Origin: Streptomyces atroolivaceus
Lineage (GTDB): Bacteria; Actinomycetota; Actinomycetes; Streptomycetales; Streptomycetaceae
Assembly (NCBI RefSeq): GCF_000717025.1
Contig: NZ_JNXG01000023.1
Location: 4,756-68,755 of the forward strand
Length of the DNA stretch: 64,000 bases
Direction: 5' to 3'
Under the pieces are notes generated by a model. It did not search any database and was not told where the DNA came from. It was given only the letters and a program-made list of their open reading frames with translations. This document shows, in pieces, positions 1-64,000 of this stretch. Each line of letters opens with the position of its first letter. Within the stretch, counting starts at the first letter, position 1. The position numbers and the translations under genes were made by a program.

Positions 1-2
1 AC

Positions 3-1022
3 GCCGACTCCGGGCTGCTTCCCGCCGCGGTGGTCGACCCGGTCACGGGCTACCGCTACTACAGCCCTGCCCAGGTCCCGAGGGCCACCCAGCTTCGCAG
101 GCTCCGTGAGATCGCCATGCCCCTTACGACGGTCGAAACGCTCCTCGCCGCCGAATCCGACGAGGCGTCCCGGCTGCTCGACGAGCACGTGACAAGGACC
201 GTCGAGGAGGCAAAGGCGGCGCAGCGGACAGCCGCCGTGATCGAGTCCTCGCTCGCCGGTGTGCCCAGCCTGCCGATCGCGGTGCTGAGGGGGCCCGTGC
301 TTGCGGATGCGGTGGAACAGGTCCTGACCGCGACGGTACGTGAGACGGGGATGCCGGTACTCGCAGCCCTGTTCCTCGAGGTCAGTCAGGAAGCGGTCAC
401 CCTCACCGCGACGGACCGCTACCGGCTGGCGACTCGAACTCTGGCGCCGGTCGAACCACCGCTGCACACGTGGGCCGCCGCGGTCGACGGCGATGAACTG
501 CGTACCGCCTCCGCCGCGATCCGCCGAAGTGGGACGGTACGGATCGAGGCGACCGCTCGAGGCATCCGGCTACGTCTGGCAGACCGGGAAGACCAGCACT
601 GCCGGTTGATCGCCGACGAGGCATTCCCCGACTACCGACTGGTGCTCGCGTCACTGGGCGAAGCCACCACCCGAGTAAGGGTCTCGAAGGCCCTGCTTCT
701 GCGATCCCTGGAGGAACTCCCCGGTGAGCGGGTCGCCTTGCGGGTCACTGACGGGGCGGTCACCCATCTGTGGGCAGGTGACGGACACTCTGGAACCCGG
801 CTCCCGGCCGCCGTGACGGGGCTGGCCTTCCGGATCTGGTTCGAACTGACCACGCTCTATCCCGCGGTGAGCACTGCCATCGGTCCCGACGTGCTGCTCG
901 ACCTGAGGGGATATGACCAGCCCGTCACCGTCCGTTCTGCCGACCGTGGCGATCTCACCACCCTGATCATGCCCATCAGACCGGATCACCTCGAGCAGGA
1001 CGACAAGGAGAACTCCGCATGA
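3..1022 (+). CDS. MerR-family regulator fused to a DNA polymerase III beta-clamp-like domain (5' end outside window)
   Basis: The reading frame is already open at the window edge, where it encodes GLLPAAVVDPVTGYRYY, the classic end of a MerR winged helix, so the true start lies upstream. A coiled region follows (about residues 20-75), and then about 230 residues resembling a sliding-clamp (DnaN) domain, with the typical segment around LTATDRYRLATRTL. MerR proteins bind spacer-distorted promoters as dimers. The clamp-like part presumably acts as a ligand or dimerisation module rather than a replication clamp; that is inference. The stop overlaps the next start in ATGA, so the two genes are translationally coupled. 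The fusion type occurs in Streptomyces; its target is unknown. Confidence 0.8.
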   Translation, partial: ADSGLLPAAVVDPVTGYRYYSPAQVPRATQLRRLREIAMPLTTVETLLAAESDEASRLLDEHVTRTVEEAKAAQRTAAVIESSLAGVPSLPIAVLRGPVLADAVEQVLTATVRETGMPVLAALFLEVSQEAVTLTATDRYRLATRTLAPVEPPLHTWAAAVDGDELRTASAAIRRSGTVRIEATARGIRLRLADREDQHCRLIADEAFPDYRLVLASLGEATTRVRVSKALLLRSLEELPGERVALRVTDGAVTHLWAGDGHSGTRLPAAVTGLAFRIWFELTTLYPAVSTAIGPDVLLDLRGYDQPVTVRSADRGDLTTLIMPIRPDHLEQDDKENSA

Positions 1023-1528
1023 CCGCTACTTCCCCCGGCCCGGACCCGACCATGGAAGCCATCGGCCGAGCCGTCACCAAGGGGCGAGCCGGGGACGTCG
1101 TTGTCGCCCGCCAAGACCTGTTGGGCCGCTGGTCCGTCATCGGCGTCACGGGCGACCCGCTGCACCGCTGTGCCCTGGCGCACTACTTGGCAGATCTCCA
1201 GGAAGACCCTGTCGAGGCCCTGGCCTGGGACATTCGCGCCCTGGATGCTGCCGACGCTGTGACCGAACAGCGGGTCCGGGAACACCACGCCGACCTCCAC
1301 ATCGCCGGCTTCTATCCGTCCCTGCACCTCAATCTCGCTGACAACTACCGGCGCCTCGCATCCTTCGAAGCCGCCGCCGAGCACATCGAGGCTGCCGAAG
1401 CACACCTTCCCGACCTTTCCGAGGACGCTTACGGAAAGCTCATTCGCGGTGCCATCCGGGAGGTCGCGGAGGCCATCGCCGCGCGGGACACCACGAAACG
1501 GCCTTCCGCACCCGGTCACACCGCATGA
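1019..1528 (+). CDS. TPR-like helical hypothetical protein
   Basis: A 169-residue soluble protein that is mostly amphipathic helix. The segment LHLNLADNYRRLASFEAAAEH looks like a tetratricopeptide repeat, and further helical pairs lie on either side. There is no signal peptide or membrane segment. The start codon overlaps the stop of the MerR/clamp gene by four bases, and its own stop overlaps a possible upstream start of the DCC gene, so the three genes probably form one transcript. TPR-like folds usually bind proteins; a role as partner of the regulator is inference. Confidence 0.7.
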   Translation: MTATSPGPDPTMEAIGRAVTKGRAGDVVVARQDLLGRWSVIGVTGDPLHRCALAHYLADLQEDPVEALAWDIRALDAADAVTEQRVREHHADLHIAGFYPSLHLNLADNYRRLASFEAAAEHIEAAEAHLPDLSEDAYGKLIRGAIREVAEAIAARDTTKRPSAPGHTA

Positions 1529-1578
1529 CGCAGCGGCGCCGCCGACGTGGCGGTCCCTCCTTGCGGCATGATGAGGTC

Positions 1579-1995
1579 ATGCGGACGCGACCTGTACTCA
1601 TCTACGACGGAGACTGTGCTTTCTGCACCTCCTCAGTGACGTTTGCCGAGCGGCACATCCGGCCACGCTGCGAGGTCACCCCATGGCAGTTCGCGGATCT
1701 GAACTCCCTCGGCACGACCCGAGAGCGAGCTGAACACGAACTGCTGTGGATCACGCCGGCCGGCGTGACGCACGGTGGCGCGCAGGCCGTCGCAAAGCTG
1801 CTGCTGAACGCGGGAAGACGCTGGGCTGTCCTCGGAGCGCTGCTCAGCCTGCCTCCCCTGCGCTGGATCGCTCACGGGGTCTACCGGCTCGTGGCGAACA
1901 ATCGCGAAAGGATGCCAGGTGGTACGCCCGCCTGCGCGCTTCCTGCGGACGGCCGGCCGCGCACCCAGGCATCTTCGCCGCCCACCGCACACTGA
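1579..1995 (+). CDS. DCC-family (DUF393) thiol-disulfide oxidoreductase-like protein
   Basis: The N-terminus has the family signature: a beta strand followed by YDGDCAFCTSSV, which contains the Asp-x-x-Cys-x-x-Cys redox loop that names the DCC family. A C-terminal hydrophobic stretch (LGALLSLPPLRWIAHGVYRL) matches the family's usual helix. An earlier ATG at 1525 overlaps the previous stop and would add 18 arginine-rich residues. I prefer 1579 because the domain begins directly after it. It is probably cotranscribed with the two genes upstream. The substrate is unknown. Confidence 0.82.
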   Translation: MRTRPVLIYDGDCAFCTSSVTFAERHIRPRCEVTPWQFADLNSLGTTRERAEHELLWITPAGVTHGGAQAVAKLLLNAGRRWAVLGALLSLPPLRWIAHGVYRLVANNRERMPGGTPACALPADGRPRTQASSPPTAH

Positions 1996-2195
1996 GTGCC
2001 GGGCCGGGACCGACACAGGCAGCGGTGCGTCCGGTCGGCCGGGCAGAAGCGGCACGGGGTGACCGCTCGCGTTTCCCAGGTGACACCTGCTGGTGCAGCC
2101 GCGAACCATCCCGCTGATCGCTCGGGGGCGTTCGAAGTCGTTCACCGGCACGTCCACAGGTGCCGGGCACCTACCTCACACGGACGCTTACGGCG

Positions 2196-2235
2196 CAGGT
2201 TGCCGGCCGCCCTGTGTGGGGTGGCCGGCAACCTG
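2196..2235. terminator. Bidirectional hairpin terminator
   Basis: A perfect 13-bp stem (CAGGTTGCCGGCC and its complement) with a 14-base loop lies between the convergent DCC and TerB genes, seven bases from the TerB stop. No U-tract follows, as is usual in Streptomyces. Confidence 0.8.
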
Positions 2236-2241
2236 TTCGGT

Positions 2242-2790
2242 TCAGAGCTGGAATTCCGCGGGGGACAGTCCCAGCGCCGTGCACGCTTCACGGAGAACCA
2301 TGTGCTCGGCCTGGGAGAAGTTGCCGTCCGCACCGGCGATGACGATGCCGGTCTGCAGCACGGCCCTCGCCTCCGTCGGCTTCTTGGCGGCCTTGGCGAT
2401 CTCCTGCATCACCTCGGCCTTGCCCTGCTGGAAGTTGAAACTCAGCTGGTCCACGTGCTTGTTGAAACGCGTGCGCAACTGCTCCGGCGGGAAGTTCTGC
2501 AGGACCTCGTTGCCGAGGATCATCGACTCCACGTGCTGGCGCTCGGCAGGGTCCACCTGTCCGTCCGCAGCTGCGACGAGTGCGCACATCGCCATGCTCG
2601 CGTCCCGGTAGGCGCCGCTCTTCAGCTCCGTCTTGAGGGAGGCGAGCTGTGTCTTCAGCGTGCCGACCAGCTGCGCGCGCGAGCCACCGCCGGATCCCTG
2701 TCCGCCGCTGTGTCCGGCTGCCGGCCCCCGTGCTCCTTGGGACTGCTGGAGAGTTTTGGCCTGATCCTTGAGCCGGTCCCACACTGCCAT
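2242..2790 (-). CDS. TerB-family tellurite resistance protein
   Basis: A 182-residue cytoplasmic protein. After a Gly/Ser/Gln-rich leader (to about residue 35) comes the all-helical TerB domain, with the acidic segment ALVAAADGQVDPAERQ and the later repeat VIAGADGNFSQAEHMVLRE. TerB modules belong to Ter stress systems, where paired acidic loops bind metal. The ATG at 2790 is chosen because GAGGTGA sits five bases upstream; that motif also contains a GTG at 2799. The gene is isolated, with no terD/terC neighbours, so a role in tellurite resistance itself is not shown. Confidence 0.87.
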   Translation of the reverse strand: MAVWDRLKDQAKTLQQSQGARGPAAGHSGGQGSGGGSRAQLVGTLKTQLASLKTELKSGAYRDASMAMCALVAAADGQVDPAERQHVESMILGNEVLQNFPPEQLRTRFNKHVDQLSFNFQQGKAEVMQEIAKAAKKPTEARAVLQTGIVIAGADGNFSQAEHMVLREACTALGLSPAEFQL

Positions 2791-3024
2791 TGAGGTCACC
2801 TCGGTCTTCGTCTTGGTTGTCGGTCGCGAGCCCGTGCGCTCACCCAGCCAACGGCCGGTAACGGGTAAAGGTTCCGCAAAGTGCCGGTGTTTTATGGTCG
2901 GACCGCTTCTGGCGACGTAGCCCTCCCGTCGTCCTTCGGGCCGACGCCGGCGAACGGGCCGGGGCGCATCCCGCGGGAAGTGCGCCCGGTGTTCCCTTGA
3001 TGATCAAGGTTCTGGACTTCGGCC

Positions 3025-3804
3025 ATGCCCAGCGATCCTCTCCAGCTCACCGTTCTGGGGTCGGCGACGCCCTATGCCGACGTCGGCAACCCGTGTTCCG
3101 GCTACCTCGTCTCCGGTGACGGCACCCGGATCTGGATGGATGCGGGCAGTGGAACGCTGGCTCAGCTGCAGCGACATCTACGTCTCGATGAGCTTGACGC
3201 GATCTGGATCTCACACCTGCACGCCGCCCACAGCGCGGACCTGCTCACGGCCTGCTACGCCGCGCTCTACGCGGACATCCAGCTCCCCGCGCCCATCCCG
3301 CTGTACGGCCCGCCCGGCACAGCTGACCGGCTGGCACACTTCCTCACCAACGGCTCGACCCGCAGCCCGGTGGAGTCCGCCTTTGCCTTCCATGAGCTGC
3401 ACGACGGGCATCAGGTTCGCGTCGGCACGCTCAACCTCACCAGCCGAGCGGTGGCGCACGGCCTGCCTGCGTTCGCGGTGCGCATCGAGGCCGCGGCCGG
3501 ATCGTTGGTGTACTCCGGGGACACCGCGCCGTGCGCGAGCCTGGTGGAGCTCTCCGAGGGATGCGACGCGCTGCTGTGTGAAGCGGAAAGTGCGCAAGCG
3601 CCTCTTGAGGAGGAGCAGGTGCACCACACGCCCGAGGATGCCGGGGAGACGGCCGCGGCGGCCCGGGTGCGCCGCTTGATCGTCACGCACGTCGGCCGTT
3701 CCCTCAGGCCACAGCAGGCGGTGGAACGTGCTTCGGCTCGGTTCGACGGCCCCGTCGACCACGCCTCTCCCGGGGCTGCCTTCCCGATAGGTGACGAGGG
3801 CTGA
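3025..3804 (+). CDS. MBL-fold metallo-hydrolase (RNase Z/arylsulfatase-like) with altered metal motif
   Basis: A 259-residue beta-lactamase-fold protein. Visible elements are the first strand (LTVLGSATPYAD), the metal loop SHLHAAHSADL (His64, His66, His69), AHGLPAF (His145), SGDT (Asp166), HHTPEDAG (about 200) and THVG (His222). The usual HxHxDH motif normally supplies an Asp ligand where this protein has Ala68, so one metal site may be lost or weakened. There is no signal peptide, so it should act in the cytoplasm. No strong ribosome-binding site precedes the ATG. The gene stands alone. Confidence 0.85.
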   Translation: MPSDPLQLTVLGSATPYADVGNPCSGYLVSGDGTRIWMDAGSGTLAQLQRHLRLDELDAIWISHLHAAHSADLLTACYAALYADIQLPAPIPLYGPPGTADRLAHFLTNGSTRSPVESAFAFHELHDGHQVRVGTLNLTSRAVAHGLPAFAVRIEAAAGSLVYSGDTAPCASLVELSEGCDALLCEAESAQAPLEEEQVHHTPEDAGETAAAARVRRLIVTHVGRSLRPQQAVERASARFDGPVDHASPGAAFPIGDEG

Positions 3805-4019
3805 CGGAGAGCGCCGGGCCCGCAGCGGAGCATCCCCGGGGGCCGGCACGGCTCCCGGCCGTGGACCCGGCACCCGTCCTCCACCTGCTGAGTCCCGGGA
3901 GGTCCACCTCCGCCGTACGACCGTTCCGTGCCTCTGTGTAAATGCGGTGCAACCTTCCGTGCCGTTCGCGGGTCACATCAAGTGGGAGTAAACCGCTCTC
4001 AGGGACATAAGGGGGAAAT

Positions 4020-4469
4020 ATGAGAATTGCTCGTAGTATCGCGGCTGTCGGGGCATTCGCCGCACTGGCGGTGGGCGGAACCACTGCGTTCGGTGCGACG
4101 GCCTCCGCCGCACCGAACGTCACACCGCAGGGAGTCTGTGGTAAGGCGTACAAGACCGTGAACTCCGTGCCTGTCGGCTCGCTGGGCACCGTCTACCTGA
4201 CGTACAACTCGTCGAACGGCATGAACTGCGTCGCGACCATCCGCGCCAATCCGGGGTCGGCCAAGCCCATGTCCGCGTACATCTATGTCCCCGCAACCGA
4301 TGAATGGGCCGGGGACGACGGGAACTTCACCTCGTACGCAGGGCCGGGCTACGTCTACGGCAAGGGCTACTGCGTGAGCTGGGGCGGCAGCATCAGCAAC
4401 GTGTACGTGTCGGTGGAGAACTCCAACTGCGCCGCGCTGAAGGAGCAGCGGACCACAGAGATCCGCTGA
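4020..4469 (+). CDS. Secreted SapA-like (spore-associated protein A) family protein
   Basis: The ATG follows a strong AAGGGGG ribosome-binding site. Residues 1 to about 31 form a Sec signal peptide with an AxA-type cleavage region (TASAAP). The mature part, about 118 residues, has four cysteines that could form two disulfides, and ends in SNCAALKEQRTTEIR. The order VCGKAYKTVN, then VYLTYN, then the aromatic YIYVPATDEW block resembles what I remember of the Streptomyces spore-associated protein SapA. That comparison is from memory. It would be exported and may coat aerial hyphae or spores. Confidence 0.65.
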   Translation: MRIARSIAAVGAFAALAVGGTTAFGATASAAPNVTPQGVCGKAYKTVNSVPVGSLGTVYLTYNSSNGMNCVATIRANPGSAKPMSAYIYVPATDEWAGDDGNFTSYAGPGYVYGKGYCVSWGGSISNVYVSVENSNCAALKEQRTTEIR

Positions 4470-4557
4470 TCCCGTTCCATCGTCCGCCGCGTGGCCAGGG
4501 GCCGGCTTCACTCTCGTTCCGAATGGTGGAGCCGGCCTGTCCGTATGCGCGGTGGTG

Positions 4558-4585
4558 GGGCCCGGCAGGCACGTCTGCCGGGCCC
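4558..4585 (+). terminator. Hairpin terminator after the SapA-like gene
   Basis: A perfect 11-bp stem (GGGCCCGGCAG and its complement) with a six-base loop, 89 bases past the stop of the SapA-like gene. Confidence 0.75.
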
Positions 4586-4876
4586 TGGGTTCGTTTGCTG
4601 TCAGCAGCACCGCCTGTCTGCCGGCTCGGGCAGCAGTCGGCGAGCTCCGGGTTCATGAAGGGGCATGCGTAATGGCGTCAGGACCTGCTGCCGATTCGGC
4701 ATGCCCACACTCTGATGCCTGGGAGGTCCCGGCTCGGTGCGCCGAGGAACGGTCACCTTGTTGGCGATGACTTTGCTCAAGTGAGAGAGTCTCTCCTTCG
4801 AACACTCTTCCGGACACACGCGCATTCCGGTCGAGGTGTAATGCAGAACACGGCTCGTGACAGGAGACTCGCCCTT

Positions 4877-5542
4877 ATGACTGGTTCGGAACCGGCAGCA
4901 GATCGCAGCCCAGGGACCGAGGTCTGGCCACTGATCCATACGGAGCGAGCGGCACTGGCAGCCGATCTTGCAGATCTGTCTGACGATCAGTGGGCGACCC
5001 CGTCACTCTGCACCGGGTTGATGGTGCGTGAGGTGCTGGCGCACCTCACTGCGGGGGCGAGCCTCACTTCTGTGCGCTGGCTTGCGGGCGTGATCCGCTG
5101 CCGATTCGACTTCGACAAACAGGTAGCAATGCGGCTGGCCGAACAGCTCGGCGCGACCCCGGCCGAGACACTTGAGCGGTTCAGGCGTGTCGTCCCCAGC
5201 AGAACCAAGCCTCCCCTCCCTGCCGTGGCCATGCTTGGCGAGACGATCGTGCATGCAGAGGACATCCGGCGTCCGCTGGGCCTCCATCGCGACTACCCGA
5301 CTGAGACCGTCACACGGGTGGCTGAGTACTACCAGGGGTCCGATCTGGTGGTCCTCGCCAAGGGACGCATCGGTGACCTGCAGCTCGTCGCAGATGACGG
5401 GCCGTTCAAGACCGGCGTCGGGGCACTCGTTTCCGGCAGTACCTTGGCCCTGACGATGGCCATGACCGGGCGCGCGGCGTATCTCGACGACCTGGAAGGC
5501 GGCGGTGTCGAGCTCCTCCGCGAGCGCTGCGGAACGGCGTGA
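4877..5542 (+). CDS. Maleylpyruvate isomerase family (MDMPI) mycothiol-dependent enzyme
   Basis: A 221-residue protein with the DinB-like MDMPI pattern: IHTERAALAADL near the start, then ATPSLCTGLMVREVLAHL, and later VHAEDIRRPLGL, whose His is a likely metal ligand. The family uses mycothiol, the actinobacterial thiol, in isomerisation or thiol-transfer reactions. An in-frame ATG lies at 4841, but the start at 4877 places the domain directly at the N-terminus. The gene is monocistronic and convergent with the next one. The substrate cannot be read from the sequence. Confidence 0.82.
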   Translation: MTGSEPAADRSPGTEVWPLIHTERAALAADLADLSDDQWATPSLCTGLMVREVLAHLTAGASLTSVRWLAGVIRCRFDFDKQVAMRLAEQLGATPAETLERFRRVVPSRTKPPLPAVAMLGETIVHAEDIRRPLGLHRDYPTETVTRVAEYYQGSDLVVLAKGRIGDLQLVADDGPFKTGVGALVSGSTLALTMAMTGRAAYLDDLEGGGVELLRERCGTA

Positions 5543-5762
5543 CCGTGAAGGCGGCCCACCGCTCGTGAGGGCGGCGGGCCGGCCGAGGTCGGCATACGGG
5601 AGTCAGCTGACTCTGAGGGGTTCTTCGGTGCGCTCCCGGGCCACGAGGCGTACGCGGTCGCACGCGCAGTCCCCTCGCGATCGAACATCGAGGTAGCACT
5701 CCGAGACGGCCCTCCAAGATCTGAGCCAGAAGCCACTCCTCGGGAACAAGGCCGGAGGGGAG

Positions 5763-6530
5763 TCAGCGGGAAGTGACGTAGCCTTCGCGGAGAGGCCCGC
5801 CTGCCAGGTTCAGGACGTCGAGGACCGAGGTCGACAGCGGTCCAGGGTCAGCCCGTCTTGCCAGTGCGAGGTGCCCGTCGAGCAGGCGTCGGCCGAGCTC
5901 GGGGTCCGCTGCACTCAGGCGCCTGGGAAGCCATTTGCCGGCGCCGTTCCACTTGCGGTGATGCGCCGTAAGCAAGTGCGCCGCCTCGCGCAGGGCCCGG
6001 TCAGCCACGGCCAGTTGTTCGTAGGGGTCGCTGTCGGGCCCGGTGTCCGTGAGGTCGTCCCACAGGTCTGTGAGCAGGGCTCGCTGGGCGTCCCGCTCGG
6101 GCTCGGTCAGGGGATCCGGACCCGCAGCCAGCAGGGCCTCCGCCTCTCGGTGCAGTGCCCCGACATGGCCGTGGGGGTCGTGGAGAACGACGGAATCGGC
6201 GAAGAGGAAAAGAGCCGTCGCCCTGCGCGTGGTGCGGCTCTCCTCGAAGGCCGTCCGCAGGTCCGCGCGGCTGTTGAGGAAGACCTCCGCCGGCCGGCCT
6301 TCGTACCGAAGCACTTCGCGACGTCTCCTGCCGTCGTCAGGGAGAAGGACGGTGATGTCGAGGTCACTGCTGGGCGTGGAACGCCCCCTCGCGGCTGAAC
6401 CGCCGAGCACCGCCCCGGTCGCTTCCGGGTAGCGGGAGGAGACGAGTAGACAGGCCGTACGTACGTCCGTGGATGTCCGGTCGGGTTCGGACCCACGGTA
6501 GGGATCCGGCCGGCGGTTCGTGGCCGTCAT
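5763..6530 (-). CDS. Nucleotidyltransferase-domain protein
   Basis: A 255-residue protein of the polymerase-beta nucleotidyltransferase fold. The signature GSAARG (residues 44-49) and SDLDI (55-59) supply the nucleotide-binding turn and the two catalytic aspartates. The C-terminal half is helical (EQLAVADRALREAAHLL), as in kanamycin-type or MNT/HEPN-like nucleotidyltransferases. An open frame extends upstream, but the ATG at 6530 leaves a normal N-terminus. It could nucleotidylate a small molecule or a protein. No HEPN partner gene is adjacent, so a toxin-antitoxin role is unsupported. Confidence 0.8.
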   Translation of the reverse strand: MTATNRRPDPYRGSEPDRTSTDVRTACLLVSSRYPEATGAVLGGSAARGRSTPSSDLDITVLLPDDGRRRREVLRYEGRPAEVFLNSRADLRTAFEESRTTRRATALFLFADSVVLHDPHGHVGALHREAEALLAAGPDPLTEPERDAQRALLTDLWDDLTDTGPDSDPYEQLAVADRALREAAHLLTAHHRKWNGAGKWLPRRLSAADPELGRRLLDGHLALARRADPGPLSTSVLDVLNLAGGPLREGYVTSR

Positions 6531-6676
6531 CGTGTCAGGTGCGGGCCATGAGGACTTCGGCCTCGCGGCTTCACTGCCTCGCATACCGCCGCGTATCACG
6601 GTGACAGACGTGCTCAGCCGACATGCCTGCCTCCCGTCGTACGAGCGGCCCGCCCCTTTCGCGCCCGGGCCGAGGA

Positions 6677-8239
6677 TCACAGCCCGGTGACCTTGGCACT
6701 CGCCGACACCTCGTAGACCAGGGTGACCGTGCGGTGTCCGTCGGGTGGGAGACACACGTCCCAGCGGGCGATGCCGTCGGAGTCGACCGAATCGGGCTCG
6801 GGGAAGCAGGCCTCCTTACGCAGACGGACCTCCACGGCCGAGACTTCGGAGACCGGGAGCCGCTCCCGAAGAGTGACCACCAGGTCACCCCGCTCTTCGG
6901 GGGGAGAGAAGCGGGACACGTGCAAGCGTATGGTGCGGGTGATCACGGTCCGCTGGGTGAGTCCGGCTGTGTCCCGCGTCTCTTCGGCATGCCGGACCAC
7001 GCGGTAGTCGTCGCAACTCCCGAAGGCAAGTTCGACGGCGGCGCCGGGTGCGGTGAAGTCCAGCGTTCCGCGCCCGCTGAACCCGCTGTCACGGACCAGG
7101 TCCACGGGTCCGGCGAGCAGTGCGTGGCCGGCCAGGTTGTCGAACCGCACCACCTGGGTGACCAGGGGGGACAGCTCAGGTGAGCAGGCGTACTCACTGC
7201 GTGCGCCCGTGGCGAAGGAGGACAGCGGCACGCGGTGGGCACGGCCGTCACCGGGCACGGAGACCTGCGCCGGGGACCGCAGCACCCTTGCCTCGCCGCC
7301 GTCGTCCACCCCCGGCAGGCCGAGCACCGGGGAAGGGCCGAGAGTGCCGGTCTCCTCCTCGCGCAGTTCGACGCTCACGGTGCGGCGCTCCGCGACGGAG
7401 CGGTCCGTGAGCGTCAGCCGGTCCTCGCCGAACCGCGGCGGTTCGGTGGCGAGCGCCGAGCGGGCGGTCGACAACGTCAGCCGTACGTCCGACCAGTCCT
7501 CCCCGGTGCGCTGCCAGACCATGGCATCGGTCTCCAGCGTGAGGGACTCCCCCTCGAGCACCGCACGGTAGGCGGGCCGCCACAGCGCACACGGGGTGAG
7601 GTGGCTGAGGTGCAGCCCGACCGGACCGGCGGCCGCGGTCTCCACGGTCAGTTCGATGTGGCCGACGAGTTCGGCGGGCTCCTCCTCGGATACACCCACG
7701 GCCCGCTCGGCCTGCCCGAGCTCGTCGTCCAGGGCGGCCAAGCCTGCCTCCACAGCGCGCAGTCGCTCGCCGCACACGGCGCGCTCTTCGTCGGCCCGGT
7801 CGAGTTCGCGGCCCCAGCGGGGTCTGTCGGCCTCCCCGGCACCGGCGCCCTCACCGATCTCCCGAAGCAGATCACCGGCGAGTCGGCCGAGCAGGTCCCG
7901 ACGGGCGTCCAGCCGCTCGCGCTGCTGTTCCAAGGCGCGTCGTTCGTGTGCGATGGCGTCCATCCGCCGGCGCAGGGCCGAGACGTCGTCGGCGTGCGTC
8001 AGCGCCCTCCGGGGTGTCCAACTGCGGGTGATCCGCACATCGAGGACGGTCGCCGGGTGGCGGGCGGACAGTTCGGCGTGGAGGGTCCGGTCGACGGCCA
8101 GCGCGCTGACCGGACCGAGACGCAGTCGCTGGACCCCTGCTTCCAGGTCGAGCACGGCGGCACGCTCCACATGGGCACGGTCCTCCAGGCAGGTCACGGC
8201 GGTGACGGGAAGGGCGATCGTCTTCTGGTTCGTGGTCAT
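6677..8239 (-). CDS. DUF4139 / mucoidy-inhibitor MuiA-like protein (second of a pair)
   Basis: About 520 residues. The N-terminal strand region (TAVTCLEDRAHVERAA) leads into a long coiled coil (about 90-190, rich in RRRMDAIAHERRALEQQRE). The C-terminal beta-rich DUF4139 region then contains WRPAYRAVLEGESLTLETDA and WQRTGEDWSDV, both typical of the family. A TTG at 8251 is possible, but AGGAG would then touch the start codon; the ATG at 8239 has that motif 12 bases upstream. It lies directly downstream of, and in the same direction as, a longer DUF4139 paralogue. No membrane segment is visible. The function is not established. Confidence 0.85.
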   Translation of the reverse strand: MTTNQKTIALPVTAVTCLEDRAHVERAAVLDLEAGVQRLRLGPVSALAVDRTLHAELSARHPATVLDVRITRSWTPRRALTHADDVSALRRRMDAIAHERRALEQQRERLDARRDLLGRLAGDLLREIGEGAGAGEADRPRWGRELDRADEERAVCGERLRAVEAGLAALDDELGQAERAVGVSEEEPAELVGHIELTVETAAAGPVGLHLSHLTPCALWRPAYRAVLEGESLTLETDAMVWQRTGEDWSDVRLTLSTARSALATEPPRFGEDRLTLTDRSVAERRTVSVELREEETGTLGPSPVLGLPGVDDGGEARVLRSPAQVSVPGDGRAHRVPLSSFATGARSEYACSPELSPLVTQVVRFDNLAGHALLAGPVDLVRDSGFSGRGTLDFTAPGAAVELAFGSCDDYRVVRHAEETRDTAGLTQRTVITRTIRLHVSRFSPPEERGDLVVTLRERLPVSEVSAVEVRLRKEACFPEPDSVDSDGIARWDVCLPPDGHRTVTLVYEVSASAKVTGL

Positions 8240-8247
8240 GGCGCTTG

Positions 8248-10287
8248 TCAACTCCTGCGGTTGCCGCCGGTGAGGGCCTTACCGGCCGGCACCCGGATCT
8301 CGTAGCCGCCGTCGAGCACGGCGGTGCCGCCGGCGGGCAGGTCCACCCGCCAGACGCGGGTGCCCGGGGCATGCCGATCGGGTCCGGGGCCGTCCTCGGG
8401 TGTTGTCCAGTCGGCCCGTTCCTCGATCCGGACGTCCTGCTCGGAGGTGACGGGCACCCGCTCGCGGACCTCGACGGTGACCTGCCCGGCGAGTCGGTTG
8501 GCCAGTTCCACGTGGACGCGGTGGTCGAGCACCGTCGTGTTGTTGCGCAACCCCGAGGTGGACTCGTGCAGGTTCGTACGACGGGTGACACGGATGCCCT
8601 CGGCCGGTCCGAGCCCGACCCGGCGGATGCCGCCGGGGGCGAGAGTGGGCAGCGCGGCGGTGAGCAGGAAGTCGTCGTCGACCGTCACTTCCACCGGGCC
8701 GGCCAGGAGAGCCTGGTCGGTGGCGTTGGAGAGCACCAAGGTCGCGTACGCGGTCTGTTCCACGGACGGTACACAGAGGTATTCCGTGTGCATGCCCACG
8801 GCGATCTCGCCGACGGTGACGGTGTGCCAGGTGCCGTCCGACGGGATGTCGGCACGGGCGGCGGCATCGAAGCGGTGATCGAAGGAGCCCGCCGACTCGC
8901 GGGGCCGAACACCGTACCCGGGCAACGCCAGGGCGGCCACCGATTCGGCACGGCGGCGGTACTCCGCCGCCACCGGGTCGAGGGGAGCGCCGGGGAACAG
9001 CCTGCCCCGGCGCCCGTCCCGCTCGCCGGGGCCGCACAGGACGAGGGCGGCGTAGTCGAGCTCGGCGCCGCTCGGCCGCGGCTGACCGGCCGTCGGCCGG
9101 AGAGGAGGCGACGCCGGCGGCGGGGCTCCGCCAGGGGCCATGGGGGCAGGAGACACGGAGGAACTGGGTGCGGGGCCCCGACTGGCACCCGTACGCGCCC
9201 GGGCAGGCGGCGCGGTCGCGGGGACCTGGCCTGCGAAGGGCTCGGGCGGGACACCGCCCGGCGCAGGGGGAGGCCCGCCGTAGCCCTGTGGCGCAGGCGG
9301 CGGCAGAACGGCCCTGGCCCCCGCGGCGGCGGGAGGCACGGTCGTGGCGGGCTGATGACCTGCCGCGTCGTACCCGGCGAACAGGTCGGCGAGACCTGCC
9401 GGAGGCTCGCGCCAGCCAGAAGGAGCGGAGCCGGGCTGACTGCGTCCGATCCGTACGGAACGGAGCCGGGGCAGGTCCGTGTCTCGTCGCAGGTCGGCCG
9501 TGGCAAGGCCTACGGACACGCCGGTCCAGTCCTCGCCTGTGCGCTGGGCGACGGAGGCACGCAGCACCAGACTGCCGCTGCTCCCGCCCTGGTGACAGGC
9601 CAGACGGTAGGTCGGCACCCAGATGGCGCCCGGCGTCTCGTACTCGAGTTCGATCTCCACTTCTGCGTCCGGGGCGTCGGCACCGGAGACGTCGACGGTC
9701 AGAACGGCCGAGACCGTGGTCTCCACGTGCGTGGACGGCGCGTCGGTGGAAGCGCGCGCAAGCTTGTCCACGGCGACGTCGCGCCTGTGCTCGGCGTCGA
9801 GCAGCGCTTCCTCCAGCTCGTCGAGGCGAGTGTGCAGCCAGGTCAGCCGCCCGTCCACGAACTCGGCGAGTTCCAGCCACGCGTCGACCGGGGTACGGCG
9901 ATGCGCGTCCTCACGTCTGCGGGGCGGCGGAACAGGGCGCAGGGCCCTGACTTCTCCGATCAGGCTCAGCTGGTGGTCCCGGCGGCCCTTCGCCGCCGCG
10001 CACTCGTCGCGCAGCCGTTCGACCTCGCTCCGCAATCCTTCGGGCGTAGACGGACCCGGCGGCCCGGCCTCGACCTCCACGCGGGCCTCAGTGACGCGCA
10101 CCCCCCGGGCGCCCTGCACGCGGGCCCGCAGCGACCCCGGGGCGAGAGAGCGGGGCAGGCCGACCACTCTCACCCGCCCGCCCGGGGGCACGCTGCCCCG
10201 GGCCAGGCGGCGGCAGAGCGCACCCCGCTCGTACACCACCACGGAATCGAGGGTGGACCCCCACCTCTGCACTGCCCCGGCCGTCAT
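8248..10287 (-). CDS. DUF4139 / mucoidy-inhibitor MuiA-like protein (first of a pair)
   Basis: 679 residues with the same design as its downstream neighbour: an N-terminal strand domain, a helical coiled region with SEVERLRDECAAAKGRRDHQL, the conserved WVPTYRLACH and VAQRTGEDWTGV blocks, and a C-terminal beta domain ending in VPAGKALTGGNRRS. The difference is a Pro/Ala/Gly-rich low-complexity insertion of about 110 residues (roughly 295-405) between the DUF4139 blocks. Its stop is eight bases upstream of the next start, so the two are almost certainly cotranscribed. They may form a heteromer; that is inference. Confidence 0.85.
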   Translation of the reverse strand: MTAGAVQRWGSTLDSVVVYERGALCRRLARGSVPPGGRVRVVGLPRSLAPGSLRARVQGARGVRVTEARVEVEAGPPGPSTPEGLRSEVERLRDECAAAKGRRDHQLSLIGEVRALRPVPPPRRREDAHRRTPVDAWLELAEFVDGRLTWLHTRLDELEEALLDAEHRRDVAVDKLARASTDAPSTHVETTVSAVLTVDVSGADAPDAEVEIELEYETPGAIWVPTYRLACHQGGSSGSLVLRASVAQRTGEDWTGVSVGLATADLRRDTDLPRLRSVRIGRSQPGSAPSGWREPPAGLADLFAGYDAAGHQPATTVPPAAAGARAVLPPPAPQGYGGPPPAPGGVPPEPFAGQVPATAPPARARTGASRGPAPSSSVSPAPMAPGGAPPPASPPLRPTAGQPRPSGAELDYAALVLCGPGERDGRRGRLFPGAPLDPVAAEYRRRAESVAALALPGYGVRPRESAGSFDHRFDAAARADIPSDGTWHTVTVGEIAVGMHTEYLCVPSVEQTAYATLVLSNATDQALLAGPVEVTVDDDFLLTAALPTLAPGGIRRVGLGPAEGIRVTRRTNLHESTSGLRNNTTVLDHRVHVELANRLAGQVTVEVRERVPVTSEQDVRIEERADWTTPEDGPGPDRHAPGTRVWRVDLPAGGTAVLDGGYEIRVPAGKALTGGNRRS

Positions 10288-10525
10288 GTGTTCCGCCCCC
10301 CGTCGGTGCCGAGTTCAGATTATGCCCGGACCGCCCGGTGCTTCCGCGCCGAGTCCTGGAGTCGGGTCACCTCCGGTCCGAGGGCGGCGGAGACGCCACG
10401 GGGGTGCGGAACGGCCACCGAGCAGCCGGATCCGCACCCGCGTTCGGCGCCGCGATCCTCCGGATGTGGGGTGCGGCGAGGGTGACGCCGCCGGGTTCCG
10501 TCTCTGCCGACTCCGGGCTTTCCGT

Positions 10526-11122
10526 TCAGGACGCCGTGCGGTTCCCGCTGCCGAGGGCCCAGGCGTCGACGTCGCGGTAGTGGATCGGCCCGCGGCTGCG
10601 GCCGACGTTGCTGCCGACCAGGTGCAGTCGTTCGGCAGACCACCGGCAGCCGGTGAACTCGGCGAACCCCTCGGCGATCTCTGCGGCGGACGCGCGGTCT
10701 CCCCGGCGGGCACGGGCCAATGTCAGATGGGGGCGCAGGGGCCGGTCCTCGAAGGTGACGCCGCAGCTCCTGACCACCGCGCGCACGTCGGCGGCCAGGG
10801 TGTGCAGCTCGTCGAGGTCTCCGTCGATTCCGCTCCACAGCACCCGGTCGTCGAAGCTTCCGCTGCCGCGCAACGCCAGACAGGGTGGCCGGCGGCCCGC
10901 CGCGAGGACGGCGAGCGGCCGGAGCAGGAGCGGAACGATCTCGGTCGGCAGCTCCCCGAGGAACGCCAAGGTGATGTGCCAGTCCTCGATGCGGTTCCAC
11001 CGCACGTGGGGGTGCGTGTCATAGGCGGGGCGCAGCTCCCGGGCCAGTTCTTCCTTCGCGTGGTCGGGCGGTGCCAGGGCGATGAACACGCGAACGGTCG
11101 CGGGCTGAGTCTGTTCGTTCAC
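10526..11122 (-). CDS. thpR: RNA 2',3'-cyclic phosphodiesterase (2'-5' RNA ligase family)
   Basis: 198 residues. The two HxT motifs that define the 2H phosphoesterases are both present: HITLAFLG (His49, Thr51) and HLTLAR (His132, Thr134). RVFIALAPPD near the N-terminus is also typical. The enzyme hydrolyses 2',3'-cyclic phosphate ends of RNA to 2'-phosphates, or can join 2'-5' ends. A GTG start is used because the family N-terminus begins there; the frame stays open far upstream. The gene is separated from its neighbours and probably has its own promoter. Confidence 0.87.
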   Translation of the reverse strand: MNEQTQPATVRVFIALAPPDHAKEELARELRPAYDTHPHVRWNRIEDWHITLAFLGELPTEIVPLLLRPLAVLAAGRRPPCLALRGSGSFDDRVLWSGIDGDLDELHTLAADVRAVVRSCGVTFEDRPLRPHLTLARARRGDRASAAEIAEGFAEFTGCRWSAERLHLVGSNVGRSRGPIHYRDVDAWALGSGNRTAS

Positions 11123-11394
11123 ACCGGACTTCGTACCGCATTCCGGAGCGGGACTGACGACCCGGGTGCCGGTAGGGCGCCCGTGGCCCGACCGCATCAC
11201 GGGCAGCGGGCGTGATGCGGTGTCGGGACGGCCGGACTCACGGATGGCAACGGCCGCAGACGGACTGACGGGGTCGGCGACGGCACAGTGTCCTGTCGTC
11301 TGTGTGACGGCCTCGGCGAGCAGCGTCGTGAGGCCCCGGCGGCCCACGCGGCATGATCGCACGGCTGGAGGCGGCGCCGGGGGACTCGGCCTGA

Positions 11395-12606
11395 TCAGTT
11401 CGGGTTGTCGCCGTGGGTCAGCGTCTCCCACGCCACGAAGAGGTTGTTGCTGCCGGCCGGGCGGTTCTGCTGGGTCAGCCTCCGGGTGTTGGTCATGGCG
11501 ATGCCGAGGCGGTTGTGCAGGGCGTTGTAGCCGACCTCGGTGACGGGTCCGAGGCCGAGATGGAGGGATCCGCCGCACAGCCAGTCCGGTGCCGGTTCGC
11601 CCAACTGGTACGTGGACTGGAAGCCGAGTGCCTGCCGCAGCCGTTCGCCGACATCCGTCCCGTACAGGTCGTGCCCCTGGATCCGGCTGGTCTCGGCGAT
11701 GTGGGCGATGGCCGAGATGCCGTAGCCGGCGTGTGTGAAGTCGCGGCAGGTCTCCTGAGTGAGACCTGTGACGAAGGTGGACTGCCCCTGCCAGTAGCCG
11801 ACGATCTTCGCTTCGGTGTCGAGGTTCTGGCTGGGCACGGTCTTGGGCAGGGGGCCGTCGGAGCCGAGGTAGACGTACGCGGCCGTTCGTGTCCGGAACT
11901 TCGCCATGGCCTTGTCGTACGACGCCCTGTCCTCCAGGAAGACGGAGATGCCGACCGCCGCCTCCATCATCGACAGCTCCCAGTTGCCGTTGGAGTTGGA
12001 GCCGTTGATGACCTGGGGGAGGTAGACGTCGCGGAGCATCGTCGCGAAGCGCCCGGAGTTGGCCCAGGACCCGGTGTAGGTGTGTTTGATGATCTCGGCC
12101 GCCTTGGGCCAGGAGGAACCGGCCCAGCCGGTCTGCAGTGGAGCGTTGCTGTTGGTGTGGCTCTTGATCACTGCCGACCACGCGTCCATCAGTTCGATCG
12201 ACTTCTTCGCGTACCGCTCTTCACGTGTCACGTACCAGGCGAGAGCGTTGGTGTACGCGGCTATCGCATCCTCGCGCTCATCCGTACAGCCGTGGTTGGG
12301 GTTGGAGTACGAACCGCATTCGACGACCGCGCGAGGCTTGGCGGTGCGGGACGGATCGGCGAATCTGCTCGCCGCCAGCTTGTCGTAGGCGCCCTTCCAG
12401 GGCTGGGCGCCGGCGTTGACCTTGCTGCGTGTGAAGTCCAGCTGTGCCTTGGACACGGTGACACCGGGGTGTGCGAAGGAGGCCGGTGCGGCCTCGGCGC
12501 GGGGGGCGCCGGGCGCCGAGAGGAAGCACGCCACCATGACGGCTGCCGCGGTGGCCAGGAGCGTCGGCCGAGGACGATGGCGGTGAACTGCGAGGGTGTC
12601 GGGCAT
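11395..12606 (-). CDS. Secreted alginate-lyase-family protein
   Basis: 403 residues with an N-terminal signal peptide (arginine-rich start, then LLATAAAVMVACFLSAPGAP, cleavage near EAAPA). The mature part is an (alpha/alpha) toroid-type helical domain. It has ECGSYSNPNHGCTDEREDA, AAYTNALAWYVT, NGSNSNGNWELSMMEA and AGYGISAIAHIAETS, which match the alginate lyase superfamily found in Streptomyces exoenzymes. It would cleave uronate-rich polysaccharides outside the cell. The start is the ATG before MPDTLAVHR; its ribosome-binding site is weak (GGATGGG). Confidence 0.78.
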   Translation of the reverse strand: MPDTLAVHRHRPRPTLLATAAAVMVACFLSAPGAPRAEAAPASFAHPGVTVSKAQLDFTRSKVNAGAQPWKGAYDKLAASRFADPSRTAKPRAVVECGSYSNPNHGCTDEREDAIAAYTNALAWYVTREERYAKKSIELMDAWSAVIKSHTNSNAPLQTGWAGSSWPKAAEIIKHTYTGSWANSGRFATMLRDVYLPQVINGSNSNGNWELSMMEAAVGISVFLEDRASYDKAMAKFRTRTAAYVYLGSDGPLPKTVPSQNLDTEAKIVGYWQGQSTFVTGLTQETCRDFTHAGYGISAIAHIAETSRIQGHDLYGTDVGERLRQALGFQSTYQLGEPAPDWLCGGSLHLGLGPVTEVGYNALHNRLGIAMTNTRRLTQQNRPAGSNNLFVAWETLTHGDNPN

Positions 12607-12841
12607 GTGGGGGGCCCATCCGTTCTCATGTGTGAACGATGCACTGGATGTTGAACGCTCGCGCTGACCGGTGACCATAGGTACAGACCAGGGCCCCGTC
12701 AAGCCCCGCAACAGTTGCGCGACTCGCCTGCCCCGAAGCCGACTCGTCAGGAGGGGAGAGTTCTCGACGTACGGCGTGACTTGGTGGGGGCGGCGTCGTT
12801 GGGCCGTTGATCGATATCGGACGGCGAGTTCGGGGGTCCTG

Positions 12842-13480
12842 ATGGTGACAGTGCGGCAGAAAGGCACCTGGGCGGGTGTGGTGTCCCGGTGCGGTGCCGG
12901 GATGTTCGTCCTCCTCCTCGCCGGCTGTGGTGGCGGCAGTGAGGGCGGCGAGTACGACGCGAAGCCGGCTGCGGGCGTGTCGCCAAGGTCCTCGGCCACC
13001 GCGTCGAACACGCCGGACTCTCCAGGCACACCGACTCCCTCGGCGCCCGGGGTGTCCGTCACCGCGGTCAAGGCCGAGGTGCTGAAGGTCTACGGCCTGA
13101 TGTGGGCGGAGAAGGTGAAGGCGTACCGGGCGGCGTCGGCGGAGGGGACGGACCTGAAGCAGTACATGACGCCGGACGCACTGAGGGCGCTGGAAGCAGA
13201 TCTGGCCCGCATGAGCAAGGAACACACGGCGATGCGTGGTGACCTCGGCCACGAGCCGGAGGTGGCCGCCCTCGCTGTCGACGCTCAGCCGCCCACGGCA
13301 ACGGTGAAGGACTGTGTGGACGGGGCGAGATGGCAGACCCTCGATACGACGACGGGCTGGCGCATCCCACCGCCGGCTGATCAGCCTGCGCGGTATGCGG
13401 CCACGGCGAGGATGGAGCAGAGGGCTGGGGAACGCTGGAAGGTGGCTGAATACACCGCGGACAGAACCCGCTCCTGTTAG
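12842..13480 (+). CDS. Putative lipoprotein
   Basis: 212 residues. A hydrophobic N-terminus ends in the lipobox LLLAGC, so Cys33 would be lipidated. A Gly/Ser/Thr/Pro linker follows (to about residue 80), and then a compact alpha/beta domain of about 130 residues of the kind seen in actinobacterial surface lipoproteins, with VTAVKAEVLKVYGLMW, DCVDGARWQTLD and a final ERWKVAEYTADRTRSC. It is divergent from the alginate-lyase-like gene, with which it may share a promoter region. The function is unknown. Confidence 0.75.
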   Translation: MVTVRQKGTWAGVVSRCGAGMFVLLLAGCGGGSEGGEYDAKPAAGVSPRSSATASNTPDSPGTPTPSAPGVSVTAVKAEVLKVYGLMWAEKVKAYRAASAEGTDLKQYMTPDALRALEADLARMSKEHTAMRGDLGHEPEVAALAVDAQPPTATVKDCVDGARWQTLDTTTGWRIPPPADQPARYAATARMEQRAGERWKVAEYTADRTRSC

Positions 13481-13612
13481 GCGGCCTTCCGGACGAGGGC
13501 GAAGCTCCGCGGTATCCATGGCGTCCGGGCCGGGCGCGGACGACCCTGGAGCGCCCCGCCATGCAGTCCCCGAGCTTCGCGCACTGGTACGGCACGGCGT
13601 GCGAAGTACGTC

Positions 13613-15904
13613 TCAGCTGCGCAGGGCCTTCGTCCCGGCGCCCTCGGCGACCGGTACGTCGAGGGGGCGGGCGAGTCCGACCACCCCCTCGTCGAGGCGC
13701 TGCAGGTGACGCAGCACCCGGGAGGTCACCGTGCCGGAGGACGCGCTGCCGGACCCGGCGTCCCGCAGTGTCGAGGCGATGCTGGCCCCCGCCTGGACCT
13801 CGCCCGTAGCCCCGTCGTCCGCGACATGCGCGGCGAGTACGTCGATGTTGTGGGCGATGCGCCGCCCGGCCCGGAGGAGGCGGGGGTCGGCCGCGACGGT
13901 CTTGCTGTGCGGCACGAGCTCGGCTGTCGCCGCGAGTGACCGGGCGTGATACGCGCATGTCTCCAGGAGCGCCACCAAATAGCGGACGGTCTGCCGTCGG
14001 CCACGCAACGGGGTGATGGGGTACGTCAACGGGCCGGTGGAGTCGCGCAGTTCGTCCAACGCCGTGTCCAAGCTGCGGGCCCTGCTGAGCAGGTCGGACG
14101 CAGGCCCACCACTGAGCTGCTCCACCGCCGCGGAAGCGACGTCACCCAGCCGTTCCAGGACGGTCCCCAGCAGTTCGTCGGTACGGCGGTCGGTGTGCAC
14201 CGGCAACACCAGAACGGCGGCGATGATGCCGCACGCGGCGCCGATCGCCGTCTCCTCTATGCGCAGCACCAACACGTCGAAGCTGTACGAGTTCAGCAGG
14301 GTGTAGAGAAGGCCGAGCATGGCAGTGACGAAGAAGGACATGACCGCGTAGGACAGCGGAGCGGTGTAGAACATGGCGAAGATGAAGACGAGGACCAGGG
14401 CGAATGCGACCCAGGTGTGGTCTCCGACCAGTCCCGCCAGGGCGACCCCGGCGACGGCGCCCAGCAGCGTGCCGAGGAGTCTCCGGTAGCCCTTGACCAG
14501 AATCTCGCCGGTGGACGCGGTGTTGAGGAAGACCACCCAGCAGGTGAGAACGGCCCAGTACCAGCGTTGGCTGGAGAGGAGTTCTCCACCGATGATGGCC
14601 AGGACCGAGCCTACCGACACCTGGAAGGCGGCCCTCGTGGTGGGACGCTGCAACCCCGTACGGTCCTCGCCCTCGGACTTTTCTGACGAGGCGATCGAAA
14701 GGTCTTCCGCGTCGAATTCCTCGCGGGAACGCGTGGTCGCCGGCGAGTCGTCGGACTCGTCCTGGGGACCGTCCAGTGCGAGACGCAGACCCAGGACGGA
14801 CCGGGCTGCCTCACCGATTCCCCGGAACGCATCCTGGATGCCCGCGGGCGCGGGGGGAAGCTTCTCCTCGTCGCGGTAGCCGAGCAGTCTGTTGCGGATA
14901 TGAGCGACTGCCGTGCCTTCGTCGCTCGACGCCGGCCGGACCACCAGAAGTTGCAGAGCCTTGAGATCCCGGCGCAGGGCGATGGTCGCGTCGTCCTCAG
15001 CCGGCCTCCAGTCCCCGGTGAGCGGCACGGGCGCGTGCGGCAGATGAAGCGTGAGGGTGTCCGCGCCCTCGGCGCTGCGGGCGTTCAGCAGGAGCATGCC
15101 GAGGCGCTCCGTGGCGATCTCGGTGTCCGCGACCCGGCGCTGGAGCAGCGCCGCCTTGTCCGCGTCCTGTGTGCCTTCCTCCAGCCGGCCCTGGATCATC
15201 AGAGCAGCTTCGTGCAGCCGCGCGGTACGCCGTCGCAGGTCGTCGAGCACCTTCTCCAACTGCTCGGGCCCGGCGTCGAGCAGTTCGATCTGCATGGAGA
15301 CGACCTGAGCGGCTCGCGTACGGAAGGCGTCGCGCAGCCGTGTCAGAACGCGTTGGGGCGTTTCCGGGACGATGGCGAACCGCGCCAGCGCACTGCAGCC
15401 GAACGCGATGGCCAAGGTCAGACAAAGCTCCGGCAGGGTGGAGGTGGAGGCTCCGACGAAGAGGGAGAGGAAGTAGATCTGGAAGCCGACAAGGCCCAGC
15501 GCGGTACCCCGCTCACCGAACCGCCGACTGTAGACGGCCCCGAAGATGAGGGCCACGAAGAACACATCACCCGCGATGACCTGAGAGGTCAGCAGCGCGC
15601 CCAGACACATCGCGACGAGCGCGACCGGCAGCCCGAGGGCGAGTGTGGCCGCTTGGTCGCGTACGAGCTTGTCCTTGATCGCGAACGTGGCTGTCATCGC
15701 TGTCATCGCACCGGCCACCATGTGGGTGACGCCGGTGTCCAGCGGGGCCAGAACCACGAGGGTGAGTGCGATCGCCGAGACGGTCCGTAGCCCCGCTGTG
15801 AGCCGTAGCAGCCCCGGATCGGACGCCGCGAACCGATCCCACACGATGGTCCCGCCCCGCCGCCGCACTGCTCTCACCCTGCACTTTCTCCAGCTGCCCG
15901 CCAT
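13613..15904 (-). CDS. FUSC-family inner-membrane exporter protein
   Basis: 763 residues in two hydrophobic halves. The first (about 25-200) has five or six membrane segments, such as VSAIALTLVVLAPLDTGVTH and VALVAMCLGALLTSQVIAGD. A soluble helical segment with coiled coils follows (200-420), then a second membrane block (about 425-570) with AMFYTAPLSYAVMSFFVTA and AIGAACGIIAAVLVLPVHTD, and a cytoplasmic helical tail. This is the fusaric-acid-resistance/aromatic-acid-exporter layout. It should export small aromatic compounds or other toxicants. The ATG at 15904 is the best start, although a downstream GTG is possible. Confidence 0.85.
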   Translation of the reverse strand: MAGSWRKCRVRAVRRRGGTIVWDRFAASDPGLLRLTAGLRTVSAIALTLVVLAPLDTGVTHMVAGAMTAMTATFAIKDKLVRDQAATLALGLPVALVAMCLGALLTSQVIAGDVFFVALIFGAVYSRRFGERGTALGLVGFQIYFLSLFVGASTSTLPELCLTLAIAFGCSALARFAIVPETPQRVLTRLRDAFRTRAAQVVSMQIELLDAGPEQLEKVLDDLRRRTARLHEAALMIQGRLEEGTQDADKAALLQRRVADTEIATERLGMLLLNARSAEGADTLTLHLPHAPVPLTGDWRPAEDDATIALRRDLKALQLLVVRPASSDEGTAVAHIRNRLLGYRDEEKLPPAPAGIQDAFRGIGEAARSVLGLRLALDGPQDESDDSPATTRSREEFDAEDLSIASSEKSEGEDRTGLQRPTTRAAFQVSVGSVLAIIGGELLSSQRWYWAVLTCWVVFLNTASTGEILVKGYRRLLGTLLGAVAGVALAGLVGDHTWVAFALVLVFIFAMFYTAPLSYAVMSFFVTAMLGLLYTLLNSYSFDVLVLRIEETAIGAACGIIAAVLVLPVHTDRRTDELLGTVLERLGDVASAAVEQLSGGPASDLLSRARSLDTALDELRDSTGPLTYPITPLRGRRQTVRYLVALLETCAYHARSLAATAELVPHSKTVAADPRLLRAGRRIAHNIDVLAAHVADDGATGEVQAGASIASTLRDAGSGSASSGTVTSRVLRHLQRLDEGVVGLARPLDVPVAEGAGTKALRS

Positions 15905-16027
15905 GATCACGTGCCGTTCAGCATCGCACGGAAGGGAACCCCAGGACCAACGCAGGTTGATGACGACCACGACTCCCCGCGAGAAAACCGGACGCGTGCC
16001 CGGAGTGAACCCGGGCATGCGCGGAGC

Positions 16028-16588
16028 ATGGCAATTCTGAGGACAGTCGCCCGCCCCCTGCTCGCCTCCGTCTTCATCTCCGGCGGGCTCCGCACGCTCC
16101 GAGATCCGCACTCCGTGGCAGCCGCCGCCGAGCCGGTGGCCCAGCCTGTCGCGGGACGCGTCCCGCGGCTGCCGAACGACACGGTGAGCCTTGTAAGGAT
16201 CAACAGCGCCGTTCAAGTCGGCGCCGGCGCACTTCTCGCGACCGGCCGCTTTCCGCGCGCCTCCGCTCTGGTGCTGGCGGCCTCGCTGGTGCCCACGACC
16301 CTGGCTGGGCATGCCTGGTGGAACACCGACGACCCTGCCGAACGGGCCCGTCAGCGTGTCCAGTTCACCAAGAACCTCTCCCTGTTCGGCGGCCTGCTGA
16401 TCGCGGCCGCGGACACCCACGGGAAGCCCTCGCTGGCCTACCGCTCACGTGCAGCGGCCGCTGCGGGCGGCCGCAGCGCCCGCAAGGCCGGGCAGACGGT
16501 GGGCACCACCTTGGCCGAGAGTGCCCACGGGACCCGGTCGGCCGTCGGCACCTTGCGTGATCACGCCGTCCACGCGGTGGGGAAGTAG
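16028..16588 (+). CDS. DoxX-family membrane protein
   Basis: 186 residues with the DoxX opening ARPLLASVFISGGLRTLRDP and three to four short membrane segments, including SALVLAASLVPTTLAGHAWW and NLSLFGGLLIAAADT. The C-terminus is polar and Ala/Gly/Arg-rich. DoxX proteins are integral membrane proteins linked to redox or thiol-stress complexes. The gene is divergent from the FUSC exporter across 123 bases, so both promoters lie there. The start follows GCGGAGC; an upstream ATG at 15911 would add 39 unlikely residues. Confidence 0.85.
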   Translation: MAILRTVARPLLASVFISGGLRTLRDPHSVAAAAEPVAQPVAGRVPRLPNDTVSLVRINSAVQVGAGALLATGRFPRASALVLAASLVPTTLAGHAWWNTDDPAERARQRVQFTKNLSLFGGLLIAAADTHGKPSLAYRSRAAAAAGGRSARKAGQTVGTTLAESAHGTRSAVGTLRDHAVHAVGK

Positions 16589-16773
16589 GCCGCTCCCGGG
16601 TTGCGTGACGCCGGGGACGCCGCCGGGCCGCGACGCCGGTCCCGGAGGCGTTGAGCGTGTACACGCCGGGTCCCGAAAGCGTGCCGTCCCGAGCCGGTCA
16701 TGCCGCGCGGCGCGGCAGGCACCGCAGGGCATCGAGCGATGCTTCCGGCTCAGGCGGAGGCAGGAACGTTCGG

Positions 16774-17172
16774 TCAGAGCGTAGGCCGATCGTCACTACT
16801 CGGTGCGTGGCTCAGGTCCACCACGCAGAAGATGTTGCCGTCCGGGTCGGCGAGAACAACGAAATCCGGTTCGGGCGGGTAGAGCTCCCAGTCGACGGTT
16901 CGCGCACCGAGGCCGACCAGCCGCCCCACCTCGTCCCGCTGTTCCTCCGCCGAACTCGTGAAGAGGTCCAGGTGGAGACGGGGGTGGGGCTCGGCCGGGG
17001 AGGTGCTGAGTATCAGGCCGAGGGCCCGGCCGGAACCGTCGGCATGGTTGAGCGTCTGCCATGTCTCGCTCCGCCCCTCCGGGGTGGCGACCAGGTTCAG
17101 AGCCGCGGTCCAGAAGGTCACCGCCCGGGGGAGGTCCGTGACACCGATGACAGGGATTCCGAGTTTCAGCAT
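16774..17172 (-). CDS. VOC-family (glyoxalase/dioxygenase-like) protein
   Basis: 132 residues, the size of a single VOC module. It opens with VIGVTDLPRAVTFWTAALNL and closes with DFVVLADPDGNIFCVVDLS; both are hallmark strands of the beta-alpha-beta-beta-beta fold. His88 or a neighbour in HPRLHLDLF and Glu in the final strand region are candidate metal ligands. The family includes glyoxalases, extradiol dioxygenases and resistance proteins, and the reaction here cannot be assigned. The gene is monocistronic. Confidence 0.88.
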   Translation of the reverse strand: MLKLGIPVIGVTDLPRAVTFWTAALNLVATPEGRSETWQTLNHADGSGRALGLILSTSPAEPHPRLHLDLFTSSAEEQRDEVGRLVGLGARTVDWELYPPEPDFVVLADPDGNIFCVVDLSHAPSSDDRPTL

Positions 17173-17467
17173 GCCGTCGAGCCTATCCGGCGCACTGTGG
17201 TATCAGGCGGAGCCGGGCAGGCGGCGCAACGCCCGTCGCGTAACGACCGCTGGTCGCATCGGAGTTCGTGGCCACCTCGACAAGCTGGGCCTCGGCGCGG
17301 GGCGCGTCGTACAGGTACCCCTGAGGTGACCAAGGCGGTGGGGCGGCGCCCCCAAGCCGTTCAGGTGTTGAACAGGGCGGCTCGGGCCGAGGGCTTCACG
17401 CCGAGCGCCCCGCCCTACGATGTCCATCCGGGCAGAATGCCTCCGACAAGCCGGTAGCGTCGCGGCC

Positions 17468-17689
17468 ATGGGGAAAAGCGATCAACCGGAACGCGGTCTG
17501 CTGACATCGGTGAACCGGGGGATCACCTGCTGCGGCTGCTTGTTCACCGCGTTGCTCGGTTTGCCCATCCTCTGGGGCATGATCGGCTTCGTGCTGCCCG
17601 AGAAGGTCTTCTGGTTCCCGTTCTGGCTGACGTCCGTCGTGTGGAACGGTGAGGACGGCGACGGGGGCATCAGCAGCCTGTGGGGATAG
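17468..17689 (+). CDS. Small single-pass or two-pass membrane protein
   Basis: 73 residues. The soluble start GKSDQPERG is followed by a hydrophobic segment with two adjacent cysteines (ITCCGCLFTALLGLPILWG) and a second aromatic hydrophobic stretch (FWFPFWLTSVVW). The start at 17468 is preferred over an upstream ATG at 17420 because the added residues would lack character. No family was recognised. Confidence 0.5.
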   Translation: MGKSDQPERGLLTSVNRGITCCGCLFTALLGLPILWGMIGFVLPEKVFWFPFWLTSVVWNGEDGDGGISSLWG

Positions 17690-18099
17690 GCAGCGGAGCC
17701 AGGCAACGTGGCAGGCGCTTCAGATGCCTCGTCCCCGACTCGCCGCATACTCCGGATCAGCCACCAGCGGTGGGCTCCTGTCATCGGATTCGCCACCGGG
17801 GCGACCGAACGCGTGGGGATGTCACTGCGGTCACGTCCCGCACGGGCTCGTCGGAACCAGCCACAGGCGCGAGGAACCTGCTCCGGGACCGGCCGGCTGC
17901 GGGCCGGGTCATCCGGAAGTGCAGGCCGCCGTGCGTGGCAACGGGCCGGCCGGGACAGGGATATGACGCCCTCGGCCCTCACGCGCACACCCACTGGGGG
18001 CGATCAGCTCAGCTTGCCCCCGAGGGACTGCCGTAACCAGGCGTCTGCCTCCCGCGATCGGGGGTACACGCCTGTCAACAGACCGAAGGAGTCCACCTC
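17690..18099. other. Gap without a recognisable gene
   Basis: About 410 bases between two small membrane-protein genes. Open frames on both strands lack convincing starts or domain signals. The last 20 bases carry the ribosome-binding site of the next gene. Confidence 0.5.
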
Positions 18100-18270
18100 A
18101 TGCTGGCGATAGCCGCGGCAGTACTGTTCGCCACCGCTGTCCTGATCAACGTTGCCGACATGACGGCCAACGAAGTTCTTGCCTCAGCGAACGCGATGCT
18201 GCTCGGCCTGGGCCTGCTGGCCTTGCACGCCGCCGGCATCGGCAGCGGATGGCGAGCAGGTCGACGGTGA
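18100..18270 (+). CDS. Small membrane protein (56 residues)
   Basis: The ATG follows GAAGGAG at a nine-base spacing. The product begins MLAIAAAVLFATAVLINVAD, a clean membrane helix, then has a short polar turn (MTANEVLASAN), a second hydrophobic helix (MLLGLGLLALHAAGIGSG) and a basic tail WRAGRR. It is therefore a two-helix hairpin with both ends probably on the same side of the membrane. A similar-sized small gene follows at 18444 in the same direction, and the two may have acted together. No family was recognised. Confidence 0.65.
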   Translation: MLAIAAAVLFATAVLINVADMTANEVLASANAMLLGLGLLALHAAGIGSGWRAGRR

Positions 18271-18443
18271 CTGCCACATGACAATCTGACCCCAGACCCC
18301 ATGTGGACCGGCCGGCAGCGCTGACCCACAAGCTCCGCGCTGCCGACACCGTTCCCGGGCACGCGCACGTTCCGCACCGGCGCCGGTCTCCGAGTGTCTG
18401 TGTCAGTACCCCCTTGGACACACGCGAAGAAGGAGAGAGCGCG

Positions 18444-18567
18444 ATGACCTCGATCATGACGACCACAGCCGCAGACGCCTCAGCCGCTCCCGCATGGCTG
18501 CACCTGGGTGGTGATGGCAGCGGCACTCCTGATCCTCATCTACAGCCTTGCCCGGCGCAGCAGCTGA
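18444..18567 (+). pseudogene. Small membrane protein gene with a one-base frameshift
   Basis: The ATG has a good AAGGAGAG ribosome-binding site eight bases away and reads MTSIMTTTAADASAAPAWLH before losing character. If one G is removed from GGG at 18506-18508, the frame continues into VVMAAALLILIYSLARRSS and a TGA at 18565-18567, a typical small single-pass protein of about 40 residues. As written, translation would run into an unrelated frame to 18833. Either this copy is inactivated or the base is a sequencing error. Confidence 0.6.
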
Positions 18568-18792
18568 CTCGTCGGCTGCTCTTCCCGGGTACGGAGCCCG
18601 CAGACGCGGCCGGTGCCAGACCCCTGTCGTCCCGGATGTCTCGTTTCCGGCGAAGGCCATTGCCCGTCCGCCTGCTTCAGTCGCCGACATCGGTGTGCGC
18701 GTCTCACGTACGGTGCGGTGAAGATCGCCCTTCGGCGGTGGCTGGTGCCCTTGTGGACGCCCGAGGCCGGTGCCGAGGGGACAGGCATCCGG

Positions 18793-19127
18793 ATGCACGT
18801 GATGGTCGACGGTGCCGGAATGTCGTCCGGTGAGCGGCTGGACGCGTACAACGCCGTTTCCACCTCCCTGGCCCTGCGCAGTGATCGAGCACTGGACGAG
18901 CACGTGGACGGTGCCGCACCCCTCGGTTCCGGTATCCGCGGGAGATCGGCACTGCCGAAGGAATGCGACTGCCTGCCGGTCCGCCGGAGGCCATGAGGGC
19001 GCTCGTCCGTCACGCGCCGCTTGCGGTGGTCGTGACGGACTTCTACTTGCAGCTGCAGTATGAGAGCCGGGAGACTGCGTACCCGCTGACGGGAATCCGC
19101 CAGATCTTCGAATCGAGTTACCGCTGA
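18793..19127 (+). pseudogene. Internally deleted protein-kinase-like gene remnant
   Basis: The first part reads SDRALDEHVDGAAPLGSGIR, like the N-terminus of a Streptomyces kinase-like family that I recall as beginning with an LGSGIGG glycine loop. The frame then shifts near 18950-18960 and reads EGMRLPAGPPEAMRALVRHA followed by PLAVVVTDFYLQLQYESRET. The latter resembles that family's C-terminal RHAPLAVVMxDFY..LQ.ESR block. The whole catalytic core (several hundred residues) is missing between them. The family comparison is from memory; the frame change and shortness are seen directly. Confidence 0.5.
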
Positions 19128-19297
19128 GCGTCACCGAAGGTCGGTCGGCGTTCGCCTCGCCTGCCGCCCAGCGTGACCATCGAAAGGCGGGACAGGCGTG
19201 GCCGATGTGCGGCAGCCCCCACCCAGTCGTAGGTGCCCGACCGCACGGCGTGGGCCGGGCACCTGGCGCTGTTGTCGTCCTGGCGGCTGATACGCGT

Positions 19298-19879
19298 CTA
19301 GTACGCGTCCACCAGAGTGCGGCCGTCGGCAGGAGTGAGTGACACCAGGCCGTTGGCGTAGGCGGACTCGACGCGAGCCCGTTCAGCAGCGTTCGGAACC
19401 GCGTTCCTGCAACTGGTGCCTGCGCTCGAACCTGACATCAGCTGGGAGCACGGGCCGGGTTTGGTGTCGGGCAGGCCCAGGCTGTGCCCGATCTCGTGGG
19501 CGGCGATGCGGGTCTTGTCATGGCCCTGAGATACGGCCTGGCTGCCCAGTTCGACACGCACCTGGCCGCCCGGGCGCACCGGGCCGAGTGTCGCCTGCGG
19601 CCATCCGCTGGTGGCGACGATCTGGATCTCGGCCCGGGTGCCAGGTGCGGCTTCGACCAGCCTGACATTGCCGACGTTCTGGTTCCACGAGGCGACTCCG
19701 GCGGATATCGCCGCTTCCCAGCCGCCTGCTCGGCTGTCGTCGTAGCGAAGTGTCACTACCGCCGCCGCGTTCTGAGTGGTGGCCGGCTCCGTCGGTGGTG
19801 TGGCGTGCGCTGCTGTTGCTGCGGCCAGGGTGACCGCGGCGGCGGTGCCGGCTGCCTTGAGCCATAAGGAGTGCGGCAT
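19298..19879 (-). CDS. snpA: Snapalysin-family zinc metalloprotease (secreted)
   Basis: 193 residues with a signal peptide (about 1-26, ending TAAHA). The catalytic motif HEIGHSLGLPD supplies His128, His132 and Asp138, the zinc ligands of snapalysins (family M7). It continues into GPCSQLMSGSSAGTSC, whose two cysteines form the known disulfide. Snapalysin is a small neutral protease secreted by Streptomyces that degrades milk proteins. The usual divergent LysR activator is absent here; a TetR regulator is divergent instead. Confidence 0.93.
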   Translation of the reverse strand: MPHSLWLKAAGTAAAVTLAAATAAHATPPTEPATTQNAAAVVTLRYDDSRAGGWEAAISAGVASWNQNVGNVRLVEAAPGTRAEIQIVATSGWPQATLGPVRPGGQVRVELGSQAVSQGHDKTRIAAHEIGHSLGLPDTKPGPCSQLMSGSSAGTSCRNAVPNAAERARVESAYANGLVSLTPADGRTLVDAY

Positions 19880-20062
19880 TGGCGTCCCTTCACTCGTGGG
19901 GGGGCTCGGCCCCGCTCGGAACCGAGAGCGGGGGAGGGGGACTGCATCAGCCGACTGGCCGGTTGCAGCTTCTCCCGGGGCCTGAGAACTATGCCCACCG
20001 GTTGGCATTAGTCATGCCCCTGTCATCGAGATTAGGCCGGAAAGCGGTGTGTGACGGGCCGT

Positions 20063-20140
20063 ATCAGACCGCCGGTTTGTTGTTGTCCAAACGTAAAGTA
20101 CCGCCGGTCTGATGTTAAGGGACTGGGGGTCCGTAAAGTA
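20063..20140 (+). promoter_or_regulatory. Candidate operator region of the TetR gene
   Basis: Two exact copies of CGTAAAGTA lie 40 bases apart (20092-20100 and 20132-20140), the second touching the ATG. An inverted repeat ATCAGACC/GGTCTGAT lies at 20063-20070 and 20106-20113. The layout suits autoregulation by the TetR protein; binding is inferred. Confidence 0.45.
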
Positions 20141-20826
20141 TGGGTATGACGAGTTTCCAGCGTGCGCGCAGCGAGGAGCAGCGGGAGGTCCGGCGGCGGT
20201 CGATCCTCGACGTGACCGCCGCGATGCTCGACGAGATGCCCGTCGCGGAGGTCAGCCTGAACGAGCTGAGCCGCCGGGTGGGGCTGGCCAAGTCGAACGT
20301 GCTGCGGTACTTCGAGTCCCGCGAGGTGATCCTGCTGGAGTTGCTGGACCGGGCGTGGAAGGAGTGGGCGGCCGACCTGCCGACAGCCCTGGCGGGGGCG
20401 ATCGACGCGGACGCGTCCCAGCAGGAACGCACCGAGCAGTTCGCCGCCGCGCTGGCAGCTTCTCTGGCGGGGCGCACGGTCTTCTGCGACTTGCTCAGCG
20501 CGCAGACCGCTGTGCTGGAGCACAAGGCCTCCCCGCAGGCAGCAGCCCACTACAAGCGGGCAGCCATCGCGAACATGGGCGATCTGGCCGCCATCGCCGT
20601 CATCCACCTGCCGGCCCTGGGGGAGCGGGCTTTCCACCTGGCGGCCTCGATCACCATGATGATCGGCGCGGTGTGGACCCACTCCCGCCCCTCGCCCGCG
20701 ATGCTCGCAGCCTACGAGGCCGACCCCGGTCTGGGCATGGCCAGGATGGACTTCGCCGTCTCACTGCAGGACACGGTGGCCACGCTCGCCGCCGGATCGA
20801 TCGCCAGATCCACCCCATCCCGCTGA
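20140..20826 (+). CDS. TetR-family transcriptional regulator
   Basis: 228 residues. The N-terminal helix-turn-helix is clear: ILDVTAAMLDEMPVAEVSLN, then ELSRRVGLAKSNVLRYFESR and EVILLELLDRAW. The C-terminal domain is helical and contains ALGERAFHLAASITMMIGAV. TetR proteins repress their own and neighbouring promoters until a small ligand binds. Start choices are ATG 20140 and ATG 20146, and no good ribosome-binding site is visible, so the message may be leaderless. It is divergent from the snapalysin gene. Confidence 0.92.
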   Translation: MGMTSFQRARSEEQREVRRRSILDVTAAMLDEMPVAEVSLNELSRRVGLAKSNVLRYFESREVILLELLDRAWKEWAADLPTALAGAIDADASQQERTEQFAAALAASLAGRTVFCDLLSAQTAVLEHKASPQAAAHYKRAAIANMGDLAAIAVIHLPALGERAFHLAASITMMIGAVWTHSRPSPAMLAAYEADPGLGMARMDFAVSLQDTVATLAAGSIARSTPSR

Positions 20827-20952
20827 GACACCCTCCGGGCACCCGTTCGCCCCGGCGGCATTCGTGTAGCCCGTGAGACCCACACCTTCGTAAGAAGTGA
20901 TGAAACCGTCCTTGTCCCTGTGGGGCGAGGCTGACCGGAAGGCACACCGAAC

Positions 20953-21621
20953 ATGACTGGACAACGCGACCGTTGGGCGGAGCTGACCGGGGGACAAGCC
21001 GGCGAGGAGTACGCTCAGCGTTTTGCGCGGCTGGCCGAATCGGGCCACGACATGCACGGTGAGGCAGCCTTCTGCGCCGCATTGCTGAACCCCGCCGCCC
21101 GGATACTCGATGCCGGCTGCGGCACCGGTCGGATCGCGGTCCGGCTCGCCGAGCTCGGCCACCACTGCACCGGTGTGGACATCGATTCCTCGATGCTCGC
21201 CGTCGCCCGGCGGGACGCCCCCGCGCAGGAGTGGCTCCTCGGTGATCTGGCCCGTCTGGAGGACCTCGGCCTGAAACCGGGCTTCGACCTGGCGCTCGCC
21301 GCCGGAAACGTCATCCCGCTTCTGGCCCCCGGCACCGAATCGGCTGTCGTCCGGCAGCTGGCCGCCGTACTGCGACCAGGTGGTCTGTTGGTCACGGGCT
21401 TCGGACTGGATGCGGCGCACCTTCCGTTGCCGGAGCCGCCGGTGACCCTCACGGAGTTCGATCACTGGTGTGCCCAGGCCGGACTGACCTTGCGGCAGCG
21501 CTACGCCACCTGGAGCGGCGATCCCTACGACCAAGGCTGCGGCTATGCCGTCAGCGTGCACTCCCGCCCGCCACGTGAGCCCTCTCCCGCGACGGCCAGC
21601 CCCGGGCACGCGCCGGAGTGA
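20953..21621 (+). CDS. Class I SAM-dependent methyltransferase
   Basis: 222 residues. Motif I is ILDAGCGTGRIAVRLAELG, followed by the acidic strand end CTGVDIDSSMLAVARR and motif IV around FDLALAAGNVIPLLAP. LAAVLRPGGLLVTGFGLD is the usual post-motif helix and strand. The acceptor is not evident; the short C-terminal cap suggests a small molecule. It lies 126 bases behind the TetR gene in the same direction and could be regulated with it. Confidence 0.9.
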   Translation: MTGQRDRWAELTGGQAGEEYAQRFARLAESGHDMHGEAAFCAALLNPAARILDAGCGTGRIAVRLAELGHHCTGVDIDSSMLAVARRDAPAQEWLLGDLARLEDLGLKPGFDLALAAGNVIPLLAPGTESAVVRQLAAVLRPGGLLVTGFGLDAAHLPLPEPPVTLTEFDHWCAQAGLTLRQRYATWSGDPYDQGCGYAVSVHSRPPREPSPATASPGHAPE

Positions 21622-22036
21622 TCCCACGCCTTGGTCGTCTGCACCGGCGTGATGCTCACCCCGGCGCTGCACACCACCGACGTCGGCCCGTTGCACGAGC
21701 GGCAGGCCGGCCGACGGCGCCCCGGGCTGCTTACCCACAACCGTGGGACCTGCACAGACCCTTACCGGCTCCGCAGGGCTTCGGCCGTGTGGGGGTTCTG
21801 CCCTCGCCGCGCACGTTCCAGGCACTGACAACGCGGGCCGAGCGGTGGCCCGGGATCAGCCCTCCACCCGGGCACCGGGCGTGGTGGAGGCAGGGAGCCC
21901 CGCTGCAAGGCCACGAAGACGGCAACGGGGCCGCAGGCCGCCACGAGCCGGACCACCGGCGCCCGTGTTCCAGCGGCGGGCTGAGGGCCTGGATGCGGCG
22001 CTGCCCGCTCCCGTCACCCCGGTCGGCGGACCGGGC
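21622..22036. other. Gap without a recognisable gene
   Basis: About 415 bases between a methyltransferase gene (+) and the GPP34 gene (-), a convergent boundary. No open frame has a plausible start with family features. Confidence 0.5.
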
Positions 22037-22642
22037 TCACGGTCCGCGCCAGAGGTTGGCGAAGGCAGCGTTCTCGATGGTTCGCCTCTGGCGTACGGCT
22101 TCCAGCTCCATCACCGCGTCGTGGACGGCGGCCACCACGGTCGCCACCGCCTCGTCGTCGAGGCCGGCCTCGTCGTCGGATCCTGCGCTGTCGATGCCGA
22201 CGACCGAGGCGAGGTGGGCCAGGACGGGTTCCTTCTCCTCCCAGCGGTCGGTCGCCCGGCGTCGGCTGGGCGTATCGACCAGTTCCAGGCGTTCCGAGCC
22301 GAGGGACAATCGGCCGCTCCGTTTCCGCGTCAGCTCGTGGTCCTCCTCCAGTGCGGTCCGGTACACGTCCGCGAGGTCCCGGCCCCGACGCCACAGCCAG
22401 TCCTCGATCCGCTCGTAAGGCGGTTGCCGAGTGAGCAGTGCCGCAGCCTCGCCGAGGAGCCGGTCGTCCGGAGCCGGCGGCCCGCCCGGCACGATGCGAT
22501 CGCCGTCCACGGTGATGGTCCCGGCGGCGCTGAGATCGATCAGTTCGGCTCCAGCGAGTGCGAGCGACAGGTCACCCTGTCCCACAGCATGCTCCAGCCT
22601 CGGGTCCATGGTGACGATGAACAGGTCTTTCGCAGTGGTCAT
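22037..22642 (-). CDS. GPP34 (Golgi phosphoprotein 3-like) family protein
   Basis: 201 residues with the GPP34 pattern: DLFIVTMDPRLEHAVGQGDL, then ALAGAELIDLSAAGTITVDG, and helical segments with ENAAFANLWRGP at the end. Eukaryotic GOLPH3 binds phosphatidylinositol-4-phosphate. The bacterial members, common in Streptomyces, are soluble helical proteins of unknown role that may bind membranes. The start at MTTAKDL is preferred to an upstream ATG at 22729. Monocistronic. Confidence 0.87.
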   Translation of the reverse strand: MTTAKDLFIVTMDPRLEHAVGQGDLSLALAGAELIDLSAAGTITVDGDRIVPGGPPAPDDRLLGEAAALLTRQPPYERIEDWLWRRGRDLADVYRTALEEDHELTRKRSGRLSLGSERLELVDTPSRRRATDRWEEKEPVLAHLASVVGIDSAGSDDEAGLDDEAVATVVAAVHDAVMELEAVRQRRTIENAAFANLWRGP

Positions 22643-23106
22643 GAACGGCTCCCCTCGGGGACATCGGCAAAGGTGCGTCTCCACCGGCCCGCCCGTGTCC
22701 CGAGCTGGTCCGGCGGAGGCGTCTGTCACGTCAGTATCGCCTCCGTCCGGGCCGCCGAAGCCCTGTCACACGACGCCGCTGCCGCCGACGGGTGAAGCGG
22801 GCCCGACCGACCTCCTGCTCTTCGCCGAGATGCTGCACAGTCATGACCCAGGAGATCGCGGCGTGGCCGACGCCGGCCACCCTCTCCCCCCAGGATCGCC
22901 GGAAGTCCGGGAAGCGGCGGACCGATCGCCGGCCGCCTGCGGCCCCGCATCCAAGGACCGCCGCGCGACGGGTGGAAGCCGCACCACTGCTTCCCGAGCC
23001 CGGGAGCCCGGAGGCCAGGGCCGGATCGCCCGGCGCCGTGTCATCGGAGCCGGTGGAAGGTAAATGCGTCGACAGCACCCTTTGGCGCCCGGCAGAGTGG
23101 CCGCCC

Positions 23107-23847
23107 GTGACGAGCAGTGAGCTGTGGACCCGTGCGACCGCCGACCGCTACGACGCCGAGGAGGCCGAATCGTCCTCGGCTGCCGCTCTCGAACCGACTC
23201 TCGCCTGTCTGGCAGAGCTTGCCGGGGACGGCCGGGCACTGGAGTTCGCCATCGGGACCGGACGCGTGGGAGTCCCGCTTCGGGAACGCGGCGTACCGGT
23301 GGTGGGCATCGAACTGTCCGAGCACATGGCCGCGGTGCTGCGGCGCAAGATCGCCGAGGACGTGCTTCCGGTGTTCGTCGGGGACATGGCTACCACCGTC
23401 GTCCCCGGCGAGTTCACCCTGGTCTATCTCGTCTACAACACCATCTCGAATCTGCTCACGCAGGACGAGCAGGTCGAGTGCTTTCGCAATGCGGCACGTC
23501 ATCTGGAGCCAGGCGGCCGATTCGTCATCGAGCTGGGTGTGCCGCCGCTGCGGTTCCTGCCGCCAGGCCAGGTCGCGGTGCCGTTCGACCTCTCTGAAGG
23601 GCATCTCGGCTTCGACACCTTCGATCTCGTCGAGCAGATTCTCGTCTCGCACCACTTCACCCGTGATGGCGACGACGGCCGATACCGTCGTGGCAACTCC
23701 CGGCATCGGTATGCCTGGCCGGCAGAGCTGGACCTGATGGCACGGATTGCTGGGCTCGAACTGGAACGTCGCGTCGCGGACTGGGACGGGGCGCCGTTCG
23801 CCCAGGACTCCGCGAAGCACATCTCCGTGTGGCGCAAGCCGACCTGA
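23107..23847 (+). CDS. Class I SAM-dependent methyltransferase
   Basis: 246 residues. The opening ELWTRATADRYDAEEAESSS is typical of a Streptomyces methyltransferase group. Motif I is ALEFAIGTGRVGVPLRERG, followed by VVGIELSEHMAAVLRRK, then FTLVYLVYNTISNLLTQDEQ and LEPGGRFVIELGVPPL. The C-terminal domain has the aromatic HRYAWPAELDLMA. The GTG at 23107 fits the family length; an open frame continues upstream without coding character. The substrate is unknown. Confidence 0.88.
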   Translation: MTSSELWTRATADRYDAEEAESSSAAALEPTLACLAELAGDGRALEFAIGTGRVGVPLRERGVPVVGIELSEHMAAVLRRKIAEDVLPVFVGDMATTVVPGEFTLVYLVYNTISNLLTQDEQVECFRNAARHLEPGGRFVIELGVPPLRFLPPGQVAVPFDLSEGHLGFDTFDLVEQILVSHHFTRDGDDGRYRRGNSRHRYAWPAELDLMARIAGLELERRVADWDGAPFAQDSAKHISVWRKPT

Positions 23848-24514
23848 GCCGACCGGGGGCCTGTCGACCGTGCACCGCGCCTGTTCTCAGGCTCCCGTGG
23901 CGAGTTCGGGCGTCACCAGCGGATCAGTGCACCTCCGATGGTGGGGCAGCCCTGTGGATGTCGTCGCCTATCTCCCAGCAGATCTGTGAGCGGCGAACCG
24001 GTGCGGGAGGGCGAATGACCCCTCGGAGCCAGCAGTCGGACGCCGGGTCGGGAGGCCACGTTCGGGCCCGGGCGGGCGATGTACGGCCTCACGCCGTGGG
24101 CCAGGACGAGGCGGCGGTACTTCGGCGCGGGCCTAGCCACGGTTGCCCAGCACTGCATCCGGGCGAAGCCGGGGCCGGTCCGCGCCGGCGCCTGAAGCAG
24201 AGGCATCAGCTGAGTGGATCAGGCCCGCCGTGTGGCGGGCCGGATCAGAGCCAAGGGCCCCAGCGCCGCCGTCGCCATTCCGTAGGCGCCTGAGGGGCAT
24301 TCCGCCCGGAATTCTTGGGGGGCGGTTGGCCGTCGAGGCAGGTAGCGGCGGGAGCGGGACGTACGCGGCCGGCGCGGTGTGACTGAATCAGAAGGGCCGG
24401 CGTCGCCGCCCACCCATCGGCGGGCCCGCCGCTCCTGTCGGCCACCGCGGCCGCCCGGCCACCGATCGAAGGTCCTCCTTTGCCGCCGCTGGACACAGTG
24501 CTGATAATCGCGGG
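23848..24514. other. Gap without a recognisable gene
   Basis: About 670 bases. Arg/Gly/Pro-rich translations in several frames look like compositional artefacts, and no gene or IS end was recognised. Confidence 0.5.
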
Positions 24515-25057
24515 ATGCAACGCGCGATCAACTTCCGTACCCGAGTCGGAGCGCCCGTGTCCGACCGGGGCAGGCTGCCGTCTTTGACGGGGCTCCGTTT
24601 CTGGGCCGCTCTGCTGGTCGTCCTGTACCACCTGTCCCGTCAGGCCGGGGAGATACCAGGGCTCAGCCAGGCCGTCTGGTATGGCCGCAGCGGGGTCACC
24701 TTCTTCTTCGTACTGTCCGGGTTCGTCCTGGCCTGGACTTATGACGGGGCGACGGTTCCGACGAGGGTGTTCCTGTGGCGGCGCTTCGCCCGGATCTGGC
24801 CGCTCATGGTGGTCACGAGCGCGGCGTCCGTCGGAGCGTGGCTCTGGCTGGACAAAGCGGTGTCCGCGAAAGCCGTGGTAGCGAATCTGCTCCTCGTGCA
24901 CGCCTGGATCCCCGAGACCGAGTACCTCAAGGGCGCCAACCCCGCAGCATGGTCCCTCACCCGCCGCCGCGCAGAGCCCCCAGCCGACTCCGCCGCGCAC
25001 CCACTGGTTCATCCTCGTGCCCCCGAAGAGGCGGCCAAGGGGGCGGCCGGCCCGTAG
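24515..25057 (+). pseudogene. Truncated acyltransferase-3 family membrane protein
   Basis: The first 150 residues are a good OafA/YrhL-type acyltransferase: RLPSLTGLRFWAALLVVLYH with the catalytic His in the first membrane helix, then GRSGVTFFFVLSGFVLAW, RRFARIWPLMVVTSAASVGA and NPAAWSL. In intact members NPAAWSL is followed by an S-x-E membrane segment and another 200 or more residues. Here the sequence turns into Arg/Pro-rich filler at about 24960 and stops at 25057. The gene is probably dead, and the rest is not found downstream. Confidence 0.7.
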
Positions 25058-25648
25058 CTCCGCTCTGCCGTGAAGCCTGCGCGTGACAGTCCCGGAGTGA
25101 CGTCAGGGCTGATCGGAGGCGAGGACCCTCAGCGTGGAGCCTCGGCCGGTAGAGGCCCATGGACCGACCGGCAGGCGCCCGCGCCAACAGGGGTAGGTGC
25201 TGTCCGAAGAGATTCCGTCCAACTCATGCCCCCAGCACGGGGAGGAGCACGGCAGAACAGCTCGGCGGCTACCGCGAGTTCACTGTGACGCGCCCCTGCC
25301 ACACCACCGAGGTGCGCGCGCGTCTGCTCGTCTTGTGTCCGGGGCCGCTGTGGCCGCCGGCTCTGAGCCGAGCCATGGGCACCGCCACTCGCGCCCGCCG
25401 GCGTTGCAGAAGGTGACGTGGTCGCGGTCCATCGAGAGCTGACGGCCGGCGGCGCGGCCCGGCCCTCCCCGCCTGCGGCTTCACCGCTGTCCCCGCATAC
25501 CTTGCACCGGGCTACCCACGGCGATCCGACGCCGGGGGGGACATCCAGATCTGGCCACCGAAGGACCGGGCCGGAGTAGGCCTGCGGGCATGGTCCGTGA
25601 GGTCTCGACCTTGAGCGGGCAGGTCCGCGGGAGTGCGCGCTGTCTCCG
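25058..25648. other. Gap without a recognisable gene
   Basis: About 590 bases between the truncated acyltransferase and the CGNR gene. Nothing with family features was found in six frames. Confidence 0.5.
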
Positions 25649-26236
25649 TTAGGTACGGGTCGGCTCGGCCTGGTTGTGGCGCCGGTAGTAGCGGGCGACG
25701 CGGGTCCGGTTGCCGCAGCGGGTGGGGGAGCACCAGCGACGGCGGGGGTGTGCCGTCAGGAACACCATGACGCAGTCGTCGGCCTCGCATTCTTTGAGCC
25801 TGTCGATCGCGGGGGTGCTGAGCATCTCGGCAGCGGCCTCGGCCAGCAGTGCGGCGAGGCGGGTGCCGAGGGGGCCGTTGCGGCGGGGGATGGCTGTGAC
25901 TGCGGTGCCGTCCCAGTCGAGTTCGCGTACGGGTGGTGCCGCACGCTGGGCCTCGGTGAGTCCGCGCAGGGCCCGCACGGGGGGTTCCGATCGGTCCAAC
26001 AGTGCCCGGACAGCGGCTTCGGTGTGTGCTCGGACGGTGTGGAGGGGGGCGAGGTCGGACCGGGTCGGTGCGGTGTTCTGGACCTCTCCCTGGAGGCGGT
26101 CTCTCTCCAGGAGCAGCCAGCCGGACAACTGCTGTGGGGTAGCAAGCAGGTCCACGCGCCCGTGGGCGCCTGCGGGGCGGGTGTTGACCAGGTCCAGCGC
26201 CAGGGCCTCACCGATCAGAGGTTCACTGTCAGCCAT
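25649..26236 (-). CDS. CGNR zinc-finger (ABATE-domain) stress regulator
   Basis: 195 residues. The N-terminal ABATE domain opens with EALALDLVNTRPAG and ends around residue 135. The C-terminal zinc finger has CEADDC, then RRWCSPTRCGNRTRVARYYR, which contains the CGNR signature and four candidate Cys ligands. Such proteins are transcription regulators of stress or catabolic genes in actinobacteria. It is divergent from an alpha/beta hydrolase across 89 bases that carry a repeated octamer, so it probably controls that gene. Confidence 0.9.
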   Translation of the reverse strand: MADSEPLIGEALALDLVNTRPAGAHGRVDLLATPQQLSGWLLLERDRLQGEVQNTAPTRSDLAPLHTVRAHTEAAVRALLDRSEPPVRALRGLTEAQRAAPPVRELDWDGTAVTAIPRRNGPLGTRLAALLAEAAAEMLSTPAIDRLKECEADDCVMVFLTAHPRRRWCSPTRCGNRTRVARYYRRHNQAEPTRT

Positions 26237-26325
26237 GCCCTAATGCTACATCGTGCCCTTGACGCGTTAGCCGCAGCGAGGGCTTAATGCTAATGCGACT
26301 TCGCGCTGAGGAGGCATGTGCTTTG
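26237..26325. promoter_or_regulatory. Divergent promoter region with a repeated octamer
   Basis: TAATGCTA occurs at 26241-26248 and 26285-26292, one copy close to each gene, in an otherwise GC-rich region. These are candidate binding sites for the CGNR protein; that is inference. Confidence 0.45.
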
Positions 26326-27216
26326 ATGACCGTGACACCATCCCCCATCGCTGTTCCGGCCCGGACCGCCCACCGGTTCATCGAGGTAGATCAGGTGAAG
26401 GTCTTCTACCGGGAGTCCCTGCCTGAGCGCCCCGACGCTCCCGTGGTGCTGCTGCTGCACGGCTTTCCCTCCGCCTCGCACCAGTTCCGTCGCCTGATCG
26501 ACACCCTCGGCCACCATTACCGGCTCATCGCCCCCGACTATCCGGGCTTCGGGCACACCCGCACCCCGGACGGGTTTGTCTACTCCTTCGAGCGGCTCGC
26601 AGATGTCGTGGAGCGCTTCACCGAACGCCTGGGCCTGACCCGTTTCGCGATGTACCTCTTCGACTTCGGTGCCCCCGTCGGCTTTCGCCTGGCGCTCCGC
26701 CGCCCGGATCGTGTCGCGGGCCTGATCGTGCAGAACGGCAACGCATATGCCGAGGGGCTGTCGGAGCCGGCCCGCAAGTTCACCGCCCTCGCCCCCGACA
26801 CACCCGGCGCCGACCAGGCCGTCCTCGACATGTTCACATTGGACGCCACCCGCGCCCAGTACGAGGGCGGCACCGTCGACCCCGAACTGATCGCGCCCGA
26901 GGGCTGGCTGCTCGACCAGCACTTTCTCGACCAGCCCGGCCGCAAGCACGCGCAACGCGCGCTCGCCTACGACTACAAGAGCAACATCGCCGCCTACCCC
27001 GACTGGCAGGCGTGGCTGCGCAAGCACAGGCCGCCGACCCTGATCACCTGGGGCCGCGGCGACCCGTTCTTCCCCGAACCCGGCGCGCTGGCCTACCTTT
27101 CCGACCTGCCGGACGCCGAACTTCACCTGTTCGACACCGGTCACTTCGCCTTGGAGGACCACTTGCCCGAAATCGCCCCGCTGGTTGCCGACTTTCTCAC
27201 CCGCACCTGGGCCTGA
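26326..27216 (+). CDS. Alpha/beta hydrolase of the epoxide hydrolase/haloalkane dehalogenase type
   Basis: 296 residues. HGFPSASHQF (from residue 45) forms the oxyanion region. The nucleophile elbow reads YLFDFGAPVG, placing Asp113 where lipases have Ser, as in epoxide hydrolases and dehalogenases. WGRGDPFFP (Asp246) and DTGHFALED (His273) complete a triad. The start at 26326 has GAGGAGG about 11 bases upstream; an upstream ATG at 26287 falls inside the likely operator. It is divergent from, and probably regulated by, the CGNR protein. The substrate is not known. Confidence 0.88.
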   Translation: MTVTPSPIAVPARTAHRFIEVDQVKVFYRESLPERPDAPVVLLLHGFPSASHQFRRLIDTLGHHYRLIAPDYPGFGHTRTPDGFVYSFERLADVVERFTERLGLTRFAMYLFDFGAPVGFRLALRRPDRVAGLIVQNGNAYAEGLSEPARKFTALAPDTPGADQAVLDMFTLDATRAQYEGGTVDPELIAPEGWLLDQHFLDQPGRKHAQRALAYDYKSNIAAYPDWQAWLRKHRPPTLITWGRGDPFFPEPGALAYLSDLPDAELHLFDTGHFALEDHLPEIAPLVADFLTRTWA

Positions 27217-27343
27217 CTGACCCGTACACACCCGTCGACGTGCCGTCCGTGGCGGACGCAGATCGGACCGGCAAGCGACGAGGCGGTCCGGGGATGATCT
27301 TGTCGGGCTCGCTGGCTCGAACTCAGAGGAGGTGGAGGGTCGC

Positions 27344-28189
27344 ATGGCCACCGGGATCGGTGCACGTCCGGCGCCCGCTTTGCGGGAGTACGTCGACTCG
27401 TATGTCGGCTTCGACCTTCGCGGGCTCCCTACGGGGGTGCACTGCGGCCCGCCCAGCCGCGCGCTCACTGCGGTGATCAGCCTGTCAGATCCCTTCGAAG
27501 TGGCGTCAGGCGTTGACGACGGGTCACCAGTCACCCGATTCGGCAGCGTGGCCGGCGGTCTGATGTGCCGGTCCGTCGCGATTCACCACGACGGACGCCA
27601 GCAAGGTGTTCAGCTATCGCTGACACCGCTCGGTGCCCGGGCGATCTACGGCATGCCCGCCGCCGAACTCGCCCACACACTGGTCCCACTGGAGGACCTT
27701 CTCGGAACGCTTGGCGTCGAACTGGCCGACCGACTCCGAGACGCATCGACATGGGCGGCACGGTTCACCGTACTGGACCAGTTGCTCCTGCGAACTCTCG
27801 GTCGTGGCGCCGGCAGTGACCGTGTGCGCCGGATGCACCCCGAGGTGGCCGAGGCCTGGCGCCGCCTGGTTGCCGCGCGTGGCTGGGTCCAAATCGGTGC
27901 AGTCGCCGCAGAATCGGGTTGGAGCCGCCGGCACCTTACCGAACGGTTTCGCGGCGAGATGGGCCTGACACCGAAAACCCTCGCCCGCGTGCTCCGCTTC
28001 GAACACGCGCACGACCTGGCGACGGCGCGGGACCCGCTCCCGTGGGCCGATGTGGCAACCACCTCCGGCTACGCCGACCAAGCCCACCTGGTCCGGGACT
28101 GGAGCGAGTTCACGGGCCGAACGCCGACGGCCTGGCGTCACAGCGAGGTCCTCCTGGGAACCCGGCAGTCGCCGGCCGACCGCCCGTAG
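27344..28189 (+). CDS. AraC-family transcriptional regulator
   Basis: 281 residues. The N-terminal part is a cupin-like sensing domain with SVAIHHDGRQQGVQLSLTPL. The C-terminal AraC DNA-binding domain has two helix-turn-helix units, QIGAVAAESGWSRRHLTERF and ADVATTSGYADQAHLVRDWS, with FTGRTPTAWR at the end. The ATG at 27344 has GGAGG six bases away; a GTG at 27332 is less likely. The cupin and GDSL genes follow in the same direction, so they are likely targets or operon members. Confidence 0.9.
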   Translation: MATGIGARPAPALREYVDSYVGFDLRGLPTGVHCGPPSRALTAVISLSDPFEVASGVDDGSPVTRFGSVAGGLMCRSVAIHHDGRQQGVQLSLTPLGARAIYGMPAAELAHTLVPLEDLLGTLGVELADRLRDASTWAARFTVLDQLLLRTLGRGAGSDRVRRMHPEVAEAWRRLVAARGWVQIGAVAAESGWSRRHLTERFRGEMGLTPKTLARVLRFEHAHDLATARDPLPWADVATTSGYADQAHLVRDWSEFTGRTPTAWRHSEVLLGTRQSPADRP

Positions 28190-28251
28190 CGCCGGCTTGT
28201 GTTCCCATTCCTTCAAGACCACCCGATCGCTGCGATGTGACGATCGTCGGC

Positions 28252-28719
28252 ATGAGACCTCTCATCAACGAACCCAAGGCCATCGACCTGAGGACCATCC
28301 CTGTGCACCTCGGACTGGGATCGGCAGCAAGACCCATCGAGGGCTTCGCCTGGGACCCAGAGGCGCTCCAGGCCTACAGCGCCGCGGTCGCGGCAGACGG
28401 CGCCGAGGGCCGGATGGTCATGATCTTCGACGGCGAAGGCCCTGGCGCCCAATGGGAGAGCCACCCCGCCGGCGACGAGCTGGTCGTCTGCCTCAGCGGG
28501 TCGGCGACGGTCACCCGCGACCTGGACGGAGCGCCCGACCGCGTTCTGCTCGGGCCTGGCGAGGCCACCATCAACCCGGCCGGGGTATGGCACGCAGTCG
28601 ACATGACCGGGCTGACGTCCATCCTGACCATCACCGCCGGCCTGGGTACCGACCACCGTCCTCGCACCGCCCCCCACCCCACCGAACGCGTCGGCGTGCC
28701 GGGACCGGAAGCACCATGA
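28252..28719 (+). CDS. Cupin-domain protein
   Basis: 155 residues with a single cupin barrel. The metal-binding motif appears as SHPAGDELVVCLSGSATVTR in the first conserved block and LGPGEATINPAGVWHAVDM in the second, giving two His and one Glu ligand candidates. Such proteins may be isomerases, dioxygenases or sensors. It is 62 bases behind the AraC gene, and its stop overlaps the GDSL gene start in ATGA, so translation of the two is coupled. Confidence 0.85.
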   Translation: MRPLINEPKAIDLRTIPVHLGLGSAARPIEGFAWDPEALQAYSAAVAADGAEGRMVMIFDGEGPGAQWESHPAGDELVVCLSGSATVTRDLDGAPDRVLLGPGEATINPAGVWHAVDMTGLTSILTITAGLGTDHRPRTAPHPTERVGVPGPEAP

Positions 28720-29435
28720 CGGTACGCATCGCCTGCCTCGGCGACAGCCTCACCCGCGCCCTGATCAGCGTCGACTACCTGGATCTCCTCGGACGACGCC
28801 ACCCTCCCGGTGATCTGCACCTTGCCCGCTTCGGCGCAAACGGTGACTTCGCCTACAACCTCTTGCGGAGCCTCGACGCCGTCATCGCGAACCCGCCCGA
28901 CGTCATCACCGTGTTGATCGGGACCAACGACGCCCGAGCGAGCCTTGCCGGCTACCGCGTCGAGAAGGCCATGAAGCGCAAACAGCTCCCCGAGCGCCCG
29001 TCCGCCAGCTGGTTCCAGCAGTGCCTGGGATCCGTCGTCGAACGACTGCGAGCGGAGACCGACGCGACGATCGGTCTGCTGTCGCTCCCGGTGCTCGGCC
29101 AACAACTAGACGGAGCAGCGGCGCAGGCATCGCAGCGCTACAGCCGAATGATCGCCGAAGTCGCCACCACCGACGAGGTGACTTACCTTCCGCTCCACGA
29201 ACGCCAGACGGAGGAACTGCGCCAAGCGGACCCACCGCCGATTCCCTACCGGGAGGTGACCCCCGCGGCGGGCCTCGGCGTCTTCGTCCAACACGCCGTG
29301 TTTCGCCGCAGCCTCGACACGATCTCGCAGCGCAGAGACCTCGTGCTCACGACCGATCACATCCACCAGAACAGCCGAGGCGCCGCCTTGATCGCTGATG
29401 TCATCGACTCCGGTCTACTGACCCACAACGCGTAG
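28716..29435 (+). CDS. SGNH/GDSL hydrolase
   Basis: 239 residues with all four SGNH blocks: GDSLTRAL (Ser of block I), FGANGDFAYN (Gly of block II), IGTNDAR (Asn of block III) and TDHIHQN (Asp/His of block V). It lacks a signal peptide, so it is cytoplasmic. The enzyme hydrolyses esters, typically acetyl or fatty acyl groups. Translational coupling to the cupin suggests that both act on the same metabolite; that is inference. Confidence 0.9.
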   Translation: MTVRIACLGDSLTRALISVDYLDLLGRRHPPGDLHLARFGANGDFAYNLLRSLDAVIANPPDVITVLIGTNDARASLAGYRVEKAMKRKQLPERPSASWFQQCLGSVVERLRAETDATIGLLSLPVLGQQLDGAAAQASQRYSRMIAEVATTDEVTYLPLHERQTEELRQADPPPIPYREVTPAAGLGVFVQHAVFRRSLDTISQRRDLVLTTDHIHQNSRGAALIADVIDSGLLTHNA

Positions 29436-30447
29436 CGGATTCCGGAGCCGCAGCCAGATTGATGCACCTACCGCGCGGAGATAGCGTGCAATCCGTACGC
29501 CGGTGCCGGTCCGGCCCCCGGCCGCGCGCTCAGCGTTCTCGACCTGCCACCCCCGCCGGGTGCGCTCCGGGGCAGGAACTCAGAGGTGAAACGCCGCGAC
29601 CTGCAATTTTCCAAATATCGCCTGGTGGTTCGGGGGGCGATTCTTGAAACCGGCCTCGATTCTCGTGGGAACTGGTGCCGCTCTGCAGAGTGTTGGAGTG
29701 CGGGAGGGCCTTCCAGCGTCGTGTGCCCGGGGGAACGCTTGGCGGGCCGGTTGGAATTCGCCGGAGAATTAGGCCTCCGGCAGTGTCCGATCGTGCCGCA
29801 CGTTCCGGAGAGAGCGCAGGAGGGCGATACCCGGTCCGCAGCCGGTACGCACCAGGCCCGCACCGCCGTTCGTGGCCTCCGTGGTGGTTGACGCTCCTAC
29901 GATGTCCTCCGGGACACCTCGCCGCGTCCTTGGCGTAGGACCCCAGGCTTCCGGGGCCAGCAGTATCCGCGCAGCCGAAGCCGACATCAGCGATGCACTG
30001 CCCGGCGTACCTCTGCCGGACCTTCTTGAACTACGTCCTGTCAGCACGAGCACGACGGCGGGTGACGCCCACGGGTGGCGCCGCAGGACGTCCAGCCAGC
30101 CGGGCCCTCGTGCAGCCTCGGTGGCGGCGTTCCCGGCGAGCGAGGCAGCCACAGGAGCTGCGGCCCCGAGGGCCGGCCCAATCATGGCTCCGGCGACCTC
30201 ACTCACGTGTTCTCATGACTCCCTCAACCACGCGAGCGTAAGCGGCTGAGGGCCTCGGGGCGGCTTGCGGCAGGCAGCGAGGGCGGCCCTGCCACGCGTC
30301 TGCCCTCGAGCGAGTGCGGCTGACGAGGTGTACGCCCACGCAGTGCTTCTCGGATCGTGTCCGGAGCCAGATCGTGAGGGCCGCGAGTGTGACGCTGCCG
30401 TGCTGGTGGGATCGCACCGCCGTCGAGTGGATGCTGCTTCACAGTTG
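29436..30447. other. Kilobase gap without a convincing gene
   Basis: Between the GDSL gene (+) and the propeller-like gene (-). A minus-strand frame at 29769-30206 begins MSEVAGAMIGPALGAAAPVA and could be a decayed membrane protein, but its second half has no protein character. The stretch around 29590-29650 is unusually AT-rich. Confidence 0.45.
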
Positions 30448-31062
30448 CTACCGCTCGGCCGTCCGGCCCTGTACGCGTGTCGTTGGACAGCGCAGGATCT
30501 GGCCTGCGCTGGTGCCGACGAGGATCGTGCCGTCGGATGCCGCGTGCAGGCAGAGCGGTTTATACGGGGGCAGCGGACGCCGGTGGAGTACCGTCCCGTC
30601 GACCGCGTCGAGGGACACGAGGCTGTCGTCGGCGCACAGGACGTGCAGGACCCCGGCACGGGAGTCGAGGTCGACGACCTCGGATTCCAACGGCCTGCTC
30701 CAGCGGACCGGCTCGATGCCCCACGCCGGGTCCGTGAAGTCGACGCGGTGGCCCGTGTCGCACTCGAGAAGGGTGAGGCCCCCTTCGCGGCCGTACTCGT
30801 GGCCGTTGTCGAGGCCGATGGCCAGGAGGGGCAGCGTGGGGTGGAAGGCGATCGACTCGGCCTCCTCCGTGAAGGTCAGGAGGTGGACGCAGGACAGGTC
30901 GGCGGCGCTGTATACGGCGACCCGGCTGTACCGGTGCATCACCGAACTGCCCGCGATCCACTGCCCGTCGCCGCTGATCACTACCTGGCACGGGTATCCG
31001 AGCAGTTCGGGGAACGGCTGGTCGTGGAGTGGGGTGGAGTGTGAGTCCGGCCGGTCAGCCAT
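30448..31062 (-). CDS. Beta-propeller/WD40-like hypothetical protein
   Basis: 204 residues from ATG 31062, with repeating four-strand blades: VVISGDGQWIAGSSVMHRYS, VAVYSAADLSCVHLLTF, IAFHPTLPLLAIGLDNG and LHVLCADDSLVSLDAVDG. This is the look of a WD40 or quinoprotein-like propeller, but with only about four blades, too few for a closed ring. The frame stays open upstream to 31164, and good protein sequence in other frames continues to about 31640. This may therefore be the C-terminal half of a longer, frameshifted gene. Confidence 0.55.
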   Translation of the reverse strand: MADRPDSHSTPLHDQPFPELLGYPCQVVISGDGQWIAGSSVMHRYSRVAVYSAADLSCVHLLTFTEEAESIAFHPTLPLLAIGLDNGHEYGREGGLTLLECDTGHRVDFTDPAWGIEPVRWSRPLESEVVDLDSRAGVLHVLCADDSLVSLDAVDGTVLHRRPLPPYKPLCLHAASDGTILVGTSAGQILRCPTTRVQGRTAER

Positions 31063-31642
31063 GATGCTCCGCAAGATGGGCGTACGGGACCCGGCCAGGG
31101 TATCGAGGGCTTCCGGCGTCGCGGCTGGACGAGGAGTCCGGAACGACGTGGCGAAGGGTCGCACCGCGTGTGGGGCCTTGTCTCCGGCGCCTGAGTCGCG
31201 CGGGGGCCAACTCGTAGTGACAGAAGGGGTGCTCGGCTGTGTTGAAGGTCAGCAGGCTCTCGTCGTGCGTCCCGTGCTCCCCGTCGTGGGCCCAGGAGCC
31301 CAGCGCGAGCAGCAGCGGGAACTGGCCCGCACCTCCCACCGGCCGGCGGGACGCCGTCGTTGTCCGGCGGGCGACTGGCGGTCTGCGAGCCGCAGCAGCA
31401 TCGCGAGCTCGGTCATGCACCCCGGCACGCTCCTGGTCCAGGCGGCCGCGCTCCATGCCCGGCGCACGTCCGGCCGGCAGACCGCGAAGAACTCCTCGCT
31501 GAAGGCCGTGGCCCAGGTAGCCGCTGGACCTGCCTCGAGCGGGCGGCGTCCACCGGCGGGTGCCGGCGGTGCTGAGATTGCCGGAAGAAACGGCTGACAC
31601 CAGGCGCTCGCCGAAGCCCTGGCCGAAGCCGGGGGTGAGCAT
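31063..31642 (-). pseudogene. Frameshifted upstream part of the propeller-like gene
   Basis: Protein-like sequence is split over frames. LTPGFGQGFGERLVSAVSSG is in the frame starting at 31642. FSEEFFAVCRPDVRRAW and MTELAMLLRLAD are in a second frame (about 31390-31520). FPLLLALGSWAHDGEHGTHD and SLLTFNTAEHPFCHYELAPA are again in the first frame. The next shift would lead into the frame of the 30448-31062 gene. Read together they suggest one gene of about 400 codons with at least two indels. Confidence 0.45.
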
Positions 31643-31807
31643 CTTGGTGTGCGGGGCCGACGGAACCGGGTAACGTCTTCGTCATGTTCTTCCAAACACC
31701 GATTTACGAGTGAGAGCGTGATGGGCCCCTGCTGACGTCTTCGACGTCGCGGCGACCGTCCCCCACCATGAATCCGTAGATCACTTCACATCATTCCGGG
31801 AGAACCC

Positions 31808-32017
31808 GTGAGCAAGAACATCAACAACCCCGTGGGTATGGGCGGCGGCCAGCGAAAGAAGCTGTCCCGCGCCGAACGGCAGAACAACGGTCCGCACCGC
31901 AACCTCGACCGCCAGGGTGCCGCCGACCAGAAGGCGGAGCTGGTGCGCAAGATGCGCGAGAAGGCGGGCGCAGGTGACGGCGCCGGGCAGACGGGCGACG
32001 ACACCGCGCAGAGCTGA
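31808..32017 (+). CDS. DUF6243-family small protein
   Basis: 69 residues from GTG. It is a small, highly charged soluble protein: SKNINNPVGMGGGQRKKLSR, then a lysine/arginine-rich helix (DQKAELVRKMREKAGAG) and a Gly/Asp-rich tail. The pattern matches the small Streptomyces family that I know as DUF6243, with NNPVGMGGGQR as its signature. The function is unknown; the charge pattern would suit nucleic-acid or ribosome association. A very strong terminator follows 32 bases later. Confidence 0.75.
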   Translation: MSKNINNPVGMGGGQRKKLSRAERQNNGPHRNLDRQGAADQKAELVRKMREKAGAGDGAGQTGDDTAQS

Positions 32018-32049
32018 GGCACCGCCGCCGCAAGGCGGCTCCGCATGGA

Positions 32050-32088
32050 GGCAGGGCCCGGACCGCGACGCGCGGTCCGGGCCCTGCC
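32050..32088 (+). terminator. Strong hairpin terminator
   Basis: A perfect 18-bp stem (GGCAGGGCCCGGACCGCG and its complement) with a three-base loop, 32 bases past the DUF6243 stop. Confidence 0.9.
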
Positions 32089-32262
32089 GCCTCCGCGGCC
32101 GGACCGGCCGGCCTGCCTCGCGGCCCAGGGCCTCGTGGCACCGCCCAGCGGAGCGATTTCGTCGCCGCGGATTGAGGCCCGTCCATGTGGGAATGCGCAC
32201 TTCAGCATGGTGGATGCCTTGCCCTCCGAGCGAGGGCGGGTGGCAGGGGCGAGTGAGTGAGG

Positions 32263-32862
32263 ATGGCCGGGCGATTGACTGTGGCACAGAAGCGATGGTC
32301 CCCGCTGGGGGACCGCAGTGGCGTCCCGACGCCACCCTTGCGGCCGGGCGGCTACGATCCGGCCGACTACGCCGAGTACGTGGTGCGCAGCGCAGGGGAG
32401 TTGGAAGTCTCACCTCTGCTCGTGATGACCGTGCTCCACAACGAGGCGTACAAACCGCACCATCCGCTCCTGGAGCGGCTGTGGCAGTGGTGGAAGCCCG
32501 GGGCGGCCTTCGGAGTGGCGAACATGCACCGTGCGACGTTCGAAGAGGTTCGGCGGACGCACGGCCTTTCGGAGCGGTGGCAAGACCTTCGCGACGACCC
32601 CGCGTTCGCCGTTCACGCGGCTGCCTTGCACTTGAAGGACCTCGACCGAGGCCTCCCGGGGCGCCACGTGCGCCGCTACACCCGCGACGAACTGCTGGCT
32701 CTGGGTTACAACGCGGGCGAACGCAACATGCGAGCCTTTGCGCGTGGTGTACCACCAGGCCCGATGGCACGGTCGTATCTGCGTCGTTACCGTACATATC
32801 GCAGTCGGGCGGCCACGATTCTGGCGGACTGCGGCGGGCCGCGCGACGCCGGGCTCGGCTGA
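32263..32862 (+). CDS. Lytic-transglycosylase-like (lysozyme-fold) protein
   Basis: 199 residues. The catalytic-type segment VSPLLVMTVLHNEAYKPHHP has Glu61 where SLT-type transglycosylases have the E of their ES motif. FGVANMHRATFEEV and ALGYNAGERNM correspond to the later GxxQ/GxxN and AYNxG blocks of the fold. There is no clear signal peptide, so export would need another route, or the substrate is intracellular. A GTG at 32257 is an alternative start. Monocistronic. Confidence 0.75.
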   Translation: MAGRLTVAQKRWSPLGDRSGVPTPPLRPGGYDPADYAEYVVRSAGELEVSPLLVMTVLHNEAYKPHHPLLERLWQWWKPGAAFGVANMHRATFEEVRRTHGLSERWQDLRDDPAFAVHAAALHLKDLDRGLPGRHVRRYTRDELLALGYNAGERNMRAFARGVPPGPMARSYLRRYRTYRSRAATILADCGGPRDAGLG

Positions 32863-33219
32863 GCTGTCCTGGGCGTTGATCGTCGTGGCGACGGCCGTGA
32901 GCCGGATGCCCCGCTCCGGGCGGCGACGCGTTCTCGGCGTACGGTCGGCGCTCGCGTGCGGCTGCGAGGGCTCCGGGCAGTGGTCACAGCGGCCCGTCGA
33001 GGGTGTTGTCCGGGCACTGCCAAGGAGGAGCGGAAGCAGGCCTTCGGCCGGCTGGCATGCTCCGGATCTGCCGCAGTGTCTCCCTTGGTGGGTGCGCGGC
33101 CGTGGTGAGCAGGCTCGGAACTCCAGCCGTAGATTCTGATCTTGCTGGTTGTGGTTGTGGCTGTGGCTGGACACCCCCGTCAGCGTGCTCAGCCGAGCAG
33201 CCCCGGCTACGCTCCGGCC
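32863..33219. other. Gap without a recognisable gene
   Basis: About 360 bases. It includes the short repeat TTGTGGTTGTGGCTGTGGCTGG at about 33146-33168 (three-unit GTGGCT-like repeats). No gene features were seen. Confidence 0.5.
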
Positions 33220-33555
33220 ATGGAGCAGGACGAGCAGGACCACCCCCTCATGCGCGACGTCTTCCCAGACCTCGTCACCGAGCTGACTGCTCTCCTCGAG
33301 GATGAAGGAGAACGTCAGCTGGCCATCTGCGCGCGGGATCTGCGTCTTGTCGACGAGTGCGGCTGCGGCGACGACTTTTGCCAGAGCATCCGGACGGCAG
33401 ATCATCCGCAGGGGGAGCCCTACGGTCCGGATTATCGGTGCGTACCTCTCTCGCCCTCGAAAGGCATGCTGATCCTCGACGTCGTGGGCGGCCGGATCAT
33501 GTACATCGAGATACTCGATCGGCCCCCATTGCACCGTCAGGGCGCACAACCGTGA
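33220..33555 (+). CDS. Conserved-looking hypothetical protein with a CGCGDDFC motif
   Basis: 111 residues from ATG 33220. The helical acidic N-terminus (DVFPDLVTELTALLEDEGER) leads into LRLVDECGCGDDFCQSI, a compact Cys-rich motif, and then a beta region ending VVGGRIMYIEILDRP. The Cys/Asp cluster could bind a metal. An upstream ATG at 33142 would add 26 residues without character. I remember similar Streptomyces proteins but no assigned function. Confidence 0.65.
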   Translation: MEQDEQDHPLMRDVFPDLVTELTALLEDEGERQLAICARDLRLVDECGCGDDFCQSIRTADHPQGEPYGPDYRCVPLSPSKGMLILDVVGGRIMYIEILDRPPLHRQGAQP

Positions 33556-33951
33556 GGTTCGCCCGAGCGGAACACGAAGTGCGGGCTCGGCTCGCCGCAT
33601 CGGTTGCCCGGGCCTATTGACGGGGCCTGGGCCCGGGAAGCGAATTCGCATGGCGTGCAGCATCTGCCGTGCCCGGCCGCTCGGGATGCCGACGCCGCCC
33701 GTGAGGACGGGCGCGAATACGTCGGCGATCACCTGCACGACCAGGAGCATCCTGCCAAGGCTGGAGACCGGAGGGGCAGAGGCGCAGAGGCTGTGGTGGA
33801 GGCGATCCGCGCGGCAGGTGAGCCGACGTGCCGGATCGCCTTCGGCCTCGATGAGGGTGTGGTTTCCTTCCACAACCGTGGTGGTGGAGAGTCACGCGGA
33901 TGCGAAGGACGGTTCGGGTCAGCCGCAGGCTGACGGGACGGGGTGGCAGGG
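33556..33951. other. Gap without a recognisable gene
   Basis: About 400 bases between a + gene and a - gene, a convergent boundary. Nothing definable was found. Confidence 0.5.
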
Positions 33952-35220
33952 CTATTTGAGTGACTGCCATACCTCGGCGGTCGCGATCGCGGACAGCTGG
34001 GCCTTGGTGAACGGGGGCGTGGAGAGCACAGGAGCCTTGTGCGGATACTCCGCGTTGTAGGAGGTGACCGTCACCCGCAGGCCCTTCGCGGTCACGGTTT
34101 CGGCCGTCCGTCCCACCGTGCCCGCGTGCCGGCCGGCTTCGTTGCGGGTGATGACTTTGCCGCCGTCCGGGGTGCCGTGGCCCAGTCGCACCTGGAGGAA
34201 TGTCTTGGCCTTCGTCTTCTTGTCGCGCACGATTGCGTAGCCTTCGTCGCCGCCACCACCCCGGCCGACCACCTCTTGCCCCGTGGGCACCAGGTTGCCG
34301 AGCGTCTCGAAGACCTCCCAGCTGTTCTGGACAGGGCGCGGGCTGGTGAACGCTTCGGCGTTCATGACGCCGTACTTCGTGAACGCCCCCTCCACTCTCG
34401 CCGCCAGTTCTGCCAGCTGGAGGACGCTCAGCGGGGGTTCGTTCCGGGTGGGAGCGCCCGTGGGGGAGGCCGCGTTGTACTCGACCGCCTGCAGCAGGAA
34501 GCCCTCTGCCGAGATGCGGGTGGACTTCCAGACTTTCACGCCGCTGGATTTGCCGCCCACATGTCCCTGTTCCGTCTTCTCGCCGGAGGGACCGACCGTG
34601 CACGGGGAACCGTCAGCGGTCTTCCCGCACTTCAGCAACTGCCGGATCTTCGAATCCTTCGGATCGATGCGCCGGGCGGAGATGGTGACGAGGGAGGCCC
34701 CGTAGCTGTCGTCGTAGACCAAAGAGGCGTCGGCCACGCCAGGACCGCCCATGTTGCTCGTGCCCCGCTGCTTGCTGAACTCCCCTTTCGGAAGGACCGG
34801 GAGGCTGATTTCCAGTAGCTTGATCATCTGGTTGGCGTGTGCCCGCATGAAGGACGCGGGGTCCTCCCTCTGGCCGCTTCCCCCGGAGCCGTCCGGATTA
34901 CGGGATGGGCCATCCGGCGTCGAGGAGGGTGTCCAGGTCGGAGCCGCGTCGGCCACCGACGCGCTGTCGCCCCCGACCTCGCCAGTCACGTACACCCCGG
35001 CCGTCCCCAGCGCGGCCAGCGTCAGCCCTCCTGCGGTCAGCGCCGTGGCACAGCGGCGGGCGGCCTTGCGACGGCCACGAAGGGCCCCCGCTTCGAGCAG
35101 CGCCCGCCGGTCGGCGACGAACGTGCCGCCGGTGCGCCGCATGATCTCACCGAGGTCGTTCTCGAAGCGGTTCTTCGAGGTGCCTACGGTGTCGTTGTCC
35201 GTGTCGTTCTCGAGGGGCAT
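33952..35220 (-). CDS. Single-pass membrane protein, probable partner of the SigE-type sigma factor
   Basis: 422 residues. A polar cytoplasmic N-terminus of about 55 residues (FENDLGEIMRRTGGTFVADR) is followed by one membrane helix (ATALTAGGLTLAALGTAGVY). A Ser/Pro-rich linker and an extracytoplasmic domain of about 300 residues come next, including ASLVYDDSYGASLVTISARR. Membrane partners of this type accompany SigE-family sigma factors in Streptomyces and may act as sensors or anti-sigma factors. It follows the sigma gene by 129 bases in the same direction. The function is inferred from this context. Confidence 0.65.
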   Translation of the reverse strand: MPLENDTDNDTVGTSKNRFENDLGEIMRRTGGTFVADRRALLEAGALRGRRKAARRCATALTAGGLTLAALGTAGVYVTGEVGGDSASVADAAPTWTPSSTPDGPSRNPDGSGGSGQREDPASFMRAHANQMIKLLEISLPVLPKGEFSKQRGTSNMGGPGVADASLVYDDSYGASLVTISARRIDPKDSKIRQLLKCGKTADGSPCTVGPSGEKTEQGHVGGKSSGVKVWKSTRISAEGFLLQAVEYNAASPTGAPTRNEPPLSVLQLAELAARVEGAFTKYGVMNAEAFTSPRPVQNSWEVFETLGNLVPTGQEVVGRGGGGDEGYAIVRDKKTKAKTFLQVRLGHGTPDGGKVITRNEAGRHAGTVGRTAETVTAKGLRVTVTSYNAEYPHKAPVLSTPPFTKAQLSAIATAEVWQSLK

Positions 35221-35349
35221 GGCGGTTCACCATCTCCAGTCGGCGCCGGTGGGCCTGAGTTGAGGGCGGTCTTGGCTGGCTCGGATACGGCGGTGGATCG
35301 GGGGTCTCGGTGCAGACGGATCGCCCGCCGCTGCTTCAGGGGTGAAGGC

Positions 35350-35862
35350 TCAGGAAGCGGGGACGAGTTCGGTGAGACTGCCGCCGAGCTGGGCCCGCAG
35401 CCGGGCCAGCGCCCGTGATGCCCGGGTCCGGACGGCGGACGAGCTGATGTTCATGGCGTCGGCCGTCTCCTCGATGCTGCGGTCCTCCCAGTAGCGGAGC
35501 ACCACCACGGCCCGGTCCTTCGGCGGTAGTTGTCCGAGTGCCTGGAGCAATGCCAGCCGCAGCAGCGGATCGCTTCCGGTGATGACCGGGACGTCGGGCA
35601 GTTCTGCCACCGGGCGTTCGTCCGAGGAACGTCTGCGCCGGTATGTGAGGAAGGTCCGTACAAGAACCGTCTGGGCGTACGCGGCAGGGTTGTCCACCTG
35701 GGAGATGCGCCCCCACTTCAGGTACATCCGCCCCAGCGTCTCCTGCACCAGATCCTCGGCGAGGTAGGTGTCACCGCTGGTGAGAAGGCATGCGGAACGA
35801 AAAAGATGCCCCGTGAGGCCGCCTGCGAACTCTATGAACCCGTCTTCGCGAGACTTTCTCAC
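35350..35862 (-). CDS. SigE-family ECF RNA polymerase sigma factor
   Basis: 170 residues, the usual size. Region 2 has LFRSACLLTSGDTYLAEDLV and QETLGRMYLKWGRI. Region 4 has ALGQLPPKDRAVVVLRYWED and the helix-turn-helix IEETADAMNISSSAVRTRAS. The GTG at 35862 fits the family start (VRKSREDGF) with AGGAGG upstream; the frame is open further. It redirects RNA polymerase to stress promoters and probably forms an operon with the membrane protein downstream. Confidence 0.93.
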   Translation of the reverse strand: MRKSREDGFIEFAGGLTGHLFRSACLLTSGDTYLAEDLVQETLGRMYLKWGRISQVDNPAAYAQTVLVRTFLTYRRRRSSDERPVAELPDVPVITGSDPLLRLALLQALGQLPPKDRAVVVLRYWEDRSIEETADAMNISSSAVRTRASRALARLRAQLGGSLTELVPAS

Positions 35863-36220
35863 GCTTACCCGTCCCTCCTGTTGCCCACCGCGGCCGAAGG
35901 CTCCGGCCCCCCACCTGACCGACGCGCCAGCCCTGGCGAAATGTTGCACCGGCCTTCTTCCGCGGTGGCGGCGGGGGGCGTTTCCACTCTCACGACGCGG
36001 ACGGGCGGTCTGCCTGGCCCATGCTGCGTCCATGACCACCTCGACCCCTGTCACGGCCACCGGCGTCGCACGTAGTCGCTCCGTATCGTGCCGCCTGAGA
36101 AGCGTCGGACCCGCAGACGGAGGACTGACTGCTCTCGGATCACTCCCGGCAGGCGGACCCGAGCGCCGTCGTCACTCGACGTGCCCCTTCGACGGATAGG
36201 GAGCCAGACCCGGCTCCTGC
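35863..36220. promoter_or_regulatory. Divergent intergenic region
   Basis: About 360 bases between the sigma-factor gene (-) and the MerR gene (+). Both promoters must lie here. No confident promoter motif was identified. Confidence 0.4.
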
Positions 36221-37135
36221 ATGGACAAAGCCCCATGCCCGGTGCAGTCGGAGATCAAGACCATTCGGTTCTACTCCGATCGCGGAATCGTCGTGCCGAC
36301 GGACCGCAGCCCGGCCGGCTACCGCCTCTACAACGACGACACCGTTGCACGCCTGCAACTCGTGCGCACTCTGCGGGAGCTGGGGCTGGACCTACCCACG
36401 ATCCGCAGGGTCGTGGACCGCGAGCTCTCGCTGCCCGAGGTCGCGGCAGCGCACGCCGAAGCACTGGCAGTGCAGATCCACGTCCTGCGCCGGCGGCGCG
36501 CGGTGCTGACGGCTGTGGCCGAGCGTGGGTCCACACCTGCCGAGACGGAGCTGATGCACAGGCTGGCCCAGCTCTCCGAGGAGCAACGCCGACATCTGAT
36601 CGGCGATTTCCTCGACGTCGTCTTCGGCGGTATGGACGCCGCCCCTGCCTTCGCGGGGGTCACACGGTCGATGACACCCGAGCTGCCCGACAACCCGGAG
36701 GCGGAGCAGGTTCAGGCGTGGGTGGAGTTGGCCGAACTGTCTCTGGACCCGGATTTCCGCGCCCTCGTGCGGCGGATGGCCGAGTACCAGGCAGCTGAGC
36801 AGGCCCGAAGCGACACCATGGGCCCGCGTCGCGACATTGCCGCAGCCGTCCGGGACCATGTCGGCCCGGCTTCGGCCGCCGGAATCGCCCCGGACTCATC
36901 CCTGGCCGATCCGATCGTCGTGGCGTTCACGGCGCAGTACGCGCACCTTCTCGCCGAACCCGACGACGCTGCCCTTCGCCGTCGGCTGGCGACTCGACTG
37001 GAGAGCGTGAACGACGCCCGCTGGGAGCGCTACGTCCAGCTGCTTGCTGTGGTCAACGGCTGGCCTGCCCCGGAGAGACTGGCTCCAGTGCTCGACTGGG
37101 CCGTCCAGGCTCTGCGCGTGCGGACACAGCGATGA
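36221..37135 (+). CDS. MerR-family regulator with an atypical N-terminus
   Basis: 304 residues. IKTIRFYSDRGIVVPTDRSP and AGYRLYNDDTVARLQLVRTL are the second HTH helix and wing of a MerR protein, followed by a dimer helix and a 180-residue C-terminal domain. The normal opening of about 15 residues (RIGELARRTGVS-type first helix) is absent; instead the protein starts MDKAPCPVQSE. No other frame upstream supplies the missing helix. Either the gene was rearranged at its 5' end or the fold tolerates this; DNA binding may be impaired. Confidence 0.75.
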   Translation: MDKAPCPVQSEIKTIRFYSDRGIVVPTDRSPAGYRLYNDDTVARLQLVRTLRELGLDLPTIRRVVDRELSLPEVAAAHAEALAVQIHVLRRRRAVLTAVAERGSTPAETELMHRLAQLSEEQRRHLIGDFLDVVFGGMDAAPAFAGVTRSMTPELPDNPEAEQVQAWVELAELSLDPDFRALVRRMAEYQAAEQARSDTMGPRRDIAAAVRDHVGPASAAGIAPDSSLADPIVVAFTAQYAHLLAEPDDAALRRRLATRLESVNDARWERYVQLLAVVNGWPAPERLAPVLDWAVQALRVRTQR

Positions 37136-37587
37136 CGGGGCAGTCGCCAGGCGGCAGGGGCCGGACGCAGGGCCTCTGGCAAAGCCGCCGCACCCAGCGA
37201 CGCCGGCACAACGGATCGTCCTCGATCGCCCGCCACGCCACACCGGCCACCGCTCCTGCGCGGCCGCCACCTCCGCAACCCCCCGTAGATCTGGGTGCTC
37301 CAGCGGATCGTGGGTGTCCGCGTTCGACATCCACCGCCGGTTCCGTATGGAAACCCGCTGCCACCGAGGCGCATAACCGCACTCCCCACACCGGGCCGAC
37401 GTCCACCGCGCCGTACACAGTGGCGGCCGAACGCTTCCGGTCCCGCCATCGTGCCCCCGACCCGCCGCGAGGCCGGCCAGGCCCTGTCCGGCCGCGCAGT
37501 CTGCTCGACGCCAGCCACTGTCCACGACGCCAGTGCTGACCACGCGGCTCCGACCGGGCGAACCTGTGCATCCACTGACCCGCAGCC
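37136..37587. other. Gap without a recognisable gene
   Basis: About 450 bases at a convergent boundary (MerR + / EF-hand -). Cys/Trp/Arg-rich minus-strand translations might be a decayed gene, but no family was recognised. Confidence 0.45.
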
Positions 37588-38121
37588 TCAGCTCGTCGGG
37601 TTGCTTACCAGGCGGTCGCCCACGATGCCCGCCAGGTCGGGACGGTAGTACTCCTTGATGGCCTCGGCCCAGGCCGGCACCGCAACCTGGTCCGTGGCTG
37701 TCGGCTCCAGGCTGTCGAACAGAGCGTGGATGTTAGGAAGCGCGAAGCCGATGGCGGTCATGACCTCCGCGAAGACCGGTCGCGCGATCAGCCCGTCCCC
37801 GTCCGGATCCGCCAGCGCCGTGAGTGCCTCGGCGAACTCCCCGATCGCCTCGTCGAACCGTTCCGGCGCGAGCACGACCGCCTGGAACTCATCGAAATCG
37901 ACCCTGCCGTCACGGTTGGTGTCCAGTTCTTCGGCGAGGGCCCCCCAGAAGGCCCGGAAACCACTCAAGGCCGCGCTTTGCCTCGCCTGGGCTGCCTCGG
38001 GCACCGCCGCGATGACGCGGTTGGCCATCAGTTCGAAATCGTCGGCGTCGATGAATCCATTGCCGTCTGCGTCGAACAGGGTGAACACCAATCGAACCCG
38101 GTCGACCGCTTCTGTACGCAT
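37588..38121 (-). CDS. EF-hand calcium-binding protein
   Basis: 177 residues. EF loop 1 is DADGNGFIDADD (residues 17-28) and loop 2 is DTNRDGRVDFDE (67-78); both have full Asp/Asn/Glu ligand sets. Loop 3 (DPDGDGLIARPV, 105-116) lacks the final Glu, and a fourth site is degenerate. This layout matches calerythrin-type sarcoplasmic calcium-binding proteins found in Streptomyces, which buffer calcium or affect spore formation. It has a good ATG and stands alone. Confidence 0.9.
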   Translation of the reverse strand: MRTEAVDRVRLVFTLFDADGNGFIDADDFELMANRVIAAVPEAAQARQSAALSGFRAFWGALAEELDTNRDGRVDFDEFQAVVLAPERFDEAIGEFAEALTALADPDGDGLIARPVFAEVMTAIGFALPNIHALFDSLEPTATDQVAVPAWAEAIKEYYRPDLAGIVGDRLVSNPTS

Positions 38122-38616
38122 GAATGTCCTACTTCCCGATCCGCGAATTTGGCGTTGTCACGTTATCGAGGAGCGATCAGGAGGCGTTGGTGAATACATG
38201 CCATTCACGCGAAATGGTGAAGTGCGAGGGTTCGTGCGGATGCTGTCGCCGGCTGGCCCGATGGGGGGAGCGGTGGGTGCCGCGGGTCGGCAGGGTTGCA
38301 CAACAAGTTGGCGCTGGCCGTCGACCACAAGGTGGGCTGACGGAACCTGCCGAGGTCTCTCGGCATGCTGACCCTCATCGGCCTCCGTCACACTCTGCGC
38401 CGGAAAAACTCCGTCGAGCACACCTGGTGCCGGATCTTGAAGACGGTCATTTCCTGCTTGCTACGGCGCGGATCTTGGCGTCGGTGACGTTGTGCCGCTG
38501 CCGGAGCAAAGGGGAGCGTATGAGGTCGGCGCACGCCGCAAGGCTCCTCGATCCGTAGCAGGTGGGCCATCGGAGTGGAACCAAGGCGGCGGCTGGAATA
38601 AGCGTTCATGGGGGGT
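38122..38616. other. Gap upstream of the two-gene unknown locus
   Basis: About 500 bases with no convincing gene in six frames. It presumably contains the promoters of the EF-hand gene (-) and the unknown operon (+). Confidence 0.45.
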
Positions 38617-38630
38617 ATGCATTCATGCAT
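38617..38630 (+). promoter_or_regulatory. Palindromic candidate operator
   Basis: ATGCATTCATGCAT: two ATGCAT palindromes separated by two bases, 40 bases upstream of the first gene of the unknown pair. A candidate regulator site only. Confidence 0.35.
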
Positions 38631-38670
38631 CGATTCTTGACAGTAGTGGAAAGATCAGAGCGGAGTGGCC

Positions 38671-40326
38671 ATGCCCGACCACGCGCACCTGCGGCGGGCT
38701 ACCGCCTGGATGAGGCGAAGCGCCGACGTCGACGCCACCCGCTCCTCGGCTGCCCTGGACGACACGTCCGGCCACGCCCTGTTGGGGCTTGAAGGCGCCG
38801 ACGACGACTTCGGTCCCGGTTCCACCGCGCTGGAGCCGGGACGGCTGTACCGCAGGGTCAGCGGCACGGATGACCACGCGCGGCCCGTCAGCGACGAGGA
38901 ACTGGCGGGGTTGGGAGATCCGATGGCGGTCGAGTTCTTCCGGGTGGGCACGTTTCCGACAACGGTGCAGGAACTGCTGTCCAATCTTCCCGCGACGGCC
39001 GCCGCCTCACGCAAGGTGTATCTGGTCAGCGAGGCCGGGCAGATTCCGCCGGGCGCCATCGGCGAGCGCGACATGCGGTTCGCGATCACGGCCGCCGTGG
39101 GAGGCAGCCAAGTCGACCTTCTGATCAGCGCCCAGGCCGGCGGCGACCCCAAGCAGGGATTCCTTCAGGTCGCGGCGTGGGATCCCGGAGAAAAGGTTTT
39201 CAACTTCTATGCGCGGTTCGAATCGAGCTGGGTATGGGCGGGCAACTCCTGGCACGCGCTGGAGCCGGACTCACGGGGAAAGGGCTGCTTCGACAGCCAC
39301 GTCAACGGCAGCGTTGTGATGAAGGAGCTGCGGATTCCCTGGATCAACTGGCAATCCGAGCGGGCCACGATCCGGCTCGCCGAGGACGACCCGCTGCGCC
39401 ATGACCCGCTGTTCCAGCAGGTGACCGGAGCTCAGCGGCTGGAACTGACCGTCAGGTCCCTCATCACCCGGTGGACAGCGGCCCGTCTGACCGCGATCAC
39501 CGCGAACGGCGTTGTGAACCACCCCGACCGGCTGCTGCGTCACCTGTTCACCAGCACCACGATCAATCTCGCCAGCACCGACAGACAAAGCAGCAACATC
39601 ACGGCGGACAGTCCCGACCTGACGCTGCCCACAGGCTTTTGGTTGAATCAGGACGTCCTGTTCGACGACCTTCGCCTGTCCACACAGGCCGCCCCGCCCA
39701 GGGCACCGGCCACACGCTATCTGGCCGGCTTGAGCCGATTCGGTTTCCACCTGGAGGAGAAGCACAGCGGTTTCTCCCAGCCAGGCGACACGTTCTTCGC
39801 CTTCGTGGTTCCCGAGGCCGCCCACGAGGACAACGAGGTGGTCCGTCAGGCGGTCCGTACCGGGCTCATCTCGGCCAAGTTCGCCGCGTGCGTGCTGATG
39901 GTGGACTTCCCCAACCCGGTCTGCAGTCCTGCCCGCAGTCACCTTATGCAGTACGTGCCGACCATGCCGACCAAGACGGTGAAGTTGTGTGACAAAGTCG
40001 CCAAGGCCATCTTGGACGCCGTGCGAGCGAAAGACCTGCCCGCCGACAGTCCCGAAGGCCGCTTCGCCGCGTGCTGGCAGGAACCTGACGACGCCTGGCG
40101 GACGGTGTTCGGACAGCGGGTGGACGCCTATCTGCGTGCGGTCACGCAACAGATCCAGACCGCATCCGGATTCGACGACTACGTCCGTCTGGCCGAGTTC
40201 CGCCGTCGGCAGTTCCGCCTCATGAAATTGAATGAGTTCGAGCTCACCCTGCCGGTCACCAACATTTCCAGCAGTGCCCCACCGCTGGCGATGCGCGAGG
40301 ACGCCACCGTCGCAGAGCTCAGCTGA
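38671..40326 (+). CDS. Large protein of unknown family (first gene of a two-gene unit)
   Basis: 551 residues from ATG 38671, with GGAG five bases upstream. There is no signal peptide or membrane helix, so it should be cytoplasmic. Features: a charged N-terminus; a beta-rich block near 110-200 with LLISAQAGGDPKQGFLQVAA, FNFYARFESSWVWAGNSWHA and CFDSHVNGSVVMKELRIPW; and a middle with LTGFW-type loops. A C-terminal half follows with FFAFVVPEAAHEDNEVVRQA and VLMVDFPNPVCSPARSHLMQ, ending NEFELTLPVTNISS. Codon use is normal for Streptomyces, so it looks functional. I do not recognise the family. The second gene follows after 92 bases. Confidence 0.75.
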   Translation: MPDHAHLRRATAWMRRSADVDATRSSAALDDTSGHALLGLEGADDDFGPGSTALEPGRLYRRVSGTDDHARPVSDEELAGLGDPMAVEFFRVGTFPTTVQELLSNLPATAAASRKVYLVSEAGQIPPGAIGERDMRFAITAAVGGSQVDLLISAQAGGDPKQGFLQVAAWDPGEKVFNFYARFESSWVWAGNSWHALEPDSRGKGCFDSHVNGSVVMKELRIPWINWQSERATIRLAEDDPLRHDPLFQQVTGAQRLELTVRSLITRWTAARLTAITANGVVNHPDRLLRHLFTSTTINLASTDRQSSNITADSPDLTLPTGFWLNQDVLFDDLRLSTQAAPPRAPATRYLAGLSRFGFHLEEKHSGFSQPGDTFFAFVVPEAAHEDNEVVRQAVRTGLISAKFAACVLMVDFPNPVCSPARSHLMQYVPTMPTKTVKLCDKVAKAILDAVRAKDLPADSPEGRFAACWQEPDDAWRTVFGQRVDAYLRAVTQQIQTASGFDDYVRLAEFRRRQFRLMKLNEFELTLPVTNISSSAPPLAMREDATVAELS

Positions 40327-40418
40327 AGCCGCCCTCACCAGCCGGCACGGCATCACCTTCCGCGGCGCTGCCGACCGCTGCGTTCCGCCCCTCCGCCCTC
40401 ACGAGCAAGGACTACGTC

Positions 40419-41567
40419 ATGCCCACACTGGATGCCTACGCACCTCCCGGCAACCTCGACGATCTGGACGACTTCGGCCGCAAGGCATGGAACACGTTCA
40501 TCTCCAACACGGTCGACGAGGCCATTCAGGGCCCCGATCCCCAACAGGTACTGAACGACAGCCCAAGACTGCAGTTCTACAACCTGACCAGGACGAACAC
40601 GGACACGGATGTCCGGCATGCCCCTATCAAATGGACGGCGTTCCCTCGCGTCATCAAGATCACCTCCATTTCGGACCTCCAGCGATGGCAACGTGCCGAC
40701 GCCAGCCGTGACGTCCAGGACGAGTACTGCGAGTGGAGCGTCATCCGTGATGGCGCAGGAAAGATCACCCAGGTCACGTTCACCAGTGAAGGCCCCGAGT
40801 ATTGGGAGATTCTGGCGCAGACGAACCCGGGCAAGGTGCTCGAGCTCTACCAGAAATTCATCAGTCCGGACGCGCGCAAGGAGGACTTGTTCTCACCCAG
40901 CGGCAGATACGAGCCGCGCAACAAGTGGAACAACTCCACGAGCCACGGCGCCATGCACTTGATTCAGCCGAACAACACCCTGGGTGCAGAGATCGAATTG
41001 GCTGCAGCAGCCACCATCAGGCGTGTCATCAACGGCCAGGAGCTGACCACTGAGCAGGAGTTGATCGCCTGCAGCAAGTACGGCGCCCCCGAGCGCAACA
41101 GCGATCCGCATATCGGCGCAGGGGTCAACGCCCTGGCCCGCCAGAAGGCCGACATCAGCCTCGCCGACCCAGTTGGCCTGTACTTCGACGACTTGTCGAC
41201 GGATGGCTGGGAGACCCCGGACGGCTCCGACCCAAAGAGCTATTGGACCTATCTGAGAGGCGACTCGGAACACCGTGTCCGCGCCGTGTACGAAGTGCCC
41301 CCGGACAAGGGATTTGGCGTCGGGGACATCACCATCGGCGGGAGGACCATCGAGTTCGGCGCCCAGATCGCGGATTTCATCACCATCAGGCTCACCGGCA
41401 TCGCTTGCCGCTTCGGCGACTCCACCGTCCCGCCGCAGATCGCATGCAAGGAATTCTCCGCTGTCGACATGCGGGAAGAGAGCTTCAACGCAGCCGCGTT
41501 CTCCTCCTCCGGTCGCTTCCTGGATCCCCGTCCCACCCTCTCTTACCGCTCTTCCCGCGTCAGTTGA
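40419..41567 (+). CDS. Protein of unknown family (second gene of a two-gene unit)
   Basis: 382 residues with AAGGA upstream of the ATG. It is soluble and has no export signal. Striking segments that look conserved are DEYCEWSVIRD, FTSEGPEYWEIL, RNKWNNSTSHGAMHLIQ, NSDPHIGAGVNALARQKADI and VRAVYEVPPDKGFGVGDITI. The His in SHGAMH, the DPH unit and the Cys in EYCEW are candidate catalytic or metal-binding residues. I have a vague memory of similar uncharacterised proteins in other soil bacteria but no family name. It is probably cotranscribed with the gene before it, forming a two-protein system or a substrate-channelling pair. Confidence 0.75.
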   Translation: MPTLDAYAPPGNLDDLDDFGRKAWNTFISNTVDEAIQGPDPQQVLNDSPRLQFYNLTRTNTDTDVRHAPIKWTAFPRVIKITSISDLQRWQRADASRDVQDEYCEWSVIRDGAGKITQVTFTSEGPEYWEILAQTNPGKVLELYQKFISPDARKEDLFSPSGRYEPRNKWNNSTSHGAMHLIQPNNTLGAEIELAAAATIRRVINGQELTTEQELIACSKYGAPERNSDPHIGAGVNALARQKADISLADPVGLYFDDLSTDGWETPDGSDPKSYWTYLRGDSEHRVRAVYEVPPDKGFGVGDITIGGRTIEFGAQIADFITIRLTGIACRFGDSTVPPQIACKEFSAVDMREESFNAAAFSSSGRFLDPRPTLSYRSSRVS

Positions 41568-42062
41568 CAGGTTCCATCGCGGAGCACGTCGCGCTGCGCG
41601 AAACACGGCACGCCGACACGGATCTTGCGGTGCGACCTGCAGAAATCCCCTGCCCTGGGCCGGTTCAAGTGGATCTCCCACCATCTATGCAACTCGGGCA
41701 CCTCGACGAGGGATTTGTTGAAGCTGACGTCGTCGGGTGTCGGTCGGCGGTGGGCCGGCCGTGCATGGTCCCGCCGGCCCCCCGCCTTCGCTGCGGTGTC
41801 GTCGTCACCACCTACCAGTCCACCGACGGTCGCCCCTTCACGTCGGCGGCTTCTGCCAGCCGCCCCCCATTCAGGTCGTCAGCACTCCGGTGCCCGCCGT
41901 GGAGGAGCCGGCCTCCCCTCCATGGATCCCGTCTCGCCGGCTCCGATGCCCAGGGCAGTACGCCCGGAGCGCCGTGCCCGCTCGGCCGCCCGCGCCCAAG
42001 AGGAGGCGACCGGGGCTCATCAGCCGCGTCGTACACGCGGAACCGAGCGCGTCGACGGTGAC
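41568..42062. other. Gap without a recognisable gene
   Basis: About 500 bases after the unknown operon. Translations are Arg/Pro-rich and lack domain character. Confidence 0.45.
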
Positions 42063-42290
42063 ATGGACGTCGCGCGCAAAACCCTGATCAAGCGTGCGAT
42101 CCCCGACGTGCACCTGTTCAACGAGACCCGGGCCACCGCCCGTTACGATTACACCGCCTACCCGGCGCTGCCCGACATCCTGAAGAAGCCCTCGAAGAAG
42201 GACCCGGACGTCCAGCTCGTCGCGCTTGACGGTGTTCGGCTGGCCGGACCACAGGCCCGACATCTTTCCCGCGCTGATCATCACGGCCGC
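42063..42290 (+). pseudogene. Unidentified gene fragment
   Basis: About 55 codons read MDVARKTLIKRAIPDVHLFN, then ATARYDYTAYPALPDILKKP and KKDPDVQLVALD, which has the look of real protein. Past 42225 this frame loses character, while the next frame reads FGWPDHRPDIFPALIITAAR. A frameshifted fragment is likely; the family is unknown. Confidence 0.35.
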
Positions 42291-42470
42291 TCGGCGAGCA
42301 TCCGTTGGAGTTCGCCGGCTCCCGATGCCGTGGTTGGCGGCCGTCAGGCGAAGGCCTCACTTCACTGGGCCAGTCCCCTCCATCGGTCGATGGCCCGCCG
42401 CTGTCCGGCGACCCAGGCGTCTTGGGTCTCCAGCAGATGTCCACTCATATGTTGGAAAATGCTCTCGCTG

Positions 42471-42517
42471 TCCGTTCCCACTCGACATCCTGGCAGGCGG
42501 GGTCGAGTGGGAACGGA
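42471..42517. repeat. Perfect 16-bp inverted repeat
   Basis: TCCGTTCCCACTCGAC (42471-42486) and its exact complement at 42502-42517, with a 15-base spacer. It could be a terminator for an unseen gene, or paired ends left by an IS or MITE. Confidence 0.8.
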
Positions 42518-42688
42518 GGTGACGGCGGCCACGCCGACTCCCGATGTGTCGCTGTGGGGGAGCCGACGCGGTCTGCCGGCTCCGGGCACGCTCGTCGTAT
42601 CAGGCCCTGAGGACTCGTTCAGCCTCAAGTCGGGCCCGGGTATTCGGCCCAGGTGCCACCGTGATGCCGGATCACGCCGGTTCGGGCG

Positions 42689-42979
42689 TTACTGCCAGAT
42701 GAACAGATCGACGACCAGTCCGTTGTTCTGGCAGTAGAACTTGGTCGTCACCCCGGCGTTCTTCAGAACTGATCCCGCAGCATTGCAGTTCGCCCTGGTC
42801 CAGTACCAGTCGTAGTAGACGTAGCCAGCGGCGGTACTTGTCGCTGCCTTGGCGCTGACGGGTGCCGCCGCGACGGCGGTGGGCTTCTCGGCCGCCTGTG
42901 CTGCCGAAGCTGTCCCCAGCCCGGTGCCGACCAGGGCCGCAGCTACAGCCACGGTAGAGAACATTCTGCGTATCGACAT
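42689..42979 (-). CDS. Small secreted protein
   Basis: 96 residues from ATG 42979. A signal peptide runs to about residue 30 (MFSTVAVAAALVGTGLGTAS, then AQAAE). An Ala/Val/Thr-rich spacer follows, and then a compact C-terminal domain with two cysteines: YVYYDWYWTRANCNAAGSV and TTKFYCQNNGLVVDLFIWQ. The Cys pair probably forms one disulfide. This resembles the small secreted proteins of Streptomyces that end in an aromatic-rich module. Function unknown. Confidence 0.75.
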   Translation of the reverse strand: MSIRRMFSTVAVAAALVGTGLGTASAAQAAEKPTAVAAAPVSAKAATSTAAGYVYYDWYWTRANCNAAGSVLKNAGVTTKFYCQNNGLVVDLFIWQ

Positions 42980-43354
42980 GACGTCGGTCTCCTTTCGTTG
43001 ACAGGAACTCATGCGTGCTGCTTCTGGAGCTCTGTTGAGCGGTGAGGTCACGGCCGAGGCCTGACCGTGCCCACCTGCGGGGGTGGACGAGCCCGCCCCC
43101 GCACACCCGGCCCCGGCACCCCCTCTTTGGATTCGTGCGGTTGGGGTGTTCTCACCGTGCCGGGGCAGCCTGCGGGAAACCTTCGGGAACTCCAGAATCG
43201 GGCGATACCCGGTGGACAGCGGCGGGTAAGCAGGGTGACCGCCGCCGTCCCCGCCGCCATTCCCGTCGGCAAACAGCGCAGGTCACTGGGAATGACGCAC
43301 GTATCCCCGCGCAGCCGTCGGCATGAATCTGCTCGTCGAGACGGACGACAGCGA
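42980..43354. other. Gap without a recognisable gene
   Basis: About 375 bases between the small secreted protein and the IS1380 remnant. The first 40 bases hold the AAAGGAGA ribosome-binding region of the secreted protein. Confidence 0.45.
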
Positions 43355-44005
43355 GGGCGGCCACACAACCGGCCAGCCCTTGAGGACGTCGCCGTCGAGC
43401 TCGGCGGTCCAGGCTCCGTCGCGGATCTCGCCACCCGGTTCGACGGCGGCCACCAAGCGGAGGCGGGAAGCTTCAGGACAGTCTGGCGGCTCCCTGGTGC
43501 CGCGCGGCCGTGATCGACGAAGCCTGTCGGCCGATGGTGCCGGTCGGTCTTCTTCCAGGTGGCGGCGGCGCGTGTGCTGCTCGGAGTGCGCCAGTACCAG
43601 CACGCCATCCAGGTCCACGATCAGCCACCCCCGCCCGATGCCTCGTTCGGTGCCAGCTTCCATACGTACTCGCGGGCATAGGGCCGAGCGGTGCGGACCG
43701 CATCCAGGGCCATCGGCGCCGCAGCGGCGAGGCTGTCGATCAGACGGGAGACGGTCGGGTCGGAGACCACCGGCCGGACCACGTCAGGCTTGGCCCGCAG
43801 CATGCCGGCACCGGCCAGACAGTCCCCGCCCAGCGCGACCGCGAGCGCCACATGCAGCAGTAGCTTGCCCGGATCGTGCACCGCCAGGGCGCGAGCGCCG
43901 CCGATACCGCGGTATCCAGGCCGCTCGTGCGGGCGCTCTCGACCAGCAGCACACCCCCGGCCCGGGAGACCGCCGTGACCGCCGCTTCCGATACGGACAC
44001 GCGGG
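43355..44005 (-). pseudogene. Decayed IS1380-family transposase with its core deleted
   Basis: Pieces appear in three frames in the right order: SEAAVTAVSRAGGVLLVESA; AVHDPGKLLLHVALAVALGG and VSDPTVSRLIDSLAAAAP; LIVDLDGVLVLAHSEQ, which contains the first catalytic Asp region; TGFVDHGRA; VLKLPASAWW; AVEPGGEIRDGAWTAELDGD and GWPVVW. Intact members have well over 100 residues between FVDHG and the VPASAW block; here they are nearly adjacent. It is therefore an internally deleted, multiply frameshifted remnant that cannot transpose. Terminal repeats were not found. Confidence 0.75.
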
Positions 44006-44139
44006 TACGACGCCCTACGCGTCCTCACCTGAGGAGTGCCTCTCATCGGGGCGGACAGACCCCTGGACGAGCCCTGCCTGCCCAGTTCAGAGGCACTCTC
44101 CGGTGAGCTGACCGGCGGGTTGGACTCAGTTCGCACGTG

Positions 44140-44559
44140 TCACAGGACCCAGGATCCAGGCAGTTCCGGCAAAGTGTCGCCGACGATCAGACGCGGTCGC
44201 CGCGAATGCCACCGCGCATTGTCCGCCTGGCCGCGCAGCGGCACAGTAGCCAGTCGGAAGCGGGCATCCAGCGCATCGAGTTCCGCCTGGCGCGCGGCCC
44301 GAATCCTTTCGGTGAACACGGGCCATGCCTCCGCCAGCCAGCCGCGGCAACGAAGCATGTTCGCGTACTCCCAGACGAGTTCGGCGTCTAGGCCCTCTTC
44401 GACATCCTGCACCAACGCCTGCCACGCCTCCATCATGGCGTTGAGCGTCACCATCCCGTACCGCGCGGCCAAACCTCGGCTTGCCCGATGCACCGACGCG
44501 TAGTCGTCTTCGGTGAGCACCCCCATGTCCATGGACACAGCCTGCCAGCTGTTCCACAC
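44140..44559 (-). CDS. Hypothetical helical protein
   Basis: 139 residues from a GTG, with MDMGVLTEDDYASVHRASRG and LAARYGMVTLNAMMEAWQAL followed by helices rich in Trp and Arg (RCRGWLAEAWPVFTERIRAA). It is soluble and has no signal peptide. Alternative ATG starts at 44532 and 44526 sit just inside. The coding character is good. No family was recognised. It lies directly downstream of the IS1380 remnant's far end. Confidence 0.6.
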   Translation of the reverse strand: MWNSWQAVSMDMGVLTEDDYASVHRASRGLAARYGMVTLNAMMEAWQALVQDVEEGLDAELVWEYANMLRCRGWLAEAWPVFTERIRAARQAELDALDARFRLATVPLRGQADNARWHSRRPRLIVGDTLPELPGSWVL

Positions 44560-44842
44560 GGGATGGATGCGTCACCTCACCAGATAGAGCACCGCGGCCA
44601 GGATGAAGGCCGGGCCGAGAGGCAACAGCCCGGATCACAGGTAGTGGAAGCAACCGGCCAAGAGGCTGACCGAAGAGTCGTCATGAAAGCCCGAGGCTGA
44701 CGGAACATCGCTGCGTACATCGCATGGAAGAGCACACCAATGCCTGGCGCATCTACGTGCGTCTTCTCCCAGCATCATGGTTGTGGGCGGCATCAACGAT
44801 GCCCAGTGCTCCCCTCGATGGCTCGCCCCGTACTCTGCAGCC

Positions 44843-45547
44843 GTGCCCCAAGAATCCGACGCATCCAGTCCATCCGAACCGCTGACCACTGACGCGGTGA
44901 CACGTGTCGTACTTCGTCCAATTGCCAGCCCCCTCCCGCTGGGCTTCTTCGCTCTCGGAATTGGCAGCGTGGTCCTGTCCTCACTCCAGCTCGGGTGGGT
45001 GCCGACCGGACAGAGCGGCATGCTGCTGCTCCTGGTCCTCATCTTTGTCGTGCCCCTGCAGTTTGTCGCCGGACTGTTCGCCTTCCTCGCCCGTGACGCC
45101 GGCGCGGGCACGGCACTGCTCCTTCTCGGCGCCGCTTGGGCCGGAACGAGCGTGACATCACTCGACTCCCCACCCGGTCGACCGGTGGCAACGCAAGCCG
45201 TGTTCCTCCTGGCACTCGTCCCATTCGTTCTGGCACTTGCGGCTGCGGCGGCACTGGCGAAACCGCTGTTTGCCGGGCTGCTGACGCTCACCGCCCTGCG
45301 CTTCGGCCTGACAGGCCTCTACGAAGCGAGCCTGGGAAGTGCACTGCAGGTCACAGCTGGCTGGACTGGCATCGCTATCGGTGTCTACGCACTGTATGGC
45401 GGGCTGGCGCTTCTCGTGGAGGATGGCAAACAGCGCACCGTGCTGCCGCTTTTCCGCCGTGGTGCCGCCCGCAGATCAATTGAGGGTGACCTGCGTGAAC
45501 AGCTCACCCCAGCCCAACAGGAGGCCGGAGTCCGCCACCAGCTGTGA
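44843..45547 (+). CDS. GPR1/FUN34/YaaH (AceTr) family membrane transporter
   Basis: 234 residues from GTG. The family opening RIVLRPIASPLPLGFFAL is seen here as VVLRPIASPLPLGFFALGIG, followed by six hydrophobic helices, including LLLLVLIFVVPLQFVAGLFA, AVFLLALVPFVLALAAAAAL and WTGIAIGVYALYGGLALLVE. Family members move acetate or related small acids or ammonia across the membrane. The soluble C-terminus is basic. An ATG at 44777 would add 22 residues before the family start. Confidence 0.8.
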   Translation: MPQESDASSPSEPLTTDAVTRVVLRPIASPLPLGFFALGIGSVVLSSLQLGWVPTGQSGMLLLLVLIFVVPLQFVAGLFAFLARDAGAGTALLLLGAAWAGTSVTSLDSPPGRPVATQAVFLLALVPFVLALAAAAALAKPLFAGLLTLTALRFGLTGLYEASLGSALQVTAGWTGIAIGVYALYGGLALLVEDGKQRTVLPLFRRGAARRSIEGDLREQLTPAQQEAGVRHQL

Positions 45548-45866
45548 TGTTGAGAAGCCAGATCGGCGAGGGGCGGATCGGCGAATGCGGCACCTTGCCG
45601 TTGCTGCCGTCGGACTGCCCGCCGATGTGAGGTGTGGGCGGCGGCGAGTGAGATGGCACCGGCGTTGACCGCCGCCAGTCCGAAGACAGGGGTGAACGGC
45701 CTGACGTGCTTGCTCTGAATACGCTCGATGTGCCCAGCCGTCGGAAGGGTTTCACCCTCCCGGCTTGCGGTGGGGTATGAGGGCCTTTCGGGCCGGTGTA
45801 GACATCGAAATGACACGAACCCAAGATGACGCTCACTGGTTGAGGATCCCCAGATCGCGACCACTG

Positions 45867-46240
45867 TCACCGCTCCCGACCTCCGGACCCAGGACAGGTG
45901 TATTGACCCGCAGAGTTGTGCACTCGGCTGATCGGGAGCTGGCCTCCGAGTGCGGTGTGGCTGCGCTGGTGGTTGTACGTGTGGAGGAAGTCTTCCAGGG
46001 CCGCTGTCCTCTCGTGGTTGGAGGCGCAGGGCCGGAGGTAGGCCTATTCGTCGGCGAGGGTGCGGTTGAAGCGTTCGACCTTGCCGTTGGTATGAGGCCG
46101 GTAGGGGCGGGTGAGCTTGCCGGTCGCACCGAGGTCGGCCAGGGCCTGCTTCCAGGCCAGGCCCTTGCGGTAGGCCCATGCTGTGAGCGGTCGCCCGCGA
46201 AATGCCCGTGTCGGCAGCGACATGGGAGACCGGACGGCCC
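45867..46240 (-). pseudogene. IS481-family transposase remnant with deleted middle and an amber codon
   Basis: The N-terminal HTH piece GRPVSHVAADTGISRATAHS (about 46183-46240) is joined almost directly to the C-terminal integrase segment ALADLGATGKLTRPYRPHTN and GKVERFNRTLADE. The frame then hits TAG at 46044-46046, exactly where homologues have Trp. It continues in the same frame as AYLRPCASNHERTAALEDFL and HTYNHQRSHTALGGQLPISR. The DDE core is therefore missing and the tail is interrupted. It abuts the gamma-carbonic-anhydrase remnant on its right. Confidence 0.8.
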
Positions 46241-46766
46241 TGTGCGGGGATGTGAGGGTGGGTGCCGGAGGCCGGGTGCTGTTCGGCGCGGTGCTCACCG
46301 TTGGGGGCGGGGCAGTGGAGCCGGGCGAGAGCAGCATCGTGAACGCGGTCCCGCGTGGTACCCGACGGGATCCGCTGATTCTGGGACGGCAGGTCCTGGT
46401 GGGCCCACCTCCTGCCCGACCGGCTGCCGGGTCGAGGGCAAGGTTTTCCTGGCCACCGGCAGCCGGGGCTTCAAGGGAGCACGGATCGGGACCGGCTCCG
46501 AGGCGCGGATCAAACGGCATCGTGCATCTGCCACCATGCTGCCCGCCGACTCGATGGTGCCGATCGGCTGGGTCGCCGTCGGCCAGCCGGTACGCATCCT
46601 TCCGCCGGAGGACCATGCCGGAATCCGGGCGGTGCAGCAGAACCAGGACTTCCCCGGCTCCTTCTTCGGCCTGGACCGCCCTGCCGACGGCAAGAGCCTG
46701 ATGCCGACCATTTCCGAACGCTTCGGCCGCGGCCTCGGCCGCGACAGCAACGACCCACAGATCTGA
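46237..46766 (+). pseudogene. Gamma-carbonic-anhydrase-like hexapeptide protein, truncated and frameshifted
   Basis: The first frame reads ALCGDVRVGAGGRVLFGAVL and ESSIVNAVPRGTRRDPLILG. The frame then shifts near 46410-46430 to VEGKVFLATGSRGFKGARIG, ADSMVPIGWVAVGQPVRILP and FGRGLGRDSNDPQI, ending at 46766. This is the left-handed beta-helix of a gamma-carbonic-anhydrase/acetyltransferase family. The N-terminal 30 or so residues are gone at the junction with the IS481 remnant near 46240, so the IS probably disrupted the gene. Confidence 0.75.
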
Positions 46767-46947
46767 GTCGCGCTGGAGGAGGGCCGGAACAAGCCTGGGG
46801 CGAACCGGTCGGAGCTCGCGCTGTCGCTGAAGCTCTTCGACTGAAGGGCCGGTCCCCGGAGAACACTGCGGTCATCCCGTCGCCGACGGTGGCGCAGGTT
46901 GCGCAAATCCGGTGGCGGCCCCCGCTGCCGGTCGTGAAGATCGCAGC

Positions 46948-47508
46948 ATGAACATCTTTCTGGAGACCGATCGGCTCGTGCTGCGCGCGTTCACCGAAGC
47001 CGATGTCGACCACCTGGTCGCACTGGACAATGACCCCGAAGTCATGCGTTTCATCAACGGCGGTCGGCCCACGAGCCGCGAGGTGATCCAGGCACGGGCC
47101 TTGCCCAGGCTCCTCCACGATCACCCGTGCTTCGGGACCCGCGGCTACTGGGCCGCACAGGAGAAGGGCACCGGTGCCTTCCTGGGCTGGTTCGAATTCC
47201 GTTCCCTGCACGAACACAGCCCCGCCGTCGTGGAACTCGGCTACCGGTTGAACAAGGCCGCCTGGGGGAGCGGCTACGCCACCGAGGGATCACAGGCCCT
47301 GATCCGCAAGGGATTCACGACCCTCGGCGTGGAGCGGGTGACCGCGAACACCATGACGGTGAACGCGGGGTCCCGGCGTGTGATGGAGAAGGCAGGGCTG
47401 TCGTTCCTCCGCAGCTTCACGGGGGACTGGCCGGAGGCGATCGAAGGCTCCGAGCACGGCGAAGTCGAGTACGAGCTCACCCGAACCGAGTGGGAGCAGC
47501 GTTCGTGA
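46948..47508 (+). CDS. GNAT-family N-acetyltransferase (RimJ/RimL-like)
   Basis: 186 residues. The opening ETDRLVLRAFTEADVDHLVA is typical of the RimJ/RimL group. Motif A for acetyl-CoA appears as VELGYRLNKAAWGSGYATEG, and motif B as NAGSRRVMEKAGLSFLRSF. It transfers acetyl to an amino group of an unknown acceptor. The ATG at 46948 is chosen over an upstream frame start at 46912. It appears intact although surrounded by remnants. Confidence 0.9.
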   Translation: MNIFLETDRLVLRAFTEADVDHLVALDNDPEVMRFINGGRPTSREVIQARALPRLLHDHPCFGTRGYWAAQEKGTGAFLGWFEFRSLHEHSPAVVELGYRLNKAAWGSGYATEGSQALIRKGFTTLGVERVTANTMTVNAGSRRVMEKAGLSFLRSFTGDWPEAIEGSEHGEVEYELTRTEWEQRS

Positions 47509-47989
47509 CAGTCAGCCACTCAGCTCGAAGGACCCCGGCACCGCACCGGAAGGCAGCCTTGCCGTCAGCAGCCTGATCGGCGCTCATAGGGGGCTCCTGT
47601 GGTTCGTGGCCCTGTGCATCGCCATGACGACGCGGGCCCGTGCAGTGGGCGTCACCGCCTTGAACGTCCCCCCGCCCACAGATCATGGCGAAGGGGAAGA
47701 ACCATCGAGCCTGGCAAATGCCGTTGCGTCTCTCGGCGTGCACACCATCGGTCACACCACGTGTGAAACCGACGGTGACGCAAATTCTGAGGGCATCTGG
47801 TACCTCCGCCGTGCCACGGGACAGCCGCACATCGTTCAATGAGGCCAGGTCAACTGCATCCGCCCATCAGCCTCGTGACGGTCCGGCTCCGTCAGGCCGA
47901 ACCGAGAGGGCGTCCCAGTCGGTCACCCCGTGGTTCGGGGCGTGGTGCGCCGGGGCGGGGCGGAGCTTGCAGTCCCGGGGCGGTGGCCG
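47509..47989. other. Gap, one weak open frame only
   Basis: A plus-strand frame from GTG 47606 to 47842 (78 codons) has fair codon bias but no ribosome-binding site or family. It is not called. Confidence 0.45.
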
Positions 47990-48706
47990 TCAGGTAGGGG
48001 AGCCCGTACCTGCCGGGGGGAGGGGCCGACAGCTCGATGTCTCGGAGGTATCGACCTGGTCGTGGCCGATGGCGACCAGTGCGCGGTTCAGGACCTCCTG
48101 CACGTGGCCGAGGGCCGAGATGGTGGTCACCACACCCTGGGCCCGGTAATGGTCGAGGACCGGTGCCGTCTGGCTGCGGTAGACCTTCATTCGCTGACGA
48201 ATGGTTGCCTCGCGGTCGTCTTCGCGCTGGTACAGCTCACCGCCGCAGACGTCACAGGTTCCTGCCACTGCAGGCGGGCTGTGGTCGACGTGGAAGCTGT
48301 GTTCGTGATTTCGACGGCACAGTCGTCGTCCAGCGATCCGTCCGACCACCTCGGCTTCGGGAACCTCGAGGTCGAGCACCGCATCCAGCTTCGACCCGGA
48401 GCCGGCCAGGATGCCGTCCAGCGCCTTTGCCTGGGCGAGGTTGCGTGGGAAGCCGTCCAGCAGGAATCCGCGCTCGGTGTCCGGGCGGGAAAGGTGCTCC
48501 TTGATCACCCCGATCGTGACTTCGTCCGGTACCAGCAAGCCGGCGCGTATGTGCGTGTGGGCGTTCTGCCCGAGCTCGGTGCCCTGGGTGATGTGCTCGC
48601 GGAACAGGTCACCGGTGGAGATGTGCTGGATCGACAGATGCGCGGCAAGGCGTACGGCCTGCGTGCCCTTGCCCGCTCCGGGCGGTCCGATCAGGAGGAT
48701 GCGCAT
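47990..48706 (-). CDS. adk: Adenylate kinase (probable second copy)
   Basis: 238 residues. The P-loop is GPPGAGKGTQ (residues 7-16). HISTGDLFREHI and GFLLDGFPRNLAQAKALD are the AMP-binding blocks. The LID has CRRNHEHSFHVDH and CDVCGGELYQREDD: three Cys plus His, instead of the four-Cys zinc site seen in many actinobacterial enzymes. It converts AMP and ATP to two ADP. The housekeeping copy normally sits in the secY ribosomal-protein operon, which is absent here, so this is probably a paralogue. A FolD gene lies upstream on the same strand, with an IS21 remnant between them. Confidence 0.92.
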   Translation of the reverse strand: MRILLIGPPGAGKGTQAVRLAAHLSIQHISTGDLFREHITQGTELGQNAHTHIRAGLLVPDEVTIGVIKEHLSRPDTERGFLLDGFPRNLAQAKALDGILAGSGSKLDAVLDLEVPEAEVVGRIAGRRLCRRNHEHSFHVDHSPPAVAGTCDVCGGELYQREDDREATIRQRMKVYRSQTAPVLDHYRAQGVVTTISALGHVQEVLNRALVAIGHDQVDTSETSSCRPLPPAGTGSPT

Positions 48707-49019
48707 CGATGAGGTGTCCCTTCGTCATGCGTCGCCAAGGTCGGGCCCAGGCCAAGAGTCCGAAGCAACTGGGTGTCGTGGCTGCGTAGACGACCTTCGT
48801 GCATTCCAGCAGATCTATGGGCATCGTGAGGTTCTTTCGCCTGGGTGCCCAGGTATGTCCCTGGCGTACCCCGGGGTGCCGCACAGGTGCGGGGCGCTTG
48901 TTCGCCCGGCGCGCGAGAGCAGCGGGCAAGTAGCGGGGCGGGGCGCGGCCGACTCACCCGGTTCCAGTTGCTCCGACGTCGTCGCACCGGAGGCGGGACC
49001 ACCCAGGGGGAGAAGCGCA
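48707..49019. other. Gap, probable leader of the adenylate kinase gene
   Basis: About 310 bases. A minus-strand frame reads MPIDLLECTKVVYAATTPSC and is lower in GC than its surroundings, but no family was recognised. Confidence 0.4.
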
Positions 49020-49242
49020 GTGACCCTGCCCCGCCAGCGAGGCTTGACCGAGCAGGCCGCAGATGCAGCCATCGACACTGCCTGCCGCCTGCTGCGGCCG
49101 CCGTCGATCCGCAACGAGTTCAACGAGATCGCCGACCGGGCGGTCAAGGACCAAACTCAACGTGGCTTCCTCGCCGAGCTGCTGATGGCCGAGCGGCGAC
49201 GATCGGCTCGTCGCCGCTCGGAACGGCGGATCAAGGCGAGGT
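49020..49242 (+). pseudogene. IS21-family helper ATPase (IstB) N-terminal fragment
   Basis: A GTG at 49020 begins TLPRQRGLTEQAADAAIDTA, then CRLLRPPSIRNEFNEIADRA, DQTQRGFLAELLMAE and RRRSERRIKA. These match the N-terminal helical region of IstB. Four to five residues are missing before RRRSERR, and the sequence ends near 49242, before the ATP-binding Walker A. No IstA or terminal repeats were found. It sits between adk and folD, in the opposite direction. Confidence 0.7.
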
Positions 49243-49301
49243 CTCCCACTCCGAGCAGGGGACTCCTCTGGTTAGGTGCCAAGGGGCTGCTGATCAGGAG
49301 G

Positions 49302-50165
49302 TCAGTGGCGCTGGATTCCGAGCAGGTTCGCGGCGGCGTCCACGGTCTGCGCCGGCAGGATGGCGATGGTCATCGGCCCGACGCCGCCGGGCACCGGAGT
49401 GATCAAACGGGTGCGGGTGGAGGCGGTGTCGAAATCCACGTCGCCGACGTTGCCCGGGTCGTGTCCGGCGTCGACCACCACCGCGCCGGGCTTGACGCCC
49501 TCGCCCCGGATCAGCCGGCGCCGTCCCACGGCCGCTACCACGACGTCTGCTTCCCGGACGATCGCCGACAAGCCCGCCGTGCGGGAGGGGCTGTACGTCA
49601 CCGTTGCGTTCATGACGAGCAGGAGCATCCCGGCCGGGTTCCCGAGAATCGCGCTGCGACCCACCACGACGGCGTGCTTGCCGGCGAGGTCGACGTCGTA
49701 CGCCTCCAGCAACCGCATGATCCCGCCCGGAGTACAGGACACAAAGCCCGGCAGCACGAAGCTCATCGCGACGAACGAATGCATAGTGACCCCGTCGACA
49801 TCCTTCTCAGGGGCGATGGCTTCGAACGCCGCTCGCTCGTCGATGTGCGGGCCGCACGGATGCTGGAGCAGGATCCCGTGCACGCCCGGATCGCTGGACA
49901 GGCCAGCCAGGGTGTCGATCAGTTCGGCGGTCGTGGTGGTGGCGGGCAGACCGATATGCCGGGACCGGCTGCCTGTCTTCGCGCACCGGGCCTGCTTCAT
50001 GCGGACGTACGTGGCCGACGCGGGATCCTCTCCCACCAGAACCGTCGCCAGGCAGGGACTGGTCCCCGTGCGTGGTGAGATCTCCGCCGCCCTGGCAGCA
50101 GCATCTTCGATGCGTTTGGCGAGGCTGGTGCCATCCATGAGTTGGACCGTCGAAGTCGCGGACAT
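49302..50165 (-). CDS. folD: Bifunctional methylenetetrahydrofolate dehydrogenase/cyclohydrolase (probable paralogue)
   Basis: 287 residues. The catalytic YVRMK unit places Tyr53 and Lys57 as in FolD. KDVDG, then HAVVVGRSAILGNPAGMLLL (the NADP-binding loop) and TPVPGGVGPMTIAIL are family signatures. The normally strict QLPLP loop is here LQHPCGP, and the nucleotide loop differs from the usual GRSxxVGxP, so it is divergent. It interconverts methylene-, methenyl- and formyl-tetrahydrofolate. The ATG at 50165 gives the family length. It lies on the same strand as adk, interrupted by IS21 debris. Confidence 0.9.
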   Translation of the reverse strand: MSATSTVQLMDGTSLAKRIEDAAARAAEISPRTGTSPCLATVLVGEDPASATYVRMKQARCAKTGSRSRHIGLPATTTTAELIDTLAGLSSDPGVHGILLQHPCGPHIDERAAFEAIAPEKDVDGVTMHSFVAMSFVLPGFVSCTPGGIMRLLEAYDVDLAGKHAVVVGRSAILGNPAGMLLLVMNATVTYSPSRTAGLSAIVREADVVVAAVGRRRLIRGEGVKPGAVVVDAGHDPGNVGDVDFDTASTRTRLITPVPGGVGPMTIAILPAQTVDAAANLLGIQRH

Positions 50166-50323
50166 GGTTGCCCTCCAGGCGTCACTGACCACTCGCCCAG
50201 GCGCACGGCAACGACGTCTCGTCGGACCGCTCCCCGGTGGTGCTCCACCTCAGCGCCAGTCACGGCCCACACTGCACCGCAGTATGTGCTTGGCCTCGCG
50301 GGTGATCTTCCTCAACCTGGCCT

Positions 50324-50884
50324 TCAGAACGCGGCCGGGGTCCAGCCGGTGGCTCTCGCCCAGGCTTCGGCCCGCGCGCTGATCTCGGCGATCAAGGTGC
50401 CTTTGGCCGCCGCATAGGCGTTCATGTCGGGCCACTCCCGCTCGGCGAGGCGCTGCTTGTGATGGCTGTAGGCGTCGCGATCGGCGACGTCTTCCCGCAG
50501 CCAGTCGCGGAACAGCAGGTGCCGACGCTCCCACTCGCTTCCTGCGGTGCAAATGTGCACATGGACGTCCAGGTGGGGAGTGCGCACCATGCGGTGGCCG
50601 GGCTGGCGCACGCGCAGCATGTATCCAGCGCTCTCCAAGGCAGCGAGGCAGGCGTCTTCGTCATCGGCATCCGACACGCTCACGTCGATGTCGATGATGG
50701 GCTTGGCAGCCAGCCCGGGCACGGCCGTCGAGCCGACATGGTCGACCCTCCGGGCGACAGGGCCCAACGCGTCGATGATGCGCCGCCGTTCTCCCTCGAA
50801 CGCGGCAGGTCACGCAGGGTCGTAGGCGACGACGCGGATCGCACGCCTTTCCCGGCCGCCTATGAACTCGGTCTGGTCGTTCAT
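50324..50884 (-). pseudogene. GrpB (UPF0157) family protein with an in-frame TGA
   Basis: From ATG 50884 the protein reads RAIRVVAYDPA, then TGA at 50810-50812, then in the same frame PAAFEGERRRIIDALGPVAR and RVDHVGSTAVPGLAAKPIID with HLDVHVHICTAGSEWERRH. GrpB proteins have YDPxWP at this point, so the stop replaces the conserved Trp (TGG to TGA). GrpB belongs to the nucleotidyltransferase-like fold. The downstream 147 codons could only be made from an internal TTG at 50767, so the gene is probably inactive. Confidence 0.8.
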
Positions 50885-51293
50885 TACTCCACTACCTTCC
50901 AGTGCTCTCTCCGACCCCCGCCAGAGCCCTGCTGATCGGAGGAACCTGCAGGGCAAAACTGGATGTTGACTCGGCGGGCCGTCCGGTCTCCTGCACGCCG
51001 AACAGCGAGCCCGGCCCACTCCACGGGGGAGACGACCACGCCCGCGCCCATTACGGCGATCACCGGAAGCGGGAAGCGCAGGGCTGCCTTCGGCGGGACC
51101 AGGACGGAGCGGAAAGCGGCCGGCCGCCCCAGCTGGAGGGGGGACGAGGCGAGTTGCAGCGGACCGCGTCATCACGTCAGGCCGGAGAAGGTTGCTGACC
51201 ACCCTTTGGCGGGCACATCGGGGGGTTCCTGGGGTGGTAGGGAGCGGCCTAGCATTACTGCCGACCGTCTTTGTTCCAGCAAGGGGGTATCGC
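50885..51293. promoter_or_regulatory. Divergent intergenic region
   Basis: About 410 bases between the GrpB pseudogene (-) and the sulfotransferase (+). It holds the AAGGGGG ribosome-binding site of the latter (about 51281-51287). Nothing else was recognised. Confidence 0.4.
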
Positions 51294-52028
51294 ATGCCGA
51301 GTTCCGAGCCGGCCGCGGGCATTCTGGCCCTGTGGAGTGCACCGCGCTGCCGTTCCACTGCCTTCTTCCGCATGATGATCGAACGTGGCGACTTCACCAA
51401 CGTGCACGAGCCCTTCGCCTATCTGACCGAGTTCGGATTCTCCGAAGTGGACGGCGTGCGGGCCACGAATGAGCGGGAAGTGATCGACGCGCTGCGCAGG
51501 CTGGCCGGGCACGGCCCTGTCTTCTTCAAGAACACCATGGACGAGCGCTACCCAGGCGTGTTGGCAGACACTGATTTCCTGGCCCGTGACGCCCGACACG
51601 TGTTCCTCATCCGGCACCCGCGCGAGACGATCGCCTCGTACCACGCGCTCGATCCCGGGGTGAAACAGCACCAGATCGGCTTCGAGACGGAGTACGAGCT
51701 GTTCGAGGCGGTGCGGCGGCACACCGATGAGCAGCCCCTGGTCATCGACGCCGACGACCTCATGGCCGACCCGGAAGGAATCATCAGGGTCTTCTGCGAC
51801 CGGGTAGGCATCGACTTCAGGCCCGAGGCCCTGGCGTGGCGGCCTGAGTCGCGTAGTGAGTGGCTGCCCTCGCAAGAGTGGCATCTCGACGTGGACGTCA
51901 GCAGTGGATTCCACGCTCCGGAGAAGGACGACTACGTCGATGTGGAAGCACACCCGGTCCTGAGCGGCTACCTCGCGCACCACCTGCCGTACTACAGCGA
52001 ACTGCGCGCCCGGCGTGTCCGGCTGTAG
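51294..52028 (+). CDS. Sulfotransferase-family protein
   Basis: 244 residues. The 5'-phosphosulfate loop is WSAPRCRSTAFFRMM (residues 14-28) and the 3'-phosphate block is HVFLIRHPRETIASYHAL; both are hallmarks of PAPS-dependent sulfotransferases. VHEPFAYLTEFGF contributes a catalytic-type His. The acceptor is unknown; similar Streptomyces enzymes sulfate small molecules. A plausible ribosome-binding site lies seven bases upstream. The neighbours give no pathway. Confidence 0.85.
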   Translation: MPSSEPAAGILALWSAPRCRSTAFFRMMIERGDFTNVHEPFAYLTEFGFSEVDGVRATNEREVIDALRRLAGHGPVFFKNTMDERYPGVLADTDFLARDARHVFLIRHPRETIASYHALDPGVKQHQIGFETEYELFEAVRRHTDEQPLVIDADDLMADPEGIIRVFCDRVGIDFRPEALAWRPESRSEWLPSQEWHLDVDVSSGFHAPEKDDYVDVEAHPVLSGYLAHHLPYYSELRARRVRL

Positions 52029-52594
52029 GAGCGACATCGGTGAGCGGCTGGTCAGGGGCATGTCGCATGGCGGCGATGACGATGTGGGGCGTCAGGGCCG
52101 GGTCCGCGGGAACTGCTTGACCAATGCGTCGATCTGTACCCACAGTCCGCGCTTGCGGGCCTCCGATCTCAGGACCTCCAGGTGTCGGGCGATGACGGAG
52201 GCCAGGAGGTCCGGTGTGACCGAGGCGAGGGCGGGGACGCCGGTCGGGGTACAGAGTGGTTCGTGCACCGTCTTGTCCGGTAACGGCAACGGTCCCGGGG
52301 AAGCTGCACGGTCATGGGTGCCCTCCGGCGTCGAGGAGAGCCCACCCCTGCTCGGGATGCAGTTTGTGCAGCTTGGTGGGGGCTCAGACCTACGCGGTCT
52401 CTTCCGGATCTCGTGCCAGTGGTTGCAAGGCGCGGAGGGTGGGGACGGTGGATGCAAGGGTGATGTGAAACAGCGCTTGGGGGAGCCGCGGACGCGCTGA
52501 GCGAACGGGCCGTCCCCGAGCCGATGGTTTGTAGTGCAAAGCATGGTGAGTTGGTGTCGGACTGAGTCAGGCGAGGACGCGACCTGTCCGGTGC
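52029..52594. other. Gap with a possible C-terminal fragment
   Basis: On the minus strand a frame ending at 52092 reads VTPDLLASVIARHLEVLRSE and KRGLWVQIDALVKQF, which looks like a helical C-terminus, but upstream of it nothing coherent is seen. Confidence 0.35.
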
Positions 52595-52815
52595 TCAGGA
52601 GTCCCACTTGCCGGTCATCTCGACGTAGTTCTCGCCACGGACCTTCTTGCCGTTGTACGTACCGGCGAAAGCCGTTGCCGCCTCGAGGTAGCCGCCCCGT
52701 CGGGAGTCCCCATCTCCTGGCCCGGGTTTCTCGTGACCCGTACATCGAGCTCGGAGCCCAGCGCAGGATGCTGATGCGCCAACGGGTGGGGTAAATGCGG
52801 GCATGAGGCTTCCTC
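52595..52815 (-). pseudogene. C-terminal remnant of a CrtC/AttH (lipocalin-like hydrolase) gene
   Basis: Three frames in succession give RIYPTRWRISI, PALGSELDVRVTRNPGQEMG and GGYLEAATAFAGTYNGKKVR followed by GENYVEMTGKWDS and a stop. In AttH/CrtC proteins the C-terminus has YPTRWR-type, LGLELDV-type and YWEGAV...GRGYVELTGY-type segments in this order. About 75 residues of a protein of over 300 remain, with at least two frameshifts. The assignment comes from motif order only. Confidence 0.5.
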
Positions 52816-53926
52816 CTTGCATCGGGGGCGGACGAGATCACCGCTCGCCCACCGGCGCCGACCGACGAAGATGCAGGTGATCACCATCCACCGCGGGGTT
52901 GCTTCTGGCCGGAGCTTTTGTTCGTAATGCCAACGACTCGATATTGGTTGGGAATACAAACAATGCAAGCGTGCTGAGAACGCCCATCGGGCCGGCCGGG
53001 CATGCCCAGGCCGGGAACCGCTCTCTTCGTGGGGACCGCCCGGCTCCTGGCGGAGGGCTGGGGGAGGCCGGGTGTGGCTCCGCGGTCTGATATCGCGGTT
53101 CGCTACGGATGGCTTGAAGACGTTGCCGCGGTGCGAACACGAGCGGTCGAGTGAGAGTTGCCTGTGATCCTGATGCCGGACGATCGGCGCAGGTTGATCG
53201 CGGGCCGGTATCCAGCGGCCGAGCCCGTAGTCGGGTATTCGTAGGGCACAAGCCCAGCGCGCGTCACTCTCTCGGGCGGGGCACCGGAGGCGGCTGTTCG
53301 CGGCTTTTCAATTGGTCGTGCGGTCGCCTGATGATCTGGGCGAGGGCGGAATCTGCTGGTCCGCTGCGCGTGGTCTGTTGAGATGTGGTGAGTGAACGCA
53401 AGTGGCACCCCGGTGACTTAAGTGACTTACCGGATGGGCGGTGATCGTTGATCGAGCCTGTGATCACCGAGTGAAAGGACCGGCACCGCTCGGGTCGGTG
53501 GCCATCAGGGCACCCACCGTCCGGGCTACCCATCCGTTCTGGGTGGCGCGATCCCTGCATGATCCAAACGAGAGGCCCTGGCTGTCCGACGCCGTCGAAC
53601 ACGCTCCGAACCCTCTCGAACGTGTGAACTGCATCACTCTCTCACTTTGCTCAGTTCGCGCAAATTTACGCAAAGTGTTGATCTTGCGGCGTATGCGCTG
53701 GTGGTGGCTCTGGCGTTCGGGTGGCGCGGGATAGCTGTTGATGCTGGATAAGCAGTAGGGAACATCCGTGCGTCACCACGGCTTGGCGCTGCGTAATATT
53801 TTCTGAATTGCCTGTGCACACCTGGCTGTTGGGTGGCGTCGTTGTGGGTGAAGGGCGCACAACCCGCGCACTTCCCGGGTCCGACAAGTGCGCCCGGCTC
53901 TTCGTACGAGCAAGAGGCTCTCGCCT
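52816..53926. other. Kilobase AT-richer gap
   Basis: No convincing gene in six frames. The stretch 53090-53800 is clearly richer in A and T than its surroundings. A short plus-strand piece reads LPVILMPDDRRRLIAGRYPA at about 53158-53220 before a stop and may be a decayed gene. An inverted repeat lies at 53643-53677. Confidence 0.45.
53643..53677. repeat. Inverted repeat in the AT-rich gap
   Basis: CACTTTGC and GCAAAGTG, a perfect 8-bp pair with a 19-base spacer, about 250 bases upstream of the sigma-factor operon. It is a candidate regulator site or chance. Confidence 0.4.
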
Positions 53927-54085
53927 GTGACGATCCAACTCGTAGGTGACCTGATGATCCTGGCTGTCACGATCCGCGTCTTCGGCCAGGACGCCCTCAC
54001 TCTGCTGCGCCGCCTGGCCGCCGCAGGCGTCCGGGCCGGTGTGAGCGAGATGAGCCGCCGCCCCCACGGGAAGGAAGGCCGGTGA
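53927..54085 (+). CDS. Small leader protein of the ECF sigma operon (52 residues)
   Basis: From GTG: TIQLVGDLMILAVTIRVFGQ, a hydrophobic helix, then DALTLLRRLAAAGVRAG and a basic tail ending GKEGR. Its stop overlaps the sigma-factor GTG start in GTGA, so it is translationally coupled to that gene. It might be a membrane-tethered small protein or only a coupling leader. No family was recognised. Confidence 0.5.
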   Translation: MTIQLVGDLMILAVTIRVFGQDALTLLRRLAAAGVRAGVSEMSRRPHGKEGR

Positions 54086-54654
54086 CCGAGAACCGAAGCC
54101 ACACCCGTCCAGGCGCCGAGCCGATGACCCAGCAGCAGCCTCCCGACCAGGCCTTCTCCGCTTTCCACCAGATGAAGCGCCGCCGCTACGTCCACTACGC
54201 CGAGACCTTCCTCCACAACCGTCACGACGCGGAGGAGGCGATCGACAGCGCCTTCGAGCAGCTCTACCTCTCCTGGGGCAAAGTCCTCAGCAGTGATAAC
54301 CCGGACGGCTACGCCTGGACCGTCATGCGCAACAAGGTCACCGATCACCTCCGCGCCCGGAACCGCCGGCCCCCGCTGCTCGACGACGAGGCCTTCAACA
54401 TGGTCGCGTTGCGCGATGCGGTCGATCCGTACGGACAGATCACCGAGTCCCTCGCCCTCCTGCGGGCCATGCGCCAGCTCACCGAACGCCAGCTCGACGT
54501 CATGGTGATGACCTACCTCCACGGACTGAACGCGACCCAGGTAGCCGACGCCCTCGGCATCACCAGCGCCACCGTCCGCTCCCCGGTCCGCCACGCAACG
54601 CGCCGGCTGCGCAGCATCCTGGGACCTGACCGCACCATGGAAGGACGGCGATGA
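54082..54654 (+). CDS. ECF-type RNA polymerase sigma factor
   Basis: 190 residues. Region 2 contains RRRYVHYAETFLHNRHDAEE and AIDSAFEQLYLSWGKVL. Region 4 contains MRQLTERQLDVMVMTYLHGL and the helix-turn-helix ATQVADALGITSATVRSPVR. It is coupled on both sides, GTGA with the small gene before it and ATGA with the gene after it. The order small protein, sigma factor, large partner suggests that the flanking proteins control its activity. Confidence 0.88.
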   Translation: MTENRSHTRPGAEPMTQQQPPDQAFSAFHQMKRRRYVHYAETFLHNRHDAEEAIDSAFEQLYLSWGKVLSSDNPDGYAWTVMRNKVTDHLRARNRRPPLLDDEAFNMVALRDAVDPYGQITESLALLRAMRQLTERQLDVMVMTYLHGLNATQVADALGITSATVRSPVRHATRRLRSILGPDRTMEGRR

Positions 54655-55511
54655 CCCCCCACATCACGGAGTTCCTCTCCCGCGCACGCCTGGTCACCAC
54701 CCCGTATACCCAGGAAGACATCGACGCCGCCGAGGCCCGGCTCCACGCCCGGCTCCGCAACACCGCCGCCCCGCCCCCGCCCATACCCGCCGTCCCCGAG
54801 GAGACTACGGAGCAGGAGGCAGCCCAGAACCTGCAGACCCTCTGCGAGACCGTCGTCACCCGCAAGACCGCCCTCAGCACCCTCGACACCTTCCTCACCC
54901 CGCAACTTCCCGAGCCCCCAGGCGCCCGAGTCCTGGGCTGCATCCTCCAGCTCGCAGAGTCCGAGGAGAACGCCCGTTTCTGGTGGCAGTACGCGGCCGG
55001 CGCCGGCGACCCCGCAGCCTCCTACTGCCTCTATCTCCATCACCTCGCCCTCGGAGAACACGGCGAAGCCGACTGGTGGCACGAGCAGACCGAGCGGATC
55101 CAAAGCGCCCTGCCCTCCAGCGACGACTCCACCGACGCCGAACCCGACATCAAGGATGACGAGGTACCCGACGCCGTCAGTGACGCCCTCCACGCCGTGA
55201 CGACCAGCGACGCGAGCCTGCTGCCCACCGCCCTGCGCGTCCTCGGCGCACTGAAAACCGAACCCGCTCCGGTACCCGCGGTAGTGGGCGCCGTACTCGA
55301 CTACGTCCCCGCAGCCGTCGGAGCCATCGGGGACTTCGAACTGCCCCTGCCCGCACCTGGCTTCACCGACCACATCCGCACCCTGACCAAAACCACCAAC
55401 ACCCCTGCCGCCGGCAGACCGAGGCTACGAAACCGGCTCCAGGCCCGGCCCCGGACCACAGGTTCGCTCATCGCCTCCGCACGTCGGCATCCCAGCTGGT
55501 GCTGGGGCTGA
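54651..55511 (+). CDS. Hypothetical partner of the ECF sigma factor
   Basis: 286 residues, soluble, starting in an ATGA overlap with the sigma factor. The N-terminus has EFLSRARLVTTPYTQEDIDA and EARLHARLRNTA. A helical middle contains GARVLGCILQLAESEENARF and WWQYAAGAGDPAASYCLYLH, like TPR/Sel1-type helix pairs. The C-terminal part is Pro/Thr/Arg-rich. Proteins of this layout follow ECF factors in Streptomyces. A regulatory role is inferred from context; no known anti-sigma motif is visible. Confidence 0.65.
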   Translation: MTPHITEFLSRARLVTTPYTQEDIDAAEARLHARLRNTAAPPPPIPAVPEETTEQEAAQNLQTLCETVVTRKTALSTLDTFLTPQLPEPPGARVLGCILQLAESEENARFWWQYAAGAGDPAASYCLYLHHLALGEHGEADWWHEQTERIQSALPSSDDSTDAEPDIKDDEVPDAVSDALHAVTTSDASLLPTALRVLGALKTEPAPVPAVVGAVLDYVPAAVGAIGDFELPLPAPGFTDHIRTLTKTTNTPAAGRPRLRNRLQARPRTTGSLIASARRHPSWCWG

Positions 55512-55705
55512 AAGGCTGCCCGCCTTCTGCACTCCGGGGCCGTACCAGGCATCGGAAAGGACAACAGGCCGCCCCTTCACCTAGCTCCGGACAGGCCTAC
55601 TGCGCACCACAGGTGCGGCCGGCTCACCGCTGCCGGGTGAAGGCGGCTCGGAGCACCCCCGTGGGGTGGTGTGTTCTTCTGCGTGTGGTGCTGCCGCCGG
55701 CGGGG

Positions 55706-55758
55706 GACGTCTTCCCCTTCGATCAAGACCCCGTGGCAACAACGCTCGTGATCAATAC
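55706..55758 (-). repeat. 3' flanking repeat, copy 1
   Basis: The first of two copies of a sequence of about 53 bases; copy 2 is at 62405-62458. The 22 bases at 55737-55758 are identical in both. The minus-strand TGA of the macrodomain gene lies inside the repeat. Confidence 0.85.
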
Positions 55759-56285
55759 GTCCAGGCCGTCAGCGCCTCGTCGAAACGGGCGTACGCCTCC
55801 TCGTCGTAGAGCACGAACCGGACCTCGATGATCGGAGGGGATGCGGACTCACGGACCGTACGCACGGCGATCCGGGCTCCATCGTCGAGCGGCCAGCCGT
55901 AGATGCCCGTCGAGATCGCTGGAAAGGCAACCGTCCAGGCTCCCAGCTCCGAGGCCACCCGTAGAGACTCCCGGTAGCAGGAGGCCAGCAAGGCAGAGCG
56001 GTCCTCCGTGCGTGACCAGACCGGTCCCACGGTGTGGACGACGTGCTCCGCGCGCAGCCGGCCGGCCGTCGTCGCCACTGCCTGCCCGGTTTGCAGCCCC
56101 TTGCCGTAGTGCGAGGCCCGCAGGTCGCGACAGGCAGCAAGGATCTCGGGCCCACCGCGCCGATGGATCGCTCCGTCCACTCCACCGCCGCCGAGGAGGG
56201 AGGAGTTGGCGGCGTTGACCAGGACGTCGGCGTGCTGCTCGGTGATGTCGCCCTGTACGAGCGTGATCGTTGGTCGTGTCGTCAT
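55752..56285 (-). CDS. Macrodomain protein (O-acetyl-ADP-ribose/ADP-ribose-protein hydrolase)
   Basis: 177 residues, a complete MacroD-type domain. GDITEQHADVLVNAANSSLL and GGGGVDGAIHRRGG bind the adenosine and distal ribose. AVATTAGRLRAEHVVHTVGP and AFPAISTGIYGWPLDD form the catalytic and phosphate loops. It removes ADP-ribose from acidic side chains or O-acetyl-ADP-ribose. It starts 15 bases after an EF-G-domain-IV-like gene on the same strand, with AGGA upstream. Its last codons and stop lie in a repeat shared with the GNAT gene at 62452. Confidence 0.93.
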   Translation of the reverse strand: MTTRPTITLVQGDITEQHADVLVNAANSSLLGGGGVDGAIHRRGGPEILAACRDLRASHYGKGLQTGQAVATTAGRLRAEHVVHTVGPVWSRTEDRSALLASCYRESLRVASELGAWTVAFPAISTGIYGWPLDDGARIAVRTVRESASPPIIEVRFVLYDEEAYARFDEALTAWTY

Positions 56286-56300
56286 GCGGCCATCCTGCCG

Positions 56301-56717
56301 TCAGCCCCGGCGTCTCGCCGCCGCCCGCGGTGGCCGCTGGGCCGCTGCGAGAGCGTTGCGGACAGCGAGGCGGCCGGCGTGAAGGAACGCCCGCGGGTGG
56401 GAATCGACGGGGTGGAAGCGCATGCGTCGCAGGACCACCGCCACCGCCGGGGACGGCCCGGCCCCTGCCTGGGCAAATTCTTCGCGGATCCCCGCCTCGA
56501 CAGCGGCCTGGCACTCGGCCTGCCACTCCGGATCGTCGTCACCGTCAACAACCAGATCAGCGGCAACCTCGAAGGTGACGCACACCTCCCACGGCTCGAA
56601 GTCCACAGTGACCTCCGCGAAATCGGAGGGACAGCCGGCCTGCCGCGCGTAGACGGCTCGGACGCCCCTGATCGGGTGGGGCGGGAACGTTCCAGTGTCA
56701 GATTCCACGGGAGTCAC
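56301..56717 (-). CDS. Stand-alone protein resembling elongation factor G domain IV
   Basis: 138 residues. The core reads RAVYARQAGCPSDFAEVTVD, then FEVAADLV, QAAVEAGIREEFAQ and FHPVDSHPRAFLHAGRLAVR. The spacing parallels EF-G domain IV: Q-x-G near the start, F-A-x-V, FE, P, then GI-x-E, then H-x-VDS followed by AF and A. No GTPase domain is present. Domain IV is the part of EF-G/EF-2 that enters the ribosomal A site. Start alternatives are GTG 56717 and GTG 56735. It is operonic with the macrodomain gene. Confidence 0.65.
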   Translation of the reverse strand: MTPVESDTGTFPPHPIRGVRAVYARQAGCPSDFAEVTVDFEPWEVCVTFEVAADLVVDGDDDPEWQAECQAAVEAGIREEFAQAGAGPSPAVAVVLRRMRFHPVDSHPRAFLHAGRLAVRNALAAAQRPPRAAARRRG

Positions 56718-57265
56718 GATAGCCAGTGAGGTCACTGCGGAAGCCCTGCCGACGAAGCGGACGGGACCAGCACCCGAACCCCCTTTGCCGCTGTCATCAC
56801 TCTTGAGCGGGCACCGCACCGGCCCTGATCCCGAATCCTGCGAAGGGTTACGCGGCTCGCGCGGGCCTGGTTGATGCGAGGTGCGAGGCGTTCTCGTTGA
56901 GCGCACATCCAAGGACGAGGAAGGCTTCGTCGCGCGATCCGGGGTTTCAAGCCGAGTGTGCCACGAGCCGGCCGTACTACGGGCGGCACGGCCTGAAGGA
57001 GCGGGATGAGCGGGGGTGACGTGGTTGCGGTTGCCGCCGGCCGGGTTGCCGCCGGCCAGGGTGCTGCCGAACGGGAGGCCGGTGGCTGCACGGACAGCGC
57101 GCAGGCCGGCCAGCTCGCCGCGGCTCAGCCCACCGAGGAGAGCGGGTGGCGGCGGGTCGGCGGTCCACGCTTCAGCCATCTCTCGGAGCTGGTGATCTTG
57201 TGGCTCTGCAGCCGATGGGGGTGAGGGGGGAGGGTGGTTCGGGCTCTGAGCTCCCAAGTCCCGGG
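56718..57265. other. Gap without a recognisable gene
   Basis: About 550 bases between two minus-strand genes. The short repeat GGNPAGGN in one minus frame resembles a pentapeptide repeat but is too brief to call. It presumably contains the promoter of the EF-G-IV/macrodomain pair. Confidence 0.45.
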
Positions 57266-57943
57266 TCACTCCTCCGCGTCACGGACCAACAGCGCGATCT
57301 GCACCCGGTTCTCGACCGCCAGTTTGGCGAACAGGCTGCTGGTGTGCGCCTTGACGGTCGCGACGCTGATGTGCAGCCGCTCGGCGATCTGCGGGTTGCC
57401 CAGCCCGTCCGCGACTGCCCGCGCGGTGTCGAGTTCCCGTTCGGTCAGCGCGGACAGCTTCTTCCGCGCGGCCTCGCGGGCCGAGCCGCGCGCGGCGGAG
57501 GAATACGGCCCGGTGGCCGCGGCGATCACCCGTGCCGTGGCCGCCGGGGACAGCACGGGGTTGCCCTCCGCGACGGTCCGCACCGCATCGAGGATCCGCG
57601 GCGGTGGGGTGTCCTTGAGGACGAACCCGAGCGCCCCGGCGCGCAGGGCGCCGAGCACCAGATCGTCGGAGTCGAACGTGGTGAGCACGAGCACCCGCGG
57701 CGGCGCCGGCCGGGTGAGGAGCTCCCGGGTCGCGCTGAGGCCGTCACGGCCGGGCATGCGCACGTCCATCAGGACGACGTCCGGCCGTTGTTCGTCCGCC
57801 ACTGTGATCGCGGCGTTCCCGTCGGCCGCCTCCGCGACGACGGCCAGGTCCGGCTCGCCGTCGATCACCAGGCGCAGCGCCATCCGCACCAACTGGTCGT
57901 CGTCGACGATGACGACGCGCACAGGCTCCCGCTCGGTATCCAC
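57266..57943 (-). CDS. NarL/LuxR-type response regulator
   Basis: 225 residues. The receiver domain has VVIVDDDQ (Asp14, Asp15), the phosphoacceptor Asp60 in VVLMDVRMPG, TTFDSDDL and the Lys in GFVLKDTPP. The C-terminal LuxR helix-turn-helix is ALTERELDTARAVADGLGNP and QIAERLHISVATVKAHTSSL. Its GTG start directly abuts the stop of the histidine kinase gene (TGAGTG), so the two are cotranscribed and coupled. Confidence 0.95.
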   Translation of the reverse strand: MDTEREPVRVVIVDDDQLVRMALRLVIDGEPDLAVVAEAADGNAAITVADEQRPDVVLMDVRMPGRDGLSATRELLTRPAPPRVLVLTTFDSDDLVLGALRAGALGFVLKDTPPPRILDAVRTVAEGNPVLSPAATARVIAAATGPYSSAARGSAREAARKKLSALTERELDTARAVADGLGNPQIAERLHISVATVKAHTSSLFAKLAVENRVQIALLVRDAEE

Positions 57944-59128
57944 TCAAGCCCTCTTCTCGTGGTGGTGGTCCGGCCACGGTAGCCGTGCCGTGAGGACGTA
58001 TCCGTGGTCCGGTGTCCCGTGGTGGTCGAGGGTCCCGCCGGCGAGGGTGACGCGTTCGGTGAGGCCGAGCAGGCCGAAGCCCGATGCCGGCCGTGGTGCG
58101 GTCGTCGCGGCGTCAGGCGCGTTGCGGACGGTGACGTGCAGCGTGCCGCCGGCTGTTCCTTCGAGGGTGACGTCCACAGCGGCGCCCGGGGCGTGTTTGG
58201 CGGCGTTGGTCAGTCCTTCCTGGACGATCCGGTAGCAGGTCCGTCCGGTCGCGTCGGACGGCTTTCCTCTCACGGTGGTGGTGAGCGTGACGTCCAGTCC
58301 GGAAGCACGGGCCTCCGCCACCAGTTCCGGCAGGCGGTCGAGGGAGGGTTGGGGCGGTTCCGGGCGACCAGGGTCGGAACGCAGCACCCCGAGGACGTCC
58401 CGTAGTTCCTCCAGCGCCTGGTGGGAGCCGTGGGCGATACCGCGGACCAGCACGCGGGTGTCTTCGGACGTGAGGTCGCCGCGGTGGTCCAGGACTCCGG
58501 CCTGCATGGCTACCAGGGAGATCCGGTGCGCGAGCACGTCGTGCATCTCGCGGGCGATCCGGTTCCGTTCCGTGGCTCGTGCCTGCTCCGCTCGTGCGCT
58601 CTGTTCTCGCTCCGCGCTCTCCGCACGCTCCCGCAGCGACCGCACCTCGACGCGCCGTGCGCCGATGGCCATGCCGATGGTCGCCGCGAGGCCCGCGGTC
58701 AGTGCCGTCATCGCGAGTCCGAACCAGAGTGCGCCGGGCGGCATCGACACCGGGAAGAACCCGACGGCGAAGGGGGACGCGCTCACGTAGGCCAGTCCGA
58801 CGACCGCGATCTCCACGGGACGGCGGCGCGTGGAGACAGAACACAGTGCCAGCAGCACGGCACCGGTGGAGAGGGCCGACGCGGTCGAGGCGATCGCGAC
58901 CGTCATGGCCACGGCGAGGGGGAATTGCCGCCGCCACACGAGCGCCACCAGACAGCCCAAAGCAACCAGCGGATCACCGATGGCCCACCAGGAGCCCGTT
59001 CCGGTCCCCTGATTCTGCGCCAGCACCACACCGCTGGAGAGCCAGAAAGGCACACCCAGGACCGCGGCCGCCAGCAGCCGCCACGCCTGCTGCCATCCGC
59101 CGAGCCGTGCCGCCACATCTGCGTGCAT
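57944..59128 (-). CDS. DesK/NarL-type sensor histidine kinase
   Basis: 394 residues. Four to six N-terminal membrane helices (about 15-160) include LLAAAVLGVPFWLSSGVVLA and FGLAMTALTAGLAATIGMAI. The HisKA_3 box has the phosphoacceptor His196 in REMHDVLAHRISLVAMQAG, and the N box is GLTNAAKHAPGA. The C-terminal ATPase domain ends GFGLLGLTERVTLAGGTLDH. It senses an unknown membrane signal and phosphorylates the adjacent regulator. Confidence 0.95.
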   Translation of the reverse strand: MHADVAARLGGWQQAWRLLAAAVLGVPFWLSSGVVLAQNQGTGTGSWWAIGDPLVALGCLVALVWRRQFPLAVAMTVAIASTASALSTGAVLLALCSVSTRRRPVEIAVVGLAYVSASPFAVGFFPVSMPPGALWFGLAMTALTAGLAATIGMAIGARRVEVRSLRERAESAEREQSARAEQARATERNRIAREMHDVLAHRISLVAMQAGVLDHRGDLTSEDTRVLVRGIAHGSHQALEELRDVLGVLRSDPGRPEPPQPSLDRLPELVAEARASGLDVTLTTTVRGKPSDATGRTCYRIVQEGLTNAAKHAPGAAVDVTLEGTAGGTLHVTVRNAPDAATTAPRPASGFGLLGLTERVTLAGGTLDHHGTPDHGYVLTARLPWPDHHHEKRA

Positions 59129-59321
59129 CTGGTCATTGTCGCGAACACGTCCGCCCGGCGCACCGGACCTGGGGCTGCCGCACCCCCGACGCGGGTCGCA
59201 CCGCCCCCTCGACCGGAGTCGAGGACCGTCCGAGCCCTTGGGCCGATGTGCCGGCACCGTCGCACGACCACACTCGTTCACGCTGCTCCGGATCGACCGG
59301 GCACGGAACGGAGAACATGCG

Positions 59322-59564
59322 ATGAGCAAGGGAGGCTGCATTGCCCTTGAGGCGGCCGGGACGGGGATCACCGCCCTCTCCGCCCAGGCGGTGATCCGCG
59401 CTCTCCTCGGCCAGGAATCCGAATCGCTCCGGAGTGTCCTCGCCTGGGCCCCCGGCGGTCTCAGCGGCCGGCTGGCTCTGCTCGTGTGCATCGGGCTCGC
59501 CGGGGCGGCGTCCGGTGCCCGGGCACACACCCGTCTGCTCCACGGCAGCCGGACGGGCCGGTGA
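59322..59564 (+). CDS. Small hydrophobic protein (80 residues)
   Basis: From ATG 59322: SKGGCIALEAAGTGITALSA, then LALLVCIGLAGAASGARAHT, suggesting one or two membrane segments. It ends in a basic tail. It is separated by 51 bases from the peptidase-like gene that follows and is divergent from the sensor kinase. No family was recognised. Confidence 0.45.
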   Translation: MSKGGCIALEAAGTGITALSAQAVIRALLGQESESLRSVLAWAPGGLSGRLALLVCIGLAGAASGARAHTRLLHGSRTGR

Positions 59565-59615
59565 CTCCGGGCCGTCCCGCTCCGGCACAGCCCTTCACCT
59601 CAGGAGGATCTGCAG

Positions 59616-61070
59616 ATGAACAGAACCCTGTCCCTCGCCCTCTCCACCACCGCGATGGCGGCGACCCTGCTCCCGGGCGTGTCCGTGGCGGCGACGCCGG
59701 ACATCCTGGACTGGGGTACCTGCCCGGAGGAGATCGCCGCACCCCGACTGGAGTGCGCGACGCTCGGGGTCCCGCTGGATCACCGGGACCCCGACGGCCG
59801 GCAGATCGACATCGAAATCTCCCGGCTGGCGAGTGAGAAGCCCGCGCAGCGACGCGGCGTGCTGCTCACCAACCCTGGTGGCCCCGGCATCCCGGGGACC
59901 GCCCACCCTGCCGACCTCGCGACCGGAGGACTGCCGCAGGAGGTGCTGGACTCCTACGACGTGATCGGCTTCGACCCGCGTGGCGTCGGCCGCAGCACTC
60001 AGGTGACCTGCGAGCTGACGGCGGAACAGCAGGACCGCGACAACTTCCCGCCGTACGCGCACACCGCGGTCGACGTCGAGCGGGAAGCGGAGTACGCGCG
60101 GACCGTCGCCGAGCAGTGCGCCGCCTCCCCGACGGCGTGGATGCTCCCGCACACCACCACCGCGAACACCGCGCGGGACATGGACCGGATCCGGGCCGCG
60201 CTGGGCGAGCCGAAGCTCTCCTACCTCGGGCACTCCTACGGCACGTACCTCGGTGCGGTGTACACCACGATGTTCCCGCAGCGCGGCGACCGGATCGTAC
60301 TCGACAGCAATCTGGGTCCCGGCGGTTACGACGTCACGGCCATGCGGTCGTTCGCCCCCGGCCTGGAGAAGCGGTTCCCGGACTTCGCGGCGTTCGCGGC
60401 CGCGCGCCCCGAGTACGGCCTGGGCACCACACCGGAGCAGGTGACCGCGAAGTACTTCGAGCTCGCGGAGCGGTTGGAGGCGGAACCGGTCCAGGGCATC
60501 GACAGGACGAGGTTCCACGGCATCACGTTCAGCTACCTCTACGCCGACGTGCTCCTGCCCCTGCTGGCCGCCACCTGGCAGGCGCTGGACACGGACCAGC
60601 CGCTGCCGGCCGGCCTGCCGGGACCGGCGGACCTGGAGAACGCCCTGGCCGGCCGCCTCCACGTGATATGCAACGATTCGCGCTGGCCGGGGACGGTCGA
60701 GGAGTACCAGGAGAACGTCGCGGCCGACCGGGCGGCATACCCCATGCTGGGCGGGGTCTCGGCCAACATCGGGCCGTGCGCGTTCTGGCCGGAGGAGCGG
60801 ATGGAGCCGCCGGTACGCATCCGTGACCGGGGCCCGTCGAACGTTCTCATGGTGCAGAGTGAACGTGACCCCGGCACACCGCTGGCCGGCGCCAGGGAGC
60901 TGCGGAAGGCGTTCGGGACGCGGGCCACGATGATCACGGTCGACGGGGGCGAGCACGGTGTCTACCCGTTCAGCCGCAACACCTGCGCCAACGACCCGGT
61001 GACGGCCTACCTGACCACCGGAGAGCGCCCGTCGCAGGACCTCGCCTGCGCGGCGGAACCGGGCGAGTGA
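59616..61070 (+). CDS. Secreted alpha/beta hydrolase of the tripeptidyl aminopeptidase (TAP-like) type
   Basis: 484 residues with a signal peptide (cleavage near residue 26, VSVAATP). NPGGPG (86-91) forms the oxyanion hole and GHSYG the nucleophile elbow (Ser207). The later VQSERDPGTP and DGGEHGVYPF supply the triad Asp and His. The C-terminal block CANDPVTAYLTTGERP is the TAP-like domain. Such Streptomyces enzymes remove tripeptides from secreted proteins. AGGAGG precedes the start. The stop overlaps the next gene in GTGA. Confidence 0.92.
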   Translation: MNRTLSLALSTTAMAATLLPGVSVAATPDILDWGTCPEEIAAPRLECATLGVPLDHRDPDGRQIDIEISRLASEKPAQRRGVLLTNPGGPGIPGTAHPADLATGGLPQEVLDSYDVIGFDPRGVGRSTQVTCELTAEQQDRDNFPPYAHTAVDVEREAEYARTVAEQCAASPTAWMLPHTTTANTARDMDRIRAALGEPKLSYLGHSYGTYLGAVYTTMFPQRGDRIVLDSNLGPGGYDVTAMRSFAPGLEKRFPDFAAFAAARPEYGLGTTPEQVTAKYFELAERLEAEPVQGIDRTRFHGITFSYLYADVLLPLLAATWQALDTDQPLPAGLPGPADLENALAGRLHVICNDSRWPGTVEEYQENVAADRAAYPMLGGVSANIGPCAFWPEERMEPPVRIRDRGPSNVLMVQSERDPGTPLAGARELRKAFGTRATMITVDGGEHGVYPFSRNTCANDPVTAYLTTGERPSQDLACAAEPGE

Positions 61071-61732
61071 CGGGAGCCGGTGGCATGTTGAAGGAATGGC
61101 GGCACCGTCGGGCCGTCCAGCGGGTCAAGCCCGGGGACGGACGGCCGCTGAAACGCTTCCGCTGGTGGCAGAACTTCTCCCGGGGGCTCTTCTACCTTCC
61201 GCTGGCGGCCGACGGCGGCCGGCAGACGGTCTACGCCGTCGATGTCAGGGAGGACAAGTCGTCCGGCGAGAAGAAGGGCCACCTGTACCTCGACGGCAGG
61301 CATCACGCCGAGTCCAAGCTCCCCGCCGTCTTCCCCGTCCAGGGCGGCACCGTCGAGGTGAAGGCGAGCACCTTCGGGCTCAAGCGCTGCCACTACGTCA
61401 CCGCGGAGGGGGCCGAGCGGCAACTCGCCCCGGACCCCCGTTCCGCCGAGGGGAAGCGCGCACGTCTCCACCGCCGGCACCCGACGCTGAGCCGTTGGGT
61501 CGGGGGAGTAGCGGTGTTCGTGCTCGTCGTCTCCCTGGCCGTCCTCCTCCTGCAGCTTCTCGAACAGGTCACCAGGGCCGACGGCCTCGGCCAGCACACC
61601 GGGGTCTTCACCTCGCCCGTCGAGCTGTCGGCCTGGGCCAACACCGCGATCGGGTTCGGTGCTGCGGTGGCCAGTACGGAACGGGCGCTGCGGCTGCGCT
61701 ACCACTGGCTGCTCGACGGTGGGGCGGGCTGA
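61067..61732 (+). CDS. Two-helix membrane protein of unknown function
   Basis: 221 residues, starting in a GTGA overlap with the peptidase-like gene (an ATG at 61085 is an alternative). A soluble, basic N-terminal half (KEWRHRRAVQRVKPGDGRPL; FLPLAADGG-type strands) precedes two membrane helices, WVGGVAVFVLVVSLAVLLLQ and AWANTAIGFGAAVASTERAL. Coupling suggests that it helps or localises the secreted enzyme; that is inference. Confidence 0.65.
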   Translation: MTGAGGMLKEWRHRRAVQRVKPGDGRPLKRFRWWQNFSRGLFYLPLAADGGRQTVYAVDVREDKSSGEKKGHLYLDGRHHAESKLPAVFPVQGGTVEVKASTFGLKRCHYVTAEGAERQLAPDPRSAEGKRARLHRRHPTLSRWVGGVAVFVLVVSLAVLLLQLLEQVTRADGLGQHTGVFTSPVELSAWANTAIGFGAAVASTERALRLRYHWLLDGGAG

Positions 61733-61733
61733 C

Positions 61734-61900
61734 TCAGGTCGTGCGGCCGGATCCGTCCGGCAACCCTCGCGAGTGAGGGCAGTCGCGGAGTGCCGGGGGC
61801 CACAGGCGTCCGCGGGTGGCCGCCAGGATGGCGGCGGCCACCACCGAGCTCAGCAGGAAGACGCGGGTCGCGTAGGCGGAGCCGGCGTCGGGGAGGGTGT
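61734..61900 (-). pseudogene. C-terminal fragment of a membrane protein
   Basis: The minus strand reads AYATRVFLLSSVVAAAILAA, then RGRLWPPALRDCPHSRGLPD and a stop at 61734, a clean final membrane helix and tail. Upstream the frame has no start and runs into a G-run inside an inverted repeat. It is convergent with, and almost touching, the plus-strand gene before it. Confidence 0.4.
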
Positions 61901-61955
61901 CCGTACGACGGCGGCCTCCCAGACACCCGGGTGGGGGGGGGCGCCGTCGTACGGA
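61900..61955. repeat. Inverted repeat with a nine-G run in the loop
   Basis: TCCGTACGACGGCG (61900-61913) and its exact complement (61942-61955). The 28-base loop contains a run of nine or more G at about 61932-61941. Confidence 0.75.
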
Positions 61956-62404
61956 TCAAGGGGCCTGCCGGCCAGGCGCCGACGCCGCAAACCACCGGCG
62001 ACGGCTACGGCGACGGAGCCGGAGCAGCGACCAATGCCTGCACCAGTGCCGACAGCACCTCGCCCCGCCGCTCCTGGGTCAACCCTCCATCGGCAATAAG
62101 ACGTTCAGCCGCCAGGCACGTGGGAGGCAACAGCGGCTGGTCGAAGCAGGAGCGCAGGTGGTTCGCCGCTACCTCCTGCGACCGGATGAAATGTACGTGC
62201 TGGAGGACTGGGGCATGGCGACGTGAGCCACCGGCTGCCGAACCGGTGGAGTCGATGCGGCCCGCACCGGACGGGGAGTGCGTCGGGGCGCTCAGCGGAC
62301 AGATGACGGGCTCACTGTCTCCGGGCCCCCGTTGAGGCAGGTGTTTCCCGCGCTCATAAGGGTGTCCAGGCAGTACGCACCCTTGTCCATGATCCGACAC
62401 ACCG
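61956..62404. other. Gap with possible fragments
   Basis: A minus-strand stretch at about 62005-62200 reads HVHFIRSQEVAANHLRSCFD and AERLIADGGLTQERRGEVLS before a stop, which looks like a C-terminal fragment. A tiny minus-strand frame (62292-62390, 32 codons, MDKGAYCLDTLMSAGN) also occurs. Neither can be assigned. Confidence 0.35.
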
Positions 62405-62458
62405 GAGGTCTTCGCCTCTGGTCAACACCCCCGTGTCAACAACGCTCGTGATCAATAC
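62405..62458 (-). repeat. 3' flanking repeat, copy 2
   Basis: The second copy of the repeat at 55706-55758; 62437-62458 is identical to 55737-55758, and the rest differs at several positions and by one base in length. The TGA of the GNAT gene lies inside it. Confidence 0.85.
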
Positions 62459-62976
62459 ACGCTGGGGGTTGCCACCGGATGCGCGGAGAGGTCGATGGTG
62501 AACGCCACCCGGTCGAGCCCGGGGCCGTCGTAGTCCGGCTTCACAGCTGAGGCGGTGAAGCCGAGCCGGGTGTGAAATGCACGCGACGCAGTGTTCTCCG
62601 GGCTGGTGATGCAGTGCACGTAACGGCGCCCGTTCGACCGGGCGAGCGTGAAGAAAGCCCGGTAGAGGGCACGCCCGAGACCCTGCCCGTGCAGTGCCGG
62701 GTCGACGCCGACGAAGTGCACATAGGCGGTTTCGGGCTCCGCCTGCGACAGCAGGCCGACCAGGAAGGCGGCAATCTCGCCACCGCCACGCTCGACCAGA
62801 AAACTGGTGGTCGTGAAGTGCTGGAAGTACAGCCGGGGCAGCAGCAATGCCCGCTCTGTCGAACCCGCCTCGCCTTTGAGGCCGCCCCACCACGTGTCCA
62901 GTACGGCGAGCACGCGGAGGTGGTCGTCATCGGCAAGGTGCCGGGCCATCAGGCCTTCGGGAAGATCATCGATCAT
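62452..62976 (-). CDS. GNAT-family N-acetyltransferase
   Basis: 174 residues. ARHLADDDHLRVLAVLDTWW opens the domain. Motif A is VHFVGVDPALHGQGLGRALY (Q/R-x-x-G-x-G/A loop), followed by NGRRYVHCITSPENTASRAF with the downstream Asn-x-x-(S/A) helix and LGFTASAVKPDYDG. It acetylates an unknown amine. The last Tyr codon and stop are supplied by a repeat shared with the macrodomain gene, so the C-terminus may be shorter than in the original gene. Confidence 0.9.
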   Translation of the reverse strand: MIDDLPEGLMARHLADDDHLRVLAVLDTWWGGLKGEAGSTERALLLPRLYFQHFTTTSFLVERGGGEIAAFLVGLLSQAEPETAYVHFVGVDPALHGQGLGRALYRAFFTLARSNGRRYVHCITSPENTASRAFHTRLGFTASAVKPDYDGPGLDRVAFTIDLSAHPVATPSVY

Positions 62977-63434
62977 CTGTGCAGTCTGTCATCTCGTGCG
63001 AGGCGCACCGTGAACATGGGTCGCGCAGCGCGTCAGGAGTGCGCACGGCTAGCGGACCGTAGTCACGCTCAGATTCCTCGGTGACTGCCGTTCCGTACGT
63101 GGGTAACTCCTGATCGCCCAGTCCCGCCAGCGCCGATCGGCCTCGAACAGGCAAGCACTTACGGGGTGGTTGCGAGCCCGCGTGACCTCAGGGTGCAGCG
63201 GGTGGGGTCCGGGGCGATAGCCGGATCCACAACTGCTCGATAGAGCCATGTGGAAACGAGGGCGCAATTCGGCAGAGCCTCGTGCGGACTTCGCCGAAGA
63301 AGCCATCTCAATCGGTAGGAGCGCCTCGGCTGGTGGGAGCCAGGCGCTGTTCAACTCCGGGCGCCGGGTCTTGACCGTCATGCGAGACTTCCGGCATGGA
63401 TATGGGGCGTGAGTCGCGGTGGGAAAAGGATGCA
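62977..63434. other. Gap with decayed coding sequence
   Basis: Minus-strand translations such as LCRIAPSFPHGSIEQLWI and CLFEADRRWRDWAIRSYP look like pieces of a broken gene, but the frames do not join. Confidence 0.35.
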
Positions 63435-63650
63435 ATGACGGTCGAGATCGTCTTCGCCCTGCTGACTGCTGTCGCCATTGCCGCAGCGGTCTATGCCGTT
63501 GCTCTGGCCCTCACTCTCGTCTTCGACCTCTCGGGTTCAGCGTCCAAGGGTGTGCTGATGGGGGGAGCCGTGGTGGGAGCGACGGTCGGAATATGGCGTC
63601 TGGTACGAGTGCTGTATCGCTTCGACGTGGAGCGCCGTAAAGGCCACTGA
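63435..63650 (+). CDS. Small two-helix membrane protein (71 residues)
   Basis: From ATG 63435 with AAAAGGA upstream: TVEIVFALLTAVAIAAAVYA, continuing VALALTLVFDL, then SKGVLMGGAVVGATVGIWRL and a basic tail YRFDVERRKGH. It is two membrane helices with short loops. No family was recognised. An upstream ATG at 63396 would add 13 charged residues. Confidence 0.55.
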   Translation: MTVEIVFALLTAVAIAAAVYAVALALTLVFDLSGSASKGVLMGGAVVGATVGIWRLVRVLYRFDVERRKGH

Positions 63651-63782
63651 CGGCAAGACGCAAGCAGTACTCCAGCCGTAGTTCGTGATCTCGATCGTGA
63701 GGGGCGCCGAGGAGGCAGCTGGCAGCGCCGATCATCTGGACGAAACCGACCACGCCGTCGCGGGCGTCCGTTCCCTCTCCGC

Positions 63783-63893
63783 CTATCCGAGTCCGCCGAG
63801 ACGGAGGGCGTTCTCGATCTCGCTGAGTTTCGCGGAGGACAGAACGCCCGCTCGCTCGATCAGGTCGTCCCGGGACACGGTGGTCAGCCACGT
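63783..63893 (-). pseudogene. C-terminal remnant of a PemK/MazF-like toxin
   Basis: The minus strand reads CTWLTTVSRDDLIERAGVLS, then SAKLSEIENALRLGGLG and TAG at 63783. MazF toxins end with a TVS/TVD-x-x-x-L...L...L-x-E/D-x-AL pattern of this form. Only about 37 residues remain. The fragment begins where the IS5-type element ends, about 20 bases past its transposase stop, so the insertion probably removed the rest. Confidence 0.5.
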
Positions 63894-63913
63894 GCAAGGA
63901 GTAAAAAGCCATC

Positions 63914-64000
63914 TCATTTGGCGATCCTGCGATAGCAGATGAGGGTACAGGCGATGCTGGTGAAGGCCAGGAAGTGGTCGGCCTTGCGTTCATAGCGGCG
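63914..64000 (-). mobile_element. IS5-family transposase, C-terminal end (rest outside window)
   Basis: The frame entering from the right edge reads RRYERKADHFLAFTSIACTL followed by ICYRRIAK and TGA at 63914-63916. This is the C-terminus of IS5-group DDE transposases, with the conserved RRYERKA and FL(A/G)F...CYRR(L/I)AK. The remainder lies beyond the window end. The short AT-rich stretch at about 63895-63912 may hold the element's terminal repeat. Confidence 0.8.

Follow-up and report, generated by a model that had tools for sequence, protein, structure and literature searches.

Two adjacent genes in a 64,000-nucleotide stretch of the Streptomyces atroolivaceus genome—the window, by which the whole stretch of DNA analysed is meant—raise the question of what a pair of proteins without an assigned family does and whether the two belong together. 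The P1 gene (38671..40326, plus strand) encodes 551 amino acids and is proposed here to specify a haem protein that resides in the cytosol and belongs to an undescribed family. The P2 gene (40419..41567, plus strand) encodes its partner protein of 382 amino acids, whose relatives are tagged PF26676.1. Both genes are intact, co-oriented, and separated by 92 bases, and each is preceded by a likely ribosome-binding site as judged by sequence inspection: GGAG at 38662..38665 for P1 and AAGGA at 40407..40411 for P2, both on the plus strand. This arrangement is the one that the initial annotation had described. Alternatively, translation of P1 might begin at a GTG that lies 6 bases further upstream. 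The codon bias is normal, as had been claimed, with GC fractions at codon positions 1/2/3 of 0.65/0.49/0.84 for P1 and 0.57/0.47/0.81 for P2. Likewise, the reported lack of an export signal agrees with the absence of an N-terminal hydrophobic segment from both proteins as judged by hydropathy, the maximal N-terminal value of P1 on this measure being 0.49. The segments that had looked conserved, among them EYCEW and SDPHIGAG of P2, were found inside conserved stretches. Compared with four Streptomyces-type relatives, dN/dS amounts to 0.22–0.27 for P1 and 0.16–0.20 for P2, and hence both genes are maintained by purifying selection. Each is present in a single copy in the 8.2 Mb source genome.

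A palindromic stretch, ATGCATTCATGCAT, precedes the pair at 38617..38630, as located by sequence match, and had been put forward as a candidate operator. The stretch exists, but among five relatives aligned upstream of P1 it recurs in one only (L004, with one mismatch) and is absent from the other four; because of this poor conservation, an operator role is unsupported and was dropped. Just upstream of the pair, an EF-hand protein is encoded at 37588–38121 on the minus strand. The neighbour of this gene is a MerR regulator (36221–37135), and a sigma-70-type factor (35350–36060) lies on the other strand.

Searches of family collections place neither protein directly. No family was found for P1 or P2 in a Pfam scan with a model set lacking PF26676, and the only NCBIfam match was one of 13 bits for P2, far under its cut-off. 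The defence and phage collections were searched with P0001 and P0121, near-identical database copies of the window P1 and P2: PADLOC-DB 2.0.0 (5027 models) gave no family for these two or for P0033, P0157, and P0216, and PHROGs gave nothing for P0001 and P0121. In the protein database, P2 has 2,987 relatives at E ≤ 0.001, of which 120, among the matches listed, carry the tag PF26676.1. The tag gives no function, and PF26676 is not named in the literature searched. The claim that the pair has no recognisable family therefore stands for Pfam, NCBIfam, PADLOC, and PHROGs but not for the relatives of P2; the match to a described family that the initial annotation had named as counter-evidence exists in the form of this tag, yet without any function. 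Neither the P1–P2 pair nor the partner rule set out below is described in the literature searched, most subscription literature and preprints lying outside its scope.

Structure prediction of each protein alone, a check proposed at the outset, yields confident single-chain folds for both P1 and P2, neither of which is like a solved structure. For P1, the PDB contains no significant fold match and a PDB sequence search returned nothing. Against a library of viral structures, the best match of P2 has an E-value of 0.29. A haem fold was not among the matches of the fold searches, which excludes nothing. Two matches of P2 to ribosomal L18 among the PDB sequences (E 0.26) are meaningless. One source names P0066 a phage portal; this identity was rejected for P1 with Foldseek E-values of 0.42–0.9 at an rmsd of about 30–34 Å.

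P1 and P2 form one unit that is carried sporadically. Of 246 Streptomyces genomes, 8 carry P1; all of these also carry P2, as does a ninth with a weak, different P2. Of 346 Actinomycetota genomes, the same 4 hold both. The source genome is counted in both scans; the distinct genomes with P1 number 11, and P2 is present in 11/11. This contradicts the notion that the homologues might never occur together, while P2 relatives without P1 do exist. With the centre genome included in each case, the Nostoc order has P2 in 5 of 148 genomes and the Bradyrhizobium order in 2 of 239. The P1 loci span nine named phyla, some of them represented by metagenome bins. Among plasmid records, 25 match P2 and 13 match P1; of the 12 plasmids with P2 but without P1, eight were fetched—three before and five after the partner rule was seen—and four were left out. 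No match to P2 was found in 50,697 phage records. In some cases, the two proteins occur in a single chain: P0308 and P0314 are exported fusions of a CxxCH-containing P1 with P2, and further single-chain forms are an open reading frame of L031 and one annotated gene on an Azospirillum plasmid that spans the matches to P1 and P2. A survey of gene neighbourhoods, again a check that had been suggested, places P1 beside P2 in 74 of 113 P2-family genes. Together, co-occurrence, adjacency, fusions, and sparse distribution give good support to the earlier view of an undescribed accessory module of two proteins. One P1 match (G269:C64:31212-32768) contains a single in-frame TAA.

What is new here is a partner rule for P2-family genes, which have three alternative neighbours. 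The tally was made by tblastn on 104 loci from genomes, plasmids, and further genomes, all found through P2, and comprises 113 P2-family genes of at least 700 bases each and without identical DNA. On the same strand, 110 of these adjoin P1 (74), a DyP-type haem peroxidase (25), or a third protein, P3 (11). P1 lies upstream of P2 in 73 cases and downstream in 1, and DyP (25) and P3 (11) always lie downstream. The DyP and P3 assignments were each given a non-self check; that of L043 relies on a match of 31 residues at the edge of a contig. As for the remaining genes, two (L062 and L073) are truncated where their contigs end, and the third (L068) has a DyP only as a divergent upstream neighbour, the plus-strand gene after its P2 not being a DyP by the non-self check. 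P1 without an adjacent P2 was found in none of the 104 loci, which had themselves been found via P2; free of this bias are the genome scans given earlier. Once the rule had been noticed, five plasmid loci were fetched, four with DyP and one with P3. All fit it, and since the DyP and P3 sets had been built from earlier loci, these five provide the cleaner test. DyP domains are few (76 in 21 relatives, 1–8 per genome), so that their adjacency to P2 is unexpected by chance. A P2 tree of 78 rows, from which 10 P2 genes without a partner assigned at that time and loci with an uncalled P2 were excluded, can be explained by three partner changes, compared with a shuffled mean of 21.7. The odd Streptomyces P2 (L131) is of the DyP type.

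Two of the DyP loci have further peculiarities. At L068:3809-8662, the divergent DyP upstream of the P2-family gene is Tat-like, and the protein downstream shares the leader of this DyP but not its body, as judged by non-self matches. At L132:7331-10855, the DyP partner (1174 amino acids) of the P2-family protein carries leucine-rich repeats.

Sequence motifs in all three partners of P2 suggest a link to haem. A set of 25 DyP sequences, of which at least four are not adjacent to P2 and one later proved to be no DyP, retains the conserved His, Asp-Gly, and Arg columns in 23–24 of its 25 members; we take these to be the haem ligand and the catalytic residues. P3 features CxxCH, the c-type haem motif, in 11/11 sequences, one of them not adjacent to P2, and an N-terminal hydrophobic segment in 8 of the 11. 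In the P1 family, exported members from cyanobacteria, myxobacteria, and Chloroflexota carry CFDCH or CFRCH where the window protein has CFDSH (codons 206–210; 39286..39300, plus strand). The His of this motif, His210, is retained in the window protein and in 268/268 rows with a residue there, three rows of the 271-row alignment being gapped; CxxCH is present in 87 rows, exactly once in each. A motif script was applied to 270 P1 sequences (database matches and locus reads, including some proteins twice), of which 255 were read and 15 remained unread. CxxCH was found in 85/255, with a hydrophobic N-terminus in 74 of the 85; the other 11 have, by eye, mostly a late start or a lipobox-like or weak signal. 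CFDSH was found in 152/255 and no Cys in 18/255, and a hydrophobic N-terminus occurs in none of either class.

Covalent haem c is formed outside the cytosol. It forms on the cysteines of CxxCH, according to the accessible part of PMC3601427, and the joint distribution of motif and export is therefore as expected of a haem site. In a P1 tree of 96 of the 271 sequences, selected by thinning at 72% identity and by removal of short rows and of those lacking His210, the CxxCH rows fall essentially into a single clade (44/45), so that the match between export and CxxCH amounts to one or two events rather than dozens. The exception, P0321, is the most distant P1 relative, features a lipobox-like start and CAGCH, and stands apart on a very long branch. 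In the window P1, which lacks CxxCH, haem binding would hinge on one invariant His. As it lacks two hallmarks of c-type cytochromes, CxxCH and an export signal, it is not classed as one; it may nevertheless work like a haem protein. The earlier designation of the pair as an enzyme remains likely and is sharpened by the other two partner families, which count as haem proteins through their motif or family, and by the c-type haem site of exported P1 relatives. Position 373 of P1 varies in step with position 209: nearly all rows that lack CxxCH have Asp at 373, and 85% of the CxxCH rows have Ser. By eye, the P1 segment VAAW..NYY..WVWAG looks like KAAW..GLH..W.WATFEH of P3. A remote homology of P1 to DyP or P3 was rejected, as profile comparison detected no kinship among P1, P3, and DyP.

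P2 itself features a core that is constant across partners. In 78 classed rows—45 with cytosolic P1, 12 with exported P1, 13 with DyP, and 8 with P3, nine unclassed rows being excluded—W72, E102, Y103, W106, E124, Y128, N171, N186, R226, S228, and D229 are identical throughout. The conserved motif QDEYCEW (codons 100–106; 40716..40736, plus strand) includes, in addition, Q100, D101, and E105, each conserved in 75–77 of the 78 rows, and C104 in 73. This cysteine is found in 65/65 rows with P1 or P3 as partner versus 8/13 with DyP. Judged by these residues, the invariant core is suggestive of a site for catalysis or for a cofactor. Location poses the chief puzzle: a single P2 read of 107 exceeds the hydropathy threshold, probably by way of a wrong start, and a P2 that is mostly signal-less beside exported P1 or P3 is awkward for a complex. 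The exported fusions, on the other hand, carry P2 along with P1. At L055, L056, L060, L064, L066, L077, and L126, P1 looks exported or lipid-anchored, and the adjacent P2 has no recognisable signal; the P2 of L075 has a Tat-like N-terminus by eye. P1 carries a short conserved N-terminal motif (38671–38800 in the window) in a tail predicted at low confidence, of the RRxTAW type in 96 of 120 relatives, among the matches listed, and FPTRxYPYR in many proteobacterial relatives. It may serve as a docking or targeting tag. A sorting motif shared within the locus was rejected, as the P1 motifs do not recur convincingly in neighbouring genes.

The reading preferred here, to which we assign a probability of roughly 0.58 as a whole, is that P1–P2 is a cytosolic two-protein haem oxidoreductase. 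It starts from what was observed: that the two genes pair, that they are inherited together, that P2 follows the partner rule, and how the CxxCH/His motif is distributed. P1 and P2 would act as the two subunits of an oxidoreductase centred on a haem protein, or as successive partners in it, the contact between them being a part that we infer. Exported P1-family members are predicted mono-haem c-type proteins; in the cytosolic window P1, where one of the two haem-attaching cysteines is missing, haem would most likely be bound noncovalently via His210. P2 would be the constant component, with the same conserved core beside P1, a DyP peroxidase, or P3. Most likely, the haem partner would activate peroxide—or shuttle electrons—and P2 would supply, or be, the site of the oxidised substrate. 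More tentatively, and with odds that we place below even, P2 might be a redox partner of no recognised fold for any supplied haem protein (DyP, P3, or P1). P1 might then constitute a new haem-protein family that switches between an exported form with covalent haem c and a cytosolic form with noncovalent haem by loss or gain of thioether cysteines, with the axial His kept, and the protein-radical or peroxide chemistry of the pair might be unlike that of described two-component enzymes. Two uncharacterised proteins are turned into a testable redox hypothesis with a bearing on all relatives of P2 and on P1 loci in nine phyla. Three haem-associated proteins, among which no kinship could be detected, are connected through one constant partner, and the P1 family provides a natural series of haem sites whose attachment is covalent or not depending on the cell compartment.

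Three other explanations were weighed against the two-protein haem oxidoreductase. It is unlikely, in our view, that P1–P2 is the sensor or adaptor core of a biological-conflict system in which nearby or fused proteases and nucleases act as effectors and the haem link is ancestral and was lost in the cytosolic branch. The idea draws on the surroundings of the pair: subtilase, trypsin, caspase, M4, and PLD proteins at some P1–P2 loci; P2 fused to PLD domains in L028 and in the L031 open reading frame, with L081 annotated as PLD-like; one 1390-residue reading frame (L027:9959-14131) that combines P2 with Trypsin_2, EEP, and Endonuclease_NS domains; EAD1 near some loci (2/76); and the Rhizobium plasmid pR132503 (L085), where the pair lies amid S1, caspase, S53, S8, PLD, and AAA genes as well as insertion-sequence genes. 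At other loci, the neighbours include an animal-type haem peroxidase, a GMC oxidoreductase, LodA, tyrosinase, or galactose-oxidase-like enzymes. For a quantitative comparison, 224 neighbouring proteins were thinned to 192, of which 143 were scanned, short or doubtful calls being left out, together with six added by hand (from L030, L032, and four from L082, one of these being a listed gene with another start); the distal control consisted of 80 of 388 proteins drawn at random with at most two per locus. Subtilases make up 8/149 of the proximal proteins, at least one of the eight having been added by hand, versus 3/80 of the distal ones. This is no clear enrichment, and hence the interpretation is not based on neighbours, and the protease and nuclease neighbourhood was discarded as the main clue. 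Such effectors are also missing from the six window neighbours scanned, which comprise one sigma factor, one MerR regulator, one EF-hand protein, and three others that match no family. A conflict system would, moreover, leave the DyP and P3 partnerships unexplained. With no PADLOC match, no P2 in the phage records, and subtilases not clearly commoner near the pair, the initial label of a defence-like module finds no support, although a role in defence is conceivable.

The other two explanations keep the haem link and assign P2 a different part. In one, which we likewise hold to be improbable, P2 is the substrate, and the haem partner oxidises its invariant Tyr, Trp, or Cys residues to a protein-derived cofactor. 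MauG makes such a cofactor in its quinoprotein, and W72, Y103, W106, and Y128 are identical in 78/78 rows with any partner. The same activity is described for LodB in the accessible text of PMC4417212, and genes for LodA and radical-SAM proteins are present at some P1–P2 or P2–DyP loci. There is, however, no direct sign of a modified residue, and the uneven retention of C104, complete beside P1 and P3 but reduced beside DyP, counts against this reading. In the other, the least probable of the three, P2 acts as a chaperone or maturation factor, loading or protecting haem proteins ahead of their use or export while staying outside the active enzyme. This would suit a P2 that is mostly signal-less where P1 and P3 are exported, as well as partners that are unrelated by profile comparison; yet the exported P1–P2 fusions take P2 along, and the large invariant core would fit a catalytic or cofactor site better. 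No chaperone or maturation factor of this kind is known to be required by DyP peroxidases.

The pair resembles several known systems in part. With c-type cytochromes, it shares the single CxxCH of exported P1 relatives and of P3 and the invariance of His210, but the window P1 differs by CFDSH and by the lack of a signal by hydropathy, of a Pfam match, and of a significant PDB fold match. DyP-type peroxidases (PF20628/PF21105) occupy the partner slot of P2 in 25/113 genes, plus the one divergent case; hhalign, however, detects no likeness of the P1 profile to theirs (probability 0.1%), and DyP lies downstream of P2, whereas P1 lies upstream. With the NucA/trypsin 'System 3', as covered in the accessible part of Kaur et al. 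2020 (PMC7159879), the family shares the P2–trypsin–Endonuclease_NS fusion of L027 and EAD1 near some loci, but neither trypsin nor NucA is among the six scanned window neighbours. LodA/LodB, in the available portion of PMC4417212, is likewise a two-gene oxidative module, and LodA is present at some P1–P2 or P2–DyP loci; P1 and P2, in contrast, match no LodA or other Pfam or NCBIfam model above the cut-off. On a Bradyrhizobium plasmid (L082), P1–P2, P3, DyP, LodA with its adjoining flavoprotein, a radical SAM protein, and a ferritin-like protein are found in one locus.
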